Origin: Bacteriovorax stolpii
GTDB lineage: Bacteria > Bdellovibrionota > Bacteriovoracia > Bacteriovoracales > Bacteriovoracaceae
Assembly: GCA_945905815.1 (NCBI GenBank)
Contig: CAMDQH010000004.1
Span: 1-64,000 of the forward strand
Length of the DNA: 64,000 bases
Reading direction: 5' to 3'
In this document: piece after piece, positions 1 through 64,000 of the stretch
Layout of the letters: the number at the start of each line of letters is the position of its first letter
Numbering within the stretch: position 1 is the first letter of the stretch
The notes under the pieces: model-generated
What the model was told of the DNA's origin: nothing
Seen by the model: the letters and a program-made list of their open reading frames with translations, nothing else
The model's database searches: none
Program-made: the position numbers and the translations under genes

Positions 1-2075
1 CCTATTTTCTTAGATAGTGCTTCTTCATCAAGTTTAGAATGAGCATCTTCAAGAGCGGTATTCATGGCATTAGTTTGATCAAGCAGATTTCTTGTAAGAT
101 CAGAAAGCTGCTTAAGGATATCAAGCTCAACAGCACTTTCGGCCCCAACATCTTTATGTGTCTTCACACTTTGAGCAAGCATTGATTTGTAGTTGATTGC
201 AGCAGGAAGAACCTGGGTAAGAACCATGTGACGAAGAGTTCTAAGTTCGATCTCGCGACACTTGATATAACGCTCAAGCATAACGTTGTGACGAGTGCTG
301 ATTTCAGATTCTCTGAACACACCTGTTTTAAGAAGAACGTTAGTTTTTTTAGAATCTTTTAGCACAGCGATTGCTTCTGGAGTTGTACGAAGATTTCCAA
401 GACCGCGCTTAGCAGCTTCTTTAACCCATTCAGCAGAGTATCCATCACCATTGAAGACAACGGCCTGAGCATTTCCATACCACTTCAAGATGACAGTAAC
501 TAGCGCCTCATCTGAAGTTTTACCTTTTGCCATTTCCTCTTCAAGAATCTTGTTTGTTTCTTCGAAAATATCAACGATACAAGCATTCAAGATTGAAAGT
601 GGGTAACCGATTGAAGCTGAAGATCCGCAAGCACGGAATTCAAACTTGTTTCCTGTGAAAGCAAATGGAGAGGTACGGTTACGGTCGGTGTTGTCTTTGA
701 AAATATCAGCAAGCTGACGAGTTCCAAGATCAAGTGTCTGACGAGCAGCATGTACGTAATTCCCGCTAGAAACCATAGATTCTAAAATTTTAGTAAGCGT
801 ATCCCCAAGGAAAACTGACATAATCGAAGGTGGAGCTTCGTTCGCACCAAGACGGTGATCGTTTCCGTGTGAAGCAATACCCATACGTATAATGTCAGCG
901 TGACGAAAAACAGCTTCAGTTACAGTTGCGACAACTGCCAAAAAACGGAAGTTTTCATGAGGATTGTGTCCTGGCTCAAGAAGATTGACGCCACTATCAG
1001 TCTGCATAGACCAGTTCAAATGTTTCCCCGAACCGTTTACGCCTGCGAATGGCTTCTCATGAAGAAGACAGACGAAATCGTGTTTAAGCGCAACTGTACG
1101 AAGAACAGTCATAACGATTTGGTTGTTATCAGCAGCAGTGTTTGAATCTTTAAAAATAGGGGCCATCTCAAATTGCCCTGGAGCAACTTCGTTGTGGCGA
1201 GTTTTAGCAGGAATACCCATTTTATAAAGTTCGATTTCGACTTCTTGCATATAGGCAAGAACGCGGTCTTCGATCAATCCAAAATAGTGATCTTCAAGCT
1301 GTTGGTTACGAGAAGTAAGTGAACCGAAAAGTGCACGGCCCGTCATGACTAAATCCTGACGACTGAAATAAAATGCTTTATCAATCAGGAAGTATTCTTG
1401 TTCAGCACCACAAGTTGTATACACTTTGCTCACATCTTTCATGCCAACCAGATCACAAAACTTCAACATTACTTCGTTGATTCTTAAATCAGAACGGAGA
1501 AGTGGAGTTTTAGTATCGAGAGCGTCACCATGATAAGAAACAAATGCTGTAGGAATAACTAAAGTTTTTCCGTTAGCAGAACCTTGAATAAAAATGGGAG
1601 AAGTTAAATCCCAAGTTGTATATCCACGTGCTTCAAAAGTTGCACGAGACCCACCGTTTGGAAATGAAGACGCATCCGACTCACCTTGCATCAGTTGTGT
1701 TGCAGATAAATGTTCTATTGGACGATCACCATCAAAACTTAAAAAAGCATCATGCTTTTCTGCAGTTGAACCAGTCAAAGGTTGAAACCAGTGACAAAAG
1801 TGAGTAGCACCTTTAGATATTGCCCAATCCATAACTGACTTTGCAAATTTAGCAGCAAGATCTTTTTGAATCGTACGTTTACCGTCGATCACTTGTTTAA
1901 GTGACTCTTTATCTTCAAGAGAAAGAGATTTTGAAAGATGATAATTGTAAACATTCTCACCGTAGTACTGACTGACGCGAAGATATTTTCCCTGATCATT
2001 TACGGGAACAGTACATTTTCTAGTTTTACGAGAAAAAGCTGAAAGCTTAGCTTGTTGTCTTAGGTCCTGGGCCAT
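1..2075 (-). CDS. glnN: Glutamine synthetase type III (3' end cut by window edge)
   Basis: Forms glutamine from glutamate, ammonia and ATP in the cytoplasm. Translating the minus strand from 2075 gives an uninterrupted frame of 691 codons to the window edge. It begins MAQDLRQQAKLSAF and carries the GSIII-type N-terminal stretch GATHFCHWFQPLTGSTAEKH near residue 90. GSIII enzymes are about 700-730 residues, so only a short C-terminal tail should lie outside. The start is fixed by AGGAGA eight bases before the ATG. The M61 peptidase gene lies 150 bp upstream on the same strand, and the gap holds two interleaved inverted repeats. GSIII is known from cyanobacteria, Bacteroidetes and some proteobacterial predators; it lacks close similarity to GlnA of type I. 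Family call is confident. Confidence 0.93.
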   Translation of the reverse strand, partial: MAQDLRQQAKLSAFSRKTRKCTVPVNDQGKYLRVSQYYGENVYNYHLSKSLSLEDKESLKQVIDGKRTIQKDLAAKFAKSVMDWAISKGATHFCHWFQPLTGSTAEKHDAFLSFDGDRPIEHLSATQLMQGESDASSFPNGGSRATFEARGYTTWDLTSPIFIQGSANGKTLVIPTAFVSYHGDALDTKTPLLRSDLRINEVMLKFCDLVGMKDVSKVYTTCGAEQEYFLIDKAFYFSRQDLVMTGRALFGSLTSRNQQLEDHYFGLIEDRVLAYMQEVEIELYKMGIPAKTRHNEVAPGQFEMAPIFKDSNTAADNNQIVMTVLRTVALKHDFVCLLHEKPFAGVNGSGKHLNWSMQTDSGVNLLEPGHNPHENFRFLAVVATVTEAVFRHADIIRMGIASHGNDHRLGANEAPPSIMSVFLGDTLTKILESMVSSGNYVHAARQTLDLGTRQLADIFKDNTDRNRTSPFAFTGNKFEFRACGSSASIGYPLSILNACIVDIFEETNKILEEEMAKGKTSDEALVTVILKWYGNAQAVVFNGDGYSAEWVKEAAKRGLGNLRTTPEAIAVLKDSKKTNVLLKTGVFRESEISTRHNVMLERYIKCREIELRTLRHMVLTQVLPAAINYKSMLAQSVKTHKDVGAESAVELDILKQLSDLTRNLLDQTNAMNTALEDAHSKLDEEALSKKI

Positions 2076-2181
2076 ATGAATTTTCTCCTGAGATGGTTAT
2101 CAAACAATTATAGGCAAAATATGAAATTTACCGAGCATTATTTTAGATATCTCTAGAGACGTGGAGCTTCAAGAGAAAGTG

Positions 2182-2216
2182 AGTCAACTATCGGGAGAAT
2201 TGACTATTTCTCTCCC
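2182..2216 (-). other. Interleaved inverted repeats in the glnN leader
   Basis: Two 6-bp perfect stems interleave in the M61-glnN gap: AGTCAA (2182-2187) with TTGACT (2200-2205), and GGGAGA (2193-2198) with TCTCCC (2211-2216). They are either mutually exclusive or form a pseudoknot. No U-run follows on the minus strand, so a simple terminator is unlikely. Function is not established. Confidence 0.35.
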
Positions 2217-2225
2217 CCATCTTGA

Positions 2226-3950
2226 TCAAAATTTAAAACTCTTCTCCGCCTTAATTCGGTCCGCCACAGTAATTTCTTTTAAGGTGCGCGGCGCTTTAAC
2301 AGGAGTAACTTCAAGCTGTTCAAGTTTCCCAAGACGAGAAATAATAAACTCATATTGTCGATCAATTATAACCATGCTCCCAAATTTCTCTGCGTCCTCT
2401 TTCAAAAAGCGCAAACCATTTAGAAATGTAATTTCATCACCGGCATTTAGTCCACCGCGGTAACAGGGGCCATCCAATGTAACATTTTTTACCAGGCAGC
2501 GATCCCCGATAAAATCCCATTCCACACCAAGCCATGGTTGCTCAGATTCGTGCCACTTGAATTCAAGCCCCATTTTCTTAAAGGCAGTTTCAAAGTCGAC
2601 ATCCTGAGTCGTTTCTACCATGGTGGAAAATTTGTTCAGTATTTCTTCTCCACCAATGTTTTTAATAATTGAATAAATTCCCTCTTTGGTGATTCCGATT
2701 TCAGGTCTTAGTTTATAGTCATCCCAAAGTGCGGTCAGAAGGTCGTTAATCGACTTCTCTTTTTCAAGCAAAAGACTATGAAGCACTGTAAAAACCAACC
2801 CACCTTTTAAGTAATAACTTATTGAAGAATTTTTGGAGTTTTCATCTGGCCGGTAAAGCTTAACCCATGCATTAAATGAACTCTGTTCTAGCGAGTGATA
2901 ATTTCTGCCGGGAGTTCCATAATAGACTTCCAAATTACCCTTCACCATTTCCAGATACTCTTCCAAGGTTGCGATACCAGCACGATAGACAAAAAGATCA
3001 TCCATAAAGCTTGTAAGTCCCTCTGCTAACCACAGAAGAGTTGTGTAATTTTCATTTAAGTAATCAAATGGCCCTAATTCTTGGGGACGAATTCTTTTTA
3101 CGTTCCAAAGATGAAAATATTCATGTCCTACGAGAGAAAGATAATTCAAATAGTCTTTGCGGTTTCCTAATTTCCTTCCATCAAACTGAAGTGCTGTTGA
3201 CTTTAAATGCTCAAGTCCCCCGTAAAGTTTTGGAACAAAATGAGTCAGAAACAAATACTGATCATAGGGAAGTTCTTCATTAAAATGTTTGGCCACAGCT
3301 TCAACAACTTTCTTTACATCTTCTTTTAGGTTTTGTTTATGCGGATAAATTTCACCGTAGTATGCCAAGTGGTGAGGTTTACCTTTGTACTCAAATCCGT
3401 CTGTTTCATGGCAACCAACTTCGACTGGAGAATCGATCAATTCATCATAATTGGCAGCACTATAAAGGAATAGACTTCTATCTTTGGAAATATCGTTCAA
3501 AGTTGTACTCAGCTTGCTCCAAAGAGTAGGAAAACGAAATTCGATAGTCGGTGTATCTAAACTCTCCCCAATTATTCCCATGAGGTAACTAGGCCCATGC
3601 AAAAAAGCATGAGAAGCATCTACATGAGAAGTACGAACTGTAAGTTCTTTACAGTAGATCTCGTAGCTTACTTGTATTTCTTTAAGTTCTGATTTTAGTG
3701 ATGATTTTTTCCAATCTATTTCCCAAATGCCTTTTGCCTGTTGTTCATGAAATAATACTTCCCCGTTACTCTGAGAAGCTTCAAACCAACGTACATTTCG
3801 AGCATACTCCCTCATCAAATATGATCCGGGACTCCAAGAAGGAAGAAAGATCTTAAGGATATTGGCCCCTTTAGGACGTGTGAATTTGAGCGTGACTTTG
3901 ACGTGATGCTGCTCTGGTCTGCTAATTTCGACAATATAGTGGGTCTTCAT
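2226..3950 (-). CDS. M61 family glycyl aminopeptidase with PDZ domain
   Basis: A 574-residue zinc metallopeptidase of family M61, the family that removes N-terminal glycine or alanine. Order of parts: N-terminal beta domain, the zinc motif HEYFH near residue 277 followed by WNVKRIRP, the third-ligand helix LAEGLTSFMDD about 30 residues later, and a C-terminal PDZ domain from about residue 475 (PWLGVEW onwards, AGDEITFLNG). No signal peptide is visible, so it is probably cytoplasmic. GAGG lies nine bases before the ATG. It is divergent from the A-type Fe-S-like gene and upstream of glnN, with no obvious pathway link to either. Confidence 0.9.
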   Translation of the reverse strand: MKTHYIVEISRPEQHHVKVTLKFTRPKGANILKIFLPSWSPGSYLMREYARNVRWFEASQSNGEVLFHEQQAKGIWEIDWKKSSLKSELKEIQVSYEIYCKELTVRTSHVDASHAFLHGPSYLMGIIGESLDTPTIEFRFPTLWSKLSTTLNDISKDRSLFLYSAANYDELIDSPVEVGCHETDGFEYKGKPHHLAYYGEIYPHKQNLKEDVKKVVEAVAKHFNEELPYDQYLFLTHFVPKLYGGLEHLKSTALQFDGRKLGNRKDYLNYLSLVGHEYFHLWNVKRIRPQELGPFDYLNENYTTLLWLAEGLTSFMDDLFVYRAGIATLEEYLEMVKGNLEVYYGTPGRNYHSLEQSSFNAWVKLYRPDENSKNSSISYYLKGGLVFTVLHSLLLEKEKSINDLLTALWDDYKLRPEIGITKEGIYSIIKNIGGEEILNKFSTMVETTQDVDFETAFKKMGLEFKWHESEQPWLGVEWDFIGDRCLVKNVTLDGPCYRGGLNAGDEITFLNGLRFLKEDAEKFGSMVIIDRQYEFIISRLGKLEQLEVTPVKAPRTLKEITVADRIKAEKSFKF

Positions 3951-3995
3951 AGATAATTACCTCAATTTCTAACAGAATAAGGTCACGGGCAACTA

Positions 3996-4024
3996 AAGAC
4001 AATATTCAAAAGCTTTGCTAGGAT
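3996..4024 (+). promoter_or_regulatory. Candidate sigma70-type promoter
   Basis: AAGACA (3996-4001) and TAGGAT (4019-4024) are separated by 17 bp and lie just before the ATG at 4031. Each matches four of six consensus bases. The AGGA inside the -10 element could alternatively act as a ribosome binding site. Confidence 0.35.
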
Positions 4025-4030
4025 GCCTTC

Positions 4031-4432
4031 ATGGAAAAAACTCTTTTGGCCTCAGATATTAAGTTATTCATATCCGATAGCGCTGTCCGGCAGATTCAAT
4101 TAATGCAGGATAATGACTACACTTTGGATGGTCTGTTATTCCGGATTAAAATTGGCGGGAAAGGTTGTGGTGGTTTCACTTACGACACCGGCTTTTCTGA
4201 ACTTGATCCGGCCGATTTAGTCATTGAAACAAATTATCCATTAATTAAATTTAATCTGAAAGTTCTCATCGACCCATTCACCGCTTATTATACCCAAGAT
4301 TCTACTCTGGATTACCTTCTTGACCCGGCCAATAACGAAGAAGGATTCGTTGTAACGAATGCCGCAGATGGACAGCACGCAGGAAAATTCTTCAAAGACG
4401 AATCCAAGCTCCCGCCTTGGGCCAGTAAATGA
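4031..4432 (+). CDS. HesB/IscA-like A-type fold protein lacking the C-terminal CxC
   Basis: A 133-residue protein with the start of the HesB/IscA (A-type Fe-S carrier) fold: an N-terminal helix (DSAVRQIQLM), then the glycine-rich turn GGKGCGGF with Cys46 where the first ligand cysteine of the family sits. Canonical members end in a CGCG-type motif giving the other two ligands. Here the corresponding C-terminus reads NAADGQHAGKFFKDE with no cysteine. It therefore cannot bind a cluster in the usual way. It overlaps the following LysR gene by four bases (ATGA), so the two are probably made together. Fold call is moderately confident; Fe-S function is doubtful. Confidence 0.7.
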   Translation: MEKTLLASDIKLFISDSAVRQIQLMQDNDYTLDGLLFRIKIGGKGCGGFTYDTGFSELDPADLVIETNYPLIKFNLKVLIDPFTAYYTQDSTLDYLLDPANNEEGFVVTNAADGQHAGKFFKDESKLPPWASK

Positions 4433-5244
4433 AGGATATCTCAATCGACTACCGTTACTTTAAAGCTTTCATGGTCACTTCCCGCTTCCTCAATTTCTCT
4501 AAAGCCGCTCAAGAATTAAATATTGCTCAATCAGCAGTCAGTCGTCAGATCAAACTGCTTGAAGAATCCGTGGATCAGCAACTGATTATTCGTTCATCAA
4601 AGAAAGTCCTCCTGACTGAAAAGGGCCAAACGCTTCTTTTGGAACTGAATCAATTTGAAGAAAAACTTCAAAATGTTTTTTTTGGTCACATGAACAAGAC
4701 TATTAGAGTTGGGATTCTTCATGGTCTTCTTGAAACTTGGTTCAATGAAGTGATGGTTGATTACACCAAAAACAATTTGCATCAGCTCAATGTCGAAGTG
4801 AATAGTCACGAAAACCTAAAAGATAAACTTCATAATGGGAAATATGACATCATTTTTACGACTGAAAATATTCAAAGTGAGCTGGTTAGTTCTTTGAAGC
4901 TTTTTGATGAGAAAATGGTTTTAGTTAGTAAAAATGAAATCAATCCCAAAGAAGCTTCTGATTACACTTGGATTGTTTATTCCGAGCAGGATCACTTATT
5001 TAATCTGTTTAAAAAACGTTCACAAAAAATTGTGATTGTTAATTCGATTACAACCATCCAAAAGTTAGTCAACAAGGGTGTGGGAATCGCAATTGTTCCC
5101 GATCATACTTTAGACAATAACAGTAATTTAAAAGTCTATGAATTGAAGGGTCTTCCCAAGCAGCATATTCATCTTTCTAGTCTGAACTTTAAAACGATGC
5201 CAGAGCATATTAAGAGTTTGGTGGAGATGATTAAGAAGAAGTAA
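4429..5244 (+). CDS. LysR-family transcriptional regulator
   Basis: A 271-residue LysR-type regulator. The N-terminal winged helix-turn-helix is clear: YRYFKAFMVTSRFLNFSKAA, then QSAVSRQIKLLEE as recognition helix near residue 35-48. A shortened effector-binding domain follows, with the family's late motif GVGIAIVPDHTL near residue 220. The ATG sits inside the stop of the preceding A-type Fe-S-like gene (ATGA overlap), implying translational coupling. LysR proteins usually control a divergent or adjacent gene, so the coupled partner or the M61 gene are the obvious candidates; this is inference. Its stop is 11 bp from the convergent FG-GAP lipoprotein gene. Confidence 0.9.
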   Translation: MKDISIDYRYFKAFMVTSRFLNFSKAAQELNIAQSAVSRQIKLLEESVDQQLIIRSSKKVLLTEKGQTLLLELNQFEEKLQNVFFGHMNKTIRVGILHGLLETWFNEVMVDYTKNNLHQLNVEVNSHENLKDKLHNGKYDIIFTTENIQSELVSSLKLFDEKMVLVSKNEINPKEASDYTWIVYSEQDHLFNLFKKRSQKIVIVNSITTIQKLVNKGVGIAIVPDHTLDNNSNLKVYELKGLPKQHIHLSSLNFKTMPEHIKSLVEMIKKK

Positions 5245-5255
5245 TTCTCCTCTTT

Positions 5256-7073
5256 TTAGAACTGACAGGAAATCTTCCCCGATAAAATCTTTCCATCCTC
5301 ACAGACAGTCACTTCAACAAAATCTTTAGTCATGAGTCCCTGAAGGGAATAAAGTTTCTCAATGACCTGACCTTGCTTAAACCCAGATTTAACCTTGAAA
5401 GGCCAGCGTACTTTTACTCCAAGTGCTTCAACGCCAGCATCAATACCAAAATGAACGCCATCTTCATTTTGAGAAGTAAGTCCACCTTGTGAATATTCAG
5501 TCCAGCGACGTTGAATAATTTTTTTGCTATTTTGTTTGGAGTAAAGCATGACCATTGCACCTAATGCCTGTGAATTCGATTTGGTCCCTCGCAAATGAAC
5601 TTTTATAGATTTTCTACCTGGCACTTTACTTTGGTTTTCAAAAACAAATAAGCGAGGAGGAATATCCGAATGTCTAATATTGTTTTGTGACGTAATTAAA
5701 TCTGGAAGGCCATCGTGATTAATGTCCATAGTGATGGTACCGGTAGGATTAACTATATCAATTCCAAGCTGACCACCCACGTTTACAAAGGCTCGCGATT
5801 CATCCTGCTCAAACATCACGAGCCTAGAATACGGTGGGAATCCAGAATTATCTACAAGCAGATCAATTCTTCCATCTAGGTTGTAGTCAGTCCAAACCCC
5901 TCTTTTATCACCTTGGTTCCATGATTCGCTAGTGGCATCACTTAGATATTCCGTACGAATAAAATATGGAGGATAAGTTTCTTTTGAACCAGTTAAAATG
6001 CTGGATTTATCAACAGATTCATTATCATAAGCATGAGAAAGTGAGCCTATGAAAAGATCCATGATACCGTCATCATTATAATCGGTACAAGCGCTGAAAA
6101 AGTTTCGGCCACCGCCGGTAGGAATGAGACTCCCATCCGGATCAGATCCATAATTAGTTACTGGACCAAGGTCGTCAAAATATCTCTCACCGGTTTGTGG
6201 TTCACTCAAATTCATCCAAAGCTTATTTTTATGCCCTGAGGAAGAAGCTGTCATAATATCCGGATACCCATTCTGATCAATGTCACAACTTGATGATCCA
6301 TAAGTTGGCATAGCATTGGGAGGATATATTTGATTGGAAGATTTTTTTGCCTCGTCTTTAAGAAGAATCGTAACCTCTTCAAATTTCCCATTCCTATTTT
6401 TTAGCAAGCGATCAGAGACTGGAAAGTACTGTCCCTTCTTACTTTCATACCAATTTCCAATAAAGATATCTAACCAACCATCAATGTCATAATCCACAAG
6501 AGTAATTGAACTTGTGGGTTCTGGATTGAATTTAATGAAACTTAGATCTTCAGCAAAAGTGAGCAAGCCATTTTTTATGCTGCCAAGATAGAGTTTTACT
6601 GGAATTTGACTCACTTCACTGCGCTGATTAAGGACACCTGCAATAAGATCAATAACATTATCGTTATTCACATCATTCATAAGCATAAATGAAGCTTTAA
6701 AATCAAAAGGCAATGGATCATGCTTCCAGGGAATATATTTTTTTGTAGTTGAATCAAATATAAAAAACTTCGGTCGAGAATAATAGGTCGGAAGTAGTAC
6801 TAAATCTGTTTTACCATCTAGATTCAAATCTACGGCATTAAAAGTCACAGCAAAAAGATTAGATAGACCATACTCTTTAGTCTTATCTACAAAAACGCCA
6901 CCTTCTTTAAGAGTTGGGCCATAGTTAATGATCTGAATTTTTTTAGAAAGTGACTCTAACTCTTCAGCTAGTTTAATGGACTCTTCATCGACACTCTTTT
7001 TGGGAACCGATGAGCAACCTAAAATAAAAAAAAGTAGCCCCCCCAGCAGGGAGGGCAGTAATTTAAAAATCAA
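5256..7073 (-). CDS. FG-GAP/VCBS seven-repeat lipoprotein with ASPIC/UnbV C-terminus
   Basis: A 605-residue predicted lipoprotein. A hydrophobic signal ends in the lipobox ILGC (Cys20), followed by SS. Seven calcium-loop repeats of the type D-x-D/N-x-D/N-G/N-xxxD occur at about residues 82, 134, 194, 264, 331, 396 and 450, as in integrin-alpha-like seven-bladed propellers. The last 120 residues match the ASPIC/UnbV type (QGGLTSQNEDGVHFGID then VKVRWP). This is the CRTAC1-like architecture. Members are extracellular or surface proteins thought to bind ligands or cell surfaces. The gene start overlaps the end of the acyl-CoA dehydrogenase gene by 11 bp, so they share an operon. Its ligand is unknown. 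Confidence 0.88.
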   Translation of the reverse strand: MIFKLLPSLLGGLLFFILGCSSVPKKSVDEESIKLAEELESLSKKIQIINYGPTLKEGGVFVDKTKEYGLSNLFAVTFNAVDLNLDGKTDLVLLPTYYSRPKFFIFDSTTKKYIPWKHDPLPFDFKASFMLMNDVNNDNVIDLIAGVLNQRSEVSQIPVKLYLGSIKNGLLTFAEDLSFIKFNPEPTSSITLVDYDIDGWLDIFIGNWYESKKGQYFPVSDRLLKNRNGKFEEVTILLKDEAKKSSNQIYPPNAMPTYGSSSCDIDQNGYPDIMTASSSGHKNKLWMNLSEPQTGERYFDDLGPVTNYGSDPDGSLIPTGGGRNFFSACTDYNDDGIMDLFIGSLSHAYDNESVDKSSILTGSKETYPPYFIRTEYLSDATSESWNQGDKRGVWTDYNLDGRIDLLVDNSGFPPYSRLVMFEQDESRAFVNVGGQLGIDIVNPTGTITMDINHDGLPDLITSQNNIRHSDIPPRLFVFENQSKVPGRKSIKVHLRGTKSNSQALGAMVMLYSKQNSKKIIQRRWTEYSQGGLTSQNEDGVHFGIDAGVEALGVKVRWPFKVKSGFKQGQVIEKLYSLQGLMTKDFVEVTVCEDGKILSGKISCQF

Positions 7074-8832
7074 TTATATCAAAACCGAATCCATCCCTGT
7101 CTGCGACGTGCTTCGATATTTTAGGAATTAATTTGTCATAGCTTGAATTCAAGCGCTTGTAGTTTTTAGTAAAAGTTTGACGGCTGTCTCGACAAATAAG
7201 TTCTGTTAAAAGACTAACATAGTCCTTATCTGATTCAGACACGTCAGTTCGGTTTAGAATAGCAGTTGTTCGCGAAAGCACACAAAGCTGAACATAAAGT
7301 TCAATCGACATGTTTGCAATTCTCATTTGAGGTAGTTCATTTCCGATGATGTTTTTGCCATATTTCATGATGGTGTTTTCAACAGCAATCGCAAAGCTAC
7401 TTAATGATGAGATAAAATGAGCACCATGGGTTTCAAGGCTTGGATGAAGCTTAGTCAAAGTCTTCGTTCCGAATTTTTTGTTCAAACGGTTTTTTGCGAA
7501 ATCAGCTAATATACCAACTGACTTGATAGGGTCTTGAATCGCCTTAGAAACGTCAGCAATTTTCCCAAGTTCTTTTAATGAATCTGAAGGTCCTTTGATT
7601 CCTGACAAGGCAGTAAAAATTCGAAGAATTTCATTTGTACCTTCAAAGATCAAATTAATACGACAGTCTCGCATAATTCGCTCGTAAGGATATTCCTTCA
7701 TATACGCATTTCCGGCCGCAATTTGCGTCGCCATATCAATGGTGTGCCAAAGTTTTTCTGAGCAGTATATTTTACAAATGGCAGACTCATGAGAAAATTC
7801 ACTCATCCCCTGTGTAATCTTACCTGTTGTCATGTACACAATACTTTCAGACGCATAGGTATTAGCTGCCATAGTAGTCAGCTTCTCTTGGATTAGTCCA
7901 AAATTAGAAATATAGTCACCAAATTGTTTTCTCGTTTTTGCCTGGGCCGTGGCAAGTTTAAGAATTGCTTTCATCCCGCCAACTGAACCAGACCCTAGAG
8001 AAAGTCTGCCGGTATTTAGTACGTTCATAGCAATCTTAAAACCTTGCCCAGGTTCTCCAATTACGTTTGCAGCAGGAACAGTCACTTTATCAAAGTAGAC
8101 AGCTCGTGTTTCAGAAGCACGAATTCCCATTTTGTCTTCTTTCTCACCGAAAGAAACACCTTCGCGTTCTTTTTCAACAATAAAACAGCTGATTTTTTCA
8201 ACTTTTTTTCCATCTATTTCATGATCTGTTTTAGCAAATACGGAGTAAAATCCAGCAAGGCCGGCGTTTGTAATCCATAGCTTCTGGCCTGTGATTGTAT
8301 AGGTTCCGTCGGCATTTTTTATCGCTTTCGTTTTAATTGAATAAGCATCAGAGCCTGACCCCGGTTCAGTTAAACAAAATGAAGCCCAGCATTCGCCCGA
8401 AGCAAGCTTGGGAAGCCATTTTTTCTTTTGCTCTTCGTTGCCGTCATTAATTAATGCTTTGAAGCCAATAGATTGATGGGCGCCCAGGGTAGTGGCCACA
8501 GATCCATCGATCCCTGCGATTTCAGAAAAAACTCGAGCATAGAGTGTTGTATCCAGACCTAGGCCACCGAAGTCTTCACTGACACCGAGTCCACATAAAC
8601 CAAGGGAGGCCAGGCCATCCAGCACTTCTTTGGGGATTTTTGCCTCTCGATCCATTTTTGCGGAGTCGAGATTTGCTTGAGCGTACTTGTCAACTGCATC
8701 AATCATCGCCTTCGCCGTTTCTATTTGACCTTCGTTAAGGTGAGGAAATGGAAAAACTTCTTCCTCTGTAACTTCGCCGTAAAATAAATGTTTAACAATT
8801 GAAGGGATTTCTTTGTCAGATTGGTGAGCCAT
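7063..8832 (-). CDS. Acyl-CoA dehydrogenase (VLCAD/ACAD9-like, long form)
   Basis: A 589-residue flavoprotein that would introduce the alpha-beta double bond into acyl-CoA during fatty-acid oxidation. Family motifs are present in order: FCLTEPGSGSDA (FAD and substrate contact), QKLWITNAG, RKQFGDYISNFGLIQEKL, and the catalytic-base segment FEGTNEILR with its glutamate. An extra C-terminal region of about 180 residues makes it the long type typical of very-long-chain enzymes, which are membrane associated. AGAGG lies five bases before the ATG. The FG-GAP lipoprotein gene overlaps its 3' end. It is divergent from gspC; a 20-bp dyad lies upstream. Substrate length is inferred from family length only. 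Confidence 0.93.
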   Translation of the reverse strand: MAHQSDKEIPSIVKHLFYGEVTEEEVFPFPHLNEGQIETAKAMIDAVDKYAQANLDSAKMDREAKIPKEVLDGLASLGLCGLGVSEDFGGLGLDTTLYARVFSEIAGIDGSVATTLGAHQSIGFKALINDGNEEQKKKWLPKLASGECWASFCLTEPGSGSDAYSIKTKAIKNADGTYTITGQKLWITNAGLAGFYSVFAKTDHEIDGKKVEKISCFIVEKEREGVSFGEKEDKMGIRASETRAVYFDKVTVPAANVIGEPGQGFKIAMNVLNTGRLSLGSGSVGGMKAILKLATAQAKTRKQFGDYISNFGLIQEKLTTMAANTYASESIVYMTTGKITQGMSEFSHESAICKIYCSEKLWHTIDMATQIAAGNAYMKEYPYERIMRDCRINLIFEGTNEILRIFTALSGIKGPSDSLKELGKIADVSKAIQDPIKSVGILADFAKNRLNKKFGTKTLTKLHPSLETHGAHFISSLSSFAIAVENTIMKYGKNIIGNELPQMRIANMSIELYVQLCVLSRTTAILNRTDVSESDKDYVSLLTELICRDSRQTFTKNYKRLNSSYDKLIPKISKHVADRDGFGFDIIDF

Positions 8833-8877
8833 ATATGCCTCTTGTAAGATGAAAATTAATCATCATCATTATAAAGT

Positions 8878-8897
8878 TGTACTGGAATCAAAGTACA
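8878..8897. promoter_or_regulatory. 20-bp dyad upstream of the acyl-CoA dehydrogenase
   Basis: TGTACT (8878-8883) and AGTACA (8892-8897) form a perfect 6-bp dyad with an 8-bp spacer, 46 bp before the acyl-CoA dehydrogenase ATG. The size suits a dimeric repressor such as a TetR-type fatty-acid regulator. No regulator gene is adjacent, so this is only a candidate operator. Confidence 0.3.
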
Positions 8898-9014
8898 GAA
8901 AAAGTCGTAAATACAAAGTTCAATACAAAGCACACAATAGCCGACTATACTGCTCTAGCTTAATTCCCATCAAGTATACTTGCACATCACATTAAATTTT
9001 ATGACAATAAATTA

Positions 9015-10295
9015 ATGATAAATAAAATCAAAGACTTCCTTAAAAATAAGCTTCGCAAAAAGACTTCACAGGACCTATATGGTCAAGAAGAAATTTTGGA
9101 TCATTTTAAAGATGAAGATAAGACAAATCCAGGATTTCAACTTGAAGTTAAACGATCTCAATTAGATGCTACAGGTGAAATTTATATCCTAACCGAAGAT
9201 CTTGCGAGTTCAAGCAAAGCACCTTTCTCCGGCAAACCAACTTTAAAAGATAAAATCAATAATTCATTTTCTTTTTTTATTGAAAAGATCAAAGGCCGCA
9301 AAGGAATTTTATTTCAAAATCTCATTTCAAAAAGTAATGGTAGCCCCCTTCTTTCCCCTAGCTTAAGCCGATCAATAGAAAAATTTCTTTCGCGTTCATC
9401 GCGTGAACCAATACATCAAGCCGCCTTAGTCGTATTAGTTTGCGCCATAACTTATACTTTAGGTAAAACAACAGCGATTGTATTAAAAGGCAGTCCACAT
9501 TTGGATTCATCCAAAGATTACACTGTATCAATTCCTATTGATGACTCCTTTAATCCAGCAACACTGAATCAGGTTAAAAGCATTAATGTTTTCCGAACGA
9601 ACACCGGTTTGATTCCTAAAAAAGGTCTGGCGGATAAAAAATGTGAAGAGGCCCAACAGTCAAGCAATCTTCCTATCAAGCTTGTTAATACGATCGTTCT
9701 TCAAGACTCCATTAAATCTATTGCTTCTGTGCAAGTTAGAGGTGACCGAGATCTTCAGGAAGTTCGTATTGGGGACCAGATATCAAACATAGCTCAAATC
9801 GCTAAAATTACGCGTTTGGAAATTCTCGTTAAGAATCTTGAAACTGGTATGTGTGAATCAATTATTTCTGACACAAAATCTAAAGATGGTAGTTCTCCTA
9901 TATCGATCATGAGCCCTTCACAAAGTAGAGAATATAAGGCCAATAAAAAGATTTCAGGAATTGATAATGTAGGAAACAAATTTACTATTTCCAAAACATT
10001 GTTGGATGACAAATTAAAAGATATAGCTGCAGTCTTGACTCAGGCCAAAGCAATACAAATACAAAACCCAGATGGAAGTCTTGCTTTTAAAATGACCGAG
10101 CTAGACCCCACAGGAATCTTTCCTTATCTGGGCATTCAGGATGGAGACATCATTACTTCAATTAATGGTAAACCTATCTATAACATGAATGAAGTGATGC
10201 TGCTATTTGGACGAATTAAAGGATTAGATAATTTGGCACTTGGAATAAAACGGGATGGTACCGACTCTAATCAAGAGTATTCCATAAAGAAATAA
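9015..10295 (+). CDS. gspC: Type II secretion inner-membrane protein GspC
   Basis: Links the inner-membrane platform to the secretin. At 426 residues it is longer than usual GspC (about 270-300). The excess is a basic cytoplasmic stretch of about 135 residues before the single membrane segment (residues 137-157). An HR domain follows (about 200-270: VNTIVLQDSIKSIASVQV), then a C-terminal PDZ domain (about 325-426: GIFPYLGIQDGDIITSINGKP). It heads the gsp operon and is followed after 9 bp by gspD. No good Shine-Dalgarno precedes the ATG, and an in-frame stop prevents an earlier ATG start. Order and PDZ make the call firm despite low sequence similarity. Confidence 0.88.
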   Translation: MINKIKDFLKNKLRKKTSQDLYGQEEILDHFKDEDKTNPGFQLEVKRSQLDATGEIYILTEDLASSSKAPFSGKPTLKDKINNSFSFFIEKIKGRKGILFQNLISKSNGSPLLSPSLSRSIEKFLSRSSREPIHQAALVVLVCAITYTLGKTTAIVLKGSPHLDSSKDYTVSIPIDDSFNPATLNQVKSINVFRTNTGLIPKKGLADKKCEEAQQSSNLPIKLVNTIVLQDSIKSIASVQVRGDRDLQEVRIGDQISNIAQIAKITRLEILVKNLETGMCESIISDTKSKDGSSPISIMSPSQSREYKANKKISGIDNVGNKFTISKTLLDDKLKDIAAVLTQAKAIQIQNPDGSLAFKMTELDPTGIFPYLGIQDGDIITSINGKPIYNMNEVMLLFGRIKGLDNLALGIKRDGTDSNQEYSIKK

Positions 10296-10304
10296 GGAAC
10301 GGTT

Positions 10305-12806
10305 ATGCAGACAAGAAGTCAGAAAAAACGTTTCATTGTCCCTGTGCTCTTTGTAGCACTCGTGATTGCTCAGCAATCAGCGTACGGGCAATTTAACAAA
10401 TACCGCTCCCAAACCAGATTCAACCCTGACAAAAAAGAAAGCGTTGAATCCTCTACTCCTGACGTTGACACCATGTCTGCTGAAGATGCGGCCGCAGCTC
10501 TTAAGGCAGTTGAAAAACTTGAACAAGATGCAGAGGCTGCTGATTCAGGCGATTCAGAAGAATCCGATAATGAATCGGCCTTCAAAGGTGATTCTGATGA
10601 TGATGCCAACGAAGAAACTTTCGGTAGCCGTCCAAGTCCACAACAAAATGCAACTCCTGCTAAATCCAGTAAATATGTGAATCTCAACCCGGAAACTGCT
10701 TTTGGTCCTGAGATTGTCGACAGCTTTGATTTTCCGGATACAGACATCATGGAAATCACTCGTCATATGCAAAAGCTGACTGGAATCAACTTGATTCTTG
10801 ATAAAGATGTGAAAGGAAAAGTTTCTATTATTGCTCCCACTCCTATTACAGTTGGAGACGCATGGAAGGCCTATCTCGCAGCTTTAAATATGGCGGGATA
10901 TTCTCTGATTAAGACTGGTGCTTTCTATAAAGTCATCAACGCCAGAGATATTCGCTATACTCCGACTAAAATTTATACTGGGAACTACACACCAGACACT
11001 GAAAACTATCTCATGAGAGTTATTTCACTTAAGCATGTTTCTGCAGCAGAAATCGCCAGAAACTTCAGACCTTTCATGAGTCGTTATGGACGCTTAATTG
11101 ATATCAAACAAACCAATACAATCATCATCGCTGACACTGGATCAAATATTAACCGCTTGGCAAAAATGGTTAAGTTCTTAGATGTATCAGGGCATGAAGA
11201 AGCTCTTCAAATTGTTAAAGTAAAAAACTCTTCAGCTCAAGAGATTGCAAAGCTTCTGGATAATATTCTTAAAGGCGGTAGCGGCGCTGCTGCTGGCCGA
11301 CCTGGCTCTGCTACTCCACGTTTTGCTGGTGCGAGCGGAGGTGAAACATCTCAAAGTTCAATTTCAAGAATTATTGCTGAACCAAGAACCAACTCTATTA
11401 TTGCGATGGCCAATGGTGACGGTGCTAAACAGTTGCGTGACCTAATTCAAAAGCTTGATGTAAAACTCGTTTCTTCAAGTTCCAACCGCGTTCACGTTTA
11501 CTATTTAAACTACGGCGATTCGGAAGAACTTTCTAAGACACTTTCAAGCATTGTTACTGGTGCGGTCGCAAAAGATGGTGCAGCAGGTGCAAGTCGTTTC
11601 TCATCGTTTGCAGGACCTTCAGATAATCCAATTTTTTCGGCAGAAGTAAAAATCACTTCTGATAAAAATAATAATGCCCTGGTCGTAACGGCTTCACCTA
11701 CAGACTGGTTAACCCTTAAAGACGTAATTGGAAGACTTGATATTCCTCGTGATCAAGTTTACGTTGAGGGCATGATCCTAGAAGCAAACGTAGAGAAGAA
11801 TAAAAGTTTTGGTGTTGAATTCCTTGCAGCTTATGGCTCAGGAAACGCACAACGTGCCGGCTTTACGTCAACAGATACCGACCTCTTGAAACTTTTAGCA
11901 ACTGGTATACCTACTTCCGTCGGTGGCTTAGTTGGTGGCTTCGGTGTTGGTCCAACCACAACAGTAACACCTCCAGGTGGAACTCCACAGACAGTGAATG
12001 CAGTGAATGCCTTGATAACAGCGATTGCCTCTCACGGAAGTACGAACGTTCTGGCAACTCCTCAAATCTTGGTTTTAGATAATACTGAAGCCACGTTTGA
12101 GGTCGGTGACACTGTTCCTATAACGAACTCTACTGTTGGAACTGGTGGAGTACAGGCATTCTCTACAGTCGATCAGGAAGCAAAACTTTCACTTAAAATT
12201 ACTCCTCAGATTAATAAAGTTACTCGTTTTGTGAAACTGAAGATTAACCAAAAAATTGATGACTTTAAATCTGATCCAAATCCGGTAGCAGGCAAAGGTT
12301 TACCCAAAGCAACACGGACGGCCATAACAGAAGTCATGGTGCGGGATAGAGACACCATTGCAATGGGTGGACTATTAAGAGAAGTTGAACGTGTTCAAAA
12401 TTCGAAAGTACCTTTACTTGGCGATATCCCTGTTTTGGGTTGGTTATTCAAGTCAAGAAGTAAGACCACAACAAAAGTGAATCTTTTGTTTTTCATAACT
12501 CCAAAGATCCTTGCTCCTTACGCTAAAACTGCTTCAGAAAATACGAAACAAGTTCTTGCTCGCCGTGAAAAAGGCATGAAAGACATGTTCGAAGATGATG
12601 AAATTGATCCAAATGCTAAAGGTACACAAGTTTTGAACAGCAAACTTGATCGTCAAATCGAAGGTCCTCTGTATGATATGAGCGATGCTGATCATTATAA
12701 GAACTTAAATAATGAAGGCGTAGGTCAGGATGAAAATGCGATAGAAGATGAAGAAGAAATGGAAACTCCGAATTATCAAGAGATACGGAATAAGTTGAAT
12801 AAATGA
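10305..12806 (+). CDS. gspD: Type II secretion secretin GspD
   Basis: Outer-membrane channel of the type II secretion system. An N-terminal signal peptide ends near residue 28. An acidic, Ser/Ala-rich linker (about 40-115) precedes the N0 domain (FPDTDIMEITRHMQKLTGINLIL). N1-N3 domains follow, including the Gly/Ser/Ala-rich loop around residues 325-345, then the secretin core with EATFEVGDTVPITN and the closing segment VPLLGDIPVLGWLFKS. An acidic C-terminal tail of about 90 residues follows the core. At 833 residues it is longer than the usual 650-750, because of the linker and tail. GGAACGG precedes the ATG. Its stop overlaps gspE by four bases. Confidence 0.96.
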   Translation: MQTRSQKKRFIVPVLFVALVIAQQSAYGQFNKYRSQTRFNPDKKESVESSTPDVDTMSAEDAAAALKAVEKLEQDAEAADSGDSEESDNESAFKGDSDDDANEETFGSRPSPQQNATPAKSSKYVNLNPETAFGPEIVDSFDFPDTDIMEITRHMQKLTGINLILDKDVKGKVSIIAPTPITVGDAWKAYLAALNMAGYSLIKTGAFYKVINARDIRYTPTKIYTGNYTPDTENYLMRVISLKHVSAAEIARNFRPFMSRYGRLIDIKQTNTIIIADTGSNINRLAKMVKFLDVSGHEEALQIVKVKNSSAQEIAKLLDNILKGGSGAAAGRPGSATPRFAGASGGETSQSSISRIIAEPRTNSIIAMANGDGAKQLRDLIQKLDVKLVSSSSNRVHVYYLNYGDSEELSKTLSSIVTGAVAKDGAAGASRFSSFAGPSDNPIFSAEVKITSDKNNNALVVTASPTDWLTLKDVIGRLDIPRDQVYVEGMILEANVEKNKSFGVEFLAAYGSGNAQRAGFTSTDTDLLKLLATGIPTSVGGLVGGFGVGPTTTVTPPGGTPQTVNAVNALITAIASHGSTNVLATPQILVLDNTEATFEVGDTVPITNSTVGTGGVQAFSTVDQEAKLSLKITPQINKVTRFVKLKINQKIDDFKSDPNPVAGKGLPKATRTAITEVMVRDRDTIAMGGLLREVERVQNSKVPLLGDIPVLGWLFKSRSKTTTKVNLLFFITPKILAPYAKTASENTKQVLARREKGMKDMFEDDEIDPNAKGTQVLNSKLDRQIEGPLYDMSDADHYKNLNNEGVGQDENAIEDEEEMETPNYQEIRNKLNK

Positions 12807-14533
12807 AGATGACAGACGAACTTTCAGAAAGTATTGAGATATCAAAGAGCAAGATTGGAGAGCTGCTAGTTAAGCACTCCGCACTCACTCGTCAACAACT
12901 GGATGAAGCACTCGAGATTCAAAGACTTGAGGGTGGTTTAATAGGTGAAGTGCTTATCCGTAAAAATTATATTCATCCCCATGACTTAATCAAAGTCGTT
13001 TGTCTTCAAGTTGGGATCCCTTACCAGCTTGACATAAAAGTAGATGAAATTGATGCCAATCTAGTGAAAGATCTTTCTATTAACTACGCCAAACTCCATG
13101 AAGTGCTGCCAAGTCTTGAAACTGATTTTACAGTCACTATTTTCATGAGTAAACCCTTTAACTATAACGTGATTAATGATTTGCACATGATTTTCAGAAA
13201 AGAAATCAAGATCATTTGTACCACTCCCCTTCGTATTCAAGATGCAATTAACCGCGTATATGAAAAGGCCAATCGAAATATCGTGGACTCTATTGAAGAT
13301 GAATCTTTCGATGAAAATATTGACCTGGATGGACCCATTGATATTTTGGATGCGACTGCTGATGAAGCGCCAGTTATTCGTTTTGTGAATTCGGTGATGT
13401 TTCGTGCAGTAAAAGAACGTGCCTCAGATATTCATATTGAACCTTATGATCGTGAAACCGTTTATCGTTTTCGTATTAACGGAGTTATGACAGAGATTTT
13501 GCGTCAGCCGAAGAAAACTCACGCTGCCGTTTCTTCCCGTATTAAAGTTATGGCGAAGTTGGATATTGCTGAAAAGCGTCTTCCGCAAGATGGCCGTATT
13601 AAAATTAAAATTGCCGGTAAAGACATTGATATCCGTCTTTCGACTATTCCTATTCAGGCCGGTGAACGTATCGTTATGCGTATTCTCGAAAAGAATAACT
13701 CCGTGCTACGTCTGGAATCATTAGGTTTCAGAGGTAAGGTTCTCGAGGGACTACAGGAACTCGGCTCACGAAAGCATGGTGTTTTATACGTAACTGGTCC
13801 AACAGGGCATGGTAAAACAACAACTCTTATGGCCATCTTAGATCGGATCAACTCTCCAGATAAAATGATTATTACTGTGGAAGATCCTGTGGAGTATGAA
13901 GTTCCTGGGATTTCACAAATTCAAGTGAACCATAAAATTGACCTATCATTCGCAGTTGCCCTCCGTTCAATTCTTCGTCAGAACCCGGATGTGGTGATGG
14001 TAGGAGAAACTCGAGATAAGGAAACTGCTGAGATTGCAATTAACGCTTCATTAACTGGTCACTTTGTTTTATCGACGTTGCATACAAATGACTCTGCTTC
14101 CGCACCTACGCGATTAATCGATATGGGAGTTCAACCATTTTTAATCTCATCATCACTTGTAGGAATTCTTGCTCAGAGACTGGTAAGGACGCTTTGTAAT
14201 TCCTGCAAGCTTAAGACCAACCTCAGTGACTTTGAAAAAGTTGTTTTAGATATTGAAGAACTTCCTGACACAGCAACCGTCTTTAAACCAGTCGGATGTC
14301 CAAAATGTCATGGTACTGGCTATACGGGCCGAACAGTTGTATCTGAACTTTTATTAATTAATGATGAAATCCGAGCTCTCATTATTCAAAAAGTAGATTC
14401 TGCGACCATAAAAAAAGCCGCAGTCCGAGCAGGGATGAGAACTCTTCGAGGAGATGCACTAGATAAAATCTTTGAGGGTATCACCTCGGTCGATGAGATC
14501 CTACGTGCCGTAAATGCTGAGGAGACTCAATAA
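12803..14533 (+). CDS. gspE: Type II secretion ATPase GspE
   Basis: Cytoplasmic hexameric ATPase that powers pseudopilus assembly. N-terminal MshEN-type domain (about 8-140), then the catalytic core: RASDIHIEPYDRETVYRFRING, Walker A GPTGHGKTTTL near residue 333, the Asp box VEDPVEYEVPGI, Walker B NPDVVMVGETRDKETA, and the His box LSTLHTNDS. A tetracysteine zinc site is present (CNSC then CPKC). Walker A has His where the family normally has Ser (GPTGSGKTTT). ATG start overlaps gspD; gspF starts 3 bp after the stop. Confidence 0.96.
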   Translation: MKMTDELSESIEISKSKIGELLVKHSALTRQQLDEALEIQRLEGGLIGEVLIRKNYIHPHDLIKVVCLQVGIPYQLDIKVDEIDANLVKDLSINYAKLHEVLPSLETDFTVTIFMSKPFNYNVINDLHMIFRKEIKIICTTPLRIQDAINRVYEKANRNIVDSIEDESFDENIDLDGPIDILDATADEAPVIRFVNSVMFRAVKERASDIHIEPYDRETVYRFRINGVMTEILRQPKKTHAAVSSRIKVMAKLDIAEKRLPQDGRIKIKIAGKDIDIRLSTIPIQAGERIVMRILEKNNSVLRLESLGFRGKVLEGLQELGSRKHGVLYVTGPTGHGKTTTLMAILDRINSPDKMIITVEDPVEYEVPGISQIQVNHKIDLSFAVALRSILRQNPDVVMVGETRDKETAEIAINASLTGHFVLSTLHTNDSASAPTRLIDMGVQPFLISSSLVGILAQRLVRTLCNSCKLKTNLSDFEKVVLDIEELPDTATVFKPVGCPKCHGTGYTGRTVVSELLLINDEIRALIIQKVDSATIKKAAVRAGMRTLRGDALDKIFEGITSVDEILRAVNAEETQ

Positions 14534-14536
14534 TTT

Positions 14537-15751
14537 ATGCCTATATTTTCTTACAAAGGAATGGATCGCTCCGGAAAGGAGATCAAGAATTCCATCAACA
14601 TTGATAGTATGGTTTCGGCCAAGGCCAAAATTAAATCCTTGGGGATCATGCTCATTGATATCAAAGAGCAAAAAGCCCAAGGCACTGGCAGCGGCGGCAG
14701 TTTTTTAAGAATGGGTGGAAGTGTCGGTGTTGACGACCTTGCCATGATGACAAGACAACTTGCGACTTTAATCAAAGCAAAAATCCAAATTGTTGAAGCT
14801 CTCGCTGCTCTCGTTGATCAAGTAGAGAATTTGACTCTTAGGCTTGTTCTTGCGGATCTTCGTCAAAAAGTAAATGAAGGGGCAAGTTTGGCCAAGGCTT
14901 TGGCAGATCACCCCAAAGTTTTTAACTCCGTATACATAAACATGGTTGAGGCCGGTGAAGCTTCGGGAAATCTTGAAATCGTTTTACTTCGTCTGGCGGA
15001 TTTCGCAGAAGCTCAAGTGAAGCTTAGAAATAAAATTAAAGGTGCCATGACATATCCGGTGATCATGGGGATTTTTGGTTTTGGGATGATGAACGTTATT
15101 TTTATTTTTGTTATTCCCAAAATGGCGAAAATTTTTACAAGTTCTAGAAAAGAACTCCCCCTTATAACTAAAATCTGTATTGGAATCTCTGAGTTTTTAC
15201 AAAACTATTGGTGGCTAGTAATTGCATCCATTATTGGAAGTTATTTTCTTTTTACTAAATATATTGCCACCCAGCGTGGTCAGTCTCAGTGGCACGCATT
15301 ACAACTTAGACTCCCTGTTCTTGGCATGTTGGTCAAAATGATTAATGTCAGTCGCTTTTGCTCAACATTGGCGACTTTACTAAATTCCGGCGTACCTATT
15401 TTGACCGCTCTTAGTATTGTGAAAAACCTTATTCCTAACGTACATATGAAAGATGCAGTCGAAAAGGCACGAATAAGCGTCTCTGAAGGGGCCACTCTGA
15501 CTGCTCCGCTAGTCCAGTGTGGACATTTTCCTCCACTTGTAACGCATATGATCCGACTTGGCGAAAGATCAGGGGAATTAGAACCAATGTTAAAAATCAT
15601 TTCAGAAAACTATGAGGATCAAGTAGAATCTAAAATCGGCGGACTTACTTCTATTCTAGAACCAATTATGATGATCGGTCTTGGAGCAGCAGTAGGATTT
15701 ATCGTATTTGCCGTTGTTATCCCAATGATGGACTTGAACAAGATTAATTAA
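14537..15751 (+). CDS. gspF: Type II secretion inner-membrane platform protein GspF
   Basis: Polytopic membrane protein that couples the ATPase to pseudopilin assembly. 404 residues, the normal length. Two copies of the T2SSF domain are visible. Each has the hallmark pattern: MTRQLATLIKAKIQIVEAL with MVEAGEASGNLEIVLLRLADF in the first, and FCSTLATLLNSGVPILTAL with MIRLGERSGELEPMLKIIS in the second. Membrane segments lie near residues 170-190, 222-240 and 375-397. It lies between gspE (3 bp) and gspG (12 bp). Confidence 0.96.
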   Translation: MPIFSYKGMDRSGKEIKNSINIDSMVSAKAKIKSLGIMLIDIKEQKAQGTGSGGSFLRMGGSVGVDDLAMMTRQLATLIKAKIQIVEALAALVDQVENLTLRLVLADLRQKVNEGASLAKALADHPKVFNSVYINMVEAGEASGNLEIVLLRLADFAEAQVKLRNKIKGAMTYPVIMGIFGFGMMNVIFIFVIPKMAKIFTSSRKELPLITKICIGISEFLQNYWWLVIASIIGSYFLFTKYIATQRGQSQWHALQLRLPVLGMLVKMINVSRFCSTLATLLNSGVPILTALSIVKNLIPNVHMKDAVEKARISVSEGATLTAPLVQCGHFPPLVTHMIRLGERSGELEPMLKIISENYEDQVESKIGGLTSILEPIMMIGLGAAVGFIVFAVVIPMMDLNKIN

Positions 15752-15763
15752 AGAGGAGCTTCT

Positions 15764-16210
15764 ATGCTTAACGATATTAAAAAAATAATTAAAAATAACA
15801 ATGGCATGAGTTTAATCGAGATTTTAATTGCCCTTACACTCATGGGTATTGCTGGTACTTTTGTTGCTGGTAAAGTTTATGAAAACCTTCAAGAGGGCCA
15901 AGTGAGTGCCACTAAAATTCAGATAAGGGCCTTGGCCGATCGTCTGACTGAATTTCGTCGTGACTGTAATTTTCTTCCAGCTACTGATCAGGGTCTTGAT
16001 GCTTTGATTGAGAAACCTACTGGTGGCCGTGAATGTAAACGCTACGCTCCTGGTGGATATATTAAAGACGGTAAGATTCCAATGGATCCATGGGATGGCG
16101 AGTACATTTATGAATCTGACGGCAAAACCTACGTCATCAAGTCATTAGGTGCCGATAACGCCGAGGGTGGCGAAGGCGCTGATGCCGATCTCAGTTCAAA
16201 AGATAAATAA
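15764..16210 (+). CDS. gspG: Major pseudopilin GspG
   Basis: Main subunit of the type II pseudopilus. A 14-residue basic leader ends in Gly, followed by MSLIEILIALTLMG: the prepilin peptidase site with Glu at +5. Residue +1 is Met rather than the usual Phe. The body matches the GspG family (LPATDQGLDALIEKP, YKDGKIPMDPWDGEYIYES) and ends with the calcium-binding style tail SLGADNAEGGEGADADL. AGAGGAG precedes the ATG. The 3' end overlaps gspH. No prepilin peptidase gene (gspO/pilD) lies in this window. Confidence 0.96.
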   Translation: MLNDIKKIIKNNNGMSLIEILIALTLMGIAGTFVAGKVYENLQEGQVSATKIQIRALADRLTEFRRDCNFLPATDQGLDALIEKPTGGRECKRYAPGGYIKDGKIPMDPWDGEYIYESDGKTYVIKSLGADNAEGGEGADADLSSKDK

Positions 16211-16865
16211 CCAGCGAGGGTTCTCATTAATTGAGATCCTCGTGGCACTTTTGCTCACAAGCCTTATCGTTATTTCTTTTCCTTCAAGTGACACCACTGA
16301 GAAGCATAGGAATTTAAAATCCGCTGTCGCAGATATTGACCGCGCCATCGGATTTGCCTCTAATGAATCAGTCCTTCGAAATACTGTTGTTAGACTGCGT
16401 ATTTCATTTGATAAAGAGCCTATCGAGTATAATGTTGAGTATGGACCTCCTGGGAATATGCCCCTACCCGACATGCCGGCAAAAAATTATAAAAGCTTAT
16501 CGGAAGAGAAGGCCGACGCCGAAAAAATTTCTAATCTAGATAAGCAGTTCACTAAAGTCGTGGAATTCGAGGAAATCAGACATGAACTATCTGAGGATGT
16601 TCAGATACTCGGAGTAGCGACCTCTTTTCAGAAGAAAATCATCACTGAAAAAGAGGCCAGTATTTATTTTTATTCAACTGGTGAAAAGGATGCTGCCTTA
16701 ATCTTTTTTGCTACTGACGACGAAGTCGCCTACATAGAGGTTCAACCATTTTTGTCTGAAACTCGCACAGTTTTTGAGATCTTAAACCCTGAAAGCATTG
16801 CTAAGAAGCAAGATATACTTCAAACTAAGATGGACGAGGTATATAAAGAGTGGATAAGTCACTAA
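16182..16865 (+). CDS. gspH: Minor pseudopilin GspH
   Basis: Minor pseudopilin of the tip complex. The N-terminus shows a prepilin site, NNQRG then FSLIEILVALLLTSLIVIS, with Glu at +5. A start at 16182 gives a 13-residue leader of ordinary size; an upstream ATG at 16149 would give 24 residues and a longer overlap with gspG. The remaining 200 residues are poorly conserved, as usual for GspH, so identity rests on the prepilin motif and its place between gspG and gspI. Stop overlaps gspI by 16 bases. Confidence 0.85.
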   Translation: MPISVQKINNQRGFSLIEILVALLLTSLIVISFPSSDTTEKHRNLKSAVADIDRAIGFASNESVLRNTVVRLRISFDKEPIEYNVEYGPPGNMPLPDMPAKNYKSLSEEKADAEKISNLDKQFTKVVEFEEIRHELSEDVQILGVATSFQKKIITEKEASIYFYSTGEKDAALIFFATDDEVAYIEVQPFLSETRTVFEILNPESIAKKQDILQTKMDEVYKEWISH

Positions 16866-17425
16866 AGTTTAATAATCAAACAGGCTTTTCTCTCATCGAA
16901 GTGTTAATTGCGATAACTCTTTTCGCTTTTTTTGTTACGGCCTTTCTTACTGCCCAGGGATACAACGTTTCAGATTCTGCATTATCTGAAGAGCAGCTCA
17001 TGCTTCAACAGTTATGTGAAAGAAAGATAAATGAACTTTATCTTGATCCTCCTAAATTTCAGAATATGGCCATGGGCCTAAAAGAAACAAAAACCTTTGA
17101 AGAGAATGATCTTAAAGGTTTTGAGTACACGTTAGAAATTAAAAAATTAACTATTCCAGACTTCGCTCAACTTTTTGGACAGAAAGGTGGCGTAAGTGAA
17201 GAAGGAAAGGATGCTTATGAAGGCGATTACTTAAATGACAGCAATGCGAGTAAAAGAAATTCAGGTATGGAGAAGATGGTTTTCGAAGAACTAAAAAAGA
17301 ATATTGAAAAAATTGTTTGGCAAGCGCGAGTTACAGTAACAAACAAAGAAACAAAATACAGTTATTCACTAGCAACATGGCTTACAAATTATAATGAAAA
17401 GATTCAACTTAACATCGGTTTTTAA
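16850..17425 (+). CDS. gspI: Minor pseudopilin GspI
   Basis: Minor pseudopilin that nucleates the tip complex with GspJ and GspK. Leader MDKSLKFNNQTG is followed by FSLIEVLIAITLFAFFVTAF, with Glu at +5. The family's pattern of an early Glu/Gln-rich helix after the membrane segment (SEEQLMLQQLCERKINELYL) is present. At 191 residues it is longer than typical GspI (about 125), because of an inserted charged region at about 95-150. It overlaps gspJ by 32 bases. Confidence 0.88.
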   Translation: MDKSLKFNNQTGFSLIEVLIAITLFAFFVTAFLTAQGYNVSDSALSEEQLMLQQLCERKINELYLDPPKFQNMAMGLKETKTFEENDLKGFEYTLEIKKLTIPDFAQLFGQKGGVSEEGKDAYEGDYLNDSNASKRNSGMEKMVFEELKKNIEKIVWQARVTVTNKETKYSYSLATWLTNYNEKIQLNIGF

Positions 17426-18413
17426 TAACCGAGGTTTTACATTAATTGAAATCCTTATTGCCATAACCATCCTGGCATTTATGACTATGGGAGTGGTTTC
17501 TATTACCCAAAATGCCGCTGATACCATGGAACGCACGACCGTTTTAAATAAAAACAATCTTCAGATTGAAACGGCCCTGAGCCGTTTCGAATGGGACTTT
17601 ACCCAGATCTATTCGCCACTATATTTTTCATCTCTTATGAATTTAGCCGGAAATGCAAATGATGCTGACTCTGATGGGCGAGACGACAATACTGGAAAAC
17701 AAATTACCCAGGCAACACCGCCCAGTCCGGCACTGCAAGAATATTATCAGCGCCTGATTCAGCGCTTTGACCAAAATCAACATTTCAAAGCAGTAAGCCG
17801 GGAAGGTCTCCCCGTCCCAGTTTTTTATTCGCCAGATAAAACTATTTTTGAATTTTTCACTTCATCAAATCGCCGAAAAATGGAAAATACCAAGCAGTCT
17901 CACTTTGGCTGGGTCCGCTATTCGCTTGGTGATGCCATCAAGCGCAGTAAAGATGAGGAAGATGACAAAAGTGAATTGATACCACCAGGCCTGAGAACCC
18001 TAGTACGTTATTACAATGCTGATGATCCATACGACGATAAAAGGATTGACCCAGAAGACGCCGAACACGTAAAGGCAGCAGTCTTGCTAGAAAATGTTGA
18101 GAGCTTAGAATTCCAATTTTGGAATATGACATCAAGAAAATGGGAAACGAATCTTAAGTCTGCACCAGGTGCTGAAAATACCATCAGAGGTATTAGAATC
18201 CTCATCACATGGTACGACTCCACTGGGTACAAACGTTCGGTTTCAAGAATTTATCGTAATCATTGGCCGATGGAAGTACCTCAGGACAATGTGGTAGCAG
18301 CTCCACCTACTACCGCGGGAGCTGGTGGAACAACCGGTGGCACAGCAGGAGCTGGTGGCGACGAAGTTGAGGATGATGAAGGTAATAATACGAATGCCGG
18401 AGGATCAAATTGA
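17394..18413 (+). CDS. gspJ: Minor pseudopilin GspJ
   Basis: Tip-complex pseudopilin. A 14-residue leader ends NNRG, then FTLIEILIAITILAFMTMGV with Glu at +5. The body matches GspJ features: ALSRFEWDFTQIYSP near residue 60 and VESLEFQFWNMTSRKWE then RGIRILITWYD near 240-280. At 339 residues it is longer than usual (about 200-230). The C-terminus is a low-complexity Gly/Ala/Thr tail turning acidic (GTTGGTAGAGGDEVEDDEG). The stop overlaps gspK by four bases (ATGA type). Confidence 0.9.
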   Translation: MKRFNLTSVFNNRGFTLIEILIAITILAFMTMGVVSITQNAADTMERTTVLNKNNLQIETALSRFEWDFTQIYSPLYFSSLMNLAGNANDADSDGRDDNTGKQITQATPPSPALQEYYQRLIQRFDQNQHFKAVSREGLPVPVFYSPDKTIFEFFTSSNRRKMENTKQSHFGWVRYSLGDAIKRSKDEEDDKSELIPPGLRTLVRYYNADDPYDDKRIDPEDAEHVKAAVLLENVESLEFQFWNMTSRKWETNLKSAPGAENTIRGIRILITWYDSTGYKRSVSRIYRNHWPMEVPQDNVVAAPPTTAGAGGTTGGTAGAGGDEVEDDEGNNTNAGGSN

Positions 18414-19723
18414 AGAATGACATAAAAGTTATCCTCAATAATCAACGAGGCGTGGCCCTCATGATGATCATGACTGCCATCATCCTTCTCATGGCAATTT
18501 ACGGTGAATTTACTTTCGAGAGCAAAATTTCGCGCATTAAGGCGACCAATGTAATGGATAGATCACAGGCCAAGCTCTTAGCAGAATCGGGTCTACAAAT
18601 GGCCATGACACGACTAAAACTTTATAAAGAAGCGTTCAATAAACTAGAAAGCAATTCTGCCGCTAAGGCCCAGGTTCCACCACAACTCTTAAATCAATTA
18701 TGGGAAGTACCGTTTATTTTCCCTATCCCTGTTGGAGCAAACGCTACGGTTGCAGTTAAAGACACAGTAAAAAAGTTTACTGAAGATTCCCTTCTAGATG
18801 GGTCAATACGAGTCACAGTTACAAATATTTCAAACCGCATGAATCTTAATCTGTTGCGATTTGATACTTCTAAAAAAGTGACCGAGGATCCCAATAACCC
18901 TGACACTAATGATGGAATTGTGGATGCCAGCCCTAATGCGATCGTTAGCAACGTATCCGTTGATCAATCTTTGTATTTTATGATGAAGCGTTTAGTAGAT
19001 GAAAAAAAAGAAAAAGACGAAGCGTTCGATGATCGCTATGGAAATATTAATTATCAACAACTCATATCAAATCTTAAATTTTATATGTCAGATTATCAGA
19101 GTTTGTTAACTGATCCTACGGCCGGAGAGGCAGAATCTAATTTCCAAAAGATACCTTTAACCCCTAAATATGGCCCTCTCTCTTCGGCAAGCGAACTTTA
19201 TACAATTCCAGGTTGGGATGATGAATTAATTGAATTGATTCAAAATGAATTCAGTGTTTACCCATCCGCTCAAATAGACCTAAATAAACTCACTTCAAAT
19301 ATGTTACGAATATTAGTTCCCAATATCGATGAAGAACAAATTCGATCATTTTTTGAATATCGTGACAATCCCGAGCAGCCCAAATTCTTTAATTCGATTG
19401 ATGATTTTAAAAAATGGGTGGTTGATATCGAACGAGTCATGAATGAAACCGATTTTACTGACAGAATTGAGAAATTTACCAAAGCAGGAATTACCTTCGG
19501 ATCTAATCCCAATCTGTTTAAAGTTGTGTCCGAGGGCATACAAAACCGATCCACTTATACTTTAGTTGCCTACATCTATATGCCTAAACAGGAGAACTCA
19601 ACGAAATTAGAAAAAAAGCCTAATGAGACGGATGACGAATATAATAAAAGAGTGGCAGATGACACTAAAAACAAAACCACTCAACTACTAGAGCCTCGGA
19701 TCATTGAAATCCAGATAAATTAG
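18410..19723 (+). CDS. gspK: Minor pseudopilin GspK
   Basis: Largest pseudopilin, capping the tip. Leader MKNDIKVILNNQRG, then VALMMIMTAIILLMAIYG. It lacks Glu at +5, as known for GspK. The family's helix-hairpin-helix-like region is visible (SASELYTIPGWDDELIELI near residue 265 and QIDLNKLTSNMLRILVPNID). 437 residues, slightly longer than typical (about 330), with a charged C-terminal stretch. A 44-bp gap with a TAAAAT hexamer separates it from gspL. Confidence 0.93.
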   Translation: MKNDIKVILNNQRGVALMMIMTAIILLMAIYGEFTFESKISRIKATNVMDRSQAKLLAESGLQMAMTRLKLYKEAFNKLESNSAAKAQVPPQLLNQLWEVPFIFPIPVGANATVAVKDTVKKFTEDSLLDGSIRVTVTNISNRMNLNLLRFDTSKKVTEDPNNPDTNDGIVDASPNAIVSNVSVDQSLYFMMKRLVDEKKEKDEAFDDRYGNINYQQLISNLKFYMSDYQSLLTDPTAGEAESNFQKIPLTPKYGPLSSASELYTIPGWDDELIELIQNEFSVYPSAQIDLNKLTSNMLRILVPNIDEEQIRSFFEYRDNPEQPKFFNSIDDFKKWVVDIERVMNETDFTDRIEKFTKAGITFGSNPNLFKVVSEGIQNRSTYTLVAYIYMPKQENSTKLEKKPNETDDEYNKRVADDTKNKTTQLLEPRIIEIQIN

Positions 19724-19767
19724 CTATTTGCTAGGCTTATTCTAAAAAGATCAGGTAAAATAACAAT

Positions 19768-21354
19768 ATGCATGTATTGGCCATTGATGTCGGATCTTAT
19801 AGTGTAAAGTATATTTCCTCTTTCGTTGATAAACGTAAGGTGAATCACGTAGAAATGAGTGAAATCATTCTAAATGATTTTATGAGCGATCATCCTGATC
19901 TCATTATTCTCGATGCTCAAGCTACAATTGTACAAGAGATTATAGACTCTACTGCTCGTCCAGATACTCGAGTTATTTTCCAGACAGAAAATGAAATGCT
20001 AACTACTCGCTTCCTCACTCTTCCAGTTAAAAGTAAGAAGAAAGCTGAACTCATGCTTCCTTTTCAGCTAGAAGAAGATATTCCATTCGCATTAAGTGAA
20101 ATTCATTATGGCCATAGAATGGAGCCGGCCAAAACTCAACATTATGCTTTAATTAGTCTATTGCGTGGAACAGATTTTGATACTTTCTATAATGCTTTTA
20201 AAGAAAAGCATGCGCTTCCAAATATTCTTACTTCTGAGCCAAGTGTCGTTGAAAATTATTTTAATCAAAATGCAATAGCAGGTCCATTCTGTATTTTGGA
20301 TATTGGCCATAAAACTACAAAAGCGTATTTCTTTTATAACTCGCGCCTTATCGTTACTCACGTTAGCTATATTGGTGGTCATGAAATTAATGAGATGATT
20401 GCTCAAACGTATAAGATTGATCTTGATGAGGCGATTATTTACAAGCACCAGAATGCTTTTTTGCTAACATCAAATCAATATGACGAGGTAGACCAGGCGC
20501 AAAAAGACTTTGCAACGGCCATGGATAAAACACTCTCTCCTCTCATCTTAGATTTTAATCGCTGGAAGATTGGACTTAAGGTTAACCACGGTCTGTCGAT
20601 TGAACATATATTTATTACTGGTGGTACTTCTAATATTAAAAACATTTCGAATTACCTCACAGCGAAATGGGATACAAAGGTTGTTCTGCTTGAGACTTTT
20701 GATAAAATCGAATGCGAAAAAATTGATTTAAATCCCAAGAATAAATCCAAATTTGCTTTGGCCAATATGATGTCGATAGGGATGAAACGCAAAAATCGTT
20801 TTATTAACTTTCTGACAGGAAAATTTACCCAAGCCTCAGCAGCAGAAATTCCTCTCCATTCTTTTGCCTTTCTAGGTGTTAGAGTCGCTGCAGTGACCGC
20901 TGTTTTGTTTGTGTCACTCCTCACTGAGCGATTTTTTATAAAGCGTGATATTAAATTCGTAAATTTAAAGCTCGATAGGGTCATGAAAAATGAAGTACTG
21001 GCCCTCAATGGTCGTCTAAGAAGATCAGTTGCCATAAATCCTAAGCCAATATTAGATTCTCTGATAAAACGGAAACTGGGTATTACTCAGGAAATTTCAA
21101 CCATTCAGTCATCAATTGAAATAAAGGGACTCTCACCTCTCGTTGTAATCAGTCAGCTTGCTGCTGCAACTGAGGCAACTTTAATAAATTTCACGTCATC
21201 TGAGGAAGGTAAAATTATCGCTATATTCACTGCTGAAACTTCAGCTGAATTAAATAACCTTAAGGCCCAACTCGAAAGATCAACTCTTTCAGATATCATC
21301 ATCAAAACTGATATTGCCAAGCTTAAACTAACACTAACAGCGACGGATAATTAG
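19768..21354 (+). CDS. gspL: Type II secretion platform protein GspL
   Basis: Recruits GspE to the membrane. The N-terminal half is an actin-like ATPase fold of the PilM/GspL kind (MHVLAIDVGSYSVKYIS, then CILDIGHKTTKAYFF near residue 175 and IFITGGTSNIKNI near 290). One membrane segment lies near residues 370-388. The rest forms the periplasmic ferredoxin-like part. At 528 residues it is longer than usual (about 400). No Shine-Dalgarno is close to the ATG; TAAAAT ends six bases before it. gspM follows after one base. Confidence 0.9.
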   Translation: MHVLAIDVGSYSVKYISSFVDKRKVNHVEMSEIILNDFMSDHPDLIILDAQATIVQEIIDSTARPDTRVIFQTENEMLTTRFLTLPVKSKKKAELMLPFQLEEDIPFALSEIHYGHRMEPAKTQHYALISLLRGTDFDTFYNAFKEKHALPNILTSEPSVVENYFNQNAIAGPFCILDIGHKTTKAYFFYNSRLIVTHVSYIGGHEINEMIAQTYKIDLDEAIIYKHQNAFLLTSNQYDEVDQAQKDFATAMDKTLSPLILDFNRWKIGLKVNHGLSIEHIFITGGTSNIKNISNYLTAKWDTKVVLLETFDKIECEKIDLNPKNKSKFALANMMSIGMKRKNRFINFLTGKFTQASAAEIPLHSFAFLGVRVAAVTAVLFVSLLTERFFIKRDIKFVNLKLDRVMKNEVLALNGRLRRSVAINPKPILDSLIKRKLGITQEISTIQSSIEIKGLSPLVVISQLAAATEATLINFTSSEEGKIIAIFTAETSAELNNLKAQLERSTLSDIIIKTDIAKLKLTLTATDN

Positions 21355-21355
21355 C

Positions 21356-22003
21356 ATGGAAGATTTTAAAACTCTCCCTCTATTTAGAAGAATTGATCAG
21401 GTTTTATTTGAGCGCATCGACAAATTTAAGCAAACGGCGAACTATAACCCTGTTCAAGATTTTTATAATGGCCTTGAAGAAGATCAACAGAAAATCTTTA
21501 AAGGCATTTCTATTTTGGCAATTTTCCTAGTGCCACTTATAGGCCTTGGAGTTATTTGGTTACAAAATAACAGTTTCAAACAAGACCTTGAATTGAGAAC
21601 TTCAATTGTCTCTAATGCCAATGAAATTATTGGTAAAAGTCAGGGGTTACTAGAAATCACGCCTCAAGTGTTTTCTACAAACCCAATTGATAGCGCCTCC
21701 ATGATGACTTCAAGACTATCCGATATTCTTTCTTCGGCCGCGATTGATCTTTCAAAAATACAAGTCAATGACTTTACCTCCGTTACCATTTCTAGTCATG
21801 TATCGAAAGCCGAAGCAAATTTTGCATTCAATAACGTTTCGACTGATGAACTAGTTAATATTTTCACCGCAATGATTTCTCGCGAAAAGTTTCGTATTTC
21901 TTCTCTAGAAGTGAACAGAAATCAAGACACAAATATGCTGCAAGGTAAATTCCATGCTATCCATTTTAGTTTTTTTACACCTAACGGTGCAGGAGAAGAA
22001 TAA
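21356..22003 (+). CDS. gspM: Type II secretion platform protein GspM
   Basis: Partner of GspL in the inner-membrane platform. 215 residues: an N-terminal cytoplasmic segment of about 48, one membrane helix (about 49-68: ISILAIFLVPLIGLGVIWLQ), a short coiled stretch and a periplasmic domain. Sequence similarity to known GspM is low, as is normal. The call rests on size, topology and position between gspL and gspN. The stop and gspN start overlap (TAATG). Confidence 0.82.
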   Translation: MEDFKTLPLFRRIDQVLFERIDKFKQTANYNPVQDFYNGLEEDQQKIFKGISILAIFLVPLIGLGVIWLQNNSFKQDLELRTSIVSNANEIIGKSQGLLEITPQVFSTNPIDSASMMTSRLSDILSSAAIDLSKIQVNDFTSVTISSHVSKAEANFAFNNVSTDELVNIFTAMISREKFRISSLEVNRNQDTNMLQGKFHAIHFSFFTPNGAGEE

Positions 22004-22923
22004 TGGCCGTGGTTGCGACTGAAGTTCAATCCCTGAATGATATTCAGTACAAGAGTAAATTTAAAATATTGTTTTTAATATTGACCGTTTTTTTTCTTTT
22101 TATTTTCTCATTTATTAGTTTCTACCCCATTGGCGACAAAATTAAGTCGATTATAAAAACGAGTTTACATGGTCAGGGTTGTAACCCAGACTTTGATGAA
22201 ATGCACTTGGAATGGCTCTTGCCTAAAATCGTCATCTCCGATTTATCAATCCCTGCAAGCTGTCTTGAGAAAACTGGTGAGCCTATCCGTTTTCCCCGCT
22301 TCAGTATCAACTATAATATAATTAACTTTGCCCCCTTTGGTCTTCCGTTTCGAATTGATACAACGCTTGGTGGGCAAGCAATTTCTCTATACTATGTTCT
22401 TGGTTTCAACTCCCAAATGATTCGCCTTAAAGATCAAACATTAGACCTCGCGAAGCTTAAGCCAATTCTAGGGGAAAATGTTAAGTTGGCCGGAAATGTA
22501 ACAATTGATTTGAATTTAGGGATGTCCAGCAACAGAATCTCTAATCTTTCTCTTAAGGCACAGTCAAAGAATCTACAGATTCCATCTCAGAACATTCAAG
22601 GATTCACGACTCCACCTATTAAACTTAATGAATTCTATCTTGAAGGTTCATCTGAAGCTCATCCACGTGTACAGATCGATAAACTTATTATGGGTGATAC
22701 GGACTCTCCGCTAAGAGCTAACTTTAAAGGCAAGATTGATTTGCAAGAAGGTAACATAGCGATGTCACCGCTTGACTTGAGTGGCGAAATTGCATTTTCT
22801 GAAAATTTTAAAAACTCACTGCCATTAGTGAGCATGTTATTTCAGTCTTTCTCTCAAAAAGATGGATTTTATCAGATCAGACTCGGTGGAACGCTGGGTT
22901 CTCCCAAGCCGTCTGCACCTTAG
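22003..22923 (+). CDS. gspN: Type II secretion protein GspN
   Basis: 306-residue protein with one N-terminal membrane segment (about 23-43) and an AsmA-like periplasmic beta region, as in the GspN family found in Deltaproteobacteria-type systems. Typical elements are the ISLYYVLG/LKLKPILG-like strands and repeated amphipathic strands near 110-290. Its role in secretion is not settled and many systems lack it. It ends the operon and is convergent with merR, with one base between stops. Confidence 0.8.
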   Translation: MAVVATEVQSLNDIQYKSKFKILFLILTVFFLFIFSFISFYPIGDKIKSIIKTSLHGQGCNPDFDEMHLEWLLPKIVISDLSIPASCLEKTGEPIRFPRFSINYNIINFAPFGLPFRIDTTLGGQAISLYYVLGFNSQMIRLKDQTLDLAKLKPILGENVKLAGNVTIDLNLGMSSNRISNLSLKAQSKNLQIPSQNIQGFTTPPIKLNEFYLEGSSEAHPRVQIDKLIMGDTDSPLRANFKGKIDLQEGNIAMSPLDLSGEIAFSENFKNSLPLVSMLFQSFSQKDGFYQIRLGGTLGSPKPSAP

Positions 22924-22924
22924 A

Positions 22925-23296
22925 CTACCAGTTGTTTTTGGATTTAATTTCTCTAATGACTTGCAAGGCAGAGATCAGCATATTCTTGGCAAAATCGACA
23001 TCACCTGACTCTTTCAAAACATCAGAAACTTCTCCTTGAGAAGTTGCCTCTATTTCAAAGCTAGTGCCTTTAATGGCGATCTTCGCCTCTAGCACGGTCA
23101 TCTTTTCTACAAAAAGCAGTTTCTTGATTTTTAATATAGCTTCGACATCTTTGCGGGCATAAATTTTTTGACCAGAATCAGAATCAACAGGGGATATTTC
23201 ATCAAATTCAGTTTCCCAGAACCTGATGACATAAGGCTTCACCCCAGTAATTGGGGTGAGTTCTTGAAACTTAAAATTGGATTTATTTGGAATCAT
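22925..23296 (-). CDS. MerR-family regulator, ihfA neighbour type
   Basis: A 123-residue protein. The MerR-type winged helix occupies residues 8-75: FQELTPITGVKPYVIRFWE (helix-turn-helix), then GQKIYARKDVEAILKIKKLL (wing and following helix). It lacks a cysteine-bearing metal site or long drug-binding domain. Such short MerR genes commonly sit next to ihfA in several proteobacterial groups. Target unknown. It follows ihfA on the same strand after 25 bp and probably shares its transcript. Confidence 0.88.
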   Translation of the reverse strand: MIPNKSNFKFQELTPITGVKPYVIRFWETEFDEISPVDSDSGQKIYARKDVEAILKIKKLLFVEKMTVLEAKIAIKGTSFEIEATSQGEVSDVLKESGDVDFAKNMLISALQVIREIKSKNNW

Positions 23297-23321
23297 AGAA
23301 AAATGTTATCAACGATTGTGA

Positions 23322-23735
23322 CTATTCGTCATTATCATCATCGTAAACTGTATCATCTTCATTATTCAGGAATGAGCTTAAGGCACGCGGCTTAGCTTCC
23401 TTAATTGGAAGAGATGTATTCTCATTACCATTCTCATCAAGACGGTGAGAGTATCGCTCAGTGATATCCTCTTTGAGGATCTGAGAAGGTTTGAACGTCA
23501 GCACACGACGCGCACTAATATTCATGGCCGTACCTGTTTGAGGATTACGCCCCACACGAGTCGCTTTGTCGCGAATAGAAAAGTTTCCGAATCCGGAAAT
23601 TTTCACTTTCTCGCCCTTGGCCAAAGTTTCTTTAATGACCTTAAAGACCAAATCCACTAATTCAGCAGCTTCTTTCTTCGAGAATCCTGCTTCTTTGTAA
23701 ATCCGCTCTACTATGTCTGCCTTAGTCATGCTCAT
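23322..23735 (-). CDS. ihfA: Integration host factor alpha / HU-family DNA-bending protein
   Basis: Nucleoid-associated DNA-bending protein. MTKADIVERIYKEAGFSKKEA, GEKVKISGFGNFSIR and the beta-arm motif GRNPQTG match IHF-alpha closely. The start at 23735 (MSMTKAD) is preferred because GGGAG lies seven bases upstream; ATG codons at 23759 and 23729 also exist. A charged, acidic C-terminal extension of about 45 residues (ending TVYDDDNDE) is absent from standard IHF-alpha, which stops near residue 99. In Escherichia coli ihfA follows rplT-pheST; here rplT and a terminator precede it directly and pheST is missing. Confidence 0.93.
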   Translation of the reverse strand: MSMTKADIVERIYKEAGFSKKEAAELVDLVFKVIKETLAKGEKVKISGFGNFSIRDKATRVGRNPQTGTAMNISARRVLTFKPSQILKEDITERYSHRLDENGNENTSLPIKEAKPRALSSFLNNEDDTVYDDDNDE

Positions 23736-23905
23736 CAAAAATCTCCCATGAAGTTTCATAAGCTTATCGCCAACTTTTTAGAATTATTAATAGGTTAGCA
23801 GTAAACTGAATTAACTCAAGAGAAAAATAATCGAATAATTAAGTAATTTCAAGCGTTTAAAAAAATGATAATTATATAAGTTCTTACAATTTGGTAATTT
23901 TAGGC

Positions 23906-23932
23906 AAAAAAAAAGCCACCCGAAGGTGGCTT
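23906..23932 (-). terminator. Rho-independent terminator after rplT
   Basis: On the minus strand an 8-bp stem AAGCCACC / GGTGGCTT closes on a stable TTCG tetraloop. The loop occupies 23921-23924, and a run of nine T (23914-23906) follows. It ends the infC-rpmI-rplT transcript. Confidence 0.93.
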
Positions 23933-23942
23933 GAAATAAAAA

Positions 23943-24287
23943 CTATTTAGTAGCTTCGTAAATTGCTGTGAAAGCTTTGAAATCGTGGATTGCAAGCTCG
24001 GAAAGCATTTTACGATTGATCGTAATATCTTTCTTCTTCAATCCAGAAACGAATTGAGAGTAAGAAGTTCCGAGCATACGTGCTCCAGCATTGATACGGA
24101 CAATCCAAAGTTTACGGATGTCACGCTTCAATAGACGACGACCAATGAAAGCGTAATGAAGTGCACGACGAACTGTCTCAGAAGCATGCTTGAACTTCGT
24201 ACGACGGTCGAAGTGAAATCCCTTCGCTAGTTTTAAAATTTTGTTTCTACGTTGACGGGCCTTAAAGCCTCTCTTAACTCGTGCCAT
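23943..24287 (-). CDS. rplT: 50S ribosomal protein L20
   Basis: Binds 23S rRNA early in large-subunit assembly. The 114-residue sequence is canonical: MARVKRGFKARQRRNKILKLA at the N-terminus and RINAGARMLGTSYSQFVSGL with LAIHDFKAFTAI near the C-terminus. GGAGAG precedes the ATG. An 87-bp gap separates it from rpmI, longer than a typical intra-operon gap. L20 represses rpmI-rplT translation in some bacteria. I see no defined L20 site here. Confidence 0.98.
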   Translation of the reverse strand: MARVKRGFKARQRRNKILKLAKGFHFDRRTKFKHASETVRRALHYAFIGRRLLKRDIRKLWIVRINAGARMLGTSYSQFVSGLKKKDITINRKMLSELAIHDFKAFTAIYEATK

Positions 24288-24374
24288 GGTGGCTCTCCTT
24301 CTTCGTTCTCAGGGGGACTATTAAATCTCTTAACCCTGTTTCACTACTCTCGACGGTTTATAAAAAAATTCCTA

Positions 24375-24575
24375 CTACACTAAGTAAGGAATACACATTG
24401 AAGCATTATGGTAATCACCAGAATGAACATATCCTGGAGAACCTTTATCTTTCTTAGCTTTCTTAGACTTGTTAATTAACAAGTGACGTAAGTGAGCTTT
24501 TTTAAATTTAATTTTACCAGTAGCTGTAACTCTGAATCGTTTTGCAGCTGCACGTTTCGTCTTCATCTTTGGCAT
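24375..24575 (-). CDS. rpmI: 50S ribosomal protein L35
   Basis: Small basic ribosomal protein, 66 residues. MPKMKTKRAAAKRFRVTATGKIK and AHLRHLLINKSKKAK are typical. Start at 24575 is set by AGGAG six bases upstream; a longer frame from 24593 would bury this site. The C-terminal tail (DYHNASMCIPYLV) differs from the common form. It lies between infC and rplT. Confidence 0.97.
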   Translation of the reverse strand: MPKMKTKRAAAKRFRVTATGKIKFKKAHLRHLLINKSKKAKKDKGSPGYVHSGDYHNASMCIPYLV

Positions 24576-24660
24576 ATATCGCTCCTGAAGCAAATAATAG
24601 AATTCATAAATAAATGAGTGCGTGAAATTAACACGAGAGAACCAAGAGATAAAGTATTAT

Positions 24661-25194
24661 CTAAGGTTTCTTGCCTTTCCCAGGTGCAACCATAGCTATC
24701 ACTCGATTTCCCATCATTTTAGAGGGAGATTCAATGACAGCGCCCTTATCGAGGACTTGCTTAACAATTTCATCGAACTTGGCCAGACCGAGGTCCTTGT
24801 GTGCCATCTCTCGACCACGAAATTGCATAAGAAGCTTAACTTTGTCGCCCTGCTCCAAAAACTTCTCAATGTGATTGAGTTTAGTTTCAAGGTCATGCTT
24901 TTCGATATTGGGACGAAACTTAATTTCTTTAACTTCGATAACGATTTGTTTTTTCTTTGCTTCTGCCAGTTTCTTCTGAATTTGGTATTTGAATTTACCG
25001 TAGTCCATCATCTTCACAACTGGAGGAGCTGCATTAGGAGATATTTCGATCAGATCCAAACCCTCAGAGTCGGCCATGAGTCTCGCCTGAGCTAGAGTGA
25101 CAACACCGTAAGGCTTGCCATCGTCACCAATCAGTCTGATCTCGTGAGCACGGATTCTGTCGTTTACACGTGGCTCTTGAACTTTTTCGCTTAT
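24661..25194 (-). CDS. infC: Translation initiation factor IF-3, apparent AUA start
   Basis: Prevents subunit association and proofreads start codons. Family landmarks are RVNDRIRAHEIRLIG, GLDLIEISPNAAPPVVKMMDYGKF, KKKQIVIEVKEIKFRP and FRGREMAHKDLG. The only good Shine-Dalgarno, GGAGG at 25205-25201, lies inside the longest frame, six bases before an in-frame ATA at 25194. The longer frame begins with a GTG at 25221 that has no such site and lies in an inverted repeat (GCACTT/AAGTGC). Starting at ATA gives 177 residues, the normal size. Rare infC start codons (AUU in E. coli, AUC in Myxococcus) are part of IF-3 autoregulation. Confidence 0.93.
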   Translation of the reverse strand: MSEKVQEPRVNDRIRAHEIRLIGDDGKPYGVVTLAQARLMADSEGLDLIEISPNAAPPVVKMMDYGKFKYQIQKKLAEAKKKQIVIEVKEIKFRPNIEKHDLETKLNHIEKFLEQGDKVKLLMQFRGREMAHKDLGLAKFDEIVKQVLDKGAVIESPSKMMGNRVIAMVAPGKGKKP

Positions 25195-25205
25195 AACCCA
25201 CCTCC
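25195..25205 (-). promoter_or_regulatory. Shine-Dalgarno that fixes the infC start
   Basis: GGAGG (25205-25201) plus a six-base spacer (TGGGTT) lead directly to ATA at 25194. There is no ATG, GTG or TTG at that spacing in frame. Confidence 0.75.
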
Positions 25206-25282
25206 GAAATATTTGGGGCACTTTTAAAACAAGTGCAAAATTACAACGCTTTGAGGCTACCTGACAAACTAAAAAAGCTTAA

Positions 25283-25726
25283 TCACCCATGGAATAAGAC
25301 TTCCAGGGATAAAACAAGCTCAGGAGTCAGTCGTCTTTTGGCCACAATCATGAATGATGCAGCAATTTTCTGGCTTTGACGCTGTAGGTTTTCCCACTCT
25401 ACATAGCATTCTTTAAGCACCAGACTCCAATCAGTAGCAGTTAGAGCTTTACGGTGGACGAGAGTTTGGACCCAATCATCCATGCGTAATTCTCCAGTTA
25501 ATTCCTTCTTGGGGCCAATAACCGAGCGGGCAACCTGACAGAGTGCCTCTCCGCCCAATACTGCGCCTGGAGCGCGGTCAAACAGCAGGTAGACTGACTC
25601 TTCGGCCAGGTCCATTCCAAGATTATCCAGTTGCCCATCAATTTCCTGAGATTTCTCTAACCAATCTCTACCCAGATGTTCAGAGGCGAGACTTAAAAAA
25701 CGACAATTTGGTAGCAGTGACTTCAT
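25283..25726 (-). CDS. Hypothetical protein, 147 residues
   Basis: I do not recognise this family. It is a soluble, mostly helical protein without signal peptide or membrane segment. Visible parts are DLAEESVYLLFDRAPGAVLGG near residue 40-60 and a C-terminal KRRLTPELVLSLEVLFHG. Trp occurs in several helices. It begins four bases after the plsB stop and lies before infC, so it is probably transcribed with both. The reading frame is long for chance in this region and fits the operon strand, supporting a real gene. Confidence 0.65.
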   Translation of the reverse strand: MKSLLPNCRFLSLASEHLGRDWLEKSQEIDGQLDNLGMDLAEESVYLLFDRAPGAVLGGEALCQVARSVIGPKKELTGELRMDDWVQTLVHRKALTATDWSLVLKECYVEWENLQRQSQKIAASFMIVAKRRLTPELVLSLEVLFHG

Positions 25727-25730
25727 GAGA

Positions 25731-27500
25731 CTAGGCCTTATTAAATTTAAGATTAATGGAAACCTGATCGTTTAATTCTCGAATGAATTTATCGATAGAA
25801 GCATCTAGTTTAGGGATATCAATAACTTTAAAAGTACGATCTTCATTTCTCTCCAAAACTTTCTGATTCAAATGATAATCCAATGTCTCTTTAATTATTG
25901 GTACAGCAAAAGACTCTGGGTATTTAACTACTCGCCCATGTTCAAGCTCAAGATCAAATAGCTCTTTTGCAACTTGAATAAAGCGCTCCTGAGTGAAGCT
26001 CTCACTGGCAAGGTACTTCACTGACAAGCTTGAAATATAATAAGCTTCATAAAGATACGAGAGAGCTGTTGAAAAGCGTCTTACCTTAGTTGCAATCTGG
26101 TATAATTCCTGGCTCGAAAGCTTCATGCACTCATCGATTGATTCCACTTTTCGACCTAAAGCATACGAAATAATATTCAGGGCTTCACGAATCATTTCTT
26201 TTACTGTGGGAAGATAGAACTCATACTTAAGTTCTTTACGCTTGGTCTGGAGGTAGCGTGTGAGAGACATGCCATCTTTGATCGAACCATTAAATACATT
26301 GAACCAAGTTGAATTGATGATTCCGGAAACTAAAAAGTGATGGAGAATCATGTTCTTATGATACAGAACTTCAACTCGTCTTTCAGATTTGATGACATAA
26401 AAAACTTGATTAAGTTTTTCACGCTTTAAAACTTCAATTTTCTTATTACCGATAAACATATCCAAGGCAGATCTCAAAGAATTCCCAAAAAGAGATGACT
26501 TAAGAGTCGGAGTCAAAGGGATATTTAAGGCCTTGCAATATTCAACAACATCCATCGCTCGCTCTTCAATTTGTTTCCAAGTTAAAGCACCTGATGGTTC
26601 GTCCAACATGATAAGCGCTAGAAGAGATGATGGAGTGATTGGCATCCCGCGGCCAACAGCTGTAAAGCACTGGAAGGCCAGCTTTTGAGTGGCTTCTTTA
26701 ATCTCACCCTTAAAGCTTTCAACGATTATTCCTTCACCAAAATGAAGGTGAATGGTACCGAGTCGTTTGTTAAATAGTTTGAAGATTTTAAATAACTGAG
26801 CACCATTTTCTGGTTTTTTCTTTCCACCACCCAACTCACGAGCGTGGGCCTTCTCTTCCGGAATATGCTCGTGTGCTAATGAAACAGGAATAAACATGAG
26901 AGGCTTGGAACCTTTTAATTGAGCGTGACTTTCAAGCAGCATTTGAAACAATCCGTACTTTGGCTTTAAAAGTTTTCCGGTTCTGGTTCTTCCACCTTCA
27001 AAGAAAAACTCAACGACTTGGTTAGTTTTTAGTAGGTAGTAGATATACGCTTCAAAAGTCATTTTATACAACTGATCAGATGTGAAAGAGCGGCGAATAA
27101 AAAACGCTCCCGCCTTACCAAAGAATTGTCCCATAGGGAAAACGTTAAGATTAATCCCGGCAGCGACCCGAATCGCCACTTCAAAGTTTTTATACATCGA
27201 GTAAGTAAGTGCTACGTAGTCAGCATGTGACTGGTGATTAGGAACCAGAATGATGTGATACTTTTCTTTCAAATCATGAAAGTCTGTACCAGGAAAAACT
27301 TCCAGGTTCACGCCGTCATAAAGTTTAAGAAAAGTGGCATCAATAATCTTCACCGCGGAATTCACCACAGTGGGTGAAAACTCGCCGTGAATTTCTTTAA
27401 AGATTTTTTTTACTTTAGTAAGATCATCCGGTCTGGATGCTAATCTTTCTGCAAGTTTGGGATTCGAGAGAACAACATTTAATACTTCATCAGAAAACAT
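25731..27500 (-). CDS. plsB: Glycerol-3-phosphate acyltransferase, PlsB type
   Basis: Membrane-associated enzyme that acylates sn-glycerol-3-phosphate at position 1, the first step of phospholipid synthesis. Acyltransferase motifs: NHQSHAD (His89, Asp94) as block I, GAFFIRRSF as block II, FFEGGRTRTGKLLKPKYG as block III and FIPVSLAHE as block IV. At 589 residues it is shorter than E. coli PlsB (about 800) and close to the shorter forms of non-enteric bacteria. It sits six bases after the IMPDH/GMPR-family gene. Confidence 0.92.
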   Translation of the reverse strand: MFSDEVLNVVLSNPKLAERLASRPDDLTKVKKIFKEIHGEFSPTVVNSAVKIIDATFLKLYDGVNLEVFPGTDFHDLKEKYHIILVPNHQSHADYVALTYSMYKNFEVAIRVAAGINLNVFPMGQFFGKAGAFFIRRSFTSDQLYKMTFEAYIYYLLKTNQVVEFFFEGGRTRTGKLLKPKYGLFQMLLESHAQLKGSKPLMFIPVSLAHEHIPEEKAHARELGGGKKKPENGAQLFKIFKLFNKRLGTIHLHFGEGIIVESFKGEIKEATQKLAFQCFTAVGRGMPITPSSLLALIMLDEPSGALTWKQIEERAMDVVEYCKALNIPLTPTLKSSLFGNSLRSALDMFIGNKKIEVLKREKLNQVFYVIKSERRVEVLYHKNMILHHFLVSGIINSTWFNVFNGSIKDGMSLTRYLQTKRKELKYEFYLPTVKEMIREALNIISYALGRKVESIDECMKLSSQELYQIATKVRRFSTALSYLYEAYYISSLSVKYLASESFTQERFIQVAKELFDLELEHGRVVKYPESFAVPIIKETLDYHLNQKVLERNEDRTFKVIDIPKLDASIDKFIRELNDQVSINLKFNKA

Positions 27501-27506
27501 GTTTGC

Positions 27507-28565
27507 CTATTGGTTAAGTCCGTGTGGTTTGGACTCTATCATACCAGAAGCTGTCATCTCCATGAAGCGGGCATTCTTAAATATTTCCGATAATGTGTTC
27601 GCATTAAGGTAGGTCATACCTGAGCGTATGCCTCCGCATAATTCGTGCACAATATTTTCTACTGATCCTTTACAGTTTACCCAACGGGCCTCACCTTCAG
27701 CGGCCATGCCCTGAGGAAGTTCGCCGCGCCAAGAAACCTGTGCATCTTTTGACGCCATCCCTCTGTAACGTTTTCTTCCGCCTTCAATCTCACCTGGAGT
27801 TTCAAGACAGCCTGAAAGCATTGATCCAAGCATGACAGTTTGGGAACCGGCCGCAAAGGCCTTAACAATATCACCAGAAGTCTTAATTCCCCCGTCAGCA
27901 ATAATAGGAATATTATATTTCTTAGCTTCAAATACACACATAGCAATAGCAGTTAACTGTGGAACTCCACAGCCAGTAATAATTCGAGTGGTACACATTG
28001 AGCCCGGACCGATTCCAACTTTAACGGCATCAGCTCCATGCTCAATTAAACCGCGAACACCTTCAGGCATGGCGGTGTTTCCTGCGATCACGTCAATTTT
28101 AGGAAATTTCTTTTTTACGTAATCTAAAGTCTCAAACATCATGACTGAATCACCATGGGCAATATCAATCGTGAAAATATCCACACCGGCGTCAGCGAGC
28201 ATGTCGGCCCGTCTCATTCCATCTTCTTTAACGCCAATACTTGCGGCAACCGGAAGACCAAGGGCTCGAATCCTGTCCCGAATGAGTTTCACTTGATTCA
28301 CTTGCTCGTCGGGAGTCATGAAACGGTGGAGAATTCCAAGACCACCAAGTTCGGCCATTTTTAGCGCCATATCACTTTCAGTAACCGTATCCATGTTGGA
28401 AGAAATAATCGGAGTTTTTAATTTAAAGTTTTTTGTAACTTGTGAACCCAATTGAGGGGCCTTACGGGAATTCATTTCAGAATGCCGAGGCATGAGAAGA
28501 ACATCATCAAAAGTCAGGCCGCGTGACCTCTCCAAGATACCTTCAGAAGCGAAAATCAATCCCAT
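27507..28565 (-). CDS. IMPDH/GMPR-family enzyme without CBS domains, probably GMP reductase
   Basis: A 352-residue (beta/alpha)8 enzyme of purine-nucleotide conversion. The catalytic loop GIGPGSMCTTRIITGCG holds the thioimidate cysteine, and the phosphate site IIADGGIKTSGDIVKAFAAG and VMLGSMLSG follow. IMP dehydrogenases normally carry two CBS domains (about 490 residues) and a flap with the pair Arg-Tyr (DRYF type). Both are missing: the flap reads WRGELPQGMAAEGEARWV. This favours GMP reductase, but the C-terminal ESKPHGL resembles IMPDH's ESHPHD. Substrate direction therefore stays open. It is the first gene of the plsB-infC strand run. Confidence 0.85.
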   Translation of the reverse strand: MGLIFASEGILERSRGLTFDDVLLMPRHSEMNSRKAPQLGSQVTKNFKLKTPIISSNMDTVTESDMALKMAELGGLGILHRFMTPDEQVNQVKLIRDRIRALGLPVAASIGVKEDGMRRADMLADAGVDIFTIDIAHGDSVMMFETLDYVKKKFPKIDVIAGNTAMPEGVRGLIEHGADAVKVGIGPGSMCTTRIITGCGVPQLTAIAMCVFEAKKYNIPIIADGGIKTSGDIVKAFAAGSQTVMLGSMLSGCLETPGEIEGGRKRYRGMASKDAQVSWRGELPQGMAAEGEARWVNCKGSVENIVHELCGGIRSGMTYLNANTLSEIFKNARFMEMTASGMIESKPHGLNQ

Positions 28566-28811
28566 GTTTTTCTCTCTCGTTAACGGTTAGTGTGTTCTCA
28601 AATTTTGTCAAAAACGGTATGAGAAACCAAGAAGTCTTTCATCCAAAAGCTATCTAATTGGAAGAAGATTGGACTCGTAGCGAGAGAACTCGAGATATAA
28701 CCCCTTAAATTCATTGTTTCTATGCGTTTTAGGAAAATGTCTGTTTTTTTGACACCTTTTCGTTTCCTGAGAAAAAACTTCAAAAGGAATATGATCCAGC
28801 AGGAAAAGATT

Positions 28812-28817
28812 TAAGAT
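28812..28817 (+). promoter_or_regulatory. Candidate -10 element close to the start codon
   Basis: TAAGAT matches five of six -10 bases and ends six bases before the ATG at 28824. No Shine-Dalgarno is visible. No convincing -35 element is found at 16-18 bp. Confidence 0.3.
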
Positions 28818-28823
28818 CTTGTC

Positions 28824-29309
28824 ATGAAAACAATTACACTTATATTTGCACTTTTATTACTTTCATCATGTAACGATGCTTTAAGAACTCGAATAGGAAA
28901 GTGTAAATCGACAAACAATCAATTAGTCATTTGCGGAACTACTGATGCATTAAAATCTGAGGAATATAGAAAAACATATATCGCTGAAATCACTACATCT
29001 ATTGTCGTTGGCCAGAGTCAAATAATTCTAAAAGATTCAGTCAAAGACTCTGACCATGACAATGAATTGACTTGTGATCTTGAAATTTCCGCGAACAAAC
29101 AATTTAACTACTCAATTGAAAATGGAATACTTTTTTTAAGAGACGGACTCTCGACATTATCTTTTACGAGGACAACTGGGTTAAGTTCAGAAGGTCTAAT
29201 TGGCACATGGATTATGCAGGAAAAAACAAGTAAGCAACTGACCATTACTGAAGTCGTATTTAGAGATCTAGAAGAACTACGAATTACTAAAACTTGTAAG
29301 ATCAAATAA
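28824..29309 (+). CDS. Small predicted lipoprotein, orphan
   Basis: 161 residues with a clear lipoprotein signal: MKTITLIFALLLLSSC, lipobox LSSC with Cys16. The rest contains three further cysteine pairs in short beta-like stretches (KCKSTNNQLVICG, LTCDLEISAN) and a C-terminal GLIGTWIMQEKTSKQLTITEV, resembling a lipocalin-like 'GTW' strand. No family is recognised. It is convergent with tatA and the two share a bidirectional stem-loop. Confidence 0.8.
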   Translation: MKTITLIFALLLLSSCNDALRTRIGKCKSTNNQLVICGTTDALKSEEYRKTYIAEITTSIVVGQSQIILKDSVKDSDHDNELTCDLEISANKQFNYSIENGILFLRDGLSTLSFTRTTGLSSEGLIGTWIMQEKTSKQLTITEVVFRDLEELRITKTCKIK

Positions 29310-29335
29310 GTAGAGAAGGGATCTCCCCTACTTAT
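29306..29335. terminator. Bidirectional stem-loop between convergent genes
   Basis: ATAAGTAG (29306-29313) pairs perfectly with CTACTTAT (29328-29335), with an inner GGG/CCC. The arms contain the TAA stop of the lipoprotein gene and the TAG stop of tatA, so one structure can serve both strands. Confidence 0.65.
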
Positions 29336-29477
29336 TGCTTTCATCCTTTAAAGCTTTTTTAAAAGACCCAATCCCTTCCCCTAACCCTTTAGCTAGCTCA
29401 GGAATTTTTTTAGGTCCAACAAAGAAAAGAGCAATTATTCCTACTAAAACCAACTCACCCATACCTAGCCCAAACAT
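29328..29477 (-). CDS. tatA: TatA/E-type twin-arginine translocase subunit, 49 residues
   Basis: Membrane subunit of the Tat export pore. The minus-strand frame reads MFGLGMGELVLVGIIALFFV, then the family hallmark hinge FVGPKKIPELAKGLGEGI and an amphipathic helix SFKKALKDE. All TatA landmarks are present: the short N-terminal helix, the FGPKKLPEL-type hinge and the Lys-rich amphipathic helix. It is very short (TatA is usually 60-90 residues, TatE about 67). AAGGA lies seven bases upstream. It begins one base after the stop of a dioxygenase that carries a twin-arginine signal, implying a substrate-coupled Tat component. Confidence 0.93.
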   Translation of the reverse strand: MFGLGMGELVLVGIIALFFVGPKKIPELAKGLGEGIGSFKKALKDESNK

Positions 29478-29478
29478 A

Positions 29479-30141
29479 TTAAATCCTTTTCAGAGTTAAA
29501 TCAAAAGTCCCTTTAAGAACTTCTTCGCCAGAATCAGTGATCCTTTTAAAGTCAACGACCACTTTTTGCTGATCATCCGCCTGAAGGTCCTGCAAAATAC
29601 GATCATGCTGGTTTAAAACATCTCCAGAAAAATAAAGCTGAGTCACAAGTTCTTGAAAGCCTCGAAGACTTACTTTGTAGTGAATGTGCGGAGGTCTTCT
29701 CCAAGTCTCAGTCGCTAGATAGGCACCAGGTTTAATTGTTTTAAAAAAGTATTCGCCTTTCTCATTTGTTCTCATCGTTCCATAATACTGAAAATCTGGA
29801 TCAAACGGATTTTCTGAAGTATCAGAAGGATGGTTGTATTTCCCAGTGTGGCACGCCTGCCAAATTTCAACGATCGCACCTTTAATTGGTTTGCAAAAAT
29901 CATCCGTCACAACACCTGAGACTATAACAAGCTCACCCTTCGCACGCTCAGATCGATTACCTAATTTGGTTAGGTCAACATCAGTGTCGATTGGAAATTC
30001 TTTGGGATAAAAAGGGCCAAGGGGTTGATTTGGCGTTTGTCGAAAGTCGCAATCAGCAATCGCATCGGCACCTTTTAAAGTGACCAGAGTCGTTAGGCCA
30101 CTAAGACCAGCAAGTTTTAAAAAATTTCGACGTGATTCCAT
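29479..30141 (-). CDS. Tat-exported intradiol ring-cleavage dioxygenase
   Basis: Non-haem Fe(III) dioxygenase of the protocatechuate/catechol 1,2-dioxygenase superfamily; opens catechol rings between the hydroxyls. A twin-arginine signal SRRNFLKL (residues 3-10) plus a hydrophobic segment to about residue 28 directs it to the periplasm or envelope. Predicted iron ligands are Tyr102 (HTGKYNHP), Tyr141 (KPGAY), His152 and His154 (RPPHIHYKV). 220 residues, single domain. It forms a unit with the TatA gene directly downstream and is divergent from a LysR regulator. No ring-hydroxylating or downstream catabolic genes are nearby, so its substrate is unknown. Confidence 0.9.
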   Translation of the reverse strand: MESRRNFLKLAGLSGLTTLVTLKGADAIADCDFRQTPNQPLGPFYPKEFPIDTDVDLTKLGNRSERAKGELVIVSGVVTDDFCKPIKGAIVEIWQACHTGKYNHPSDTSENPFDPDFQYYGTMRTNEKGEYFFKTIKPGAYLATETWRRPPHIHYKVSLRGFQELVTQLYFSGDVLNQHDRILQDLQADDQQKVVVDFKRITDSGEEVLKGTFDLTLKRI

Positions 30142-30236
30142 TTATTTCTCCTTGTTATTTTCCTTGTTACCATTTATAAATCTTGCGAAACGATAGTTAT
30201 AATTAATGATATCTATACTTAACATAGGAAATATTT

Positions 30237-31073
30237 ATGATAGATAGCCTCACAGACCTTAAATACTTTCTGGAAGTCGCCAAAACTGGCAATATTACCC
30301 GAGCCTCGGAAAGACTTGGTGTAACTCAGCCATCAATTACGCTAGCACTCAAACGCTTGGAAGAAAAAACGGGGATTATTCTTTTAGAGCGTTCCCGTAA
30401 AGGCACTTCTCTCACTCGCCAAGGTGAGGGCTTATTTAAAATTGGCGAAAGGATGCTACTGGAATGGGAGCGAGATACCAGGATGATTGCACAAGGCCAG
30501 ACTGAACCCATGGGTCGTTATACTTTAGGCGTGCACAGCTCAGTTGCTCAATATACCTTAAGTGGGTTTCTTCCTTCGCTATTAGAAAAATATCCCGAAC
30601 TTGAATTTGAATTGATTCACGATCTTTCTCGAAAAATTGCTGAGCAAGTTATTAGCCGTGAATGTGACATAGGACTTGTGATCAATACAATTCCCCACCC
30701 TGACTTAGTCATTCATAAACTTTTAACTGATGAAGTTACACTTTTTAAACATCCGGCCTACAAAGGTGACGTCTTAATTTTGGATCCAGCACTCAAACAG
30801 TCCCAGTCACTATTAAAAAATATACGTAAAGTTTTTGAGTACAAGCGAGAGATACATTCTTCTTCTCTCGACGTTATTCGCGACCTGTGCGAAAACAAAG
30901 CAGGCATGGCGATTCTTCCATCCCGAGTTGCCGCAATCTCTGATAAGATTAAAGCGATACCTAATGCCCCAATTATCAAGGATGAACTTTCATTAATTTA
31001 TCGGATGGAAAGAAGGGCCGAATTAAGTTTCAAGGAAATTGTTAGTGCGATTCGAAATGTGCCACGAACTTAA
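30237..31073 (+). CDS. LysR-family regulator, divergent from the dioxygenase
   Basis: 278 residues. N-terminal helix-turn-helix: LKYFLEVAKTGNITRASERLGVTQPSITLALKRLEEKTGIILLER, the classic LysR signature, followed by a periplasmic-binding-like effector domain with NKAGMAILPSRVA near residue 220. The 95-bp gap to the divergent dioxygenase gene is the usual arrangement for LysR control of a catabolic gene, often by the aromatic substrate or its product. AGGA lies before the ATG. TATACT at 30214-30219 could be a -10 element. Confidence 0.93.
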   Translation: MIDSLTDLKYFLEVAKTGNITRASERLGVTQPSITLALKRLEEKTGIILLERSRKGTSLTRQGEGLFKIGERMLLEWERDTRMIAQGQTEPMGRYTLGVHSSVAQYTLSGFLPSLLEKYPELEFELIHDLSRKIAEQVISRECDIGLVINTIPHPDLVIHKLLTDEVTLFKHPAYKGDVLILDPALKQSQSLLKNIRKVFEYKREIHSSSLDVIRDLCENKAGMAILPSRVAAISDKIKAIPNAPIIKDELSLIYRMERRAELSFKEIVSAIRNVPRT

Positions 31074-31089
31074 AGTACGTAGCACATTT
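31055..31089. terminator. Bidirectional terminator between lysR and the Na/Pi cotransporter
   Basis: AAATGTGC-C-ACG (31055-31066) pairs with CGT-A-GCACATTT (31078-31089): 11 base pairs with one mismatch, enclosing the LysR stop codon. Ends are A/T rich in both directions. Confidence 0.65.
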
Positions 31090-31091
31090 AT

Positions 31092-32771
31092 TTATTCGTG
31101 TTTTGAATGAAAATTTTCAATTGCTCCGGCCATTAAGAATGCGTGTGCACGTATTTTACGAAGAGCAACGACCATATCCGAGTAAGTAAGGGCCGTGACC
31201 GGGGGATAAATCCCCTTTGAAATACGATCGAGGTGTTTTTCTCTCATCGAATCTGCACAGAGTTGCAGCTCATTTGATTTGGCTTCAATCATTTGCATAT
31301 CTAAAACGTCACTATCCTCAAGGCCCTTACCAGCGAGTTCAAAGAAGTCCCAGACGTCATCAAAGAACTGAAAGAATTCTGTACGACTGTCGCCGAATAA
31401 GGTTTCATCTTTTTTAAAACGATCACGGTAATTTGCAAGTCTCTCAATATAATCTGCGACACTTTCAAGTTCATCCGCAATTTTGATCATAGACTGAATT
31501 TGTTCAGACTGATGGTGAGACATCGGTTTTTCCATCACGTAACAAAGGAAAACCGTAATCTCTTTATGAATGTTATCTGTGATTCGTTCATAATCTGTAA
31601 TCTTGGCAAGTTTTTTTGGGTCATATTCAGCAGCTTCCCAGAACTCACGATTAAGCTTGTACATTCTCTCCGTAATATTTTTCATTTTACGAAGTTCAGA
31701 CTCGGCTTGGGCCATAGAAGCAGCTGGTAACATATTCGATGGATCGCCAAGAACTAACAAATGAGGCACTTCTCTCTCGTTGTCTTTATCCGGTGTAATT
31801 TTCGTCACAAGTGTGGCCATCATATTAATAAAAGGAAGGAAAACTAGAGTCGCCCCCACGTTGAAAAGGGTATGCGCCATTGCAAGGTGATGAGACACAT
31901 TTGGATAAGTACCATCCACATCTCTGAATGCGGGATCAAGCGGAATAAAGGCGTCCACTGCCTTGAGAAAATAAGGGAGTATAAAAGAAACTGCTATTAC
32001 GCTTAAAATATTAAAAATTGCGTGAACGCGAGCAGCGCGTTTGGCATTAACATTGGTGCCAATCGAGGCAAGCATGGCAGAAATTGTTGAACCAATATTT
32101 TCACCAAGAAGAAGCGCAATCGCCGTGTGATAAGGAATTACCCCTGAAGTTGCAAGTGCCATAGTGATCCCCAGCATCGCAGCTGAAGATTGTACAATCA
32201 TTGTCAGTAAACAACCCATCAATATAGAAGCAAAATAACTGCCGAAGAAATCACCGGTAAAATAAGAAATTGATTCAATAAATTCTGGATTGTCCCTAAG
32301 TGGAGCAAAAGCCTGCCCCATAAATTTAAGGCCAATGAAAACCAGACCGAGCCCAACAAGGGCGCGGCCAAGGTGTTGCCACATTTCAGTTTTTGAAAAG
32401 AGACCTGGTATAAATCCGATTCCGACTAAAAGAAGCGCATGCTTGTCGAATTTCAGAGAAATGATCCAGCCAGTAATAGTAGTACCAATGTTGGCACCTA
32501 GAATGACTCCAATCGCTTGCTTCAAGGTCATAAGGCCAGCATTTACAAAGCCAACTGTCATAACAGTTGTCACTGAAGAAGACTGTATTATGCAGGTTAC
32601 AAGTAAACCAACGCCGACAGCGAGAATAATATTATTATTTAATGAGTTGATGATTTTTCTAATCACATCTCCAGCTACTGCTTGAAGACCATCGGACATG
32701 AATTTCATACCAAAAAAGAAAATTCCGAGACCCCCGAGAAGGGTGTAAATTATAGTAAAGGCTCCCATCAA
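31092..32771 (-). CDS. Na+/phosphate cotransporter family protein with PhoU-like C-terminus
   Basis: 559 residues. The membrane half has the two inverted Na_Pi_cotran repeats with their QSSS/QSSA motifs: CIIQSSSVTTVMTVGF near residue 62 and MIVQSSAAMLGITMAL near 190. About eight or nine membrane segments are visible up to residue 320. The C-terminal 220 residues form helical PhoU-like bundles (KKLAKITDYERITDNIHKEI, ELESVADYIERL). This is the NptA/YjbB type, which exports or imports phosphate. A single-helix membrane protein gene lies 14 bp upstream on the same strand. No phosphate-regulon genes are near. Confidence 0.9.
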   Translation of the reverse strand: MMGAFTIIYTLLGGLGIFFFGMKFMSDGLQAVAGDVIRKIINSLNNNIILAVGVGLLVTCIIQSSSVTTVMTVGFVNAGLMTLKQAIGVILGANIGTTITGWIISLKFDKHALLLVGIGFIPGLFSKTEMWQHLGRALVGLGLVFIGLKFMGQAFAPLRDNPEFIESISYFTGDFFGSYFASILMGCLLTMIVQSSAAMLGITMALATSGVIPYHTAIALLLGENIGSTISAMLASIGTNVNAKRAARVHAIFNILSVIAVSFILPYFLKAVDAFIPLDPAFRDVDGTYPNVSHHLAMAHTLFNVGATLVFLPFINMMATLVTKITPDKDNEREVPHLLVLGDPSNMLPAASMAQAESELRKMKNITERMYKLNREFWEAAEYDPKKLAKITDYERITDNIHKEITVFLCYVMEKPMSHHQSEQIQSMIKIADELESVADYIERLANYRDRFKKDETLFGDSRTEFFQFFDDVWDFFELAGKGLEDSDVLDMQMIEAKSNELQLCADSMREKHLDRISKGIYPPVTALTYSDMVVALRKIRAHAFLMAGAIENFHSKHE

Positions 32772-32785
32772 TTCTCCTTAAATGC

Positions 32786-33037
32786 CTAGTCTATCCATTT
32801 AGCAAAACCGATCGGTATAATAATGTATAGAATAGTATCGCGAATCAAATAAAATATAAAAAAGTACACGAACGCCTTGGGACCCTTTAAAAATAAATTC
32901 TCAAGACCAAAATACTGGGCCTTTTTAGACATCGCAACCATGAATTTCGTTTTTCCATAGTGCTGAACAAAAAACGAAACTGCTCCTTCAACCTTGCGGT
33001 CAAATGCCAAAAATCGACTTTTTATCCAAACAGACAT
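32786..33037 (-). CDS. Small membrane protein upstream of the Na/Pi cotransporter
   Basis: 83 residues from the ATG at 33037 (GGAA six bases before it); a longer frame would need a TTG at 33049. The N-terminal half is basic (SVWIKSRFLAFDRKVEG). The C-terminal half has one long hydrophobic segment, AFVYFFIFYLIRDTILYIIIPIGF. Not recognised. It is probably cotranscribed with the downstream transporter, so it might be an accessory subunit; this is inference only. Confidence 0.6.
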   Translation of the reverse strand: MSVWIKSRFLAFDRKVEGAVSFFVQHYGKTKFMVAMSKKAQYFGLENLFLKGPKAFVYFFIFYLIRDTILYIIIPIGFAKWID

Positions 33038-33161
33038 AGCTAGTTCCAAGGTACTGAAAGATATAGCAAAGAAGAGATAATGTTATTGTGAAGAATACGT
33101 CAAGAAAAGTGATGACGCTAGACAAAATTAGTAGGTCAGCCTAAAAGTTTTTCGCCATTTA

Positions 33162-33180
33162 TGACAATTCCGTGACAATT
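33162..33180 (+). promoter_or_regulatory. 11-bp-spaced direct repeat upstream of hemA
   Basis: TGACAATT occurs at 33162-33169 and again at 33173-33180, start-to-start distance 11 bp (one helical turn), on one face of the DNA. This matches how OmpR/PhoB-type regulators bind. A -10-like TATTCT (33198-33203) follows and would start RNA near the hemA ATG at 33210, placing the repeats at about -48 to -30. The operon encodes an OmpR-type regulator. Confidence 0.45.
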
Positions 33181-33209
33181 TACACATGATGATTAGCTAT
33201 TCTTAACCC

Positions 33210-34145
33210 ATGTTAAACGGACTGAACCTATGGAACTTCAGCACGGGCACTCACCCCGATATCGAGCTGAATGGAAAAGCCTTTATTCTTAAAACATGCC
33301 AGCGCTCTTTAGTGCTCAGTCTTAGTAATTTCCCATTTAAGTATAAAGACCTGCCATCTCACGAATTACAAACCGCCGATTCTGCCTATATCTACCTTTT
33401 GGAAACAATTTGTGGCCTTAAAAGTAAACTTATCGGCGAAAATGAAATTGTTGGCCAGTTTAAAGAAGCCTACAAAATCTACAGTCAGTCCGATCTCAAG
33501 GACACCAAGCTACTTTTAATCCTTGAAAAGCTTTTCAAGGACGCGAAGGACATTCGTACTCAGTATTTGATTGGTATCTCCCAAAAAACTTACGCATCTT
33601 TGACCCGACGCCACCTGATCCAGAAGGCCAAAGCCGAGCATGTCGTTGTGGTTGGATCTGGTTCTTTGGCAGAAGATTTAATTAATCAATTTAAAAAGAA
33701 AGCGCAGGTCTCTATTTGCGCACGTAATAACTCACGAACTCTTGAACTTGCACGCCTGCACAATCTGGCCATTATTCCTTGGGAAGAGCGTCATACAATA
33801 GTAAATCGGCCTTACATTGCCAACACCGTTGGAACGGACAATATTTTATTTGATGAAAATTTCTTCGCTGAATGGAAAAATAATAACAGCTCTCGCAAAT
33901 TCGTAGACCTAGGCAGCCCATCAGTTATCAGCACCATACTTTCAATTAACGAAGGTGTTGTGCGTCTAGAAGATATCTTTAATGAGGGAGCAATCGTTGA
34001 AGGCCAGAAGCAACAACAAATAGAACTTGCCCGTTTGGCAATGCTAGAAGTTGCCCAAAGACGTAAGTCGCTTTTCGCAGAAAAACTCAAGAAAAACGCA
34101 GCTGGAATTGCTCCTCAAAGCACGCAGAACATGAGATACATCTAA
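33210..34145 (+). CDS. hemA: Glutamyl-tRNA reductase, shortened form
   Basis: First committed step of C5 tetrapyrrole synthesis: reduces Glu-tRNA(Glu) to glutamate-1-semialdehyde. The catalytic cysteine motif is TCQR (usually TCNR) at about residue 29-32. GENEIVGQFKEAY is the family signature, and an NADPH-binding domain starts HVVVVGSGSLAEDL. At 311 residues it is far shorter than typical HemA (about 420): about 20 residues before the Cys motif and most of the C-terminal dimerisation domain are missing. No Shine-Dalgarno is visible. hemCD follows after four bases. Context makes activity likely. Confidence 0.88.
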   Translation: MLNGLNLWNFSTGTHPDIELNGKAFILKTCQRSLVLSLSNFPFKYKDLPSHELQTADSAYIYLLETICGLKSKLIGENEIVGQFKEAYKIYSQSDLKDTKLLLILEKLFKDAKDIRTQYLIGISQKTYASLTRRHLIQKAKAEHVVVVGSGSLAEDLINQFKKKAQVSICARNNSRTLELARLHNLAIIPWEERHTIVNRPYIANTVGTDNILFDENFFAEWKNNNSSRKFVDLGSPSVISTILSINEGVVRLEDIFNEGAIVEGQKQQQIELARLAMLEVAQRRKSLFAEKLKKNAAGIAPQSTQNMRYI

Positions 34146-34149
34146 GTCT

Positions 34150-35694
34150 ATGACCACCTATAAAATTGGTACTCGTGGATCACTCTTGGCAGTGACACAA
34201 TCTACATTAATGAAGAATGAATTAGAGAGAATTTCTGGTGAGAAATTTGAACTGGTGCTTATCCAAACTCAAGGTGATCAGATTACTGATAAACCTTTGT
34301 GGCAACTTGAGGGTAAGGATTTCTTTACTAAAGAATTGGATGAGGCCCTATTAAATGAGTCAGTAGACTTCGTTATTCACTCTTATAAAGATTTGGGCTC
34401 AGAAAGACCTGAGGGTATCAAACTTGCCGCAGTGACTGAAAGACGATTCGCTCACGATATTTTCTTGATGCCAAAATCAATTATTAAAGAACTTAAGAAC
34501 TGGAATGGAGAATTAGTCGTAGGAACTTCTTCTCCCAGACGAATTGCCAATTTATCCACTTCACTAAAAAAATATCTGCCTAACTTAAAAAATCAAGACA
34601 CGAACATTCGTTGTGAAACCCTTCGGGGTAACGTGAATACGAGAATTAAAAAATTAAAAGATGGTCAATATCACGGGATAACTCTTGCTTTTGCCGGTCT
34701 TGAACGTTTGGCTCAAGGTGAAAAATCCCGCGCTGAACTTGAAGCATTACTTGATGGGCTCAATTATTTAGTTCTGCCCCAGAGTATATTTCCCTCAGCT
34801 GCTGCCCAAGGAGCTTTGGCCTTAGAGATGAAAGCTGATCGTCAGGATAATGGAAAACTTGCTCATATTCTCGCGAAGCTGAATCATGAAACGACAATTG
34901 AAGAAGTAAAAAAAGAACGTGAAGCCTTTAAAGCATTTGGTGGTGGATGCCATCTTGCAGTGGGAATTCATGTTAAAAAAGTCGGGAATACATTTCTCCA
35001 TATCCATTCAGGTGAAGTAGATGGAAAAAGAATTGATGTAAAGTGGCTTGAAGGAACGGCCAAGCATCAAGTTACTGCTGGTAAAAAATATTTTGTTGGT
35101 CTACCTCACGGTGAGCGAACTGAAGTCGTATATGATGAGTTATTGGCAAAGACTCCAGAAATCAAAGAAATTGACCTGAAAAATAAACATGTCTTTATCA
35201 CTTCTCGTTATACACTACCTACTCTCGGCGCCTCTCTAGGAACTGGGCCTGAAGGTGTTTGGGCCGCAGGCAGTAAGACCGCACAACTTTTAGCAGATGA
35301 AGGCATTTGGCTAAATGGAACAAGTGATTCACTTGGAACTGCTGATCTTGTTGCGTTCAAGCATTCCGAAGTTTTAAAAATCTTTCATCCCTCAATCCAA
35401 AAACCGTGGACCGTACTTACTCATCACGAAGGTACAACAGATCTTGGTTCAGTCGTAGGTTGCTACACTCGAGAGCCTCAAAAGGTAAGTGAATCTTTTA
35501 CCAATGATATGAACAAAGTCGGTGCTTGTCTTTGGACCAGCTTTCAACAATACGAAATATATCTTAAACAATTTCCTTGTCTCAAAGATGCTCACCATTT
35601 CTGTGGTTTGGGTAAAACTTGGCAGGAATTTCAAAAGGCAGGGGTAAATATTAATCCCTTGGCAAGCATGCAGGAATTTTATGAACTCAAATGA
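34150..35694 (+). CDS. hemC: Porphobilinogen deaminase fused to uroporphyrinogen-III synthase-like domain
   Basis: Residues 1-310 are HemC: IGTRGSLLAVTQS, TQGDQI, FTKELDEALL, DFVIHSYKDL (active-site region), GTSSPRRIANL, LRGNVNTRIKKL and the dipyrromethane-cofactor cysteine in AFGGGCHLAVGIH. It polymerises porphobilinogen to hydroxymethylbilane. HemC alone is about 310 residues; here 514. The extra 200 residues resemble HemD: a first sub-domain (KHVFITSRYTLPTLG), then ACLWTSFQQYEIYLKQF, HHFCGLGKTWQEFQKAGV and NINPLASMQEFYEL at the end, matching the HemD 'TS..' and 'G..T...l...G' pattern. The last 14 bases overlap hemL. Confidence 0.92.
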   Translation: MTTYKIGTRGSLLAVTQSTLMKNELERISGEKFELVLIQTQGDQITDKPLWQLEGKDFFTKELDEALLNESVDFVIHSYKDLGSERPEGIKLAAVTERRFAHDIFLMPKSIIKELKNWNGELVVGTSSPRRIANLSTSLKKYLPNLKNQDTNIRCETLRGNVNTRIKKLKDGQYHGITLAFAGLERLAQGEKSRAELEALLDGLNYLVLPQSIFPSAAAQGALALEMKADRQDNGKLAHILAKLNHETTIEEVKKEREAFKAFGGGCHLAVGIHVKKVGNTFLHIHSGEVDGKRIDVKWLEGTAKHQVTAGKKYFVGLPHGERTEVVYDELLAKTPEIKEIDLKNKHVFITSRYTLPTLGASLGTGPEGVWAAGSKTAQLLADEGIWLNGTSDSLGTADLVAFKHSEVLKIFHPSIQKPWTVLTHHEGTTDLGSVVGCYTREPQKVSESFTNDMNKVGACLWTSFQQYEIYLKQFPCLKDAHHFCGLGKTWQEFQKAGVNINPLASMQEFYELK

Positions 35695-36940
35695 ACTTTT
35701 TGAAAAATCTCTTCGTCTAGTACCTGGTGGAGTTCACTCCCCTGTCAGATCATTTAAAGGTCTACACTGCACACCACGATTTATTAATCATGGTAAAGGT
35801 GCCTACATCACGGATGAAGATGGAAAAAACTATATCGACTTTTGTATGAGCTTTGGGCCTCTGATTCTTGGCCACCAAGATCAAGACGTTAAAGAGGCCA
35901 TAATCAAAGCTCTTGATAACGGCTGGACCTTTGGTGCTTGTGAAAAATATTCACTTGAGCTGGCTGAATTTATCATTGGAAAAATTTCTTTCATTGACCA
36001 GATTCGCTTCACGAGTTCAGGAACTGAAGCTGTGATGACAGCAATCCGTCTTGCACGTGGAGTGACAGGAAGGGCCAAAATTATTAAATTCAATGGCTGC
36101 TATCATGGACACATGGATGCCATGCTAATAAAAGCCGGCTCAGGGCTTGCTGGAACTTCAGAAGCATCCTCCAAGGGTATTACTGAACAACAGGCGAATG
36201 ATACTTTGGTTTGCGAGCTTGCCGATCTAAATGAAGTCAAAAACGTTTTCGAAAGATATCCAAACGATATTGCAGCGATTTTCATTGAGCCACTTCCTGC
36301 CAACAATGGCCTATTAATTCAGGATCAAGCTTTCCTTCAGGGACTTCGAGATCTTTGTACTAAGTATGGAGCACTTCTGGTTTTTGATGAAGTGATCTCA
36401 GGCTTTCGTATGGGGTTTGATGGAATGGCCGGAATTACTAAAATTATTCCAGACATAGTAACTTATGGAAAAATTATTGGCGGAGGAATGCCAGTAGGAG
36501 CAATTGCCGGCAAAAAAGACGTGATGCAATTCTTGGCACCTCTTGGCCCAGTTTATCAGGCAGGTACACTTTCCGGAAATCCTGTTGCGATGGTGGCAGG
36601 ATTAACTTCACTCAAAAAACTTACGCCTGACGCCTATGTAAAACTTGAACACAACACGAAGGCCGTAGTTAACACGATGGCGGAGTGGATGAAAGCAAAA
36701 GGTTTTGAAGATTATCAAACGATTCAATACGGATCACTTTTCTACCCTATTTCAACTCACGATAAATTAAACAACATCACTCAACTCCCAAAAAACATGA
36801 ACGAAAGATTCTTCAGTCTTTTCAAAACGATGTTAGACAAAGGTATCTACCTTGCTCCAAATGCGTATGAAGTTGCTTTTGGTAGTCTTTCTCACGATGC
36901 AAAAGTTATTGAGGATTTGAAAAATAGGTTATGGAACTAA
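35681..36940 (+). CDS. hemL: Glutamate-1-semialdehyde 2,1-aminomutase
   Basis: PLP enzyme that converts glutamate-1-semialdehyde to 5-aminolevulinate, using the HemA product. Landmarks: LVPGGVHSPVRSFKG at the N-terminus, FTSSGTEAVMTAIRLARGVTG, the Asp in LLVFDEVISGFR, and the PLP lysine in VTYGKIIGGGMPVGAIAG. 419 residues, normal length. AGGA precedes the ATG, which lies inside the hemCD gene. Its end overlaps the histidine kinase gene by 10 bases. Confidence 0.97.
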   Translation: MNSNELFEKSLRLVPGGVHSPVRSFKGLHCTPRFINHGKGAYITDEDGKNYIDFCMSFGPLILGHQDQDVKEAIIKALDNGWTFGACEKYSLELAEFIIGKISFIDQIRFTSSGTEAVMTAIRLARGVTGRAKIIKFNGCYHGHMDAMLIKAGSGLAGTSEASSKGITEQQANDTLVCELADLNEVKNVFERYPNDIAAIFIEPLPANNGLLIQDQAFLQGLRDLCTKYGALLVFDEVISGFRMGFDGMAGITKIIPDIVTYGKIIGGGMPVGAIAGKKDVMQFLAPLGPVYQAGTLSGNPVAMVAGLTSLKKLTPDAYVKLEHNTKAVVNTMAEWMKAKGFEDYQTIQYGSLFYPISTHDKLNNITQLPKNMNERFFSLFKTMLDKGIYLAPNAYEVAFGSLSHDAKVIEDLKNRLWN

Positions 36941-37854
36941 ATCGTACACGACGCTGGTTTTACGGACTCACAATGTTGTGGGTGTTTATGCTACTGGGGC
37001 TTGGCTCTTGGTGGCTCTATCTTGTTTTCAAATTACACACAACTTTAAGTGAGTTAAATCTTCCACAGCTTGGATCTCCAAGTCGATTTCTAAATATGAT
37101 GAAGTGGGAAGGCTCGTTCTTTTTTATATTTCTCATTCTATTGGGTGCCTCACTTCTTTATATGTATTTCAGAGATATGCGCAAGACCAAAGCCATGCAG
37201 GCCTTCTTTTCTTCACTGTCCCACGAACACAAGACACCATTAGCAAGTATGCGTCTTCAAGTTGAAGTTATTAAAGACCTAATCGAAGATGAAAGTCATT
37301 CCCACGAGCAGCTGTCGAATCTGGCCGCACGCTTAGTCGAAGACACGACCAAACTTGAAAGTGAATTAGATAAAAGCCTTCAACTATCACGAATCGAGCA
37401 AGATGGAACGCTAACACTGGTACCCATTAGTCTTGAGCGATATTTGAAAAGGCACCAACAAAAACTCTCATCGAAGCTTCTATTAGACTTACAAATCTCT
37501 GAAGAAGCCAAAGCCATTTTAGCCGATGAGCTTGCACTTAACGTGATATTTAGAAACTTATTTGAAAATACTGTTCGCCATAATCCTGAATCAAAAAAAA
37601 TCATTATATCCGCTACAAAGAATGGTTCATATGTTGAATTGATTTACAATGACGGTGGAAAAAAGTTTTTAGGCAATTCAGGAAAATTGGGAGAACTTTT
37701 TTATAAGTTTAATTCGACTAAAGGCACCGGAATCGGTCTTTATCTTATCAAAAACCTCATGCGTAAAATGAACGGTCAATTTGAAATCATGAATAATGAT
37801 AATTTGATGATGAAACTCTCTTTTTCAGCGTCTAAGGGAGAAGTTGATGTCTAA
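36931..37854 (+). CDS. Sensor histidine kinase inside the heme operon
   Basis: 307 residues. Two membrane helices (about 9-33 and 61-80) enclose an extracytoplasmic loop of only about 27 residues, the layout of intramembrane-sensing kinases. The H-box is SSLSHEHKTPLASM with phospho-acceptor His98. The N-box is IFRNLFENTVRHN and the G-box KGTGIGLYLIKNLM. The family usually has a hydrophobic residue (ELxTPL) where this has His100. It overlaps hemL (10 bases) and is followed by a response regulator whose ATG lies inside its last codons. The signal is unknown; a heme intermediate or membrane state is inference. Confidence 0.93.
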   Translation: MELNRTRRWFYGLTMLWVFMLLGLGSWWLYLVFKLHTTLSELNLPQLGSPSRFLNMMKWEGSFFFIFLILLGASLLYMYFRDMRKTKAMQAFFSSLSHEHKTPLASMRLQVEVIKDLIEDESHSHEQLSNLAARLVEDTTKLESELDKSLQLSRIEQDGTLTLVPISLERYLKRHQQKLSSKLLLDLQISEEAKAILADELALNVIFRNLFENTVRHNPESKKIIISATKNGSYVELIYNDGGKKFLGNSGKLGELFYKFNSTKGTGIGLYLIKNLMRKMNGQFEIMNNDNLMMKLSFSASKGEVDV

Positions 37855-38545
37855 TTTACCTCTACTCTTAGTTGAAGATGAGCCGAATCTGGGTCAAACC
37901 TTGAGAGACTACCTTCTTGCCAAAAAATATCAAGTTGAACTGGCAATAACTTGTGTTGAGGCAAGAGAAAAATTTGAAAAAATAAAGCCGGCAATAGTAA
38001 TCCTTGATATAGGCCTGCCTGATGGCTCTGGTATTGATCTCGCACGAGAATTCAGATCTCAGAGAAAAGACTGTGTTCTACTTTTTTGCACGGCCTTAAA
38101 TGATCCATATCTTCGCGTAGAAGGACTTGAGCTGGGAGCAGAAGATTACATTACAAAACCCTTCGAGCTGAAAGAAATGACTATACGACTAGACCGGATA
38201 TTAAAATCACGTCAGTTTACGTTGCAGAATCCTGAGGAAATGCGGTTTGGGAAAATTATTTTTTGGCCTAAGCGCTTTGAGATTCAAGATAGCGGGGGGA
38301 ACATTACTTCTCTGAGTCAGAAAGAGTGCGCTATCGTTGAGCTTCTATTAGAACGTAAAAATGAAGTGGTTTCTCGCGACGAGATGATTGAGAACATTTG
38401 GGGGCAGAATAGTTTTCCTACCAACCGCACTATTGATAATTACATTGTAAAGCTCCGTAAATGGGCCGACTCTGACTCTGCTGGATCATTAAAGATCACT
38501 TCTGTCAGAGGTATTGGATATAAGCTAGAACTCAAAGGAAACTAA
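37847..38545 (+). CDS. OmpR-family response regulator inside the heme operon
   Basis: 232 residues. Receiver domain with the acidic pair (VEDEPN), phospho-acceptor Asp in VILDIGLPDGSG (about residue 54) and Lys in EDYITKPFE. A C-terminal winged helix follows: LSQKECAIVELLLERKNEVVSRDEMIENIWG, then TNRTIDNYIVKLRKW and ITSVRGIGYKLE. GGGAG lies seven bases before the ATG at 37847; a TTG at 37844 is less likely. hemE starts two bases after the stop. Its probable target is the direct repeat before hemA. Confidence 0.95.
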   Translation: MSNLPLLLVEDEPNLGQTLRDYLLAKKYQVELAITCVEAREKFEKIKPAIVILDIGLPDGSGIDLAREFRSQRKDCVLLFCTALNDPYLRVEGLELGAEDYITKPFELKEMTIRLDRILKSRQFTLQNPEEMRFGKIIFWPKRFEIQDSGGNITSLSQKECAIVELLLERKNEVVSRDEMIENIWGQNSFPTNRTIDNYIVKLRKWADSDSAGSLKITSVRGIGYKLELKGN

Positions 38546-38546
38546 G

Positions 38547-39569
38547 ATGGATATTTTTGAAAACCGTAAAGACTTTCTACCAGTATGGTTCATGCGCCAG
38601 GCCGGTCGCTACCATTCACATTATCAGGCGATTAAGAAAAACTCTGATTTTATGACTATGTGTAAAAATCCAGAACTTGCATGTGAAGTAACCTTAGGGC
38701 CAATCCAAGATTTCGGGTTTAATGCCGCCATTTTATTTTCGGATTTACTATTTCCCTTAGAACAATTGGGTATGGGGCTTTCTTATCAGTCTGGCCCACC
38801 TGTTCTGGAATGGCATCTTCAAAGTCCGACAGATATTTCAAAACTCAAAATAAAATCACCAGGAAAAGAGTTTTATAAATTTCAAGGCGATGCCTGTAAA
38901 TTAATTAGAGAACGACTACCTCAAGATGTGACACTCATTGGATTTGTTGGCGCTCCATTTACGCTCTATACCTATGCAGTGGAAGGCTCACATGCAGGAA
39001 ACTTAGTTTCTGCCAAACAAGGGCTATACGATGGACGTTTTGAAGCCTTCACAAATATGTTAATGCCGGAGTTGTTAGAAGAAATGTTAATGCAAGCAAA
39101 TAACGGTGCACAAGCAATTGCTTTATTTGATACAGCTGCTGGTGAGTTATGTGTATCTGATTATAAAGAACTAATCGTTCCAAAAATCACTGCTCTACTT
39201 AAGGCCTTCAAAGCAAAATCTCCTAAGACCAAAATCATCTATTATTCTAAGCATACTCAAGCAGGCCATGTGAAATGCCTCGATCTTTCATGCATAGACG
39301 TTATTGGTGTAGACTGGCGATGTGATCTCGTAGAAATTCAAAAGCTTCTTCCACCGCAAGTTTTTATTCAAGGGAATTTGGATCCGGCCTGGTTGCATTT
39401 GCCAACTGACCTGATGGAGAAGAAGGCGAAAGCATACTACGCTGACTTACGTGAGCGTGGACTGGACTTTAAACGTTGGATAGCGGGACTTGGCCATGGG
39501 GTATTGATTCAGACTCCAGAAGAGAATGTGAGACGATTGGTGAAGATTATTCAGGGACAGAAGCTTTAG
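38547..39569 (+). CDS. hemE: Uroporphyrinogen decarboxylase
   Basis: Converts uroporphyrinogen III to coproporphyrinogen III. Signature PVWFMRQAGRYHSHYQ at the N-terminus, FSDLLFPLEQLGMGL with the catalytic Asp, GFVGAPFTLYTYAVEG, and VIGVDWRCDL with IQGNLDPAW near the C-terminus. 340 residues, normal length. It lies two bases after the response regulator, the last gene of the operon. Its stop overlaps the convergent cpaF stop by four bases. Confidence 0.97.
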   Translation: MDIFENRKDFLPVWFMRQAGRYHSHYQAIKKNSDFMTMCKNPELACEVTLGPIQDFGFNAAILFSDLLFPLEQLGMGLSYQSGPPVLEWHLQSPTDISKLKIKSPGKEFYKFQGDACKLIRERLPQDVTLIGFVGAPFTLYTYAVEGSHAGNLVSAKQGLYDGRFEAFTNMLMPELLEEMLMQANNGAQAIALFDTAAGELCVSDYKELIVPKITALLKAFKAKSPKTKIIYYSKHTQAGHVKCLDLSCIDVIGVDWRCDLVEIQKLLPPQVFIQGNLDPAWLHLPTDLMEKKAKAYYADLRERGLDFKRWIAGLGHGVLIQTPEENVRRLVKIIQGQKL

Positions 39570-40597
39570 GTTCCCACAAAAAAATCTTTAGGAAGACCGG
39601 CCTTCTGTAAACGTTCGGCACAGCTTGGAACAAGTCCGGTAAATTTGAACTCTTCATTTTTGAATACGCCTACGTCCTGCATAAGAATTCTATCACCTTC
39701 CATATTCGCAATTTCGGTAACGTGAGAAACAATTCTTCTACCATCTTTATCACGGCGAATTTGAATAATGAAGTCGATCGCTGTAGACACTTGATAGCGT
39801 AAGGCCTTAAGAGGTAAGTCATATCCAGAAAGCAAATATAGATTTTCAAGACGCATGAGGCATTCACCTGGCGAGTTGGCATGTATAGATGTCATTGAGC
39901 CCTCATGACCTGTATTCATCGCTTGCAGAAGATCAAATACTTCTTCGCCGCGGCACTCACCTACAATGATTCTGTCAGGCCTCATTCTCAAAGTGTTTTT
40001 TAAAAGATTTCGAATTGTAAGTCCCTTCTGATCTCCAATTCCGGGCCGGGCCTCAAGTCTGACAACATTTGGTAAATTGAACTGCAATTCTCGAGTGTCC
40101 TCTATCGTAATGATTCTTTCTTTCTGAGGAATTTCCTGAAGAAGTAAATTAAGAAAAGTGGTCTTACCTACACCGGTTCCACCAGCAACAATTATGTTAA
40201 CTCTGGCTTTGATCAATATTTTAAGAAAAAACATCCAATCTGAGGAAAGGCCAAAGATCCCGGGAGATCCATCAAATGTCTTAATACTTTTCATGTAACG
40301 ACGAATGGTGATGGCATGTGTGCTGCCAGTATAGTCTTTATGAAGCAAATTAACTCGACTACCATCCGGTAAATTACCATCCATAATAGGATTTTCTGCA
40401 TTGAAAATTTTTCGATTGTGCTTGGCAAGCTCCTGGCAATACTCGTCCACTTCTTCATGAGTAAACTTAATATCAATTCTAATTAATTCTCCGTCTTTTT
40501 CGACGTATACATTATCAAGAGCATTAATGATGACTTCGGAAATTCCCGTTTTCTTGCCTATTTCATCAAAGAGATCTTTAACTTTGTTTTTTGACAT
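39566..40597 (-). CDS. cpaF: CpaF/TadA-type secretion ATPase, isolated
   Basis: 343-residue ATPase of the CpaF (Tad pilus) group in the type II/IV secretion superfamily. GGTGVGKTTFLNLLL (Walker A), the Asp box IEDTRELQ, GECRGEEVFDLLQAMNTGHEGSMTSIHAN (Walker B and His box), and the CpaF N-terminal segment GSRVNLLHKDYTGSTHAITIRR. Tad operons normally also carry cpaE, tadB, tadC and pilin genes. None is here. The only partner on the strand is the preceding 229-residue orphan, eight bases upstream. It may serve a Tad machine encoded elsewhere. Confidence 0.93.
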   Translation of the reverse strand: MSKNKVKDLFDEIGKKTGISEVIINALDNVYVEKDGELIRIDIKFTHEEVDEYCQELAKHNRKIFNAENPIMDGNLPDGSRVNLLHKDYTGSTHAITIRRYMKSIKTFDGSPGIFGLSSDWMFFLKILIKARVNIIVAGGTGVGKTTFLNLLLQEIPQKERIITIEDTRELQFNLPNVVRLEARPGIGDQKGLTIRNLLKNTLRMRPDRIIVGECRGEEVFDLLQAMNTGHEGSMTSIHANSPGECLMRLENLYLLSGYDLPLKALRYQVSTAIDFIIQIRRDKDGRRIVSHVTEIANMEGDRILMQDVGVFKNEEFKFTGLVPSCAERLQKAGLPKDFFVGT

Positions 40598-40605
40598 TTT
40601 AATTC

Positions 40606-41295
40606 CTAGACTTTTTCATACAGGAACATATCGGGTTCCTCTATGCTGGCACTATAGGCCATTAAATTTTGACACATTATTGCTTGGTCATCTTTTGACA
40701 TGAAAGAATATATTTCTTCAAACTTTTTACCAGCAATTAGATGGCTAACTAACATTTTTTCACCTAATGATAAATTTAAGTGAATAAGAATTAAAATCAA
40801 CCAATCAATACGCTCAGACCGCCCTTGAGAGAGTTTAAGCAGATTGTCGATTTCTGGTGGGATGATAATCTCTAAGAATTTATTATCTTGCTTCTTTTGA
40901 AGCTCCAGATTAGAAAACTTGAGATAAAACCCTAAGAGGAAAAGCCGGGAAAAACTATTTACACAATGACTTGAAAAGCGACTTTCGATAGATTTAATAT
41001 CCTCCACTAAATCCAAGTCGGTCTTGTCAGGATAATCTCCAAAAATGTATTTATAGATATAGACACTTGCTATTCGGTCACGAAAACTAGACCAGCCCAG
41101 CACGATCATAACCCGCTCAAATCCTCGACCGTCATCAAATTCTCTAAATGTCGTTTCTAAAATTGAACAGAGGGCCTTATTGGGAGAAATAATGTCCAAA
41201 ATAGATTCTGAAGTATTTTTAACTGATAGATTGGACTTTAAAAGAGTTACGAACTCACGAGGCAGATTTACGAATGGAAAATGCAGCTTAATCAT
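40606..41295 (-). CDS. Hypothetical protein upstream of cpaF
   Basis: 229 residues, no signal peptide or clear membrane helix. The family is not recognised. It looks like a helical cytoplasmic protein with a hydrophobic stretch (DWLILILIHLNLSLGEKML) and a final KKFEEIYSFMSKDDQ. It is followed by cpaF after eight bases, so the two probably function together. The opposite-strand gene at 41382 is divergent. Confidence 0.7.
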   Translation of the reverse strand: MIKLHFPFVNLPREFVTLLKSNLSVKNTSESILDIISPNKALCSILETTFREFDDGRGFERVMIVLGWSSFRDRIASVYIYKYIFGDYPDKTDLDLVEDIKSIESRFSSHCVNSFSRLFLLGFYLKFSNLELQKKQDNKFLEIIIPPEIDNLLKLSQGRSERIDWLILILIHLNLSLGEKMLVSHLIAGKKFEEIYSFMSKDDQAIMCQNLMAYSASIEEPDMFLYEKV

Positions 41296-41346
41296 ATTCT
41301 CCGACTATTTTTATCCGAAAGAGTCTTTCACCTACTTAATTAAAGC

Positions 41347-41375
41347 ACGACAGAAGGCCAAAACCTAGGAATAAT
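41347..41375 (+). promoter_or_regulatory. Candidate promoter for the 166-residue orphan
   Basis: ACGACA (41347-41352), 17 bp, AATAAT (41370-41375), then six bases to the ATG at 41382. Confidence 0.45.
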
Positions 41376-41381
41376 GAACAT

Positions 41382-41882
41382 ATGAGTTTGCCCGTCTATC
41401 AGCATATTAATATCAAAACTGCCCAGTTAGAAGATTTAAAAAATTTTCTAAATCTTGAAATGAATTTAAAGCATCCGGTGGCACTAAATCTGACCCTTCT
41501 CGAATTAGATCAACAAAGAGAAATGGCAAGCCTTATAGAGAACTACTTTTCCACAAATAACATCTCCTTCAAGTTTCCCTATCCCGTATATCTGGTAATG
41601 GCACATCAAACAACCATTACCAATATGCCCTCGGTAGGAAATATTTCTGAATTGCCACGTTTTTTTATTCAAAAAGAATCAAAGATAAATGTGAAAGAAT
41701 CGCATTTACTTGGCCGAAACAGATTAATTCAGCAGGAAATTAAGAATACAGATCCAGAGTTGATCCAGGAAAGCATTCAGAATTACGGAAAAATTCATAG
41801 AGAGATTTATGAGCTAGAAAAAGAACGCCTTTTCTATCGTTCCATATTAAATAGGCTTTTCAAGGCAACCACAAATGGATAA
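41382..41882 (+). CDS. Hypothetical protein, 166 residues
   Basis: Family not recognised. Soluble, no signal peptide. The N-terminal half resembles a small alpha/beta module with a STAS-like run (HPVALNLTLLELDQQREMASLIENYF), which might hint at a sulfate-transporter/anti-sigma-type fold; this is weak. The C-terminus is a long charged helix (DPELIQESIQNYGKIHREIY). It overlaps the next gene by eight bases. Confidence 0.65.
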   Translation: MSLPVYQHINIKTAQLEDLKNFLNLEMNLKHPVALNLTLLELDQQREMASLIENYFSTNNISFKFPYPVYLVMAHQTTITNMPSVGNISELPRFFIQKESKINVKESHLLGRNRLIQQEIKNTDPELIQESIQNYGKIHREIYELEKERLFYRSILNRLFKATTNG

Positions 41883-42243
41883 AAAACGATTGGTAAAGAA
41901 CCTGACTCCTGAAGAGCTAAAAGGTTTTGAAGAATTCATAGACGGCGAATCAGTTGATACCGACTTCCTCCAACGTGGACCTCAAAAGAAAGATGCTTCA
42001 TATGAACACTTTACATTTCTTACCAACGACTCAGAACGCTTAATTAGACAGAAAGAGTTATTAAAGAATAAACTGTCGTTTGTAACAAAGTATGATCAGG
42101 GTGAGAAGTTAATTCAAGACCAGCAAAAAGAAATATTTCTTCTCAAGAAAAATATTTTCGAAATCAGCAACAAACCTGGAACACCCTATATGAAATCGAT
42201 TAAAGAAATTTTCGATTCTATTTTTGCCCCACCACAAGTTTAA
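41875..42243 (+). CDS. Hypothetical charged protein, 122 residues
   Basis: Not recognised. Highly charged and helical, with likely coiled coil from about residue 55 to 100 (RLIRQKELLKNKLSFV, KLIQDQQKEIFLLKKNIF). It starts inside the preceding gene (eight-base overlap), implying coupled translation and perhaps a complex. Its stop overlaps the stop of the convergent 576-residue gene. Confidence 0.65.
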   Translation: MDKKRLVKNLTPEELKGFEEFIDGESVDTDFLQRGPQKKDASYEHFTFLTNDSERLIRQKELLKNKLSFVTKYDQGEKLIQDQQKEIFLLKKNIFEISNKPGTPYMKSIKEIFDSIFAPPQV

Positions 42244-43970
42244 TTATTCGTGTAATTGAGAAGTATCGGACCACCAATGTGTTTAAAATCCTCTTCACTC
42301 ATTCCTTCAATTTCATAACCATTCAATTGTTCAATCATAATCTGATAAAGATATTTATCGAAACGAGGAATTTGATCTAGTCCAAATTTCTCAATAAAAA
42401 GAACTGTCCTCTCTCGCAAGATAGGGTCTTCCTCTCCTTTTATCAAATACTCTTCCCCTGATTTTGTAAAAAACTTATGATAAAATGTCTTTAGTTCCGA
42501 TATGGTTACGCCCATTTTTCCCGCAGATGATTCTTGAAAATGTCCGCCTGCAAAATTAATAAAGCTAGAAATCATTATCGCCTCGAAATCGATATTATCA
42601 ACTTCGTAGTTTAAATAGAACTGATCATTTAAAAGGCCTTCTGATTTTAACTTTTCAAGGCTGTTAAAAAAAGTATTCACAAACGGAAGGGCCATAGTGA
42701 AAGTATCTGAAGCTTCATTCCAAAGCTTGTAAGTTTCGAGGTTCGATATTTCAAGTGGTTTTGAACTCCCATCAAATTTATATTTTGCTACTTCCTCGTG
42801 TGAGTTCTCAATAAAAGCATTCCAATATAATCCTAAGAAGTAACCAAAATCATCTTGCTCAAATGGTGTATCTCCCATGCCTTTCTTCATTTTTTTACGA
42901 GTGGCTTCAATCAAGCTGTGGCCTATCTTATACAAGTCCATAAAATCAAAAGTAGCAAATATGATCTTATCTTTTGAGACTTGAGATTTAACGTATTCAA
43001 ATCCGAGTTCAAGACATTGACGTGTTTGATTTCCAACCCTAGACATTGCTGTTGAACCACTTTTCAGTGCATCATTCAAAGTCATTCGCGCATTTACCAA
43101 ACGAACAAAATTGAAATGCAAGTACTGAGCACGAGCATTGTCTGTGATAGCATTTAGGGCCTGCTTGATGTTGTCCATACCATGTTGATAAGGGACCAGT
43201 GTTGATGCATGAAGGCTCTGATTCGCTGAGAGTGAATCGAGCTGACCAGTGATGGTTTTCTTTTGTTTTATAAACTCATCAATCTGAACCAAAGAATAAA
43301 AATATGAGTTGTATTCAAGGGCATCAAAATAATCCACGAAGCCAAAATCTCGTAGGCGATCTTTCTTTTGAAGATATATATCCTCTTCCATTATGTGATA
43401 AGAGTCGACAACCATTTTGAACAAAAAGGCGTAGGCATACTCGACACCAATGTCAGAATAAAGCCGTCTGATCATTTCTTTTAATTCTTGAACTAACTCG
43501 AAACCCTCTGGGTAGGCTATTAACAATTGATTATCTTCAGTTAGAAAATAGTTATCATCGTCAGGGTACATAGGATCATCAACATCAAAGGTATCGATAG
43601 TGAATTGATTCTTCATGCTAAGAAGGAAGTCTTCACTCTTTACGTATTCTAAAATGACATTATCGTCAGGACATCGGGCATAGACCTCCATCCAATACAA
43701 AACAGCTTGTGGATCAACCAGGTCTTTTTGCCATAAATCAATATCCCTAAGGGACTGACGTTGTTCGCTAGAAAGTTTAGGAAGAATCAGTGCGACCTGA
43801 TCCTTAGAAGTGTTCTTTAATGAGACATAAAGAGGTTGTATCGGGATCATGGATAAATCCGTTCCGCCCTCAACTAGTTTTTCGATATCTTCAAATTTTT
43901 TGTAGGACTGAGCTTCATACAATAGTTGGCTTAATAGATCTTTCTTGACCCCTATTTCATTCATGCTCAA
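42240..43970 (-). CDS. Hypothetical protein, 576 residues
   Basis: Family not recognised. No signal peptide or membrane helix. Long acidic, helix-rich sequence with many Tyr and Phe. An N-terminal segment (KDLLSQLLYEAQSYKKFEDIEKLVEG) and a run of acidic residues (DVDDPMYPDDDNYF) near residue 128 are visible. It resembles large cytoplasmic orphans common in this lineage rather than an enzyme. It is divergent from the HAD phosphatase and convergent with the 122-residue orphan. Confidence 0.7.
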   Translation of the reverse strand: MSMNEIGVKKDLLSQLLYEAQSYKKFEDIEKLVEGGTDLSMIPIQPLYVSLKNTSKDQVALILPKLSSEQRQSLRDIDLWQKDLVDPQAVLYWMEVYARCPDDNVILEYVKSEDFLLSMKNQFTIDTFDVDDPMYPDDDNYFLTEDNQLLIAYPEGFELVQELKEMIRRLYSDIGVEYAYAFLFKMVVDSYHIMEEDIYLQKKDRLRDFGFVDYFDALEYNSYFYSLVQIDEFIKQKKTITGQLDSLSANQSLHASTLVPYQHGMDNIKQALNAITDNARAQYLHFNFVRLVNARMTLNDALKSGSTAMSRVGNQTRQCLELGFEYVKSQVSKDKIIFATFDFMDLYKIGHSLIEATRKKMKKGMGDTPFEQDDFGYFLGLYWNAFIENSHEEVAKYKFDGSSKPLEISNLETYKLWNEASDTFTMALPFVNTFFNSLEKLKSEGLLNDQFYLNYEVDNIDFEAIMISSFINFAGGHFQESSAGKMGVTISELKTFYHKFFTKSGEEYLIKGEEDPILRERTVLFIEKFGLDQIPRFDKYLYQIMIEQLNGYEIEGMSEEDFKHIGGPILLNYTNN

Positions 43971-44065
43971 ACCCTCTTCAATTTTTATGGACTTTGTACT
44001 CTCTTTTTGACTTTTTGGCCAATGACCGTAGCCAAAACACTGCGCATCAAGTTAAAATAGTCTCT

Positions 44066-44722
44066 ATGACACATACCCATCCACTGAGCATGAAAACAGT
44101 CCCTAATCTGGCCTTAGTGAAGGCAGGTTTTCCGGACATAACAACCCTTTTGTTTGACATGGATGGGACTCTATTTGATACAGAAAAATACCACACTTTG
44201 TCCCTTCAGTGCATAGGTAGAGACCAGAACATTCAACCTCCATTCGGTCCCAAAGAATTACATGAGCTGATGATGGGTAAGGCGGATCATTTGTTATTTG
44301 AATTGATTAAGGACTGGCCAGGATTTCCAAAAAAGTGGGACGTTCAGGCCTTTGTAAGTGAAAAGAACCGTTATTTACTAGATATTTTGAAGAAAGTGGA
44401 CGCTACAACTTACTTTCCTTTAGCAATGAAGAACCTCCTGAGTGAAGCAAAGTTGGCCGGACTTCAAATTGGACTTGTGACTTCTTCTGAGAAAATTATC
44501 ACTGAAGAACTTTTAAAATTAACCCAGCTTGACACTTTTTTTGCTTATGTTCTTACTTGTAACGATTCAATTAAAGTAAAACCGGATCCATGGCCATATC
44601 AGAGGGCCATGTCGTATTTTCAAGCACTGCCTGAGGCAACTCTTGTTTTTGAAGATTCTCTAATAGGACTTGAATCTGCTAGAGGCGCCGGTGCCAACTT
44701 AATAAAAGCAGAATGGTATTAG
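44066..44722 (+). CDS. HAD-superfamily phosphatase, beta-phosphoglucomutase-like
   Basis: Subfamily-I HAD hydrolase. Motif I is LLFDMDGTLFDTE with the nucleophile Asp, motif II GLVTSSEK, motif III Lys in IKVKPDPWPYQRAM, and motif IV FEDSLIGLESARGAGA. A cap domain lies between motifs I and II. The longest frame begins with TTG at 43994, but the ATG at 44066 is preferred because TAAAAT ends seven bases before it and family members begin close to motif I. Substrate is unknown; sugar phosphates are usual. The stop overlaps the convergent TRAP-linked gene. Confidence 0.88.
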   Translation: MTHTHPLSMKTVPNLALVKAGFPDITTLLFDMDGTLFDTEKYHTLSLQCIGRDQNIQPPFGPKELHELMMGKADHLLFELIKDWPGFPKKWDVQAFVSEKNRYLLDILKKVDATTYFPLAMKNLLSEAKLAGLQIGLVTSSEKIITEELLKLTQLDTFFAYVLTCNDSIKVKPDPWPYQRAMSYFQALPEATLVFEDSLIGLESARGAGANLIKAEWY

Positions 44723-46281
44723 GGTCTAACGAGATAAATTTGCCACTGCTTACCAGTAGATTCATTATTAACAATTCTTATTCGTTCAACGTTTGTTTTA
44801 AAATTTGAATCAATTTCATTTGAGACATAGAATTCATCACCAATAATATTGAGCATATTATAAAGACCAGTATGTTCTTGCATATCAATCATAAATTTAA
44901 CAAATAAGAGAGGCACAGGACCATCCTTAGAACCTAACTTGTCATAAGTAACCATTTCGGTTAACGCTTCTCTGCTCATAAATTTCTTTAATTTGCCTGA
45001 AAGATTATTAATCATATTGAGCGTAAAAACATAATCATACTTTAGTTTAAGCATATCAACTTCAACTTGCTCGAGATTTTGTGTCTGACGAATTTCAGCT
45101 GCTTGAAGGAATGCACTTTTGAGTGGCGCGATGGTTTCGACGTACTCTTTTTTCTTAATAACCGGCACAACTTTAGGGTCTACTTTTTTAGCAACAATTA
45201 CTGGTGCTTCGATTTTATTTGGAATAACTATGGGAGTAACTCCTTCTTCTGCATCTAGTGCTGCAATCTTAAATGGCTGTTCCATGACATAGAGGTTAGT
45301 TAACCCCTTTTCAACAAATTCTTTACCTGATCCATAAAAGAAGACTCTTCCTTGGATAAAACGTTCCTGATATTGATTGTGTAAATGGGCCCTGAGAGTT
45401 GTGAAAAGAGTTGGCAAGATTGGATATTTTACTTCTTTGTGGGCCATGACTTCGGTAAATCGTCTTAGACATCCAAGTGCCTCGAGCTGTTTATTATATG
45501 TATTTATGATGTTTGAAATTCCAATAAGATTATAGGCATCTGTACTTTCCGATACCCCGTAAATTTCATCAATTTCAGAACAAATCAAATTCATTAATGA
45601 TTCATCCTGTTCACAAACTTTCTTTAAACGAGACTCTAGATCCTTAGGCTCGCACTTCCCTTTGCATTCTGAATCAAGTCGATAATGAGAGTAGTACTTA
45701 AAATCTTTACTGGAAAAATCTTTCCACCAATCGCTTTTCATATAGGTTTTCGGTAAAGATTCTTCAAATTTAGGTTTGTGCATTTTCAGAAGCCCAATAA
45801 ATTTTTTCATCTCAGCATTTTTAGGCCTGCACTTATCTACAAATTTAGAAAAATCAAAATTACAGCCCTTATTTTGAATAAAATGCTTAGACACCATATT
45901 CAAATGCCACTGGCCTTCCAAAAGATAACTCAGAGTTAAAAGGCGATATGAATATCTAATGACATCAAAATGCTCCGACAAAAGTTCGTTCGAGCAAATC
46001 ATTCCTCCACCAAGTTCAGATTTCAGAAAAGAACTGAAATCCTTTTCACGATTAAAAATGTAATCCTGAAAATAGTTCTGAAAGAATAGCTCATCTTGAA
46101 ATGCCATCTTTCCTTGGTAGAAATCCATGAAGATCAGCGGCTGCCAACGACTTGAATAAGAATCAAGTCTCTTCTCTCCGAGATATCCCTCAGAGTGAAT
46201 GCGATCCATTTTGACCTGTCCCTGGACTGGCATTGCCAGGGACAGAAAAATTAAGAATTGAACCAGAATAATGTGAACCAT
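44719..46281 (-). CDS. Hypothetical secreted protein, last gene of the TRAP operon
   Basis: 520 residues. The signal peptide (MVHIILVQFLIFLSLAMPVQGQ) ends near residue 22. The mature protein has paired cysteines (e.g. CKGKCEP) and a central Val/Lys/Pro-rich linker (about residues 340-375). I do not recognise the fold. It overlaps dctM by 31 bases on the same strand and so belongs to the TatT-DctPQM operon. That makes a role in substrate delivery or periplasmic assembly possible, but this is inference. Confidence 0.75.
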   Translation of the reverse strand: MVHIILVQFLIFLSLAMPVQGQVKMDRIHSEGYLGEKRLDSYSSRWQPLIFMDFYQGKMAFQDELFFQNYFQDYIFNREKDFSSFLKSELGGGMICSNELLSEHFDVIRYSYRLLTLSYLLEGQWHLNMVSKHFIQNKGCNFDFSKFVDKCRPKNAEMKKFIGLLKMHKPKFEESLPKTYMKSDWWKDFSSKDFKYYSHYRLDSECKGKCEPKDLESRLKKVCEQDESLMNLICSEIDEIYGVSESTDAYNLIGISNIINTYNKQLEALGCLRRFTEVMAHKEVKYPILPTLFTTLRAHLHNQYQERFIQGRVFFYGSGKEFVEKGLTNLYVMEQPFKIAALDAEEGVTPIVIPNKIEAPVIVAKKVDPKVVPVIKKKEYVETIAPLKSAFLQAAEIRQTQNLEQVEVDMLKLKYDYVFTLNMINNLSGKLKKFMSREALTEMVTYDKLGSKDGPVPLLFVKFMIDMQEHTGLYNMLNIIGDEFYVSNEIDSNFKTNVERIRIVNNESTGKQWQIYLVRP

Positions 46282-47519
46282 GGTATGTAGGTTATCATAA
46301 TGAGGGCAATTATCATTAGTAATAAAAAGGGAATACTAACCCTGTAAAGCTCCAAAACTGGTCGATTAAACCTAAAAGAGCTTATAAAAAGATTAATTCC
46401 TACAGGCGGTGTTATATACCCAATTTCAAGGTTAGTTAAAAAGACAATGGCCAGGTGAAGCGGATTCACACCAAATTGCTCAGCAATCGGGATAATAAGT
46501 GGTACCACGACAATAATGGCACTAAAAATATCCATCAAACAACCAACGACGAGTAAAAAGATATTTAGCACGAGCAGAAAAAGGTATTTATTGGTAATGA
46601 GTGTGCTCATTGTGGCCAATATCTTCATTGGTATTTCTTCATCAACAAGATAGTTTGTTAGGCCAAGCGCACAACATAGAATTAATAGAATCGCCCCGAC
46701 GAGAGTTAAGCTATCAACTATGACTTTGGGGATGTCTTTGGTCATCGAAAGATCTTTGGTAACAAAAACATTGATGATCAGTACATAAAAAGCAGAAAGT
46801 GCCGCGGCTTCTGTCGCAGTGACGATCCCACCATAGATACCACCTAAAACGAAAATAGGGAGTGGTATTTCAAAGCGAGCTTCCCAAACCGAAGCCTTAA
46901 GTTCTTTAATAGAAAAAACATGTTTTATTTTATTAGGATTATTACGTGCCTTATAAATTGAATACGAGCCAAGAATAACCATCAGGAGAATTCCAGGAAT
47001 AAGCCCAGCTAAAAATAGATCATCAATATCAACTTTTGCTATTATGCCATAGAGGATGATTGGGAGACTGGGCGGGAAGAGTAGACCTAATGAACCACAG
47101 GTAGTGATTAAACCCAAAGTGAACTTTTCGGAGTAACCTTCCTCAATAAGTATCGGATAGAGAAGTCCACCAAGGGCAATGATGGTGACTCCCGAAGCTC
47201 CAGTAAATGCTGTGAAAAAAGCACAGATAAATAAACAGACTATTGCTGTTCCACCTGGGATCCATCCCAAAAAGGCTTTAGACAACCGTAAAAGTCTAAC
47301 AGGTGCTTTTGATTCCGCCAAAACATAACCTGCAAAAGTAAATAATGGGATAGTAATAATAGTCGGTGCTCCGGCCAATCGATAAATTTCGACCGAGACC
47401 GCAGAAAGTTCGATCCCGCTAAAATAAAATGCGGACAGTGCCAGGGCCGACATGACGGTAAAAATGGGTGCACCAAAAAGGGCACAAACGATAATAGTAG
47501 AGTAAATGAAAAAGCTCAT
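46251..47519 (-). CDS. dctM: TRAP transporter large permease DctM
   Basis: 422-residue, about 12-helix membrane component that moves the substrate with Na+. Family features: GAPIFTVMSALALSAFYFSG, TIPLFTFAGYVLAESKAPVRLLRL, FTAFTGASGVTIIALGGLLYPIL and the late LTNLEIGYITPPVGINLF. It overlaps dctQ by four bases and the downstream secreted orphan by 31. Confidence 0.95.
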   Translation of the reverse strand: MSFFIYSTIIVCALFGAPIFTVMSALALSAFYFSGIELSAVSVEIYRLAGAPTIITIPLFTFAGYVLAESKAPVRLLRLSKAFLGWIPGGTAIVCLFICAFFTAFTGASGVTIIALGGLLYPILIEEGYSEKFTLGLITTCGSLGLLFPPSLPIILYGIIAKVDIDDLFLAGLIPGILLMVILGSYSIYKARNNPNKIKHVFSIKELKASVWEARFEIPLPIFVLGGIYGGIVTATEAAALSAFYVLIINVFVTKDLSMTKDIPKVIVDSLTLVGAILLILCCALGLTNYLVDEEIPMKILATMSTLITNKYLFLLVLNIFLLVVGCLMDIFSAIIVVVPLIIPIAEQFGVNPLHLAIVFLTNLEIGYITPPVGINLFISSFRFNRPVLELYRVSIPFLLLMIIALIMITYIPWFTLFWFNS

Positions 47520-48010
47520 TTCTCACCGCCATTCAGGATTCCAATGATCAGTTGATTAAAAAAACGTAGAGATATAAGTCCCATTCCGAAGGGAATAATT
47601 CCCACCAGTATTGATGAATGCAGATTAAGAAAGCCTGGTACCCCGAACTCTTTTTCCACTAGATAAAAATCCCACCCCGATTTCGTGAGTGCCAGACAAA
47701 CGATAAGACAAAACATGGAAATTAAATTCTTATGCAGCCAATGGACTATTTTCGAATGGGATATTTCAATTAACTTGGTCAGAAGATCCACTTTAATGTG
47801 AACATTCTTGCTCGTCGCTAGTGAGCCTCCAAGAAAAGCTGAAAGAAAAACGAGGTGACGGATTAAAGGGTCAATCCACATAAAACTTGAGCCGAGCCAT
47901 CTTAAAACGATAGCAAACATCGCCAAACTTAAAATAATAAAAAGGCATGCAACCAATCCATAGCGGCTAATCCTATCAAGAACATCATCGAATATCGAAA
48001 TTGCTTTCAT
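47516..48010 (-). CDS. dctQ: TRAP transporter small permease DctQ
   Basis: 164 residues with four predicted helices (about 17-37, 50-62, 90-110, 130-150). WIDPLIRHLVFLSAFLGGSLATSKNVHIKVDLL matches the DctQ signature of a conserved Arg/Gly-rich cytoplasmic face. It follows dctP directly and overlaps dctM by four bases, as in TatQ-M arrangements. Confidence 0.93.
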   Translation of the reverse strand: MKAISIFDDVLDRISRYGLVACLFIILSLAMFAIVLRWLGSSFMWIDPLIRHLVFLSAFLGGSLATSKNVHIKVDLLTKLIEISHSKIVHWLHKNLISMFCLIVCLALTKSGWDFYLVEKEFGVPGFLNLHSSILVGIIPFGMGLISLRFFNQLIIGILNGGEK

Positions 48011-48985
48011 CTATTTCGCTTCTTTATTAAGCATCTGAATGACATTAGAGGAGATATATTTATCTTTTACTTTCTCAATAACAATATCTCTAGCAGCTGC
48101 GGCCTTAATATAGTCGGCCTTTGGAAAAGAAATAAATTCGACTCCACTCTTCTTCAGTTGGGACCTCGCAACATCGTTTTCAATAGCATTTTTGATATTG
48201 GCATCGTCCACAAAAGTCTTCGATAATACGAGAATTTTTTGCTGATGCTCAGGTTTAATTTTAGACCATATTTTATCTGAAACAAGTAGTGCTCCAATAG
48301 AGTTGGCGGTAGGAAAATCGACAAGATATTTAATTTTTGTGTGCCACTGAAGTGCGAGAATCGCTAAAGGTGGAGCGTAGGCCGCATTAATAATTCCTGT
48401 GGAAAGTGAAGAAAGCACATCAGGAATAGCAAGGGGAACTGAAACCAGTCCCAATGATTCTAACATCGCTTCTACCAATTGATCGCCTTCCCAAGACCAC
48501 ATTTTGACACCTTTAAGTTCCTCAAGGTTTGAGATTTTTTTTGTAGAGACCACATAAACGTGCCCAATCTCATAAAAGCCCAGATTGATAAATCCCTTTT
48601 TCTTAAATCCTTGATTAAACTGAGGAGTCAGTTTAGCAAGAGTAGCAGATGCTTTCGCCTTATTATCGTAAAAAGTGAAAGGGATTTCCATTGCTCTTAC
48701 ATCACCGAAAAGATCTCCCAATACTTTTCCCGTAAAAACTCCACCGTGTAATTGTCCAATACGGATTTTTCTAACTACATCAGGTTCATCTCCAGAGACG
48801 CCACCATAATATATCTTAAAACTAACCTCATTATTCGTTGCGGTCTCAATTTCTTTTGAGAGCTTTTTTAAACTGTTACCCCATGTTGTTCCTTCGGGAA
48901 TGAGTACTGCTAGCTTGATTTGTTGTGCTCCAAAGGCGCCAGTTGCCGTCATTAACGCAATTCCAAATAAAATTTTCTTTAACAT
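48011..48985 (-). CDS. dctP: TRAP transporter substrate-binding protein DctP (TatP-like)
   Basis: 324 residues from the ATG at 48985: AAGGA lies seven bases upstream, and the longer frame begins with a TTG that overlaps it. A signal peptide (MLKKILFGIALMTATGAFGA) precedes a DctP domain: IPEGTTWGNSLKKLSKEIE, GGVSGDEPDVVRKIRIGQLHGG and GIINAAYAPPLAILALQW. In carboxylate-binding DctP proteins a conserved Arg lies in the GLKIR segment. Here that segment is GVKMWSWEGD with Trp instead. Together with TatT this suggests a non-carboxylate, perhaps hydrophobic ligand. Confidence 0.92.
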   Translation of the reverse strand: MLKKILFGIALMTATGAFGAQQIKLAVLIPEGTTWGNSLKKLSKEIETATNNEVSFKIYYGGVSGDEPDVVRKIRIGQLHGGVFTGKVLGDLFGDVRAMEIPFTFYDNKAKASATLAKLTPQFNQGFKKKGFINLGFYEIGHVYVVSTKKISNLEELKGVKMWSWEGDQLVEAMLESLGLVSVPLAIPDVLSSLSTGIINAAYAPPLAILALQWHTKIKYLVDFPTANSIGALLVSDKIWSKIKPEHQQKILVLSKTFVDDANIKNAIENDVARSQLKKSGVEFISFPKADYIKAAAARDIVIEKVKDKYISSNVIQMLNKEAK

Positions 48986-48989
48986 ATCT

Positions 48990-49943
48990 TTATCCTTCAA
49001 AAATTCGTTTTTTATTTTTCTCTATGAATTCAAATCTTTTTTGAGCAATCGCATTGTAGAGATTTAAGTGCTCTACTGCTTTATATTCAGATGTATCTTC
49101 CAATGAGTCTCGATTGAGATTTTCCCACTTGGCAAACTCTTCTTTCAGTATTTTGGCTTCTTTGTCATAACCTTCCAGGTCAAAAGAAGGCATCAAAGAA
49201 TATTGAATGAATCCTAGTCTTAGGAGCAAATGCTTAGGTCGCTTTTTGATTGCTTCTGCATATAAGAGTTTAGCCTTCTCTGGGTTCCCACCTAGCATGC
49301 GAGGGCGAGAGGCTTCATACTGAGCGTAGAAAATGTCACAAACACCATTTTCGATGTCCGGTTCTTTTTTGCAAACCCAATCAAAAAGAAATTTTATTTT
49401 TGGAACATGTGACACTAATGCAACGTTATCTTTTTGCAAATTAAGCAAGCTACCCCATGATTGGGCAGTGAATAGAACGGTAGAATAATCAGTCTTGCTC
49501 AAGTTCTTTTTAAATTTCTTTTCTAAATCTTTTTCATCCAATGTCAGCAAATCCTGTTTTGTAATATCTTTCTTTTGAAGATACTCCAAACCATAGTCTA
49601 AAGAAGTAGTGTACAAAGCTATGGCATTTTTCTTATGGATAGACTCTTCTAATCCACCGACTTCATCACCGAAAGCGAGAGTTTCTGGAACAGCATAAGC
49701 ATATCCAGCGTAGCCTTTGACAAGTGCACCCAAAAGCTCAGTATTATCTTTGTCCTGGAGATAAATCATTTCGATAAATTTGAGATTCGCTGGAGCGGCT
49801 TCACGAAAAAACTCCCAGTTTTTTTCTATTATGAGTTTGCTTGAGCCATCAACAAACATAGGCGAGGAGCTTCTAACGGCGATCTTTTGGATTGAGCTAC
49901 AGGCCGAAACACCCAGAAGCATGACTAGGATCAAATGACGCAT
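48990..49943 (-). CDS. tatT: TatT: TPR-type lipoprotein of a TRAP transporter
   Basis: 317 residues. Lipoprotein signal with lipobox GVSAC (Cys15). The mature part is helical and TPR-like (ANLKFIEMIYLQDKDNTELLGALVKGYAGYAYA; NPEKAKLLYAEAIKKRPKHLLLRL). It matches the TRAP-associated T component studied in Treponema pallidum (Tp0956), which binds the DctP partner. AGGGG precedes the ATG. It is the first gene of the tatT-dctP-dctQ-dctM-orphan unit, four bases before dctP. Confidence 0.9.
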   Translation of the reverse strand: MRHLILVMLLGVSACSSIQKIAVRSSSPMFVDGSSKLIIEKNWEFFREAAPANLKFIEMIYLQDKDNTELLGALVKGYAGYAYAVPETLAFGDEVGGLEESIHKKNAIALYTTSLDYGLEYLQKKDITKQDLLTLDEKDLEKKFKKNLSKTDYSTVLFTAQSWGSLLNLQKDNVALVSHVPKIKFLFDWVCKKEPDIENGVCDIFYAQYEASRPRMLGGNPEKAKLLYAEAIKKRPKHLLLRLGFIQYSLMPSFDLEGYDKEAKILKEEFAKWENLNRDSLEDTSEYKAVEHLNLYNAIAQKRFEFIEKNKKRIFEG

Positions 49944-50039
49944 ACATCCCCTAACTTGTGAAAATTACGATGCTTTCATTCTACTTTGGGGCGATAAATA
50001 CGGACAGGACAACTTTGTAGGTAAATTTTTACCCAGTTT

Positions 50040-50067
50040 TTCACTTCAAAAAAGGTAATGCTATAAT
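50040..50067 (+). promoter_or_regulatory. Promoter of the leader RNA
   Basis: TATAAT (50062-50067) matches the -10 consensus fully. TTCACT (50040-50045) matches four of six -35 bases at 16-bp spacing. RNA should start near 50074, the first base of the P1 stem. Confidence 0.7.
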
Positions 50068-50073
50068 AAGCAT

Positions 50074-50163
50074 ATCACTGACAGTAATATCTCAAGGATT
50101 CTTAAGCTATTGCCGACAGGAATGATAGATTACTTCAACAGGAGAAACATGTTGCCCAGTGAT
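50074..50163 (+). ncRNA. Candidate structured leader RNA
   Basis: A three-way junction is possible. P1 is ATCACTG (50074-50080) with CAGTGAT (50157-50163). P2 is GTAAT (50084-50088) with ATTAC (50129-50133), continuing after an internal loop as ATTCTT (50098-50103) with AGGAAT (50118-50123). P3 is CAACA (50136-50140) with TGTTG (50150-50154) on a nine-base loop. P1 starts where the TATAAT promoter predicts RNA to begin. I could not match it to a known riboswitch. Confidence 0.45.
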
Positions 50164-50254
50164 CATATTACTCTAACCGTCTAGCAAACCCTCTTTCTTT
50201 TGACTGAAGGTTTACTAAGCGAAATTACAAAACGCTTTTACAACCGAGGTCGTT

Positions 50255-50431
50255 ATGAACACGAAAGAGAATCTTGAATCTAAAGTTTTAATCTTCGAAA
50301 AACCAGTTAAAGTGAAGCAAAAAAGTTTTCGCCCTATGCGCTCACTTGTAGCAACTAGAAGTTTTAAGCCTAAAACTACTGTGGCGAACATGGTGATGTT
50401 GAAGACTGAAGATGTGGAAAGAAGAGATTAG
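50255..50431 (+). CDS. Small basic protein, 58 residues
   Basis: A short frame too small for usual gene callers. MNTKENLESKVLIFEK is followed by a Lys/Arg-rich centre (KVKQKSFRPMRSLVATRSFKPK). It is preceded by GAGGT five bases before the ATG and by a strong promoter with a structured leader. Its last four bases overlap the stop region of the convergent gene. The family is unknown. A basic centre could suit nucleic-acid or membrane binding, but this is not evidence of function. Confidence 0.5.
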   Translation: MNTKENLESKVLIFEKPVKVKQKSFRPMRSLVATRSFKPKTTVANMVMLKTEDVERRD

Positions 50432-50856
50432 AAGCTCTTGTCTATATCGGCTTTGAGCTTCTTCTGAATTTTAGATAATTTTTCTATTTGCCTGTTGTGA
50501 ATCAAACCGAGATATTTCTTTTTCAAATTAAATATTGTATCCATGGCTTCAAGATAGTTGGTTTTCAGGTCCCTGAAACAAAGCTGTTTATTTTCATTCG
50601 AAATAACCTTGCCGCTAGCATCTGCCGTATCCCCGGCACAGAATAACTTTTCTTCTTCCATACTGTTTTCAATGGATTTTACTAAATTATTGAAACTATC
50701 TTCGTAAGCAGGACTGTCTTCAGCTTCAAGCTTTTTTAATTTTTCTATTTGGTCCGGGATTTTGCTTCTAGAACTATCCCCTGTTTTAAATCCGAGGAAG
50801 TCGGCAGAAGCATTTAAAGAAATAAGAAGACTCAATATTAGAATAATTCTAACCAT
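50428..50856 (-). CDS. Hypothetical secreted protein, 142 residues
   Basis: Signal peptide MVRIILILSLLISLNASA, then an acidic, helical mature protein with two cysteines (KLFCAGD and KQLCFRD) about 25 residues apart that could pair. The C-terminal coiled segment is rich in Lys and Ile (RQIEKLSKIQKKLKADIDKSF). Family not recognised. It overlaps the maf gene by 19 bases on the same strand. Confidence 0.75.
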   Translation of the reverse strand: MVRIILILSLLISLNASADFLGFKTGDSSRSKIPDQIEKLKKLEAEDSPAYEDSFNNLVKSIENSMEEEKLFCAGDTADASGKVISNENKQLCFRDLKTNYLEAMDTIFNLKKKYLGLIHNRQIEKLSKIQKKLKADIDKSF

Positions 50857-51458
50857 GATTGACCACGTGTTAAGGGTTTAAGAAACTTTTCGCATTCAAC
50901 AACAAAACGACTCAAGGGAAATCCTACCACATTGGCATAATCGCCTTCTACTTTTGAGATAAAGGTCAATGATGGTCCCTGTATCCCATAAGCACCGGCC
51001 TTATCTAAAGAATCCTTGGTTGCGAGATATCGCTCCATTAATTCAGACGGAATTATATTAAATGTCACCTTCGATTCTTCCACAAAAGAGAGAGATGATA
51101 TTTTATGATTATAATTTAAATTTAAAGTAACCGCGGTAAACACTGAGTGCGTTTTTCCTGCCAGTTCATTTAAAAATACTCTGGCTTCTCCTAAATCCGA
51201 CGGCTTGCCATAAATTTTTGCACCCATACAAACGATGGTGTCAGCTGAAATCACGAGGCAGTTATCTGTTCTTTCATTGAAAACGGCATCACCTTTCATC
51301 TGTGAAATATGCTTTGAAAAGTTCACGGGATCGTTAAAATGCGATTCTTCGGGAATGTTCTTACTAATGATTTCAAACGGCAATTCTAGATGCCCAAGGA
51401 GTTCTTTTCTGCGTGGAGATGCACTCGCAAGAATTAATTTAATTTTGTCTTTTTCCAT
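50838..51458 (-). CDS. maf: Maf/YhdE nucleotide pyrophosphatase
   Basis: Housecleaning enzyme that hydrolyses non-canonical nucleoside triphosphates. The N-terminal signature LILASASPRRKELLGHL, SADTIVCMGAKIYGKP and the KAGAYGIQG motif are all intact; the Glu of GAYGIQG and the Asp of SADTIV are family active-site residues. The ATG at 51458 is preferred over an upstream GTG at 51491, because the family begins just before the LILAS strand. It overlaps the FecR-domain gene by 20 bases. Confidence 0.95.
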   Translation of the reverse strand: MEKDKIKLILASASPRRKELLGHLELPFEIISKNIPEESHFNDPVNFSKHISQMKGDAVFNERTDNCLVISADTIVCMGAKIYGKPSDLGEARVFLNELAGKTHSVFTAVTLNLNYNHKISSLSFVEESKVTFNIIPSELMERYLATKDSLDKAGAYGIQGPSLTFISKVEGDYANVVGFPLSRFVVECEKFLKPLTRGQSWLELF

Positions 51459-52956
51459 TTCGAAGTATCCAGATGTAATACTGAAGATCACTCATTTCCC
51501 TAACTTGGGTACGCTGGTTAGTATACCGCATTTTAAGATCTTTTAAATAAAATTCGAGTGTTGTTTGATAGTGACTTTGGCCCAATTCTTTTACTTGCAC
51601 TTCCTCGTTGGCCTCGAGCTTCTTCAATAAATTATCCATGGATTTCAAATTTGTTGTTTCCATTCTACGAGTATATTCTACTAAGAAATCAAAACGCTTA
51701 TTAAGTTCATCACCCCATAGAGTATACCCATGGTGGAGCGCTAACTCCTTAGGGGCGTTTAGAGCATTAACAAGTGGTGTTGTATACTTTTCAAGCCAAA
51801 TCTCCCTTGCAAGTTCAATCGTTTTAATCCTGCGTGTAAGAAGCTCTGTAATTTCAAGTCCACCAGAAACCTGCTCTACTTTTGAAAGACTACGTCCATT
51901 TGTCTCAATTTCAAACCAGGATTCTTCACTCACGGAAGTTACTTCCGTTGCACTATAGCCTCGTAAATGGACTGATAGTTCATATCCTTCAAGTGCCTTG
52001 CGTTTTTTTAAATATGATTTTCCGCCAGGATAATGAAGTAAATCAAAAGAGGACAACTTTCCTACCAAGGTTACATTTGGCGCGACTACCATGACACGAG
52101 TGACAGGAGGGGAATGAGAATTATTTTTGACTCTCAATTCATTTAGTTTTTGAATCTGCGAAGTAATCGCTGTGTCCTCAAGTCTTACAGTTTCCTCAGA
52201 GCGAGCAAAATCTGATTGCTTCTGAAACAGCTCTCTTTCGAACTGGCCTTGATTAGCTTCTCTTATTAGAAGTGGTAAGCTTATAGCGTCTGTTTCTGGA
52301 GATAATTCAATGGGAAACTCTTTTGAATCTCGCGGGTGCCAATAGATATGGCCTTCATGTAATCGAACAAGATGAAACACTTCATTTTTAGACCAATTTA
52401 CTTCCTGAAATGAAACTGAAGTCGAAGGTCCGACTCTCATTAAAGTTCCATCCATAAGAAATATCCATGCAACTGAGTTTGCTTCTGTTTTAAATTCGTC
52501 TCCCTCGTTTATTCTTGAAAGATGTTCAACCGAGGCCCTTGCTCTTCCGCGAAAAACTCCACATTTACCATGGCACTGAAGAACTTTTCCGACGTGCTCA
52601 AATTGACGATCATCTCGCAGCCTGATTTTCCAATCTGTAACCTTATCCTTCAAAGACCTCTCAATTATCCACTTATCTATACTTAGCCATTCTTCTGTTT
52701 TTTGAGTATTCCACGGTATAAGTGAATACCCCTGACCCTTTAGAGGAACAACGTCCAAATCCAGCTCCTCCCCCGGAACATTCCAATCCGCTTTATCGTG
52801 AAGTACTGGTGGAGTGAATCTTTGAGTCCCTTTCAAATCAGGTAGTACCTTGGATTCAACCCATAAAAATTCATCCATCTTATCAGTCTGTGAACAGACT
52901 GTGAGAGAGATCAGACATAGACTCATGGCGAAAGCCGACCAAATCAGTTTTTTCAT
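51439..52956 (-). CDS. FecR-domain secreted protein
   Basis: 505 residues. The signal peptide ends near residue 22. A FecR-type beta domain sits at about 135-205: ASVEHLSRINEGDEFKTEANSVAWIFLMDGTLMRVGPSTSVSF. No LysM or sigma-regulator membrane helix is seen, so it is probably a free periplasmic protein, as in many predatory-type genomes. The C-terminal third is charged and helical. The maf gene overlaps its 3' end. Function is unknown. Confidence 0.8.
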   Translation of the reverse strand: MKKLIWSAFAMSLCLISLTVCSQTDKMDEFLWVESKVLPDLKGTQRFTPPVLHDKADWNVPGEELDLDVVPLKGQGYSLIPWNTQKTEEWLSIDKWIIERSLKDKVTDWKIRLRDDRQFEHVGKVLQCHGKCGVFRGRARASVEHLSRINEGDEFKTEANSVAWIFLMDGTLMRVGPSTSVSFQEVNWSKNEVFHLVRLHEGHIYWHPRDSKEFPIELSPETDAISLPLLIREANQGQFERELFQKQSDFARSEETVRLEDTAITSQIQKLNELRVKNNSHSPPVTRVMVVAPNVTLVGKLSSFDLLHYPGGKSYLKKRKALEGYELSVHLRGYSATEVTSVSEESWFEIETNGRSLSKVEQVSGGLEITELLTRRIKTIELAREIWLEKYTTPLVNALNAPKELALHHGYTLWGDELNKRFDFLVEYTRRMETTNLKSMDNLLKKLEANEEVQVKELGQSHYQTTLEFYLKDLKMRYTNQRTQVREMSDLQYYIWILRNGKRQN

Positions 52957-53066
52957 AAAGAATTCCTATGCTTTTCTCTTCGGAATCCAACCCTAAAAAT
53001 TTACGACATTAGTTGTTTCTGTTAGAGTGAAGGCTTATTTTACCTATTCGACTGGAGCTTCCCCGC

Positions 53067-56000
53067 ATGGAACCACGTGAATCGACCCCAACTTCAGAGA
53101 GTTTCTCCTTTGTTGAGGCAGAGAGGAAGATCCTAGAACTCTGGAATAAGAATCAAATCTTTCAAAAATCTCTTGAAAAAACCAAGGGTGGAAAGAATTA
53201 TATCTTCTACGATGGACCTCCATTTGCGACCGGTCTTCCACATCATGGCCATATCGTGGCCTCAACTTTAAAAGATGTGGTTCCAAGATATTTCACCATG
53301 AAAGGTTTCTATGTTGACCGCCGTTTTGGTTGGGACTGTCATGGACTTCCAATCGAGCAAGAAATTGATAAAAAATTCGGCATGTCGGCTTCAGATTTTG
53401 TAGCTGCCAATGGTGTAAAAAAATATAACGATGAATGCCGAGGCATTGTTGATCGTTACGTGAATGAATGGGAAAAAACGATTGGCCGTTTAGGTCGTTG
53501 GGTTGATTTCAAAAATGATTATAAGACCATGGACATTAATTACATGGAATCCGTATGGTGGGTTTTTAAATCCATCTGGGATAAAGGTTTGATCTATCAA
53601 GGAAATAAAATTGTTCCTTACTCGCCTGCTCTGCAAACTGCACTCTCAAACTTTGAAGCAGGTCAGAACTATCAGGATGTTCAGGATCCGGCGATCACGA
53701 TTCTTTTCAGAACAAAAAAAGATGCCAATACATATTTCGCGGCATGGACGACAACTCCATGGACTCTCCCAGCAAATCTTGCATTGTGTGTGCATCCTGA
53801 AATTGAATACGTAAAAGTTAAAGATCTTGAAAAAAATATTTCCATCATCATGGCAAAAGCACGTCTAGAATCTTATAAGAAAAACTTCAAATACGAGGAA
53901 GTAGAAACTTTCACTGGTGCACAACTTAAAGGTGAAAGATACGAACCACTATTTCCTTATTTTAATAAACTCGAAAAAGATGGCTACTTCGTCATGCTAA
54001 ATGATGAATACGTTACCACCACCGATGGTACAGGGATCGTGCATCAGGCCCCAGGTTTTGGTGAAGACGATAATCGTGTCATGAAAGCTGCAGGCTTTAC
54101 TGAAGCTCCGGTTCCACTAGATATTTCGGCCAGATTTTCAGCTGAAGTCACTGACTTTGCCGGCGTGGCAATTAAAGATGCTGACAAAGACATCATCAAA
54201 AACTTAAAAGACCGCGGTCAATTATTTCATCAATCAACTCTCGTTCACAGTTACCCGATGTGCCCGAGGACAGATACTCCACTTATCTACCGGGCCATGC
54301 CCCAGTGGTATTTGGCAGTAGAACAAGTTAAAGATAAAATGGTTAAGGCCAATCAACAAATTACTTGGGTTCCTGAAACAATTAAAGATGGCCGCTTCGG
54401 TAAATGGCTGGAGAACGCTCGAGACTGGGCAATTTCAAGAAGTCGCGTTTGGGGAACTCCCCTTCCCATCTGGATCAATGACAAGACAGGGACTGCTGTT
54501 TGCATGGGCTCCATCTCTGATCTCAGAAAACATTCAGGAATTGAAGTAAAAGATCTTCACCGTGAATTCGTGGATGATATTCAATTTAAAGTTCCCGGAG
54601 AAGAAGGAACTTATAAACGCATTCCAGAAGTTTTGGATTGTTGGTTTGAATCAGGTGCTATGCCGTATGCTCAACTCCATTACCCGTTTGAGAATCAAGA
54701 TATATTCAAAGAAGGTTTCCCCGCTGAATTCATTGCTGAAGGTTTAGATCAGACGCGAGGATGGTTCTACACTTTAACTGTTCTTTCTGCTGCTCTCTTT
54801 GATAAGCCAGCTTTCAAAAACGTTATTGTAAATGGAATGGTGCTTGCCAAAGATGGCAAGAAGATGAGCAAACGTTTAAAAAACTATACTCCACCAGATG
54901 AATTGATTGAAACTTTTGGAGCTGATGCCCTTCGCGTTTTCTTAATTAACTCAGGTCTTGTGAGAGCTGAAGAGCTTCGTTTCACCGATGAAGGCGTAAA
55001 AGACATGGTTCGCCGGGCTCTACTACCTTGGTACAACTCTTACAAATTCTTCAGCACCTATGCTATCGCTGATGGCTGGAAAATAAGCGACAAAATGGTT
55101 CCTTCTGAAAATATTCTGGATCGTTGGATTCTTTCTAAACTTCAGACGCTGATTAAGAATGTAAACCATGAAATGCAAAATTATCGTTTATATAATGTTG
55201 TTCCAGAACTTTTCAACTTCATTGAAGATTTAACCAATTGGTATATCCGTTTGAACCGTCGCCGTTTTTGGGAGGAAGGTATGAGTGCAGATAAAACTGC
55301 TGCTTATTCGACTCTCTATTCAACCCTCGAGAGTGTATCACTCTTGATGGCACCGTTTACACCATTTTTGGCCGATCACATTTACCAGGAACTAAAAGTT
55401 TTTGGTGCTAAGAAAATGGAGGAATCAGTCCATCTTTGTTCTTACCCAGAAGCAAATACGGAAATGATCAATGCCACGCTTGAAATAGCAGTGGGCCGTA
55501 TGGAACAAGTGATTCTTCTTGGTCGTCAGAAGCGAATTCAAGAAGGTGTGAAAGTTAAAACTCCCCTAAAAACATTGAAAGTTATTCATCAAGATCCTGA
55601 ACTTTTAAAAGAAATCAAGAAACTTGAAGAGTTCATCAAAATTGAACTTAACATTAAAAACGTTGAGTATATGACCAATGAAGCAGATTTCGTCACTTTG
55701 TCGGCCAAGCCCAACTCTCCCGTCCTTGGTAAAAAACTTGGAAAAGATTTTGCGAACTTCCGTCCATTAATTGAAAAATTATCTTCAGCTGATGTTCAAA
55801 AAATTGAAGATGGCGGAACTGTTACTCTCAATGGTGTGACTTTTAACTCAGAAGAGATTCTTGTTTTCAGAACGGCCAAAGAAGGCACACAATCTGTGAC
55901 GAATCGTTTTGTGACGATTGATCTTGATTGTACTCTTGATCAAGATTTGATTGATGAGGGTTTAGCTCGTGAAATCGTCAGCCGTATCCAGAAAACTCGA

Positions 56001-56207
56001 AAAGACTCCAACTTCAATGTTTCAGATCGAATCGAAGTGACCATCCATACCTCAGAAATGCTCGCCAAAGTATTCCAGAAGTACCAGTCCTATATTTCTT
56101 CTGAAACGCTTATGGTTAAAGGAAATATTTCTTTAACTGCAATCGTTGGGGCCATGTCACATGATATTGATGAAGATAAATTCGAAGTGAAGGCCGTAAA
56201 AGCCTAA
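53067..56207 (+). CDS. ileS: Isoleucyl-tRNA synthetase, type 2
   Basis: Charges tRNA(Ile). Class I motifs: DGPPFATGLPHHGHI (HIGH-type) near residue 50 and KKMSKRLKN near residue 590. The editing domain contains TTTDGTGIVHQAPGFGEDD. A 1046-residue length and KMSKR rather than KMSKS place it in the eukaryote-like type 2 IleRS group, which is generally less sensitive to mupirocin. GGAG lies nine bases before the ATG. A strong hairpin follows the stop. Confidence 0.97.
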   Translation: MEPRESTPTSESFSFVEAERKILELWNKNQIFQKSLEKTKGGKNYIFYDGPPFATGLPHHGHIVASTLKDVVPRYFTMKGFYVDRRFGWDCHGLPIEQEIDKKFGMSASDFVAANGVKKYNDECRGIVDRYVNEWEKTIGRLGRWVDFKNDYKTMDINYMESVWWVFKSIWDKGLIYQGNKIVPYSPALQTALSNFEAGQNYQDVQDPAITILFRTKKDANTYFAAWTTTPWTLPANLALCVHPEIEYVKVKDLEKNISIIMAKARLESYKKNFKYEEVETFTGAQLKGERYEPLFPYFNKLEKDGYFVMLNDEYVTTTDGTGIVHQAPGFGEDDNRVMKAAGFTEAPVPLDISARFSAEVTDFAGVAIKDADKDIIKNLKDRGQLFHQSTLVHSYPMCPRTDTPLIYRAMPQWYLAVEQVKDKMVKANQQITWVPETIKDGRFGKWLENARDWAISRSRVWGTPLPIWINDKTGTAVCMGSISDLRKHSGIEVKDLHREFVDDIQFKVPGEEGTYKRIPEVLDCWFESGAMPYAQLHYPFENQDIFKEGFPAEFIAEGLDQTRGWFYTLTVLSAALFDKPAFKNVIVNGMVLAKDGKKMSKRLKNYTPPDELIETFGADALRVFLINSGLVRAEELRFTDEGVKDMVRRALLPWYNSYKFFSTYAIADGWKISDKMVPSENILDRWILSKLQTLIKNVNHEMQNYRLYNVVPELFNFIEDLTNWYIRLNRRRFWEEGMSADKTAAYSTLYSTLESVSLLMAPFTPFLADHIYQELKVFGAKKMEESVHLCSYPEANTEMINATLEIAVGRMEQVILLGRQKRIQEGVKVKTPLKTLKVIHQDPELLKEIKKLEEFIKIELNIKNVEYMTNEADFVTLSAKPNSPVLGKKLGKDFANFRPLIEKLSSADVQKIEDGGTVTLNGVTFNSEEILVFRTAKEGTQSVTNRFVTIDLDCTLDQDLIDEGLAREIVSRIQKTRKDSNFNVSDRIEVTIHTSEMLAKVFQKYQSYISSETLMVKGNISLTAIVGAMSHDIDEDKFEVKAVKA

Positions 56208-56217
56208 TAACACACGT

Positions 56218-56242
56218 GCCCGACGAGTCTAGTCGGGCAAAG
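56218..56242 (+). terminator. Hairpin terminator after ileS
   Basis: GCCCGAC (56218-56224) and GTCGGGC (56232-56238) form a perfect 7-bp GC-rich stem with a 7-base loop, followed by AAAGTTTT. It is 11 bp past the ileS stop. Confidence 0.7.
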
Positions 56243-56282
56243 TTTTCTTCAAGAATTTAGTTCAAAAGTCGAAGAGCTGTAG

Positions 56283-57512
56283 ATGGAAAAAAAGCTCAAT
56301 TCCTGGCCCATGCTTACGGCCTTATTATGTAGTTATTCAGTGGTTGAAACTCCACTCATTTATCATTTTCTTAAAACTGAAAGTATCTTTTTTCAAGTTT
56401 CAAATATTTTCGTTTCATTAAGTCTAATATTGTTAACCACTTTAGCTTGGTGGAACCAGCAACCTCAAGATTCCAAGTCAAAAAAGATGCATATCTCATT
56501 TTGGACATCATTCATGCTCTTTAGTTCTCTACCTTTTGGAATTATCGGTCCCCAGTTTTTGATATTTTTTAAACTCCTACGTTTTGCAGGACTTTTTAAA
56601 GCATACAACGATCTTAATAAATCACATGATTTATCTAAACCTAAGAGAGTCATGCTCATTGGACTCATTGCTTTAATTGGCGTTCATTTGGTTGCTTGTA
56701 CCTGGCTGTTGGTTCAACCCATGACTGGCATATCTGATAGCGAAGCCTACATCAAATCTCTCTACTGGGCCGTAACGACTCTTACAACGACAGGATACGG
56801 AGACATTACTCCTACTAATGATATCGGAAGATTATTTACGATGTTTGTGATGCTCACTGGATTCAGTGCCTTCGGTATTATGGTGGGTAACATTTCAAAT
56901 CTTCTAATGGCGAAAAACCGACATCATGAAGCGAATCGTGAAAAGATTGAGGATCTCTCGTTATTTATGGAATATTACAAAGTGCCTCGAAACTTAAAAA
57001 CGGAAGTAATGGGATACTATTCCCATCGCTTAGAGAAGCGTTTAAGTGAAAATGATTCAAACATTATCTCTGATCTACCACATGGGCTGCAAAAAGATCT
57101 TCAAATTTACATTAAAATGAAACTCATCGATGCCTTACCCATATTTCAAGGCCTTTCTCAAGCATGCTTAAAGAGAATTGCAGAGCAGCTTGAAGCACTG
57201 TCTTATTCCTCTGGAGATATACTAATTAAAAAAGGTGAAGTCGGTGAAGAAATGTTTTTGATTGATCAAGGCGAAGTTGAAGTTCTGAATGACCAGGGAA
57301 ATACTATTGCAATAATCAAACATGGCCAGTGTGTTGGAGAGATGGCGCTTTTAACCCAATCACTTAGAACTGCAAACGTCGTGGCCAAGAATTATTGTGA
57401 TGTATACCGTCTTACAAAAATTGACTTTATTTCTATCGGCCAGGACTACCCTGAACTAGAAGAAAGTTTTCATCGAATTATGGTAAGACGGGTAAAAGAC
57501 AAAGCAGCTTAA
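56283..57512 (+). CDS. Cyclic nucleotide-gated K+ channel
   Basis: 409 residues. Six membrane segments in the N-terminal half with a selectivity filter TTLTTTGYGDITPTND near residue 165. A C-linker (about 225-285) leads to a cyclic-nucleotide-binding domain (about 295-400: SYSSGDILIKKGEVGEEMFLIDQGEVEVL). The phosphate-binding cassette GEMALLTQSLRTANVVA keeps the key Arg. It resembles bacterial CNG channels such as MloK1, but with a C-linker like eukaryotic HCN/CNG channels. It follows the ileS terminator, so it should have its own promoter. Confidence 0.93.
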   Translation: MEKKLNSWPMLTALLCSYSVVETPLIYHFLKTESIFFQVSNIFVSLSLILLTTLAWWNQQPQDSKSKKMHISFWTSFMLFSSLPFGIIGPQFLIFFKLLRFAGLFKAYNDLNKSHDLSKPKRVMLIGLIALIGVHLVACTWLLVQPMTGISDSEAYIKSLYWAVTTLTTTGYGDITPTNDIGRLFTMFVMLTGFSAFGIMVGNISNLLMAKNRHHEANREKIEDLSLFMEYYKVPRNLKTEVMGYYSHRLEKRLSENDSNIISDLPHGLQKDLQIYIKMKLIDALPIFQGLSQACLKRIAEQLEALSYSSGDILIKKGEVGEEMFLIDQGEVEVLNDQGNTIAIIKHGQCVGEMALLTQSLRTANVVAKNYCDVYRLTKIDFISIGQDYPELEESFHRIMVRRVKDKAA

Positions 57513-58091
57513 TTAATTATTTTTCACGTATTCAGTGCAGTAAGTTGTTTCCCAACACTGATAGAACTGAGGACCATTTATATATTGTGAAACCCATCCA
57601 CACTGCGTGCCCTGAGCAGTAGCAACACATGTACGTTGAGATTCAAACCAAATTGAATATCCAACAAGAGCAGCAACCACTAATATTATGCCGCCAGTAG
57701 TATAATAATAACCTTCCCAGCTTGCACCAGTTGAATAAAAGTTCTTAGAATTTTCTGCCATCAATTTAGCGAGTTCACTTGATGATGAAGCGCCATCAGC
57801 GAGCATTTTTAATCTCATTGCAATCGCTTCAATCTCTTTTGGATTAGTCGTTTTTCTAGAAACAAGATCCATTATTTCTTTCTGAGTCAGACCATTTTCC
57901 ATTAATGATGAAAGCGTCTTATAAAAAGCTTCAGTCTTTTCAGTCATGAATTTTGAATCTTTTTGATCCCATTCAATCGTTAAAGAATATTGATAATCAT
58001 CAACTGCTTTTTCGAGTTCCTGAACTGACCCAGAAGCTGCTAAAACGTTAAATGAAAGGCAGAAACAAAGAAGTGCTGAAATAAAGCGCAT
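57513..58091 (-). CDS. Secreted orphan with membrane anchor, tandem paralogue A
   Basis: 192 residues. Signal peptide MRFISALLCFCLSFNVLAAS, a helical domain with YQYSLTIEWDQKDSKFMTEK and GLTQKEIMDLVSRKT, the shared GASW motif near residue 122, a membrane helix (about 130-148) and a Cys-rich C-terminus (six cysteines between residues 153 and 186). It has the same layout as the next gene upstream, about 45% identical by eye. AAGGAG precedes the ATG. It probably arose by tandem duplication. Function unknown. Confidence 0.8.
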   Translation of the reverse strand: MRFISALLCFCLSFNVLAASGSVQELEKAVDDYQYSLTIEWDQKDSKFMTEKTEAFYKTLSSLMENGLTQKEIMDLVSRKTTNPKEIEAIAMRLKMLADGASSSSELAKLMAENSKNFYSTGASWEGYYYTTGGIILVVAALVGYSIWFESQRTCVATAQGTQCGWVSQYINGPQFYQCWETTYCTEYVKNN

Positions 58092-58184
58092 GAAAACTCC
58101 TTAACTAAGGTTAATGGAGCATTTAATAGGACAACCGGAAGAATGAGTCAACCGAGCCACTAAATATCTGGCATTTACAGTGAA

Positions 58185-58757
58185 TTATTGAGGGTTTCTT
58201 TCCACATACTCAATACAACGCCGCTCGTTATCACAGTCATAGTGACGATTGCCGTTGCTATCTGTTTCCCAATCACAATCGCGGTAAGTTTCCCAGGCCA
58301 CGCACTGGTACTTAATTTCATGCCAAATGGCGTAGCCCAGAAGGGCCGCAAAGACGACTCCGATAGCAACGTAACCTACTTCTCCATTCCAGCTTGCGCC
58401 ATTTTGATAAAATTCGGAAGAATTAATTTTTAAGAGTTCAGCAAGTTCACTCGCCGATGATGCTTGTGAGGACAGAAGATTCATTTTAAGTTTGAGGGAC
58501 TCAAAGCTTGCGCGATCCTTTGTTTTTCTTTCAACCAAAGAGATAATTTCTTGTTTCGTCACGCCTGAATTCAAAGATGCTTGAATAATATTGAAAAACT
58601 GCTGCGTCTTTTGTTCATAGAACACTTTATCTTTTTGGTCCCATTCCACTGTAATCGCATAGTGATATTCGTCCAAACCTTGCTCGATTTCGAGGAGGCC
58701 ATCAGCGAGCACGTTGAAGGATAATAAGAAACAAAGGATAAATGTAATTTTTTTCAT
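58185..58757 (-). CDS. Secreted orphan with membrane anchor, tandem paralogue B
   Basis: 190 residues. Signal peptide MKKITFILCFLLSFNVLA, then YHYAITVEWDQKDKVFYEQK, GVTKQEIISLVERKT, the GASW motif, a membrane helix and a Cys/Asp/Arg-rich tail (DCDWETDSNGNRHYDCDNER). It is the same architecture as the neighbour 93 bp away on the same strand. No Shine-Dalgarno is close to the ATG. The Cys tail differs from paralogue A, so the two may have diverged in partner. Confidence 0.8.
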   Translation of the reverse strand: MKKITFILCFLLSFNVLADGLLEIEQGLDEYHYAITVEWDQKDKVFYEQKTQQFFNIIQASLNSGVTKQEIISLVERKTKDRASFESLKLKMNLLSSQASSASELAELLKINSSEFYQNGASWNGEVGYVAIGVVFAALLGYAIWHEIKYQCVAWETYRDCDWETDSNGNRHYDCDNERRCIEYVERNPQ

Positions 58758-58834
58758 AGATAATGTTATATAAAACTAAGAACAAAAAAGAAACTGGGTG
58801 AAATAATTTGTAATTATTTTGTGCTCCTATGGAG

Positions 58835-59572
58835 TCAAAATGCACCTGATTTTTCTGCCATGCCTAAAAAAGAAGTCATTAAGCTTGGAGTCAATTCAAA
58901 GCGCATTTGAGGCGGCACTTTACCAGAAAAAATTTGCGAAACGGGAATGGAACTAAAAACGGGTTTGAGACCTATCATCTCTTTGATTTCCATTTGGGCC
59001 AACGTACAAAACGTTTTTAATTCACGCGGTTTGATAAAAAGTCTAAGGATATGCATATTCTTTGGCGTCTTGGGAATTAGCCATTCAACTAACTTAATAA
59101 TGATTAACCATGAAATAAAATTGCGGTTAAAAGTATGAAAGAAGAAAACTCCTCCCGGTTTTAAGACCCGCGAAAATTCTTTAACGGCCTTTGCCGGATC
59201 TTCTACGTGTTCCAGAAAGTCCATGGCGCAAACGACGTCAAAACTTGCATCCGCAAATGGCAAGGCATAGGCATCAGCTGTCTGATAGGTAACAGACTTT
59301 GTTGTATCAAAGCGCTTAGCAACTGCAAGGCTTGATTCAGATAAATCAACCCCTGTGACCTTATGTCCAGCGAGGGCAAGCTCATTGGATAAAAAGCCAG
59401 CACCACAGCCAACATCTAGGATCGTTGAGTTTTTTGTGAGTCTCTTAAGGATCCAAGGTGCTTTCACTTTATTTTCAGCACGCAGAAGTGCTATTGGATC
59501 ATCAACGGCCGTATACCACTGATCACCATAGTTGTCGTAAATCGAGTTATCTACTTCGGTTGGGTTCGCCAT
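58835..59572 (-). CDS. UbiG-like SAM-dependent methyltransferase
   Basis: 245 residues from the ATG at 59572; GGAG lies six bases upstream, and a longer frame from 59584 would overlap it. The N-terminal half resembles UbiG (YDNYGDQWYTAVDDPIALLRAEN). SAM-binding motif I is ILDVGCGAGFLSNELALAG, motif post-I VTGVDLSE, and motif II DVVCAMDFLEHVEDP. It closes a three-gene unit with a type III polyketide synthase. An O- or C-methylation of the polyketide product is the likely role, not ubiquinone synthesis; this is inference from context. It overlaps the membrane gene by 22 bases. Confidence 0.9.
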   Translation of the reverse strand: MANPTEVDNSIYDNYGDQWYTAVDDPIALLRAENKVKAPWILKRLTKNSTILDVGCGAGFLSNELALAGHKVTGVDLSESSLAVAKRFDTTKSVTYQTADAYALPFADASFDVVCAMDFLEHVEDPAKAVKEFSRVLKPGGVFFFHTFNRNFISWLIIIKLVEWLIPKTPKNMHILRLFIKPRELKTFCTLAQMEIKEMIGLKPVFSSIPVSQIFSGKVPPQMRFELTPSLMTSFLGMAEKSGAF

Positions 59573-59982
59573 GGGAAGCTCCATCTTAGGGTCTGATAAA
59601 ACATAAATATTATAACCACTAGTGACTGTATTTTAAGAAATGAGAGTTCGCCTTCTAGGAGCAACAAATATGCTGAAAGAAAACTTATGGGATGAAGAAC
59701 GAAAAGCAAGGAATGCAACCACTGCTCTGCCGGTGGACATTTCCCGACGTGAACGAATTCATCCTTCGTAATAAACACACACGAGATTGCACATAACAAG
59801 ACATAGGAATATAGCTCTGCCGATCCCCAAATTAAATAACTGTAACACGCAAAAACAGTCAAGGTATCTAACGGGTGACCAAACTTTTCCCATCGAGGAA
59901 GACCACGTTTTTCATGAAAATAAAACTCATCCACAAACATGACAATGCCTTGAAGAATAAAAGGCACATAAAGCAGATTCAT
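59551..59982 (-). CDS. Small membrane protein of the polyketide operon
   Basis: 143 residues with four or five hydrophobic helices (about 3-18, 40-75, 90-108, 118-135). The motif RGLPRWEKFGHPLDTL follows the first helix, and KDEFVHVGKCPPAEQWLH lies between later helices. Not recognised as a known family. Its start overlaps the polyketide synthase stop by four bases, and its end overlaps the methyltransferase, so the three are made as a block. A scaffold or membrane-bound modifying enzyme is possible. Confidence 0.75.
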   Translation of the reverse strand: MNLLYVPFILQGIVMFVDEFYFHEKRGLPRWEKFGHPLDTLTVFACYSYLIWGSAELYSYVLLCAISCVFITKDEFVHVGKCPPAEQWLHSLLFVLHPISFLSAYLLLLEGELSFLKIQSLVVIIFMFYQTLRWSFPWRTQPK

Positions 59983-61046
59983 TTTTTTGCCTCGAACATG
60001 CCGCCAAAGATGGTTAATCCTGGGCCAAAGGCCAGACTAATGACTTTGCCAGAATAATCTGAATCCAAAATTTCTTTCCACACATGCGGAAGTGTAGCAG
60101 AGGACATATTCCCTCTCTCTTTTAATACCTTCCGGCTAAACGCAACCTGCTCATCTGAGAGCTCAAGCTGACTCTGCAAAGAATCAATAATTTTTGGTCC
60201 ACCTGGGTGAATCGCAAATAAACAATTCTGGTGAGGGTCATCAGTCAAAGTACGCAAGAACTCTGGCAAGTGACCTCGAATTTTATCCGGAACTTCTTTA
60301 GACAGAGTCATCTGCATGCTCGTGGCTGAAGGATTCCAAGTCATATCATGAATTGAATCAGGAATGATTTTCTCTTTGACCGATTTCACTTCAAGTCTTC
60401 GACCGGTAGTTTGTGTATCAACAGAATATTTCATATGCCCATCAGCAAAAAGCGATTGAACAACCATCTGCTCCGGAGAATGTTTCGCTGGATCAAGGTG
60501 AAGACTGCACATTTCAGTATGAACAATGTCTACTTTTTGCGAGCGGGATTTCGCCAAAGCTTCGGCCATGCGCACTGCCGGCAAAGAGGCATAACAACCC
60601 ATATGGTAAGCATGAGTCACCTCAGGTGCATTAGGAAGATTACTAAAATAAATCTGAGGAGCACTTGGGGCCAAATACCCAGTGCAGGTCACATGGATGA
60701 GGTGATCAGGAGTCTCTTCAGTTCCTGCATACATTTCATTCAGAATTTCCAAACACCGCTGGCCATAAACCTCATGTCTTTTACCGATATCTAACCCCGA
60801 CTGCGAGCCATGAGAAAGCTCATAGATAAACTCACGGTCGATATCAAAAGATCTATTTCCAATTTGTTTTTCACTGACACAAAATCGCTTAAGAATGTTT
60901 TTCAAACGGTCTCGATCAGGCAACTGGGCCAGTTCCATCGATTGATAATGTTTGTCCACAATCCAGTCTACTAGATCGGTTTGTTTGCCCTGAAAGCGAG
61001 GTAGAATTGATTTAAACGAATGAAGGGACATTTGGTCATTTCTCAT
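59979..61046 (-). CDS. Type III polyketide synthase (chalcone-synthase-like)
   Basis: 355 residues from the ATG at 61046. It condenses malonyl-CoA units on an acyl-CoA starter. The active-site Cys is in HMGCYASLPAVR (about residue 151), His in FAIHPGGPK (about 280) and Asn in GNMSSATLPHVW (about 313), so the Cys-His-Asn triad is complete and spaced as in the family. The chain length is shorter than plant chalcone synthases (about 390). The product cannot be predicted. Promoter GTGACA-17-TAAAAG sits before the ATG. It heads the PKS-membrane protein-methyltransferase operon. Confidence 0.93.
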   Translation of the reverse strand: MRNDQMSLHSFKSILPRFQGKQTDLVDWIVDKHYQSMELAQLPDRDRLKNILKRFCVSEKQIGNRSFDIDREFIYELSHGSQSGLDIGKRHEVYGQRCLEILNEMYAGTEETPDHLIHVTCTGYLAPSAPQIYFSNLPNAPEVTHAYHMGCYASLPAVRMAEALAKSRSQKVDIVHTEMCSLHLDPAKHSPEQMVVQSLFADGHMKYSVDTQTTGRRLEVKSVKEKIIPDSIHDMTWNPSATSMQMTLSKEVPDKIRGHLPEFLRTLTDDPHQNCLFAIHPGGPKIIDSLQSQLELSDEQVAFSRKVLKERGNMSSATLPHVWKEILDSDYSGKVISLAFGPGLTIFGGMFEAKK

Positions 61047-61052
61047 AGGCAA

Positions 61053-61081
61053 CTTTTAGCTTTGAATAATGGCCATGTCAC
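61053..61081 (-). promoter_or_regulatory. Promoter of the type III PKS operon
   Basis: On the minus strand GTGACA (61081-61076) and TAAAAG (61058-61053) are 17 bp apart, six bases before the ATG at 61046. Consensus match is five and four of six. RNA would begin at or next to the start codon; no Shine-Dalgarno is seen. Confidence 0.55.
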
Positions 61082-61141
61082 TAAACAAGGCATTAACAAG
61101 AGCTTTATACACTTTTTATATGCCGTATTAATCTTTTTGGG

Positions 61142-61169
61142 TTGAAGGACTTCAAACCTCCTGCATAAT
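61142..61169 (+). promoter_or_regulatory. Candidate promoter for the 259-residue secreted orphan
   Basis: TTGAAG (61142-61147), 16 bp, CATAAT (61164-61169), six bases, ATG at 61176. No Shine-Dalgarno lies before the ATG. Confidence 0.5.
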
Positions 61170-61175
61170 AGTCAT

Positions 61176-61955
61176 ATGAAGTTTTTACTCTTTTTGTTTA
61201 TATTCCTTAGCTTACAAGTACATGCTCAAAAGACTGTAGGTGCCCAGACGTTTCAGGGCAATATTCGTCCGATCCTTTCAGGGATTCTTAGCGATTTTTA
61301 TCAGATGATCACCCTCTTTCCTGATTTCCCTAAAGATCTGGTAAGCATCGTGGATGAAATTGATGACCTTCATGGTGAAAAAGAATTGATCCGTGAAAAG
61401 TGCCCAAGAAATCTTGAAATTGCGTGCCTTGAGAATATAACGAATCTTAGAAATCGATTGGTTGGTGTTCAGGCAAAAACACTGGCGTTAATATCACGGC
61501 AAAAGATGTCTTCAAGCCTCCATATGAACCCACTGGCCGGAATTCGGACGACAAATGAGTTTATGCTTGAGTTGGAAGATATTAAGGGGTCTCTCGATAA
61601 TGCCGCTCTCATTTTAAAGGCCGGTGCTTCGCTAAAAATGCCAACCTATCATGTTGTAAAAAAAATTGACGAGCTTAGTACTTTTGTCTCTTTGACAGTG
61701 GTGGAATATATTCCCTTTACCTACCAAGAAGATTTTCGAAATTTTTATTTCAATTTCATACACCCAGTTCAACAGCAGATTTCAAAAAACCAGAACTACG
61801 AATTTATGAACAGAAATATTAACACTCTTAATTTTGCCTTGAATCTTCTGAACCAAAATCTTACAAAAAGAAATAAGAAAACGCCTGAGGGGATGGCGCC
61901 CTATCTCTCGGTGATTCATAATCGTTGGAATAGTATTTTGAGATTCTACTTTTAA
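61176..61955 (+). CDS. Hypothetical secreted protein, 259 residues
   Basis: Signal peptide MKFLLFLFIFLSLQVHAQ, cleavage near residue 18. The mature protein is helical with two Cys (REKCPRNLEIACLE) nine residues apart that could form a disulfide, and an amphipathic stretch (DLHGEKELI). I do not recognise the family. It is divergent from the polyketide synthase and followed by a 447-bp decayed stretch. No neighbour suggests a role. Confidence 0.7.
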   Translation: MKFLLFLFIFLSLQVHAQKTVGAQTFQGNIRPILSGILSDFYQMITLFPDFPKDLVSIVDEIDDLHGEKELIREKCPRNLEIACLENITNLRNRLVGVQAKTLALISRQKMSSSLHMNPLAGIRTTNEFMLELEDIKGSLDNAALILKAGASLKMPTYHVVKKIDELSTFVSLTVVEYIPFTYQEDFRNFYFNFIHPVQQQISKNQNYEFMNRNINTLNFALNLLNQNLTKRNKKTPEGMAPYLSVIHNRWNSILRFYF

Positions 61956-62112
61956 AAAGCCAAATTGTTAGACTGATTCTGACCATCTTCTGAAACATCT
62001 TGAACCAACTTGCTTCAATTTACTTAATCTTAACATTATTCAATACCCTCTAAAGAAAAGTATCTCCCCAAATCAGTGATCCGAATAAACTTCGAAATAA
62101 CTACGAAGCTAA

Positions 62113-62214
62113 AAGACGGCCTTTTCCGCCGAGGCTGCACAAGACTGCAAAGAAGAAATCAATGAAGCCCACGAGGATCTGAACGAAGAGCAAAGAGAAG
62201 AAACTATCGACTAG
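62113..62214 (+). pseudogene. Possible 3' remnant of an acidic protein gene
   Basis: After an in-frame TAA, 33 codons read KTAFSAEAAQDCKEEINEAH and on through an acidic, Glu-rich end to TAG at 62212-62214. The codon pattern and helix-like composition look coding. No start codon or ribosome binding site is present. It looks like a degraded gene tail, but chance cannot be excluded. Confidence 0.3.
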
Positions 62215-62234
62215 TCTATTGATCAAGTTATTAA

Positions 62235-62262
62235 AATAAAGGCCATACAAGTAGCCTTTATT
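62235..62262. terminator. Strong stem-loop in the decayed gap
   Basis: AATAAAGGC (62235-62243) and GCCTTTATT (62254-62262) pair perfectly over nine bases with a ten-base loop. The AT-rich outer arm gives a T-rich end on both strands. It probably ends transcription coming from upstream, or isolates motA. Confidence 0.55.
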
Positions 62263-62402
62263 GCTCATTATCCCGACCGTTTCACTTTAGCTATTTTATA
62301 CAAATTATTCCTTATGCCAAATTTATTTCATACCGATAAACTTAACATGAACTCTGTTTGTGAACACATTTTTTTAATTCATGTCATCTTAAGGTGGCTC
62401 GC

Positions 62403-63278
62403 ATGATTACCCTCGGTGGATTAGCAATCGTGATGATTTCGGTAGTGATGGGGTACGTCCTTCACCACGGAAACTTGATGGTACTTTATCAACCGACCGA
62501 GCTTCTTATCATTGGTGGTGCTGCTCTCGGTGCATTGATCGCATCCAGCACACCTAACCTTCTTAAGCATTTAGTTGTAGAAACCAAAGAAGCTTTTTTC
62601 GGAAACGGCATCGGCAAAGACAAGTACATACAGGTCTTGCAGTGTATGAATGAAATCTTCCGACTGGCAACTCAGAATCCCCTCGCAATTGAGAAACATG
62701 TAGAGGAACCGGAGAATAGTGAGATCTTTAAAAAGTATCCATTACTTTTAAAAGATCATCACGCCATGAGTTTTCTCTGCAACACACTTACACTATTAGT
62801 CTCAGGCAATATTTCTCCTTATGATTTGGATGATCTCCTAGATCAAGACATTCAGGCCTTACATAGAGAAGAGGCCCAGGTTCCCGCAACTCTCAACCGT
62901 CTCTCCGATGCCCTTCCAGGTCTTGGAATCGTTGCCGCTGTATTGGGTGTTGTTATCACCATGGGGAAACTAACTCAAGGTAAGGAAGTCATCGGTCAAT
63001 CCGTTGCTGCCGCACTTGTTGGTACCTTCCTCGGGATTCTTCTTTGTTACGGTATTTTCCAGCCAGTTGCGGCCAAGGTGCAAACATCGCTTGATGAGAA
63101 AGGTGATTTCCTCCTCGTTATCAAAGCAGGTCTTATTGCTCACTGTAAGGGTTCACGTCCGGCAGTGTCCTTAGAATTTACTCGACGAAATATTCCACCG
63201 CAATTTAGACCGAGCTTTAAAGAATTAGAAGTTGCCATTTCGCCTACTTCTGCTGCAAGCAACATTAAGGCAGCCTAA
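62403..63278 (+). CDS. motA: Flagellar motor stator protein MotA
   Basis: Four-helix membrane stator subunit that, with MotB, forms the ion channel of the flagellar motor. [40 protein letters not shown], the [19 protein letters not shown] segment and [21 protein letters not shown] are typical. The ATG at 62403 is preferred over a GTG at 62394, because AAGGTGG lies five bases before it and spans that GTG. 291 residues. It is joined to motB by the overlap TAATG. Confidence 0.96.
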
Positions 63279-64000
63279 TGGATAAGCAACCTATCATCAT
63301 CATCAAAAAGAAAAAGGCCGGCGGTCACGGCGGCCACCACGGTGGTGCCTGGAAAGTGGCCTACGCAGATTTCGTAACTGCGATGATGGCCTTTTTCATG
63401 GTGATGTGGCTTATGGGTTCGGACGAGGAAACACTCAAGGCCGTCGAAGGGTATTTTAAAACCGGCATGATCTCTGAGTCAGGCAAAAACGCCAGCGGAG
63501 CTTTCAACGGCGGCGATCCAAAAAGTATGGAAGGCGGGGCTAAAGGCCGCTTCGAAGAAAAAGAATTAGCGCAGCCGCATTACTCTCCACCGGTCTACGT
63601 GGAAGAATACAGCATCCTAAAAGATCTTTCCGATGCCTATAACGGTTCGGCCTTCTCTCAGGACGTAGAGGGTGACTGGGTTAAATACACCCTCACTCCA
63701 AGATTAAAATTTGAAAAAGGTTCTTCAGAGATTTTTTTAGATCGACCAAATCAAAAGTTGGTCATGAAGTTGATAGAAATCTTTAAGCAGCATGATGGTG
63801 TAATTATCGTAGAAGCCTTTCCGGATCAAACCCAGAACTGGGTTCTGGCCCACGAACGTGCTCTCAGTGTCATAAAATTATTGGTCAATAACGAAGTCAG
63901 CCAGCGTAGACTTGTTCCCATTAGTGGTGCTCAGGTCAGAGAAGATGGTGATGGCCTTGATGATATTTCCCTCAAGGACGTCGGAACAGTCAAATTCACA
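63278..64000 (+). CDS. motB: Flagellar motor stator protein MotB (3' end cut by window edge)
   Basis: Stator subunit anchoring to peptidoglycan. The frame begins [15 protein letters not shown], then a Gly/His-rich stretch ([11 protein letters not shown]), the single membrane helix with the ion-binding Asp in [19 protein letters not shown], and the start of an OmpA-like domain ([21 protein letters not shown] onwards). 241 codons are seen before the edge; the full protein is usually about 250-350. It starts at TAATG with motA. Confidence 0.95.

Follow-up and report, generated by a model that had tools for sequence, protein, structure and literature searches.

A HemKR-type two-component system predicted to control the heme biosynthesis operon in Bdellovibrionota

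Introduction

The best-studied relative of the system described here is HemKR of Leptospira, formerly known as Hklep/Rrlep. Louvel and colleagues reported in 2008 that in L. interrogans the two genes are flanked by hemE and hemL, and that its deletion in L. biflexa renders growth dependent on hemin or ALA (PMC2266917). According to the same study, H98 and D53 are required and the periplasmic loop is dispensable; a linkage to heme genes in Bdellovibrio bacteriovorus was also noted, with data not shown (PMC2266917). Imelio and colleagues have since demonstrated that ALA turns HemK into a phosphatase via T102, and that HemR binds a hem-box with the sequence TGACA-N6-TGACA, activates hemA, represses hmuO and also controls exbB1/D1 (PMC11426443). 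In Leptospira the signal sensed by HemK may be ALA itself or a later product.

Here we analyse a 64,000-nucleotide stretch of DNA from Bacteriovorax stolpii (contig CAMDQH010000004.1), referred to as the window, in which a histidine kinase and a response regulator are embedded in a heme biosynthesis operon. An earlier note on this DNA had called such a coupling unusual. It has a precedent: in Leptospira interrogans, HemKR is likewise found between hemL and hemE, and the Bdellovibrio linkage was mentioned as early as 2008 (PMC2266917). The system itself has thus already been described, and its spread across the phylum, the geometry of its promoter and the tryptophan pair discussed below were not found in published work, mostly the open literature. 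A search of mostly open-access papers found none that combines Bdellovibrio and HemKR.

The hem operon of Bacteriovorax stolpii

The window carries a compact hem operon (Table 1). The placement of a HisKA kinase and an OmpR-type regulator between hemL and hemE, as proposed in the earlier note, agrees with coordinates, gene order and Pfam families alike. Two of the three gene junctions that it described are as stated, namely the 10-base overlap between hemL (end 36940) and the kinase (ATG 36931), and the regulator ATG (37847) within the end of the kinase gene (37854), an overlap of eight bases. The two-base gap between regulator and hemE needs correction, as the regulator stop codon ends at 38545 and the gap is a single base (38546).

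Table 1. Coordinates of the hem operon and of its predicted control elements in the window
Feature	Coordinates	Strand	Assignment or position
Gene order hemA-hemC(D)-hemL-kinase-regulator-hemE		+	tight operon
hem-box TGACAATTCCGTGACA, predicted operator for the HemR-like regulator	33162..33177	+	exact match to Leptospira TGACA-N6-TGACA
TATTCT, predicted -10 element	33198..33203	+	20 nt after hem-box, 6 nt before hemA ATG
hemA, short glutamyl-tRNA reductase	33210..34145	+	Pfam GlutR_N + Shikimate_DH
hemC, porphobilinogen deaminase	34150..35694	+	Pfam/NCBIfam hemC
hemL	35681..36940	+	Pfam Aminotran_3; NCBIfam PRK00062 above cut-off
HemK-like sensor histidine kinase	36931..37854	+	Pfam HisKA + HATPase_c; L. 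interrogans HemK match
HemR-like OmpR/PhoB-type response regulator	37847..38545, ATG start	+	Pfam Response_reg + Trans_reg_C; L. interrogans HemR match
hemE	38547..39569	+	Pfam URO-D

HemA is short (311 aa) and has no Pfam match to the GluTR dimerisation domain; elsewhere, its length is 309 aa in family f6 and 289 aa in L. interrogans, but 406 aa in f3. A C-terminal extension of HemC occupies the place of hemD, comparable to the bifunctional protein of Leptospira, and a homologue at another locus (L065) is annotated as bifunctional. The genes hemB and hemH sit on other contigs of the genome, outside the operon. A single 803-aa ORF (L192:58-2469, minus strand, contig C32 of genome G000) joins ferrochelatase HemH to a Major Facilitator Superfamily transporter, with Pfam Ferrochelatase at residues 13-323 and MFS_1 at 375-762. 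The hemH frame of a second genome (G015) encodes 811 aa, and the same fusion there is judged by frame length.

Relationship to HemKR of Leptospira

With L. interrogans HemR as query, the window regulator is the best match in its genome (161 bits versus 91 for the next), and the two proteins are reciprocal best hits. HemK likewise retrieves the window kinase first (147 versus 45 bits) in an alignment that spans the transmembrane region, with 34-35% identity. When the window regulator was compared with plasmid records, the best match among at least 5000 matching records was again Leptospira interrogans HemR, with hemE as the next gene. The L. interrogans record lists, in one direction, a short HemA (annotated as hypothetical), hemC/D, hemB, hemL, kinase, regulator, hemE, hemN and hemG. 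The window pair is very probably the Bdellovibrionota HemKR system, an orthologue of Leptospira HemKR that activates the hem operon. The role in tuning tetrapyrrole flux suggested earlier is very likely right, given a HemKR orthologue and a predicted HemR operator before hemA.

Conservation across the Bdellovibrionota

A kinase profile search of 291 genomes of the phylum listed about 150 matches, one per genome, all with E-values of about 3e-69 or better. In many other genomes the best kinase reached only around 1e-25 to 1e-40, scores that we read as general kinase background, and many genomes of the phylum, including families f2, f4, f9 and others, seem to be without the system.

Conservation of the hemL-kinase-regulator-hemE order in related genomes, a check put forward in the earlier note, left its claim standing. 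hemE was sought in 80 kinase-positive genomes, and in 76 of them it follows the kinase on the same strand at a distance of 701-836 bp, which leaves room for one regulator. The four exceptions comprise two kinases at a contig end, one genome without a hemE hit and one real separation. In the latter (G177, locus L162) hemE and the pair are on different contigs; a hemA-like gene adjoins the pair on the opposite strand, and there is no clear hem-box. In all 19 Bacteriovoracaceae-type loci in named genomes the kinase directly follows hemL, and every locus of this type whose contig reaches far enough continues with the regulator and then hemE. The same-genus genomes without a kinase match (G007, G013, G014 and G017) are fragmentary, and hemE starts 3 (G007) and 463 bases (G014) from the contig start. 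Across 42 loci from 12 families the order is, with few exceptions, hemA-hemC-(hemB)-hemL-kinase-regulator-hemE-(hemN), where the bracketed genes vary by family. Recurring across the phylum as it does, this arrangement is far beyond chance.

Operator and promoter

The predicted operator in the window is an 11-bp direct repeat beginning 48 bp upstream of the hemA ATG. No other exact copy of the motif occurs in the window, and the genome as a whole has only one more, which lies within an ORF. A chance occurrence was considered and rejected, since the other exact genomic copy is inside an ORF and the exact boxes found in loci of about 13 kb are located before the hem operon. All 22 loci first examined (Bacteriovoracaceae, families f3, f6 and f8, and Leptospira) have an exact hem-box before hemA. 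Of 42 further loci, 28 carry an exact box ahead of the hem operon, always on the hem strand; the remaining 14 include 12 with a weaker box, one whose contig stops short of hemA (L159) and L162, where the pair is apart from the operon. The weaker box typically reads YTACA-N6-TGACA, with a TGACG first half in one f12 locus, and the degenerate first half-site (YTACA) is found in several other genera of f1. In loci L034, L168-L171 and L183 (families f6 and f17), hemB is divergent from hemA, and the single hem-box between them could serve both.

A TAnnnT element begins 19-21 nt past the second half-site in 39 of 43 loci, compared with about 9% of shuffles (offsets 18-20), and mostly ends 6-7 nt ahead of the first ATG or GTG in these 43 loci. 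At this spacing the repeat is placed so that an activator of the OmpR/PhoB type would take over from the -35 element, and the position of the -10 element implies a transcription start at or beside the hemA start codon; the hemA mRNA is thus probably leaderless. A scan with a generic promoter model gave 16 matches against 15 expected and was uninformative.

Signal perception

The phospho-acceptor assigned in the earlier note, His98 of the kinase, proved correct and sits in the motif SHEHKT together with Thr102; the receiver aspartate of the regulator is Asp54. These catalytic residues of HemKR (His98, Thr102 and Asp54) are all present and invariant among the compared sequences. Two hydrophobic stretches, at about 12-31 and 61-79, flank a loop of about 30 residues. 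The 'intramembrane-sensing layout' proposed earlier fits only in part: the protein is a HisKA kinase with a short loop, and at most a candidate for the BceS/LiaS class. BceS is the weakest among the matches listed for the kinase against solved structures, and the loop of about 30 residues is family-variable.

The Trp27-Trp28 pair at the end of TM1 is as invariant as the catalytic histidine, and Trp27 and Trp28 are the only near-invariant residues outside the catalytic part, apart from Phe92 where HisKA begins. The distance between Trp28 and the beginning of TM2 ranges from 15 to 47 residues, and the loop differs between families. The near-invariant tryptophans, the variable spacing and the published dispensability of the Leptospira loop suggest that sensing resides in the part of the kinase embedded in the membrane, and we infer that the signal is sensed by the transmembrane region around Trp27-Trp28.

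Regulon and alternative functions

The regulon was judged through pattern searches only. A Pfam search found no heme oxygenase in the window genome and none in 11 of 12 genomes overall; the window genome has no second intergenic exact hem-box and no visible hmuO or exbBD arm. Wider genome scans found exact hem-boxes elsewhere to be only somewhat commoner than a reversed control pattern, and because this excess is slight, a larger regulon is not claimed. The missing heme oxygenase match limits the claim about the regulon, not about orthology, as hmuO is a target and not a part of the two-component system. With no heme oxygenase found and few excess boxes elsewhere, the system is probably a feedback loop on a single operon.

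Position in an operon is by itself no proof of function, and the pair could be a bystander, carried along in the hem operon but in control of something else such as envelope stress or phosphate. Generic family models do put it nearest PhoR/CreC (kinase) and RprY/CreB/PhoB (regulator), albeit with all scores far below the curated cut-offs. Such a role is nevertheless extremely unlikely, given that the pair holds its position across families, that an operator precedes hemA and that the Leptospira orthologue controls hem genes. Alternatively, the main role of the pair might be to repress the hem operon or, like HssRS, to sense heme toxicity, rather than to activate synthesis; Leptospira HemR, after all, represses hmuO besides activating hemA (PMC11426443). 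The distance of 19-21 nt from the end of the box to the -10 element, however, fits PhoB-style activation, the operon has no efflux pump, and no heme oxygenase was found in the window genome or in 11 of 12 genomes, all of which make this second alternative very unlikely.

Proposed mechanism and origin

Activation of the hem operon by a HemKR orthologue, the preferred reading, can be put as follows. The membrane kinase HemK would phosphorylate HemR, a phosphotransfer extrapolated from Leptospira experiments, and phosphorylated HemR would bind the 11-bp direct repeat before hemA, which substitutes for a -35 element. HemR would then recruit RNA polymerase to the -10 element just upstream of the hemA start, in line with hemA activation in Leptospira, so that the whole operon, including the kinase and regulator genes themselves, would be switched on. 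Once porphyrin precursors are abundant, HemK would become a phosphatase through Thr102 and the operon would be shut down; that ALA or a product of ALA triggers this shutdown is again predicted from the Leptospira experiments. Gene order, orthology, conserved catalytic residues and the conserved operator and promoter geometry are the parts directly supported here.

A HemE tree and a four-protein tree both place Leptospira (one sequence) nested among Bdellovibrionota, near families f6, f11 and f28, and an AU test on HemE did not reject the alternative (p 0.124). The trees suggest that the Leptospira heme operon may have been transferred from Bdellovibrionota. A more far-reaching scenario, which we offer tentatively as a possibility, holds that HemKR and its operon arose in Bdellovibrionota and that an ancestor of Leptospira acquired genes and operator as a unit. 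In this scenario the invariant Trp-Trp at the end of TM1 would read the signal in the membrane, with no need for the variable loop.

Perspectives and comparison with known systems

A heme switch studied by experiment in a single spirochete genus is thereby extended to much of a phylum to which the predatory bacteria belong, and its operator is recognisable from sequence. Trp27 and Trp28 are now named candidate sensing residues, and the Leptospira heme operon may itself derive from Bdellovibrionota. With apparently one operon and no heme oxygenase found, the system offers a simple setting for finding the HemK signal.

Among known regulators tied to heme or tetrapyrroles, HrtR and PpsR are one-component regulators without a kinase. 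HssRS shares with the window pair the architecture of a two-component system that responds to heme. It controls a heme efflux pump and not biosynthesis, whereas the window operon has no efflux pump. Compared with Leptospira HemKR, the window operon lacks hemB and the last steps, and no heme oxygenase was found. The likeness to HemKR of Leptospira biflexa and L. interrogans comprises the HisKA kinase with two transmembrane segments and His98/Thr102, the OmpR-type regulator, the TGACA-N6-TGACA box at hemA, the short HemA and the fused hemC/hemD; the hemL-hemE linkage, absent in L. biflexa, is common to the window, its relatives and L. interrogans.
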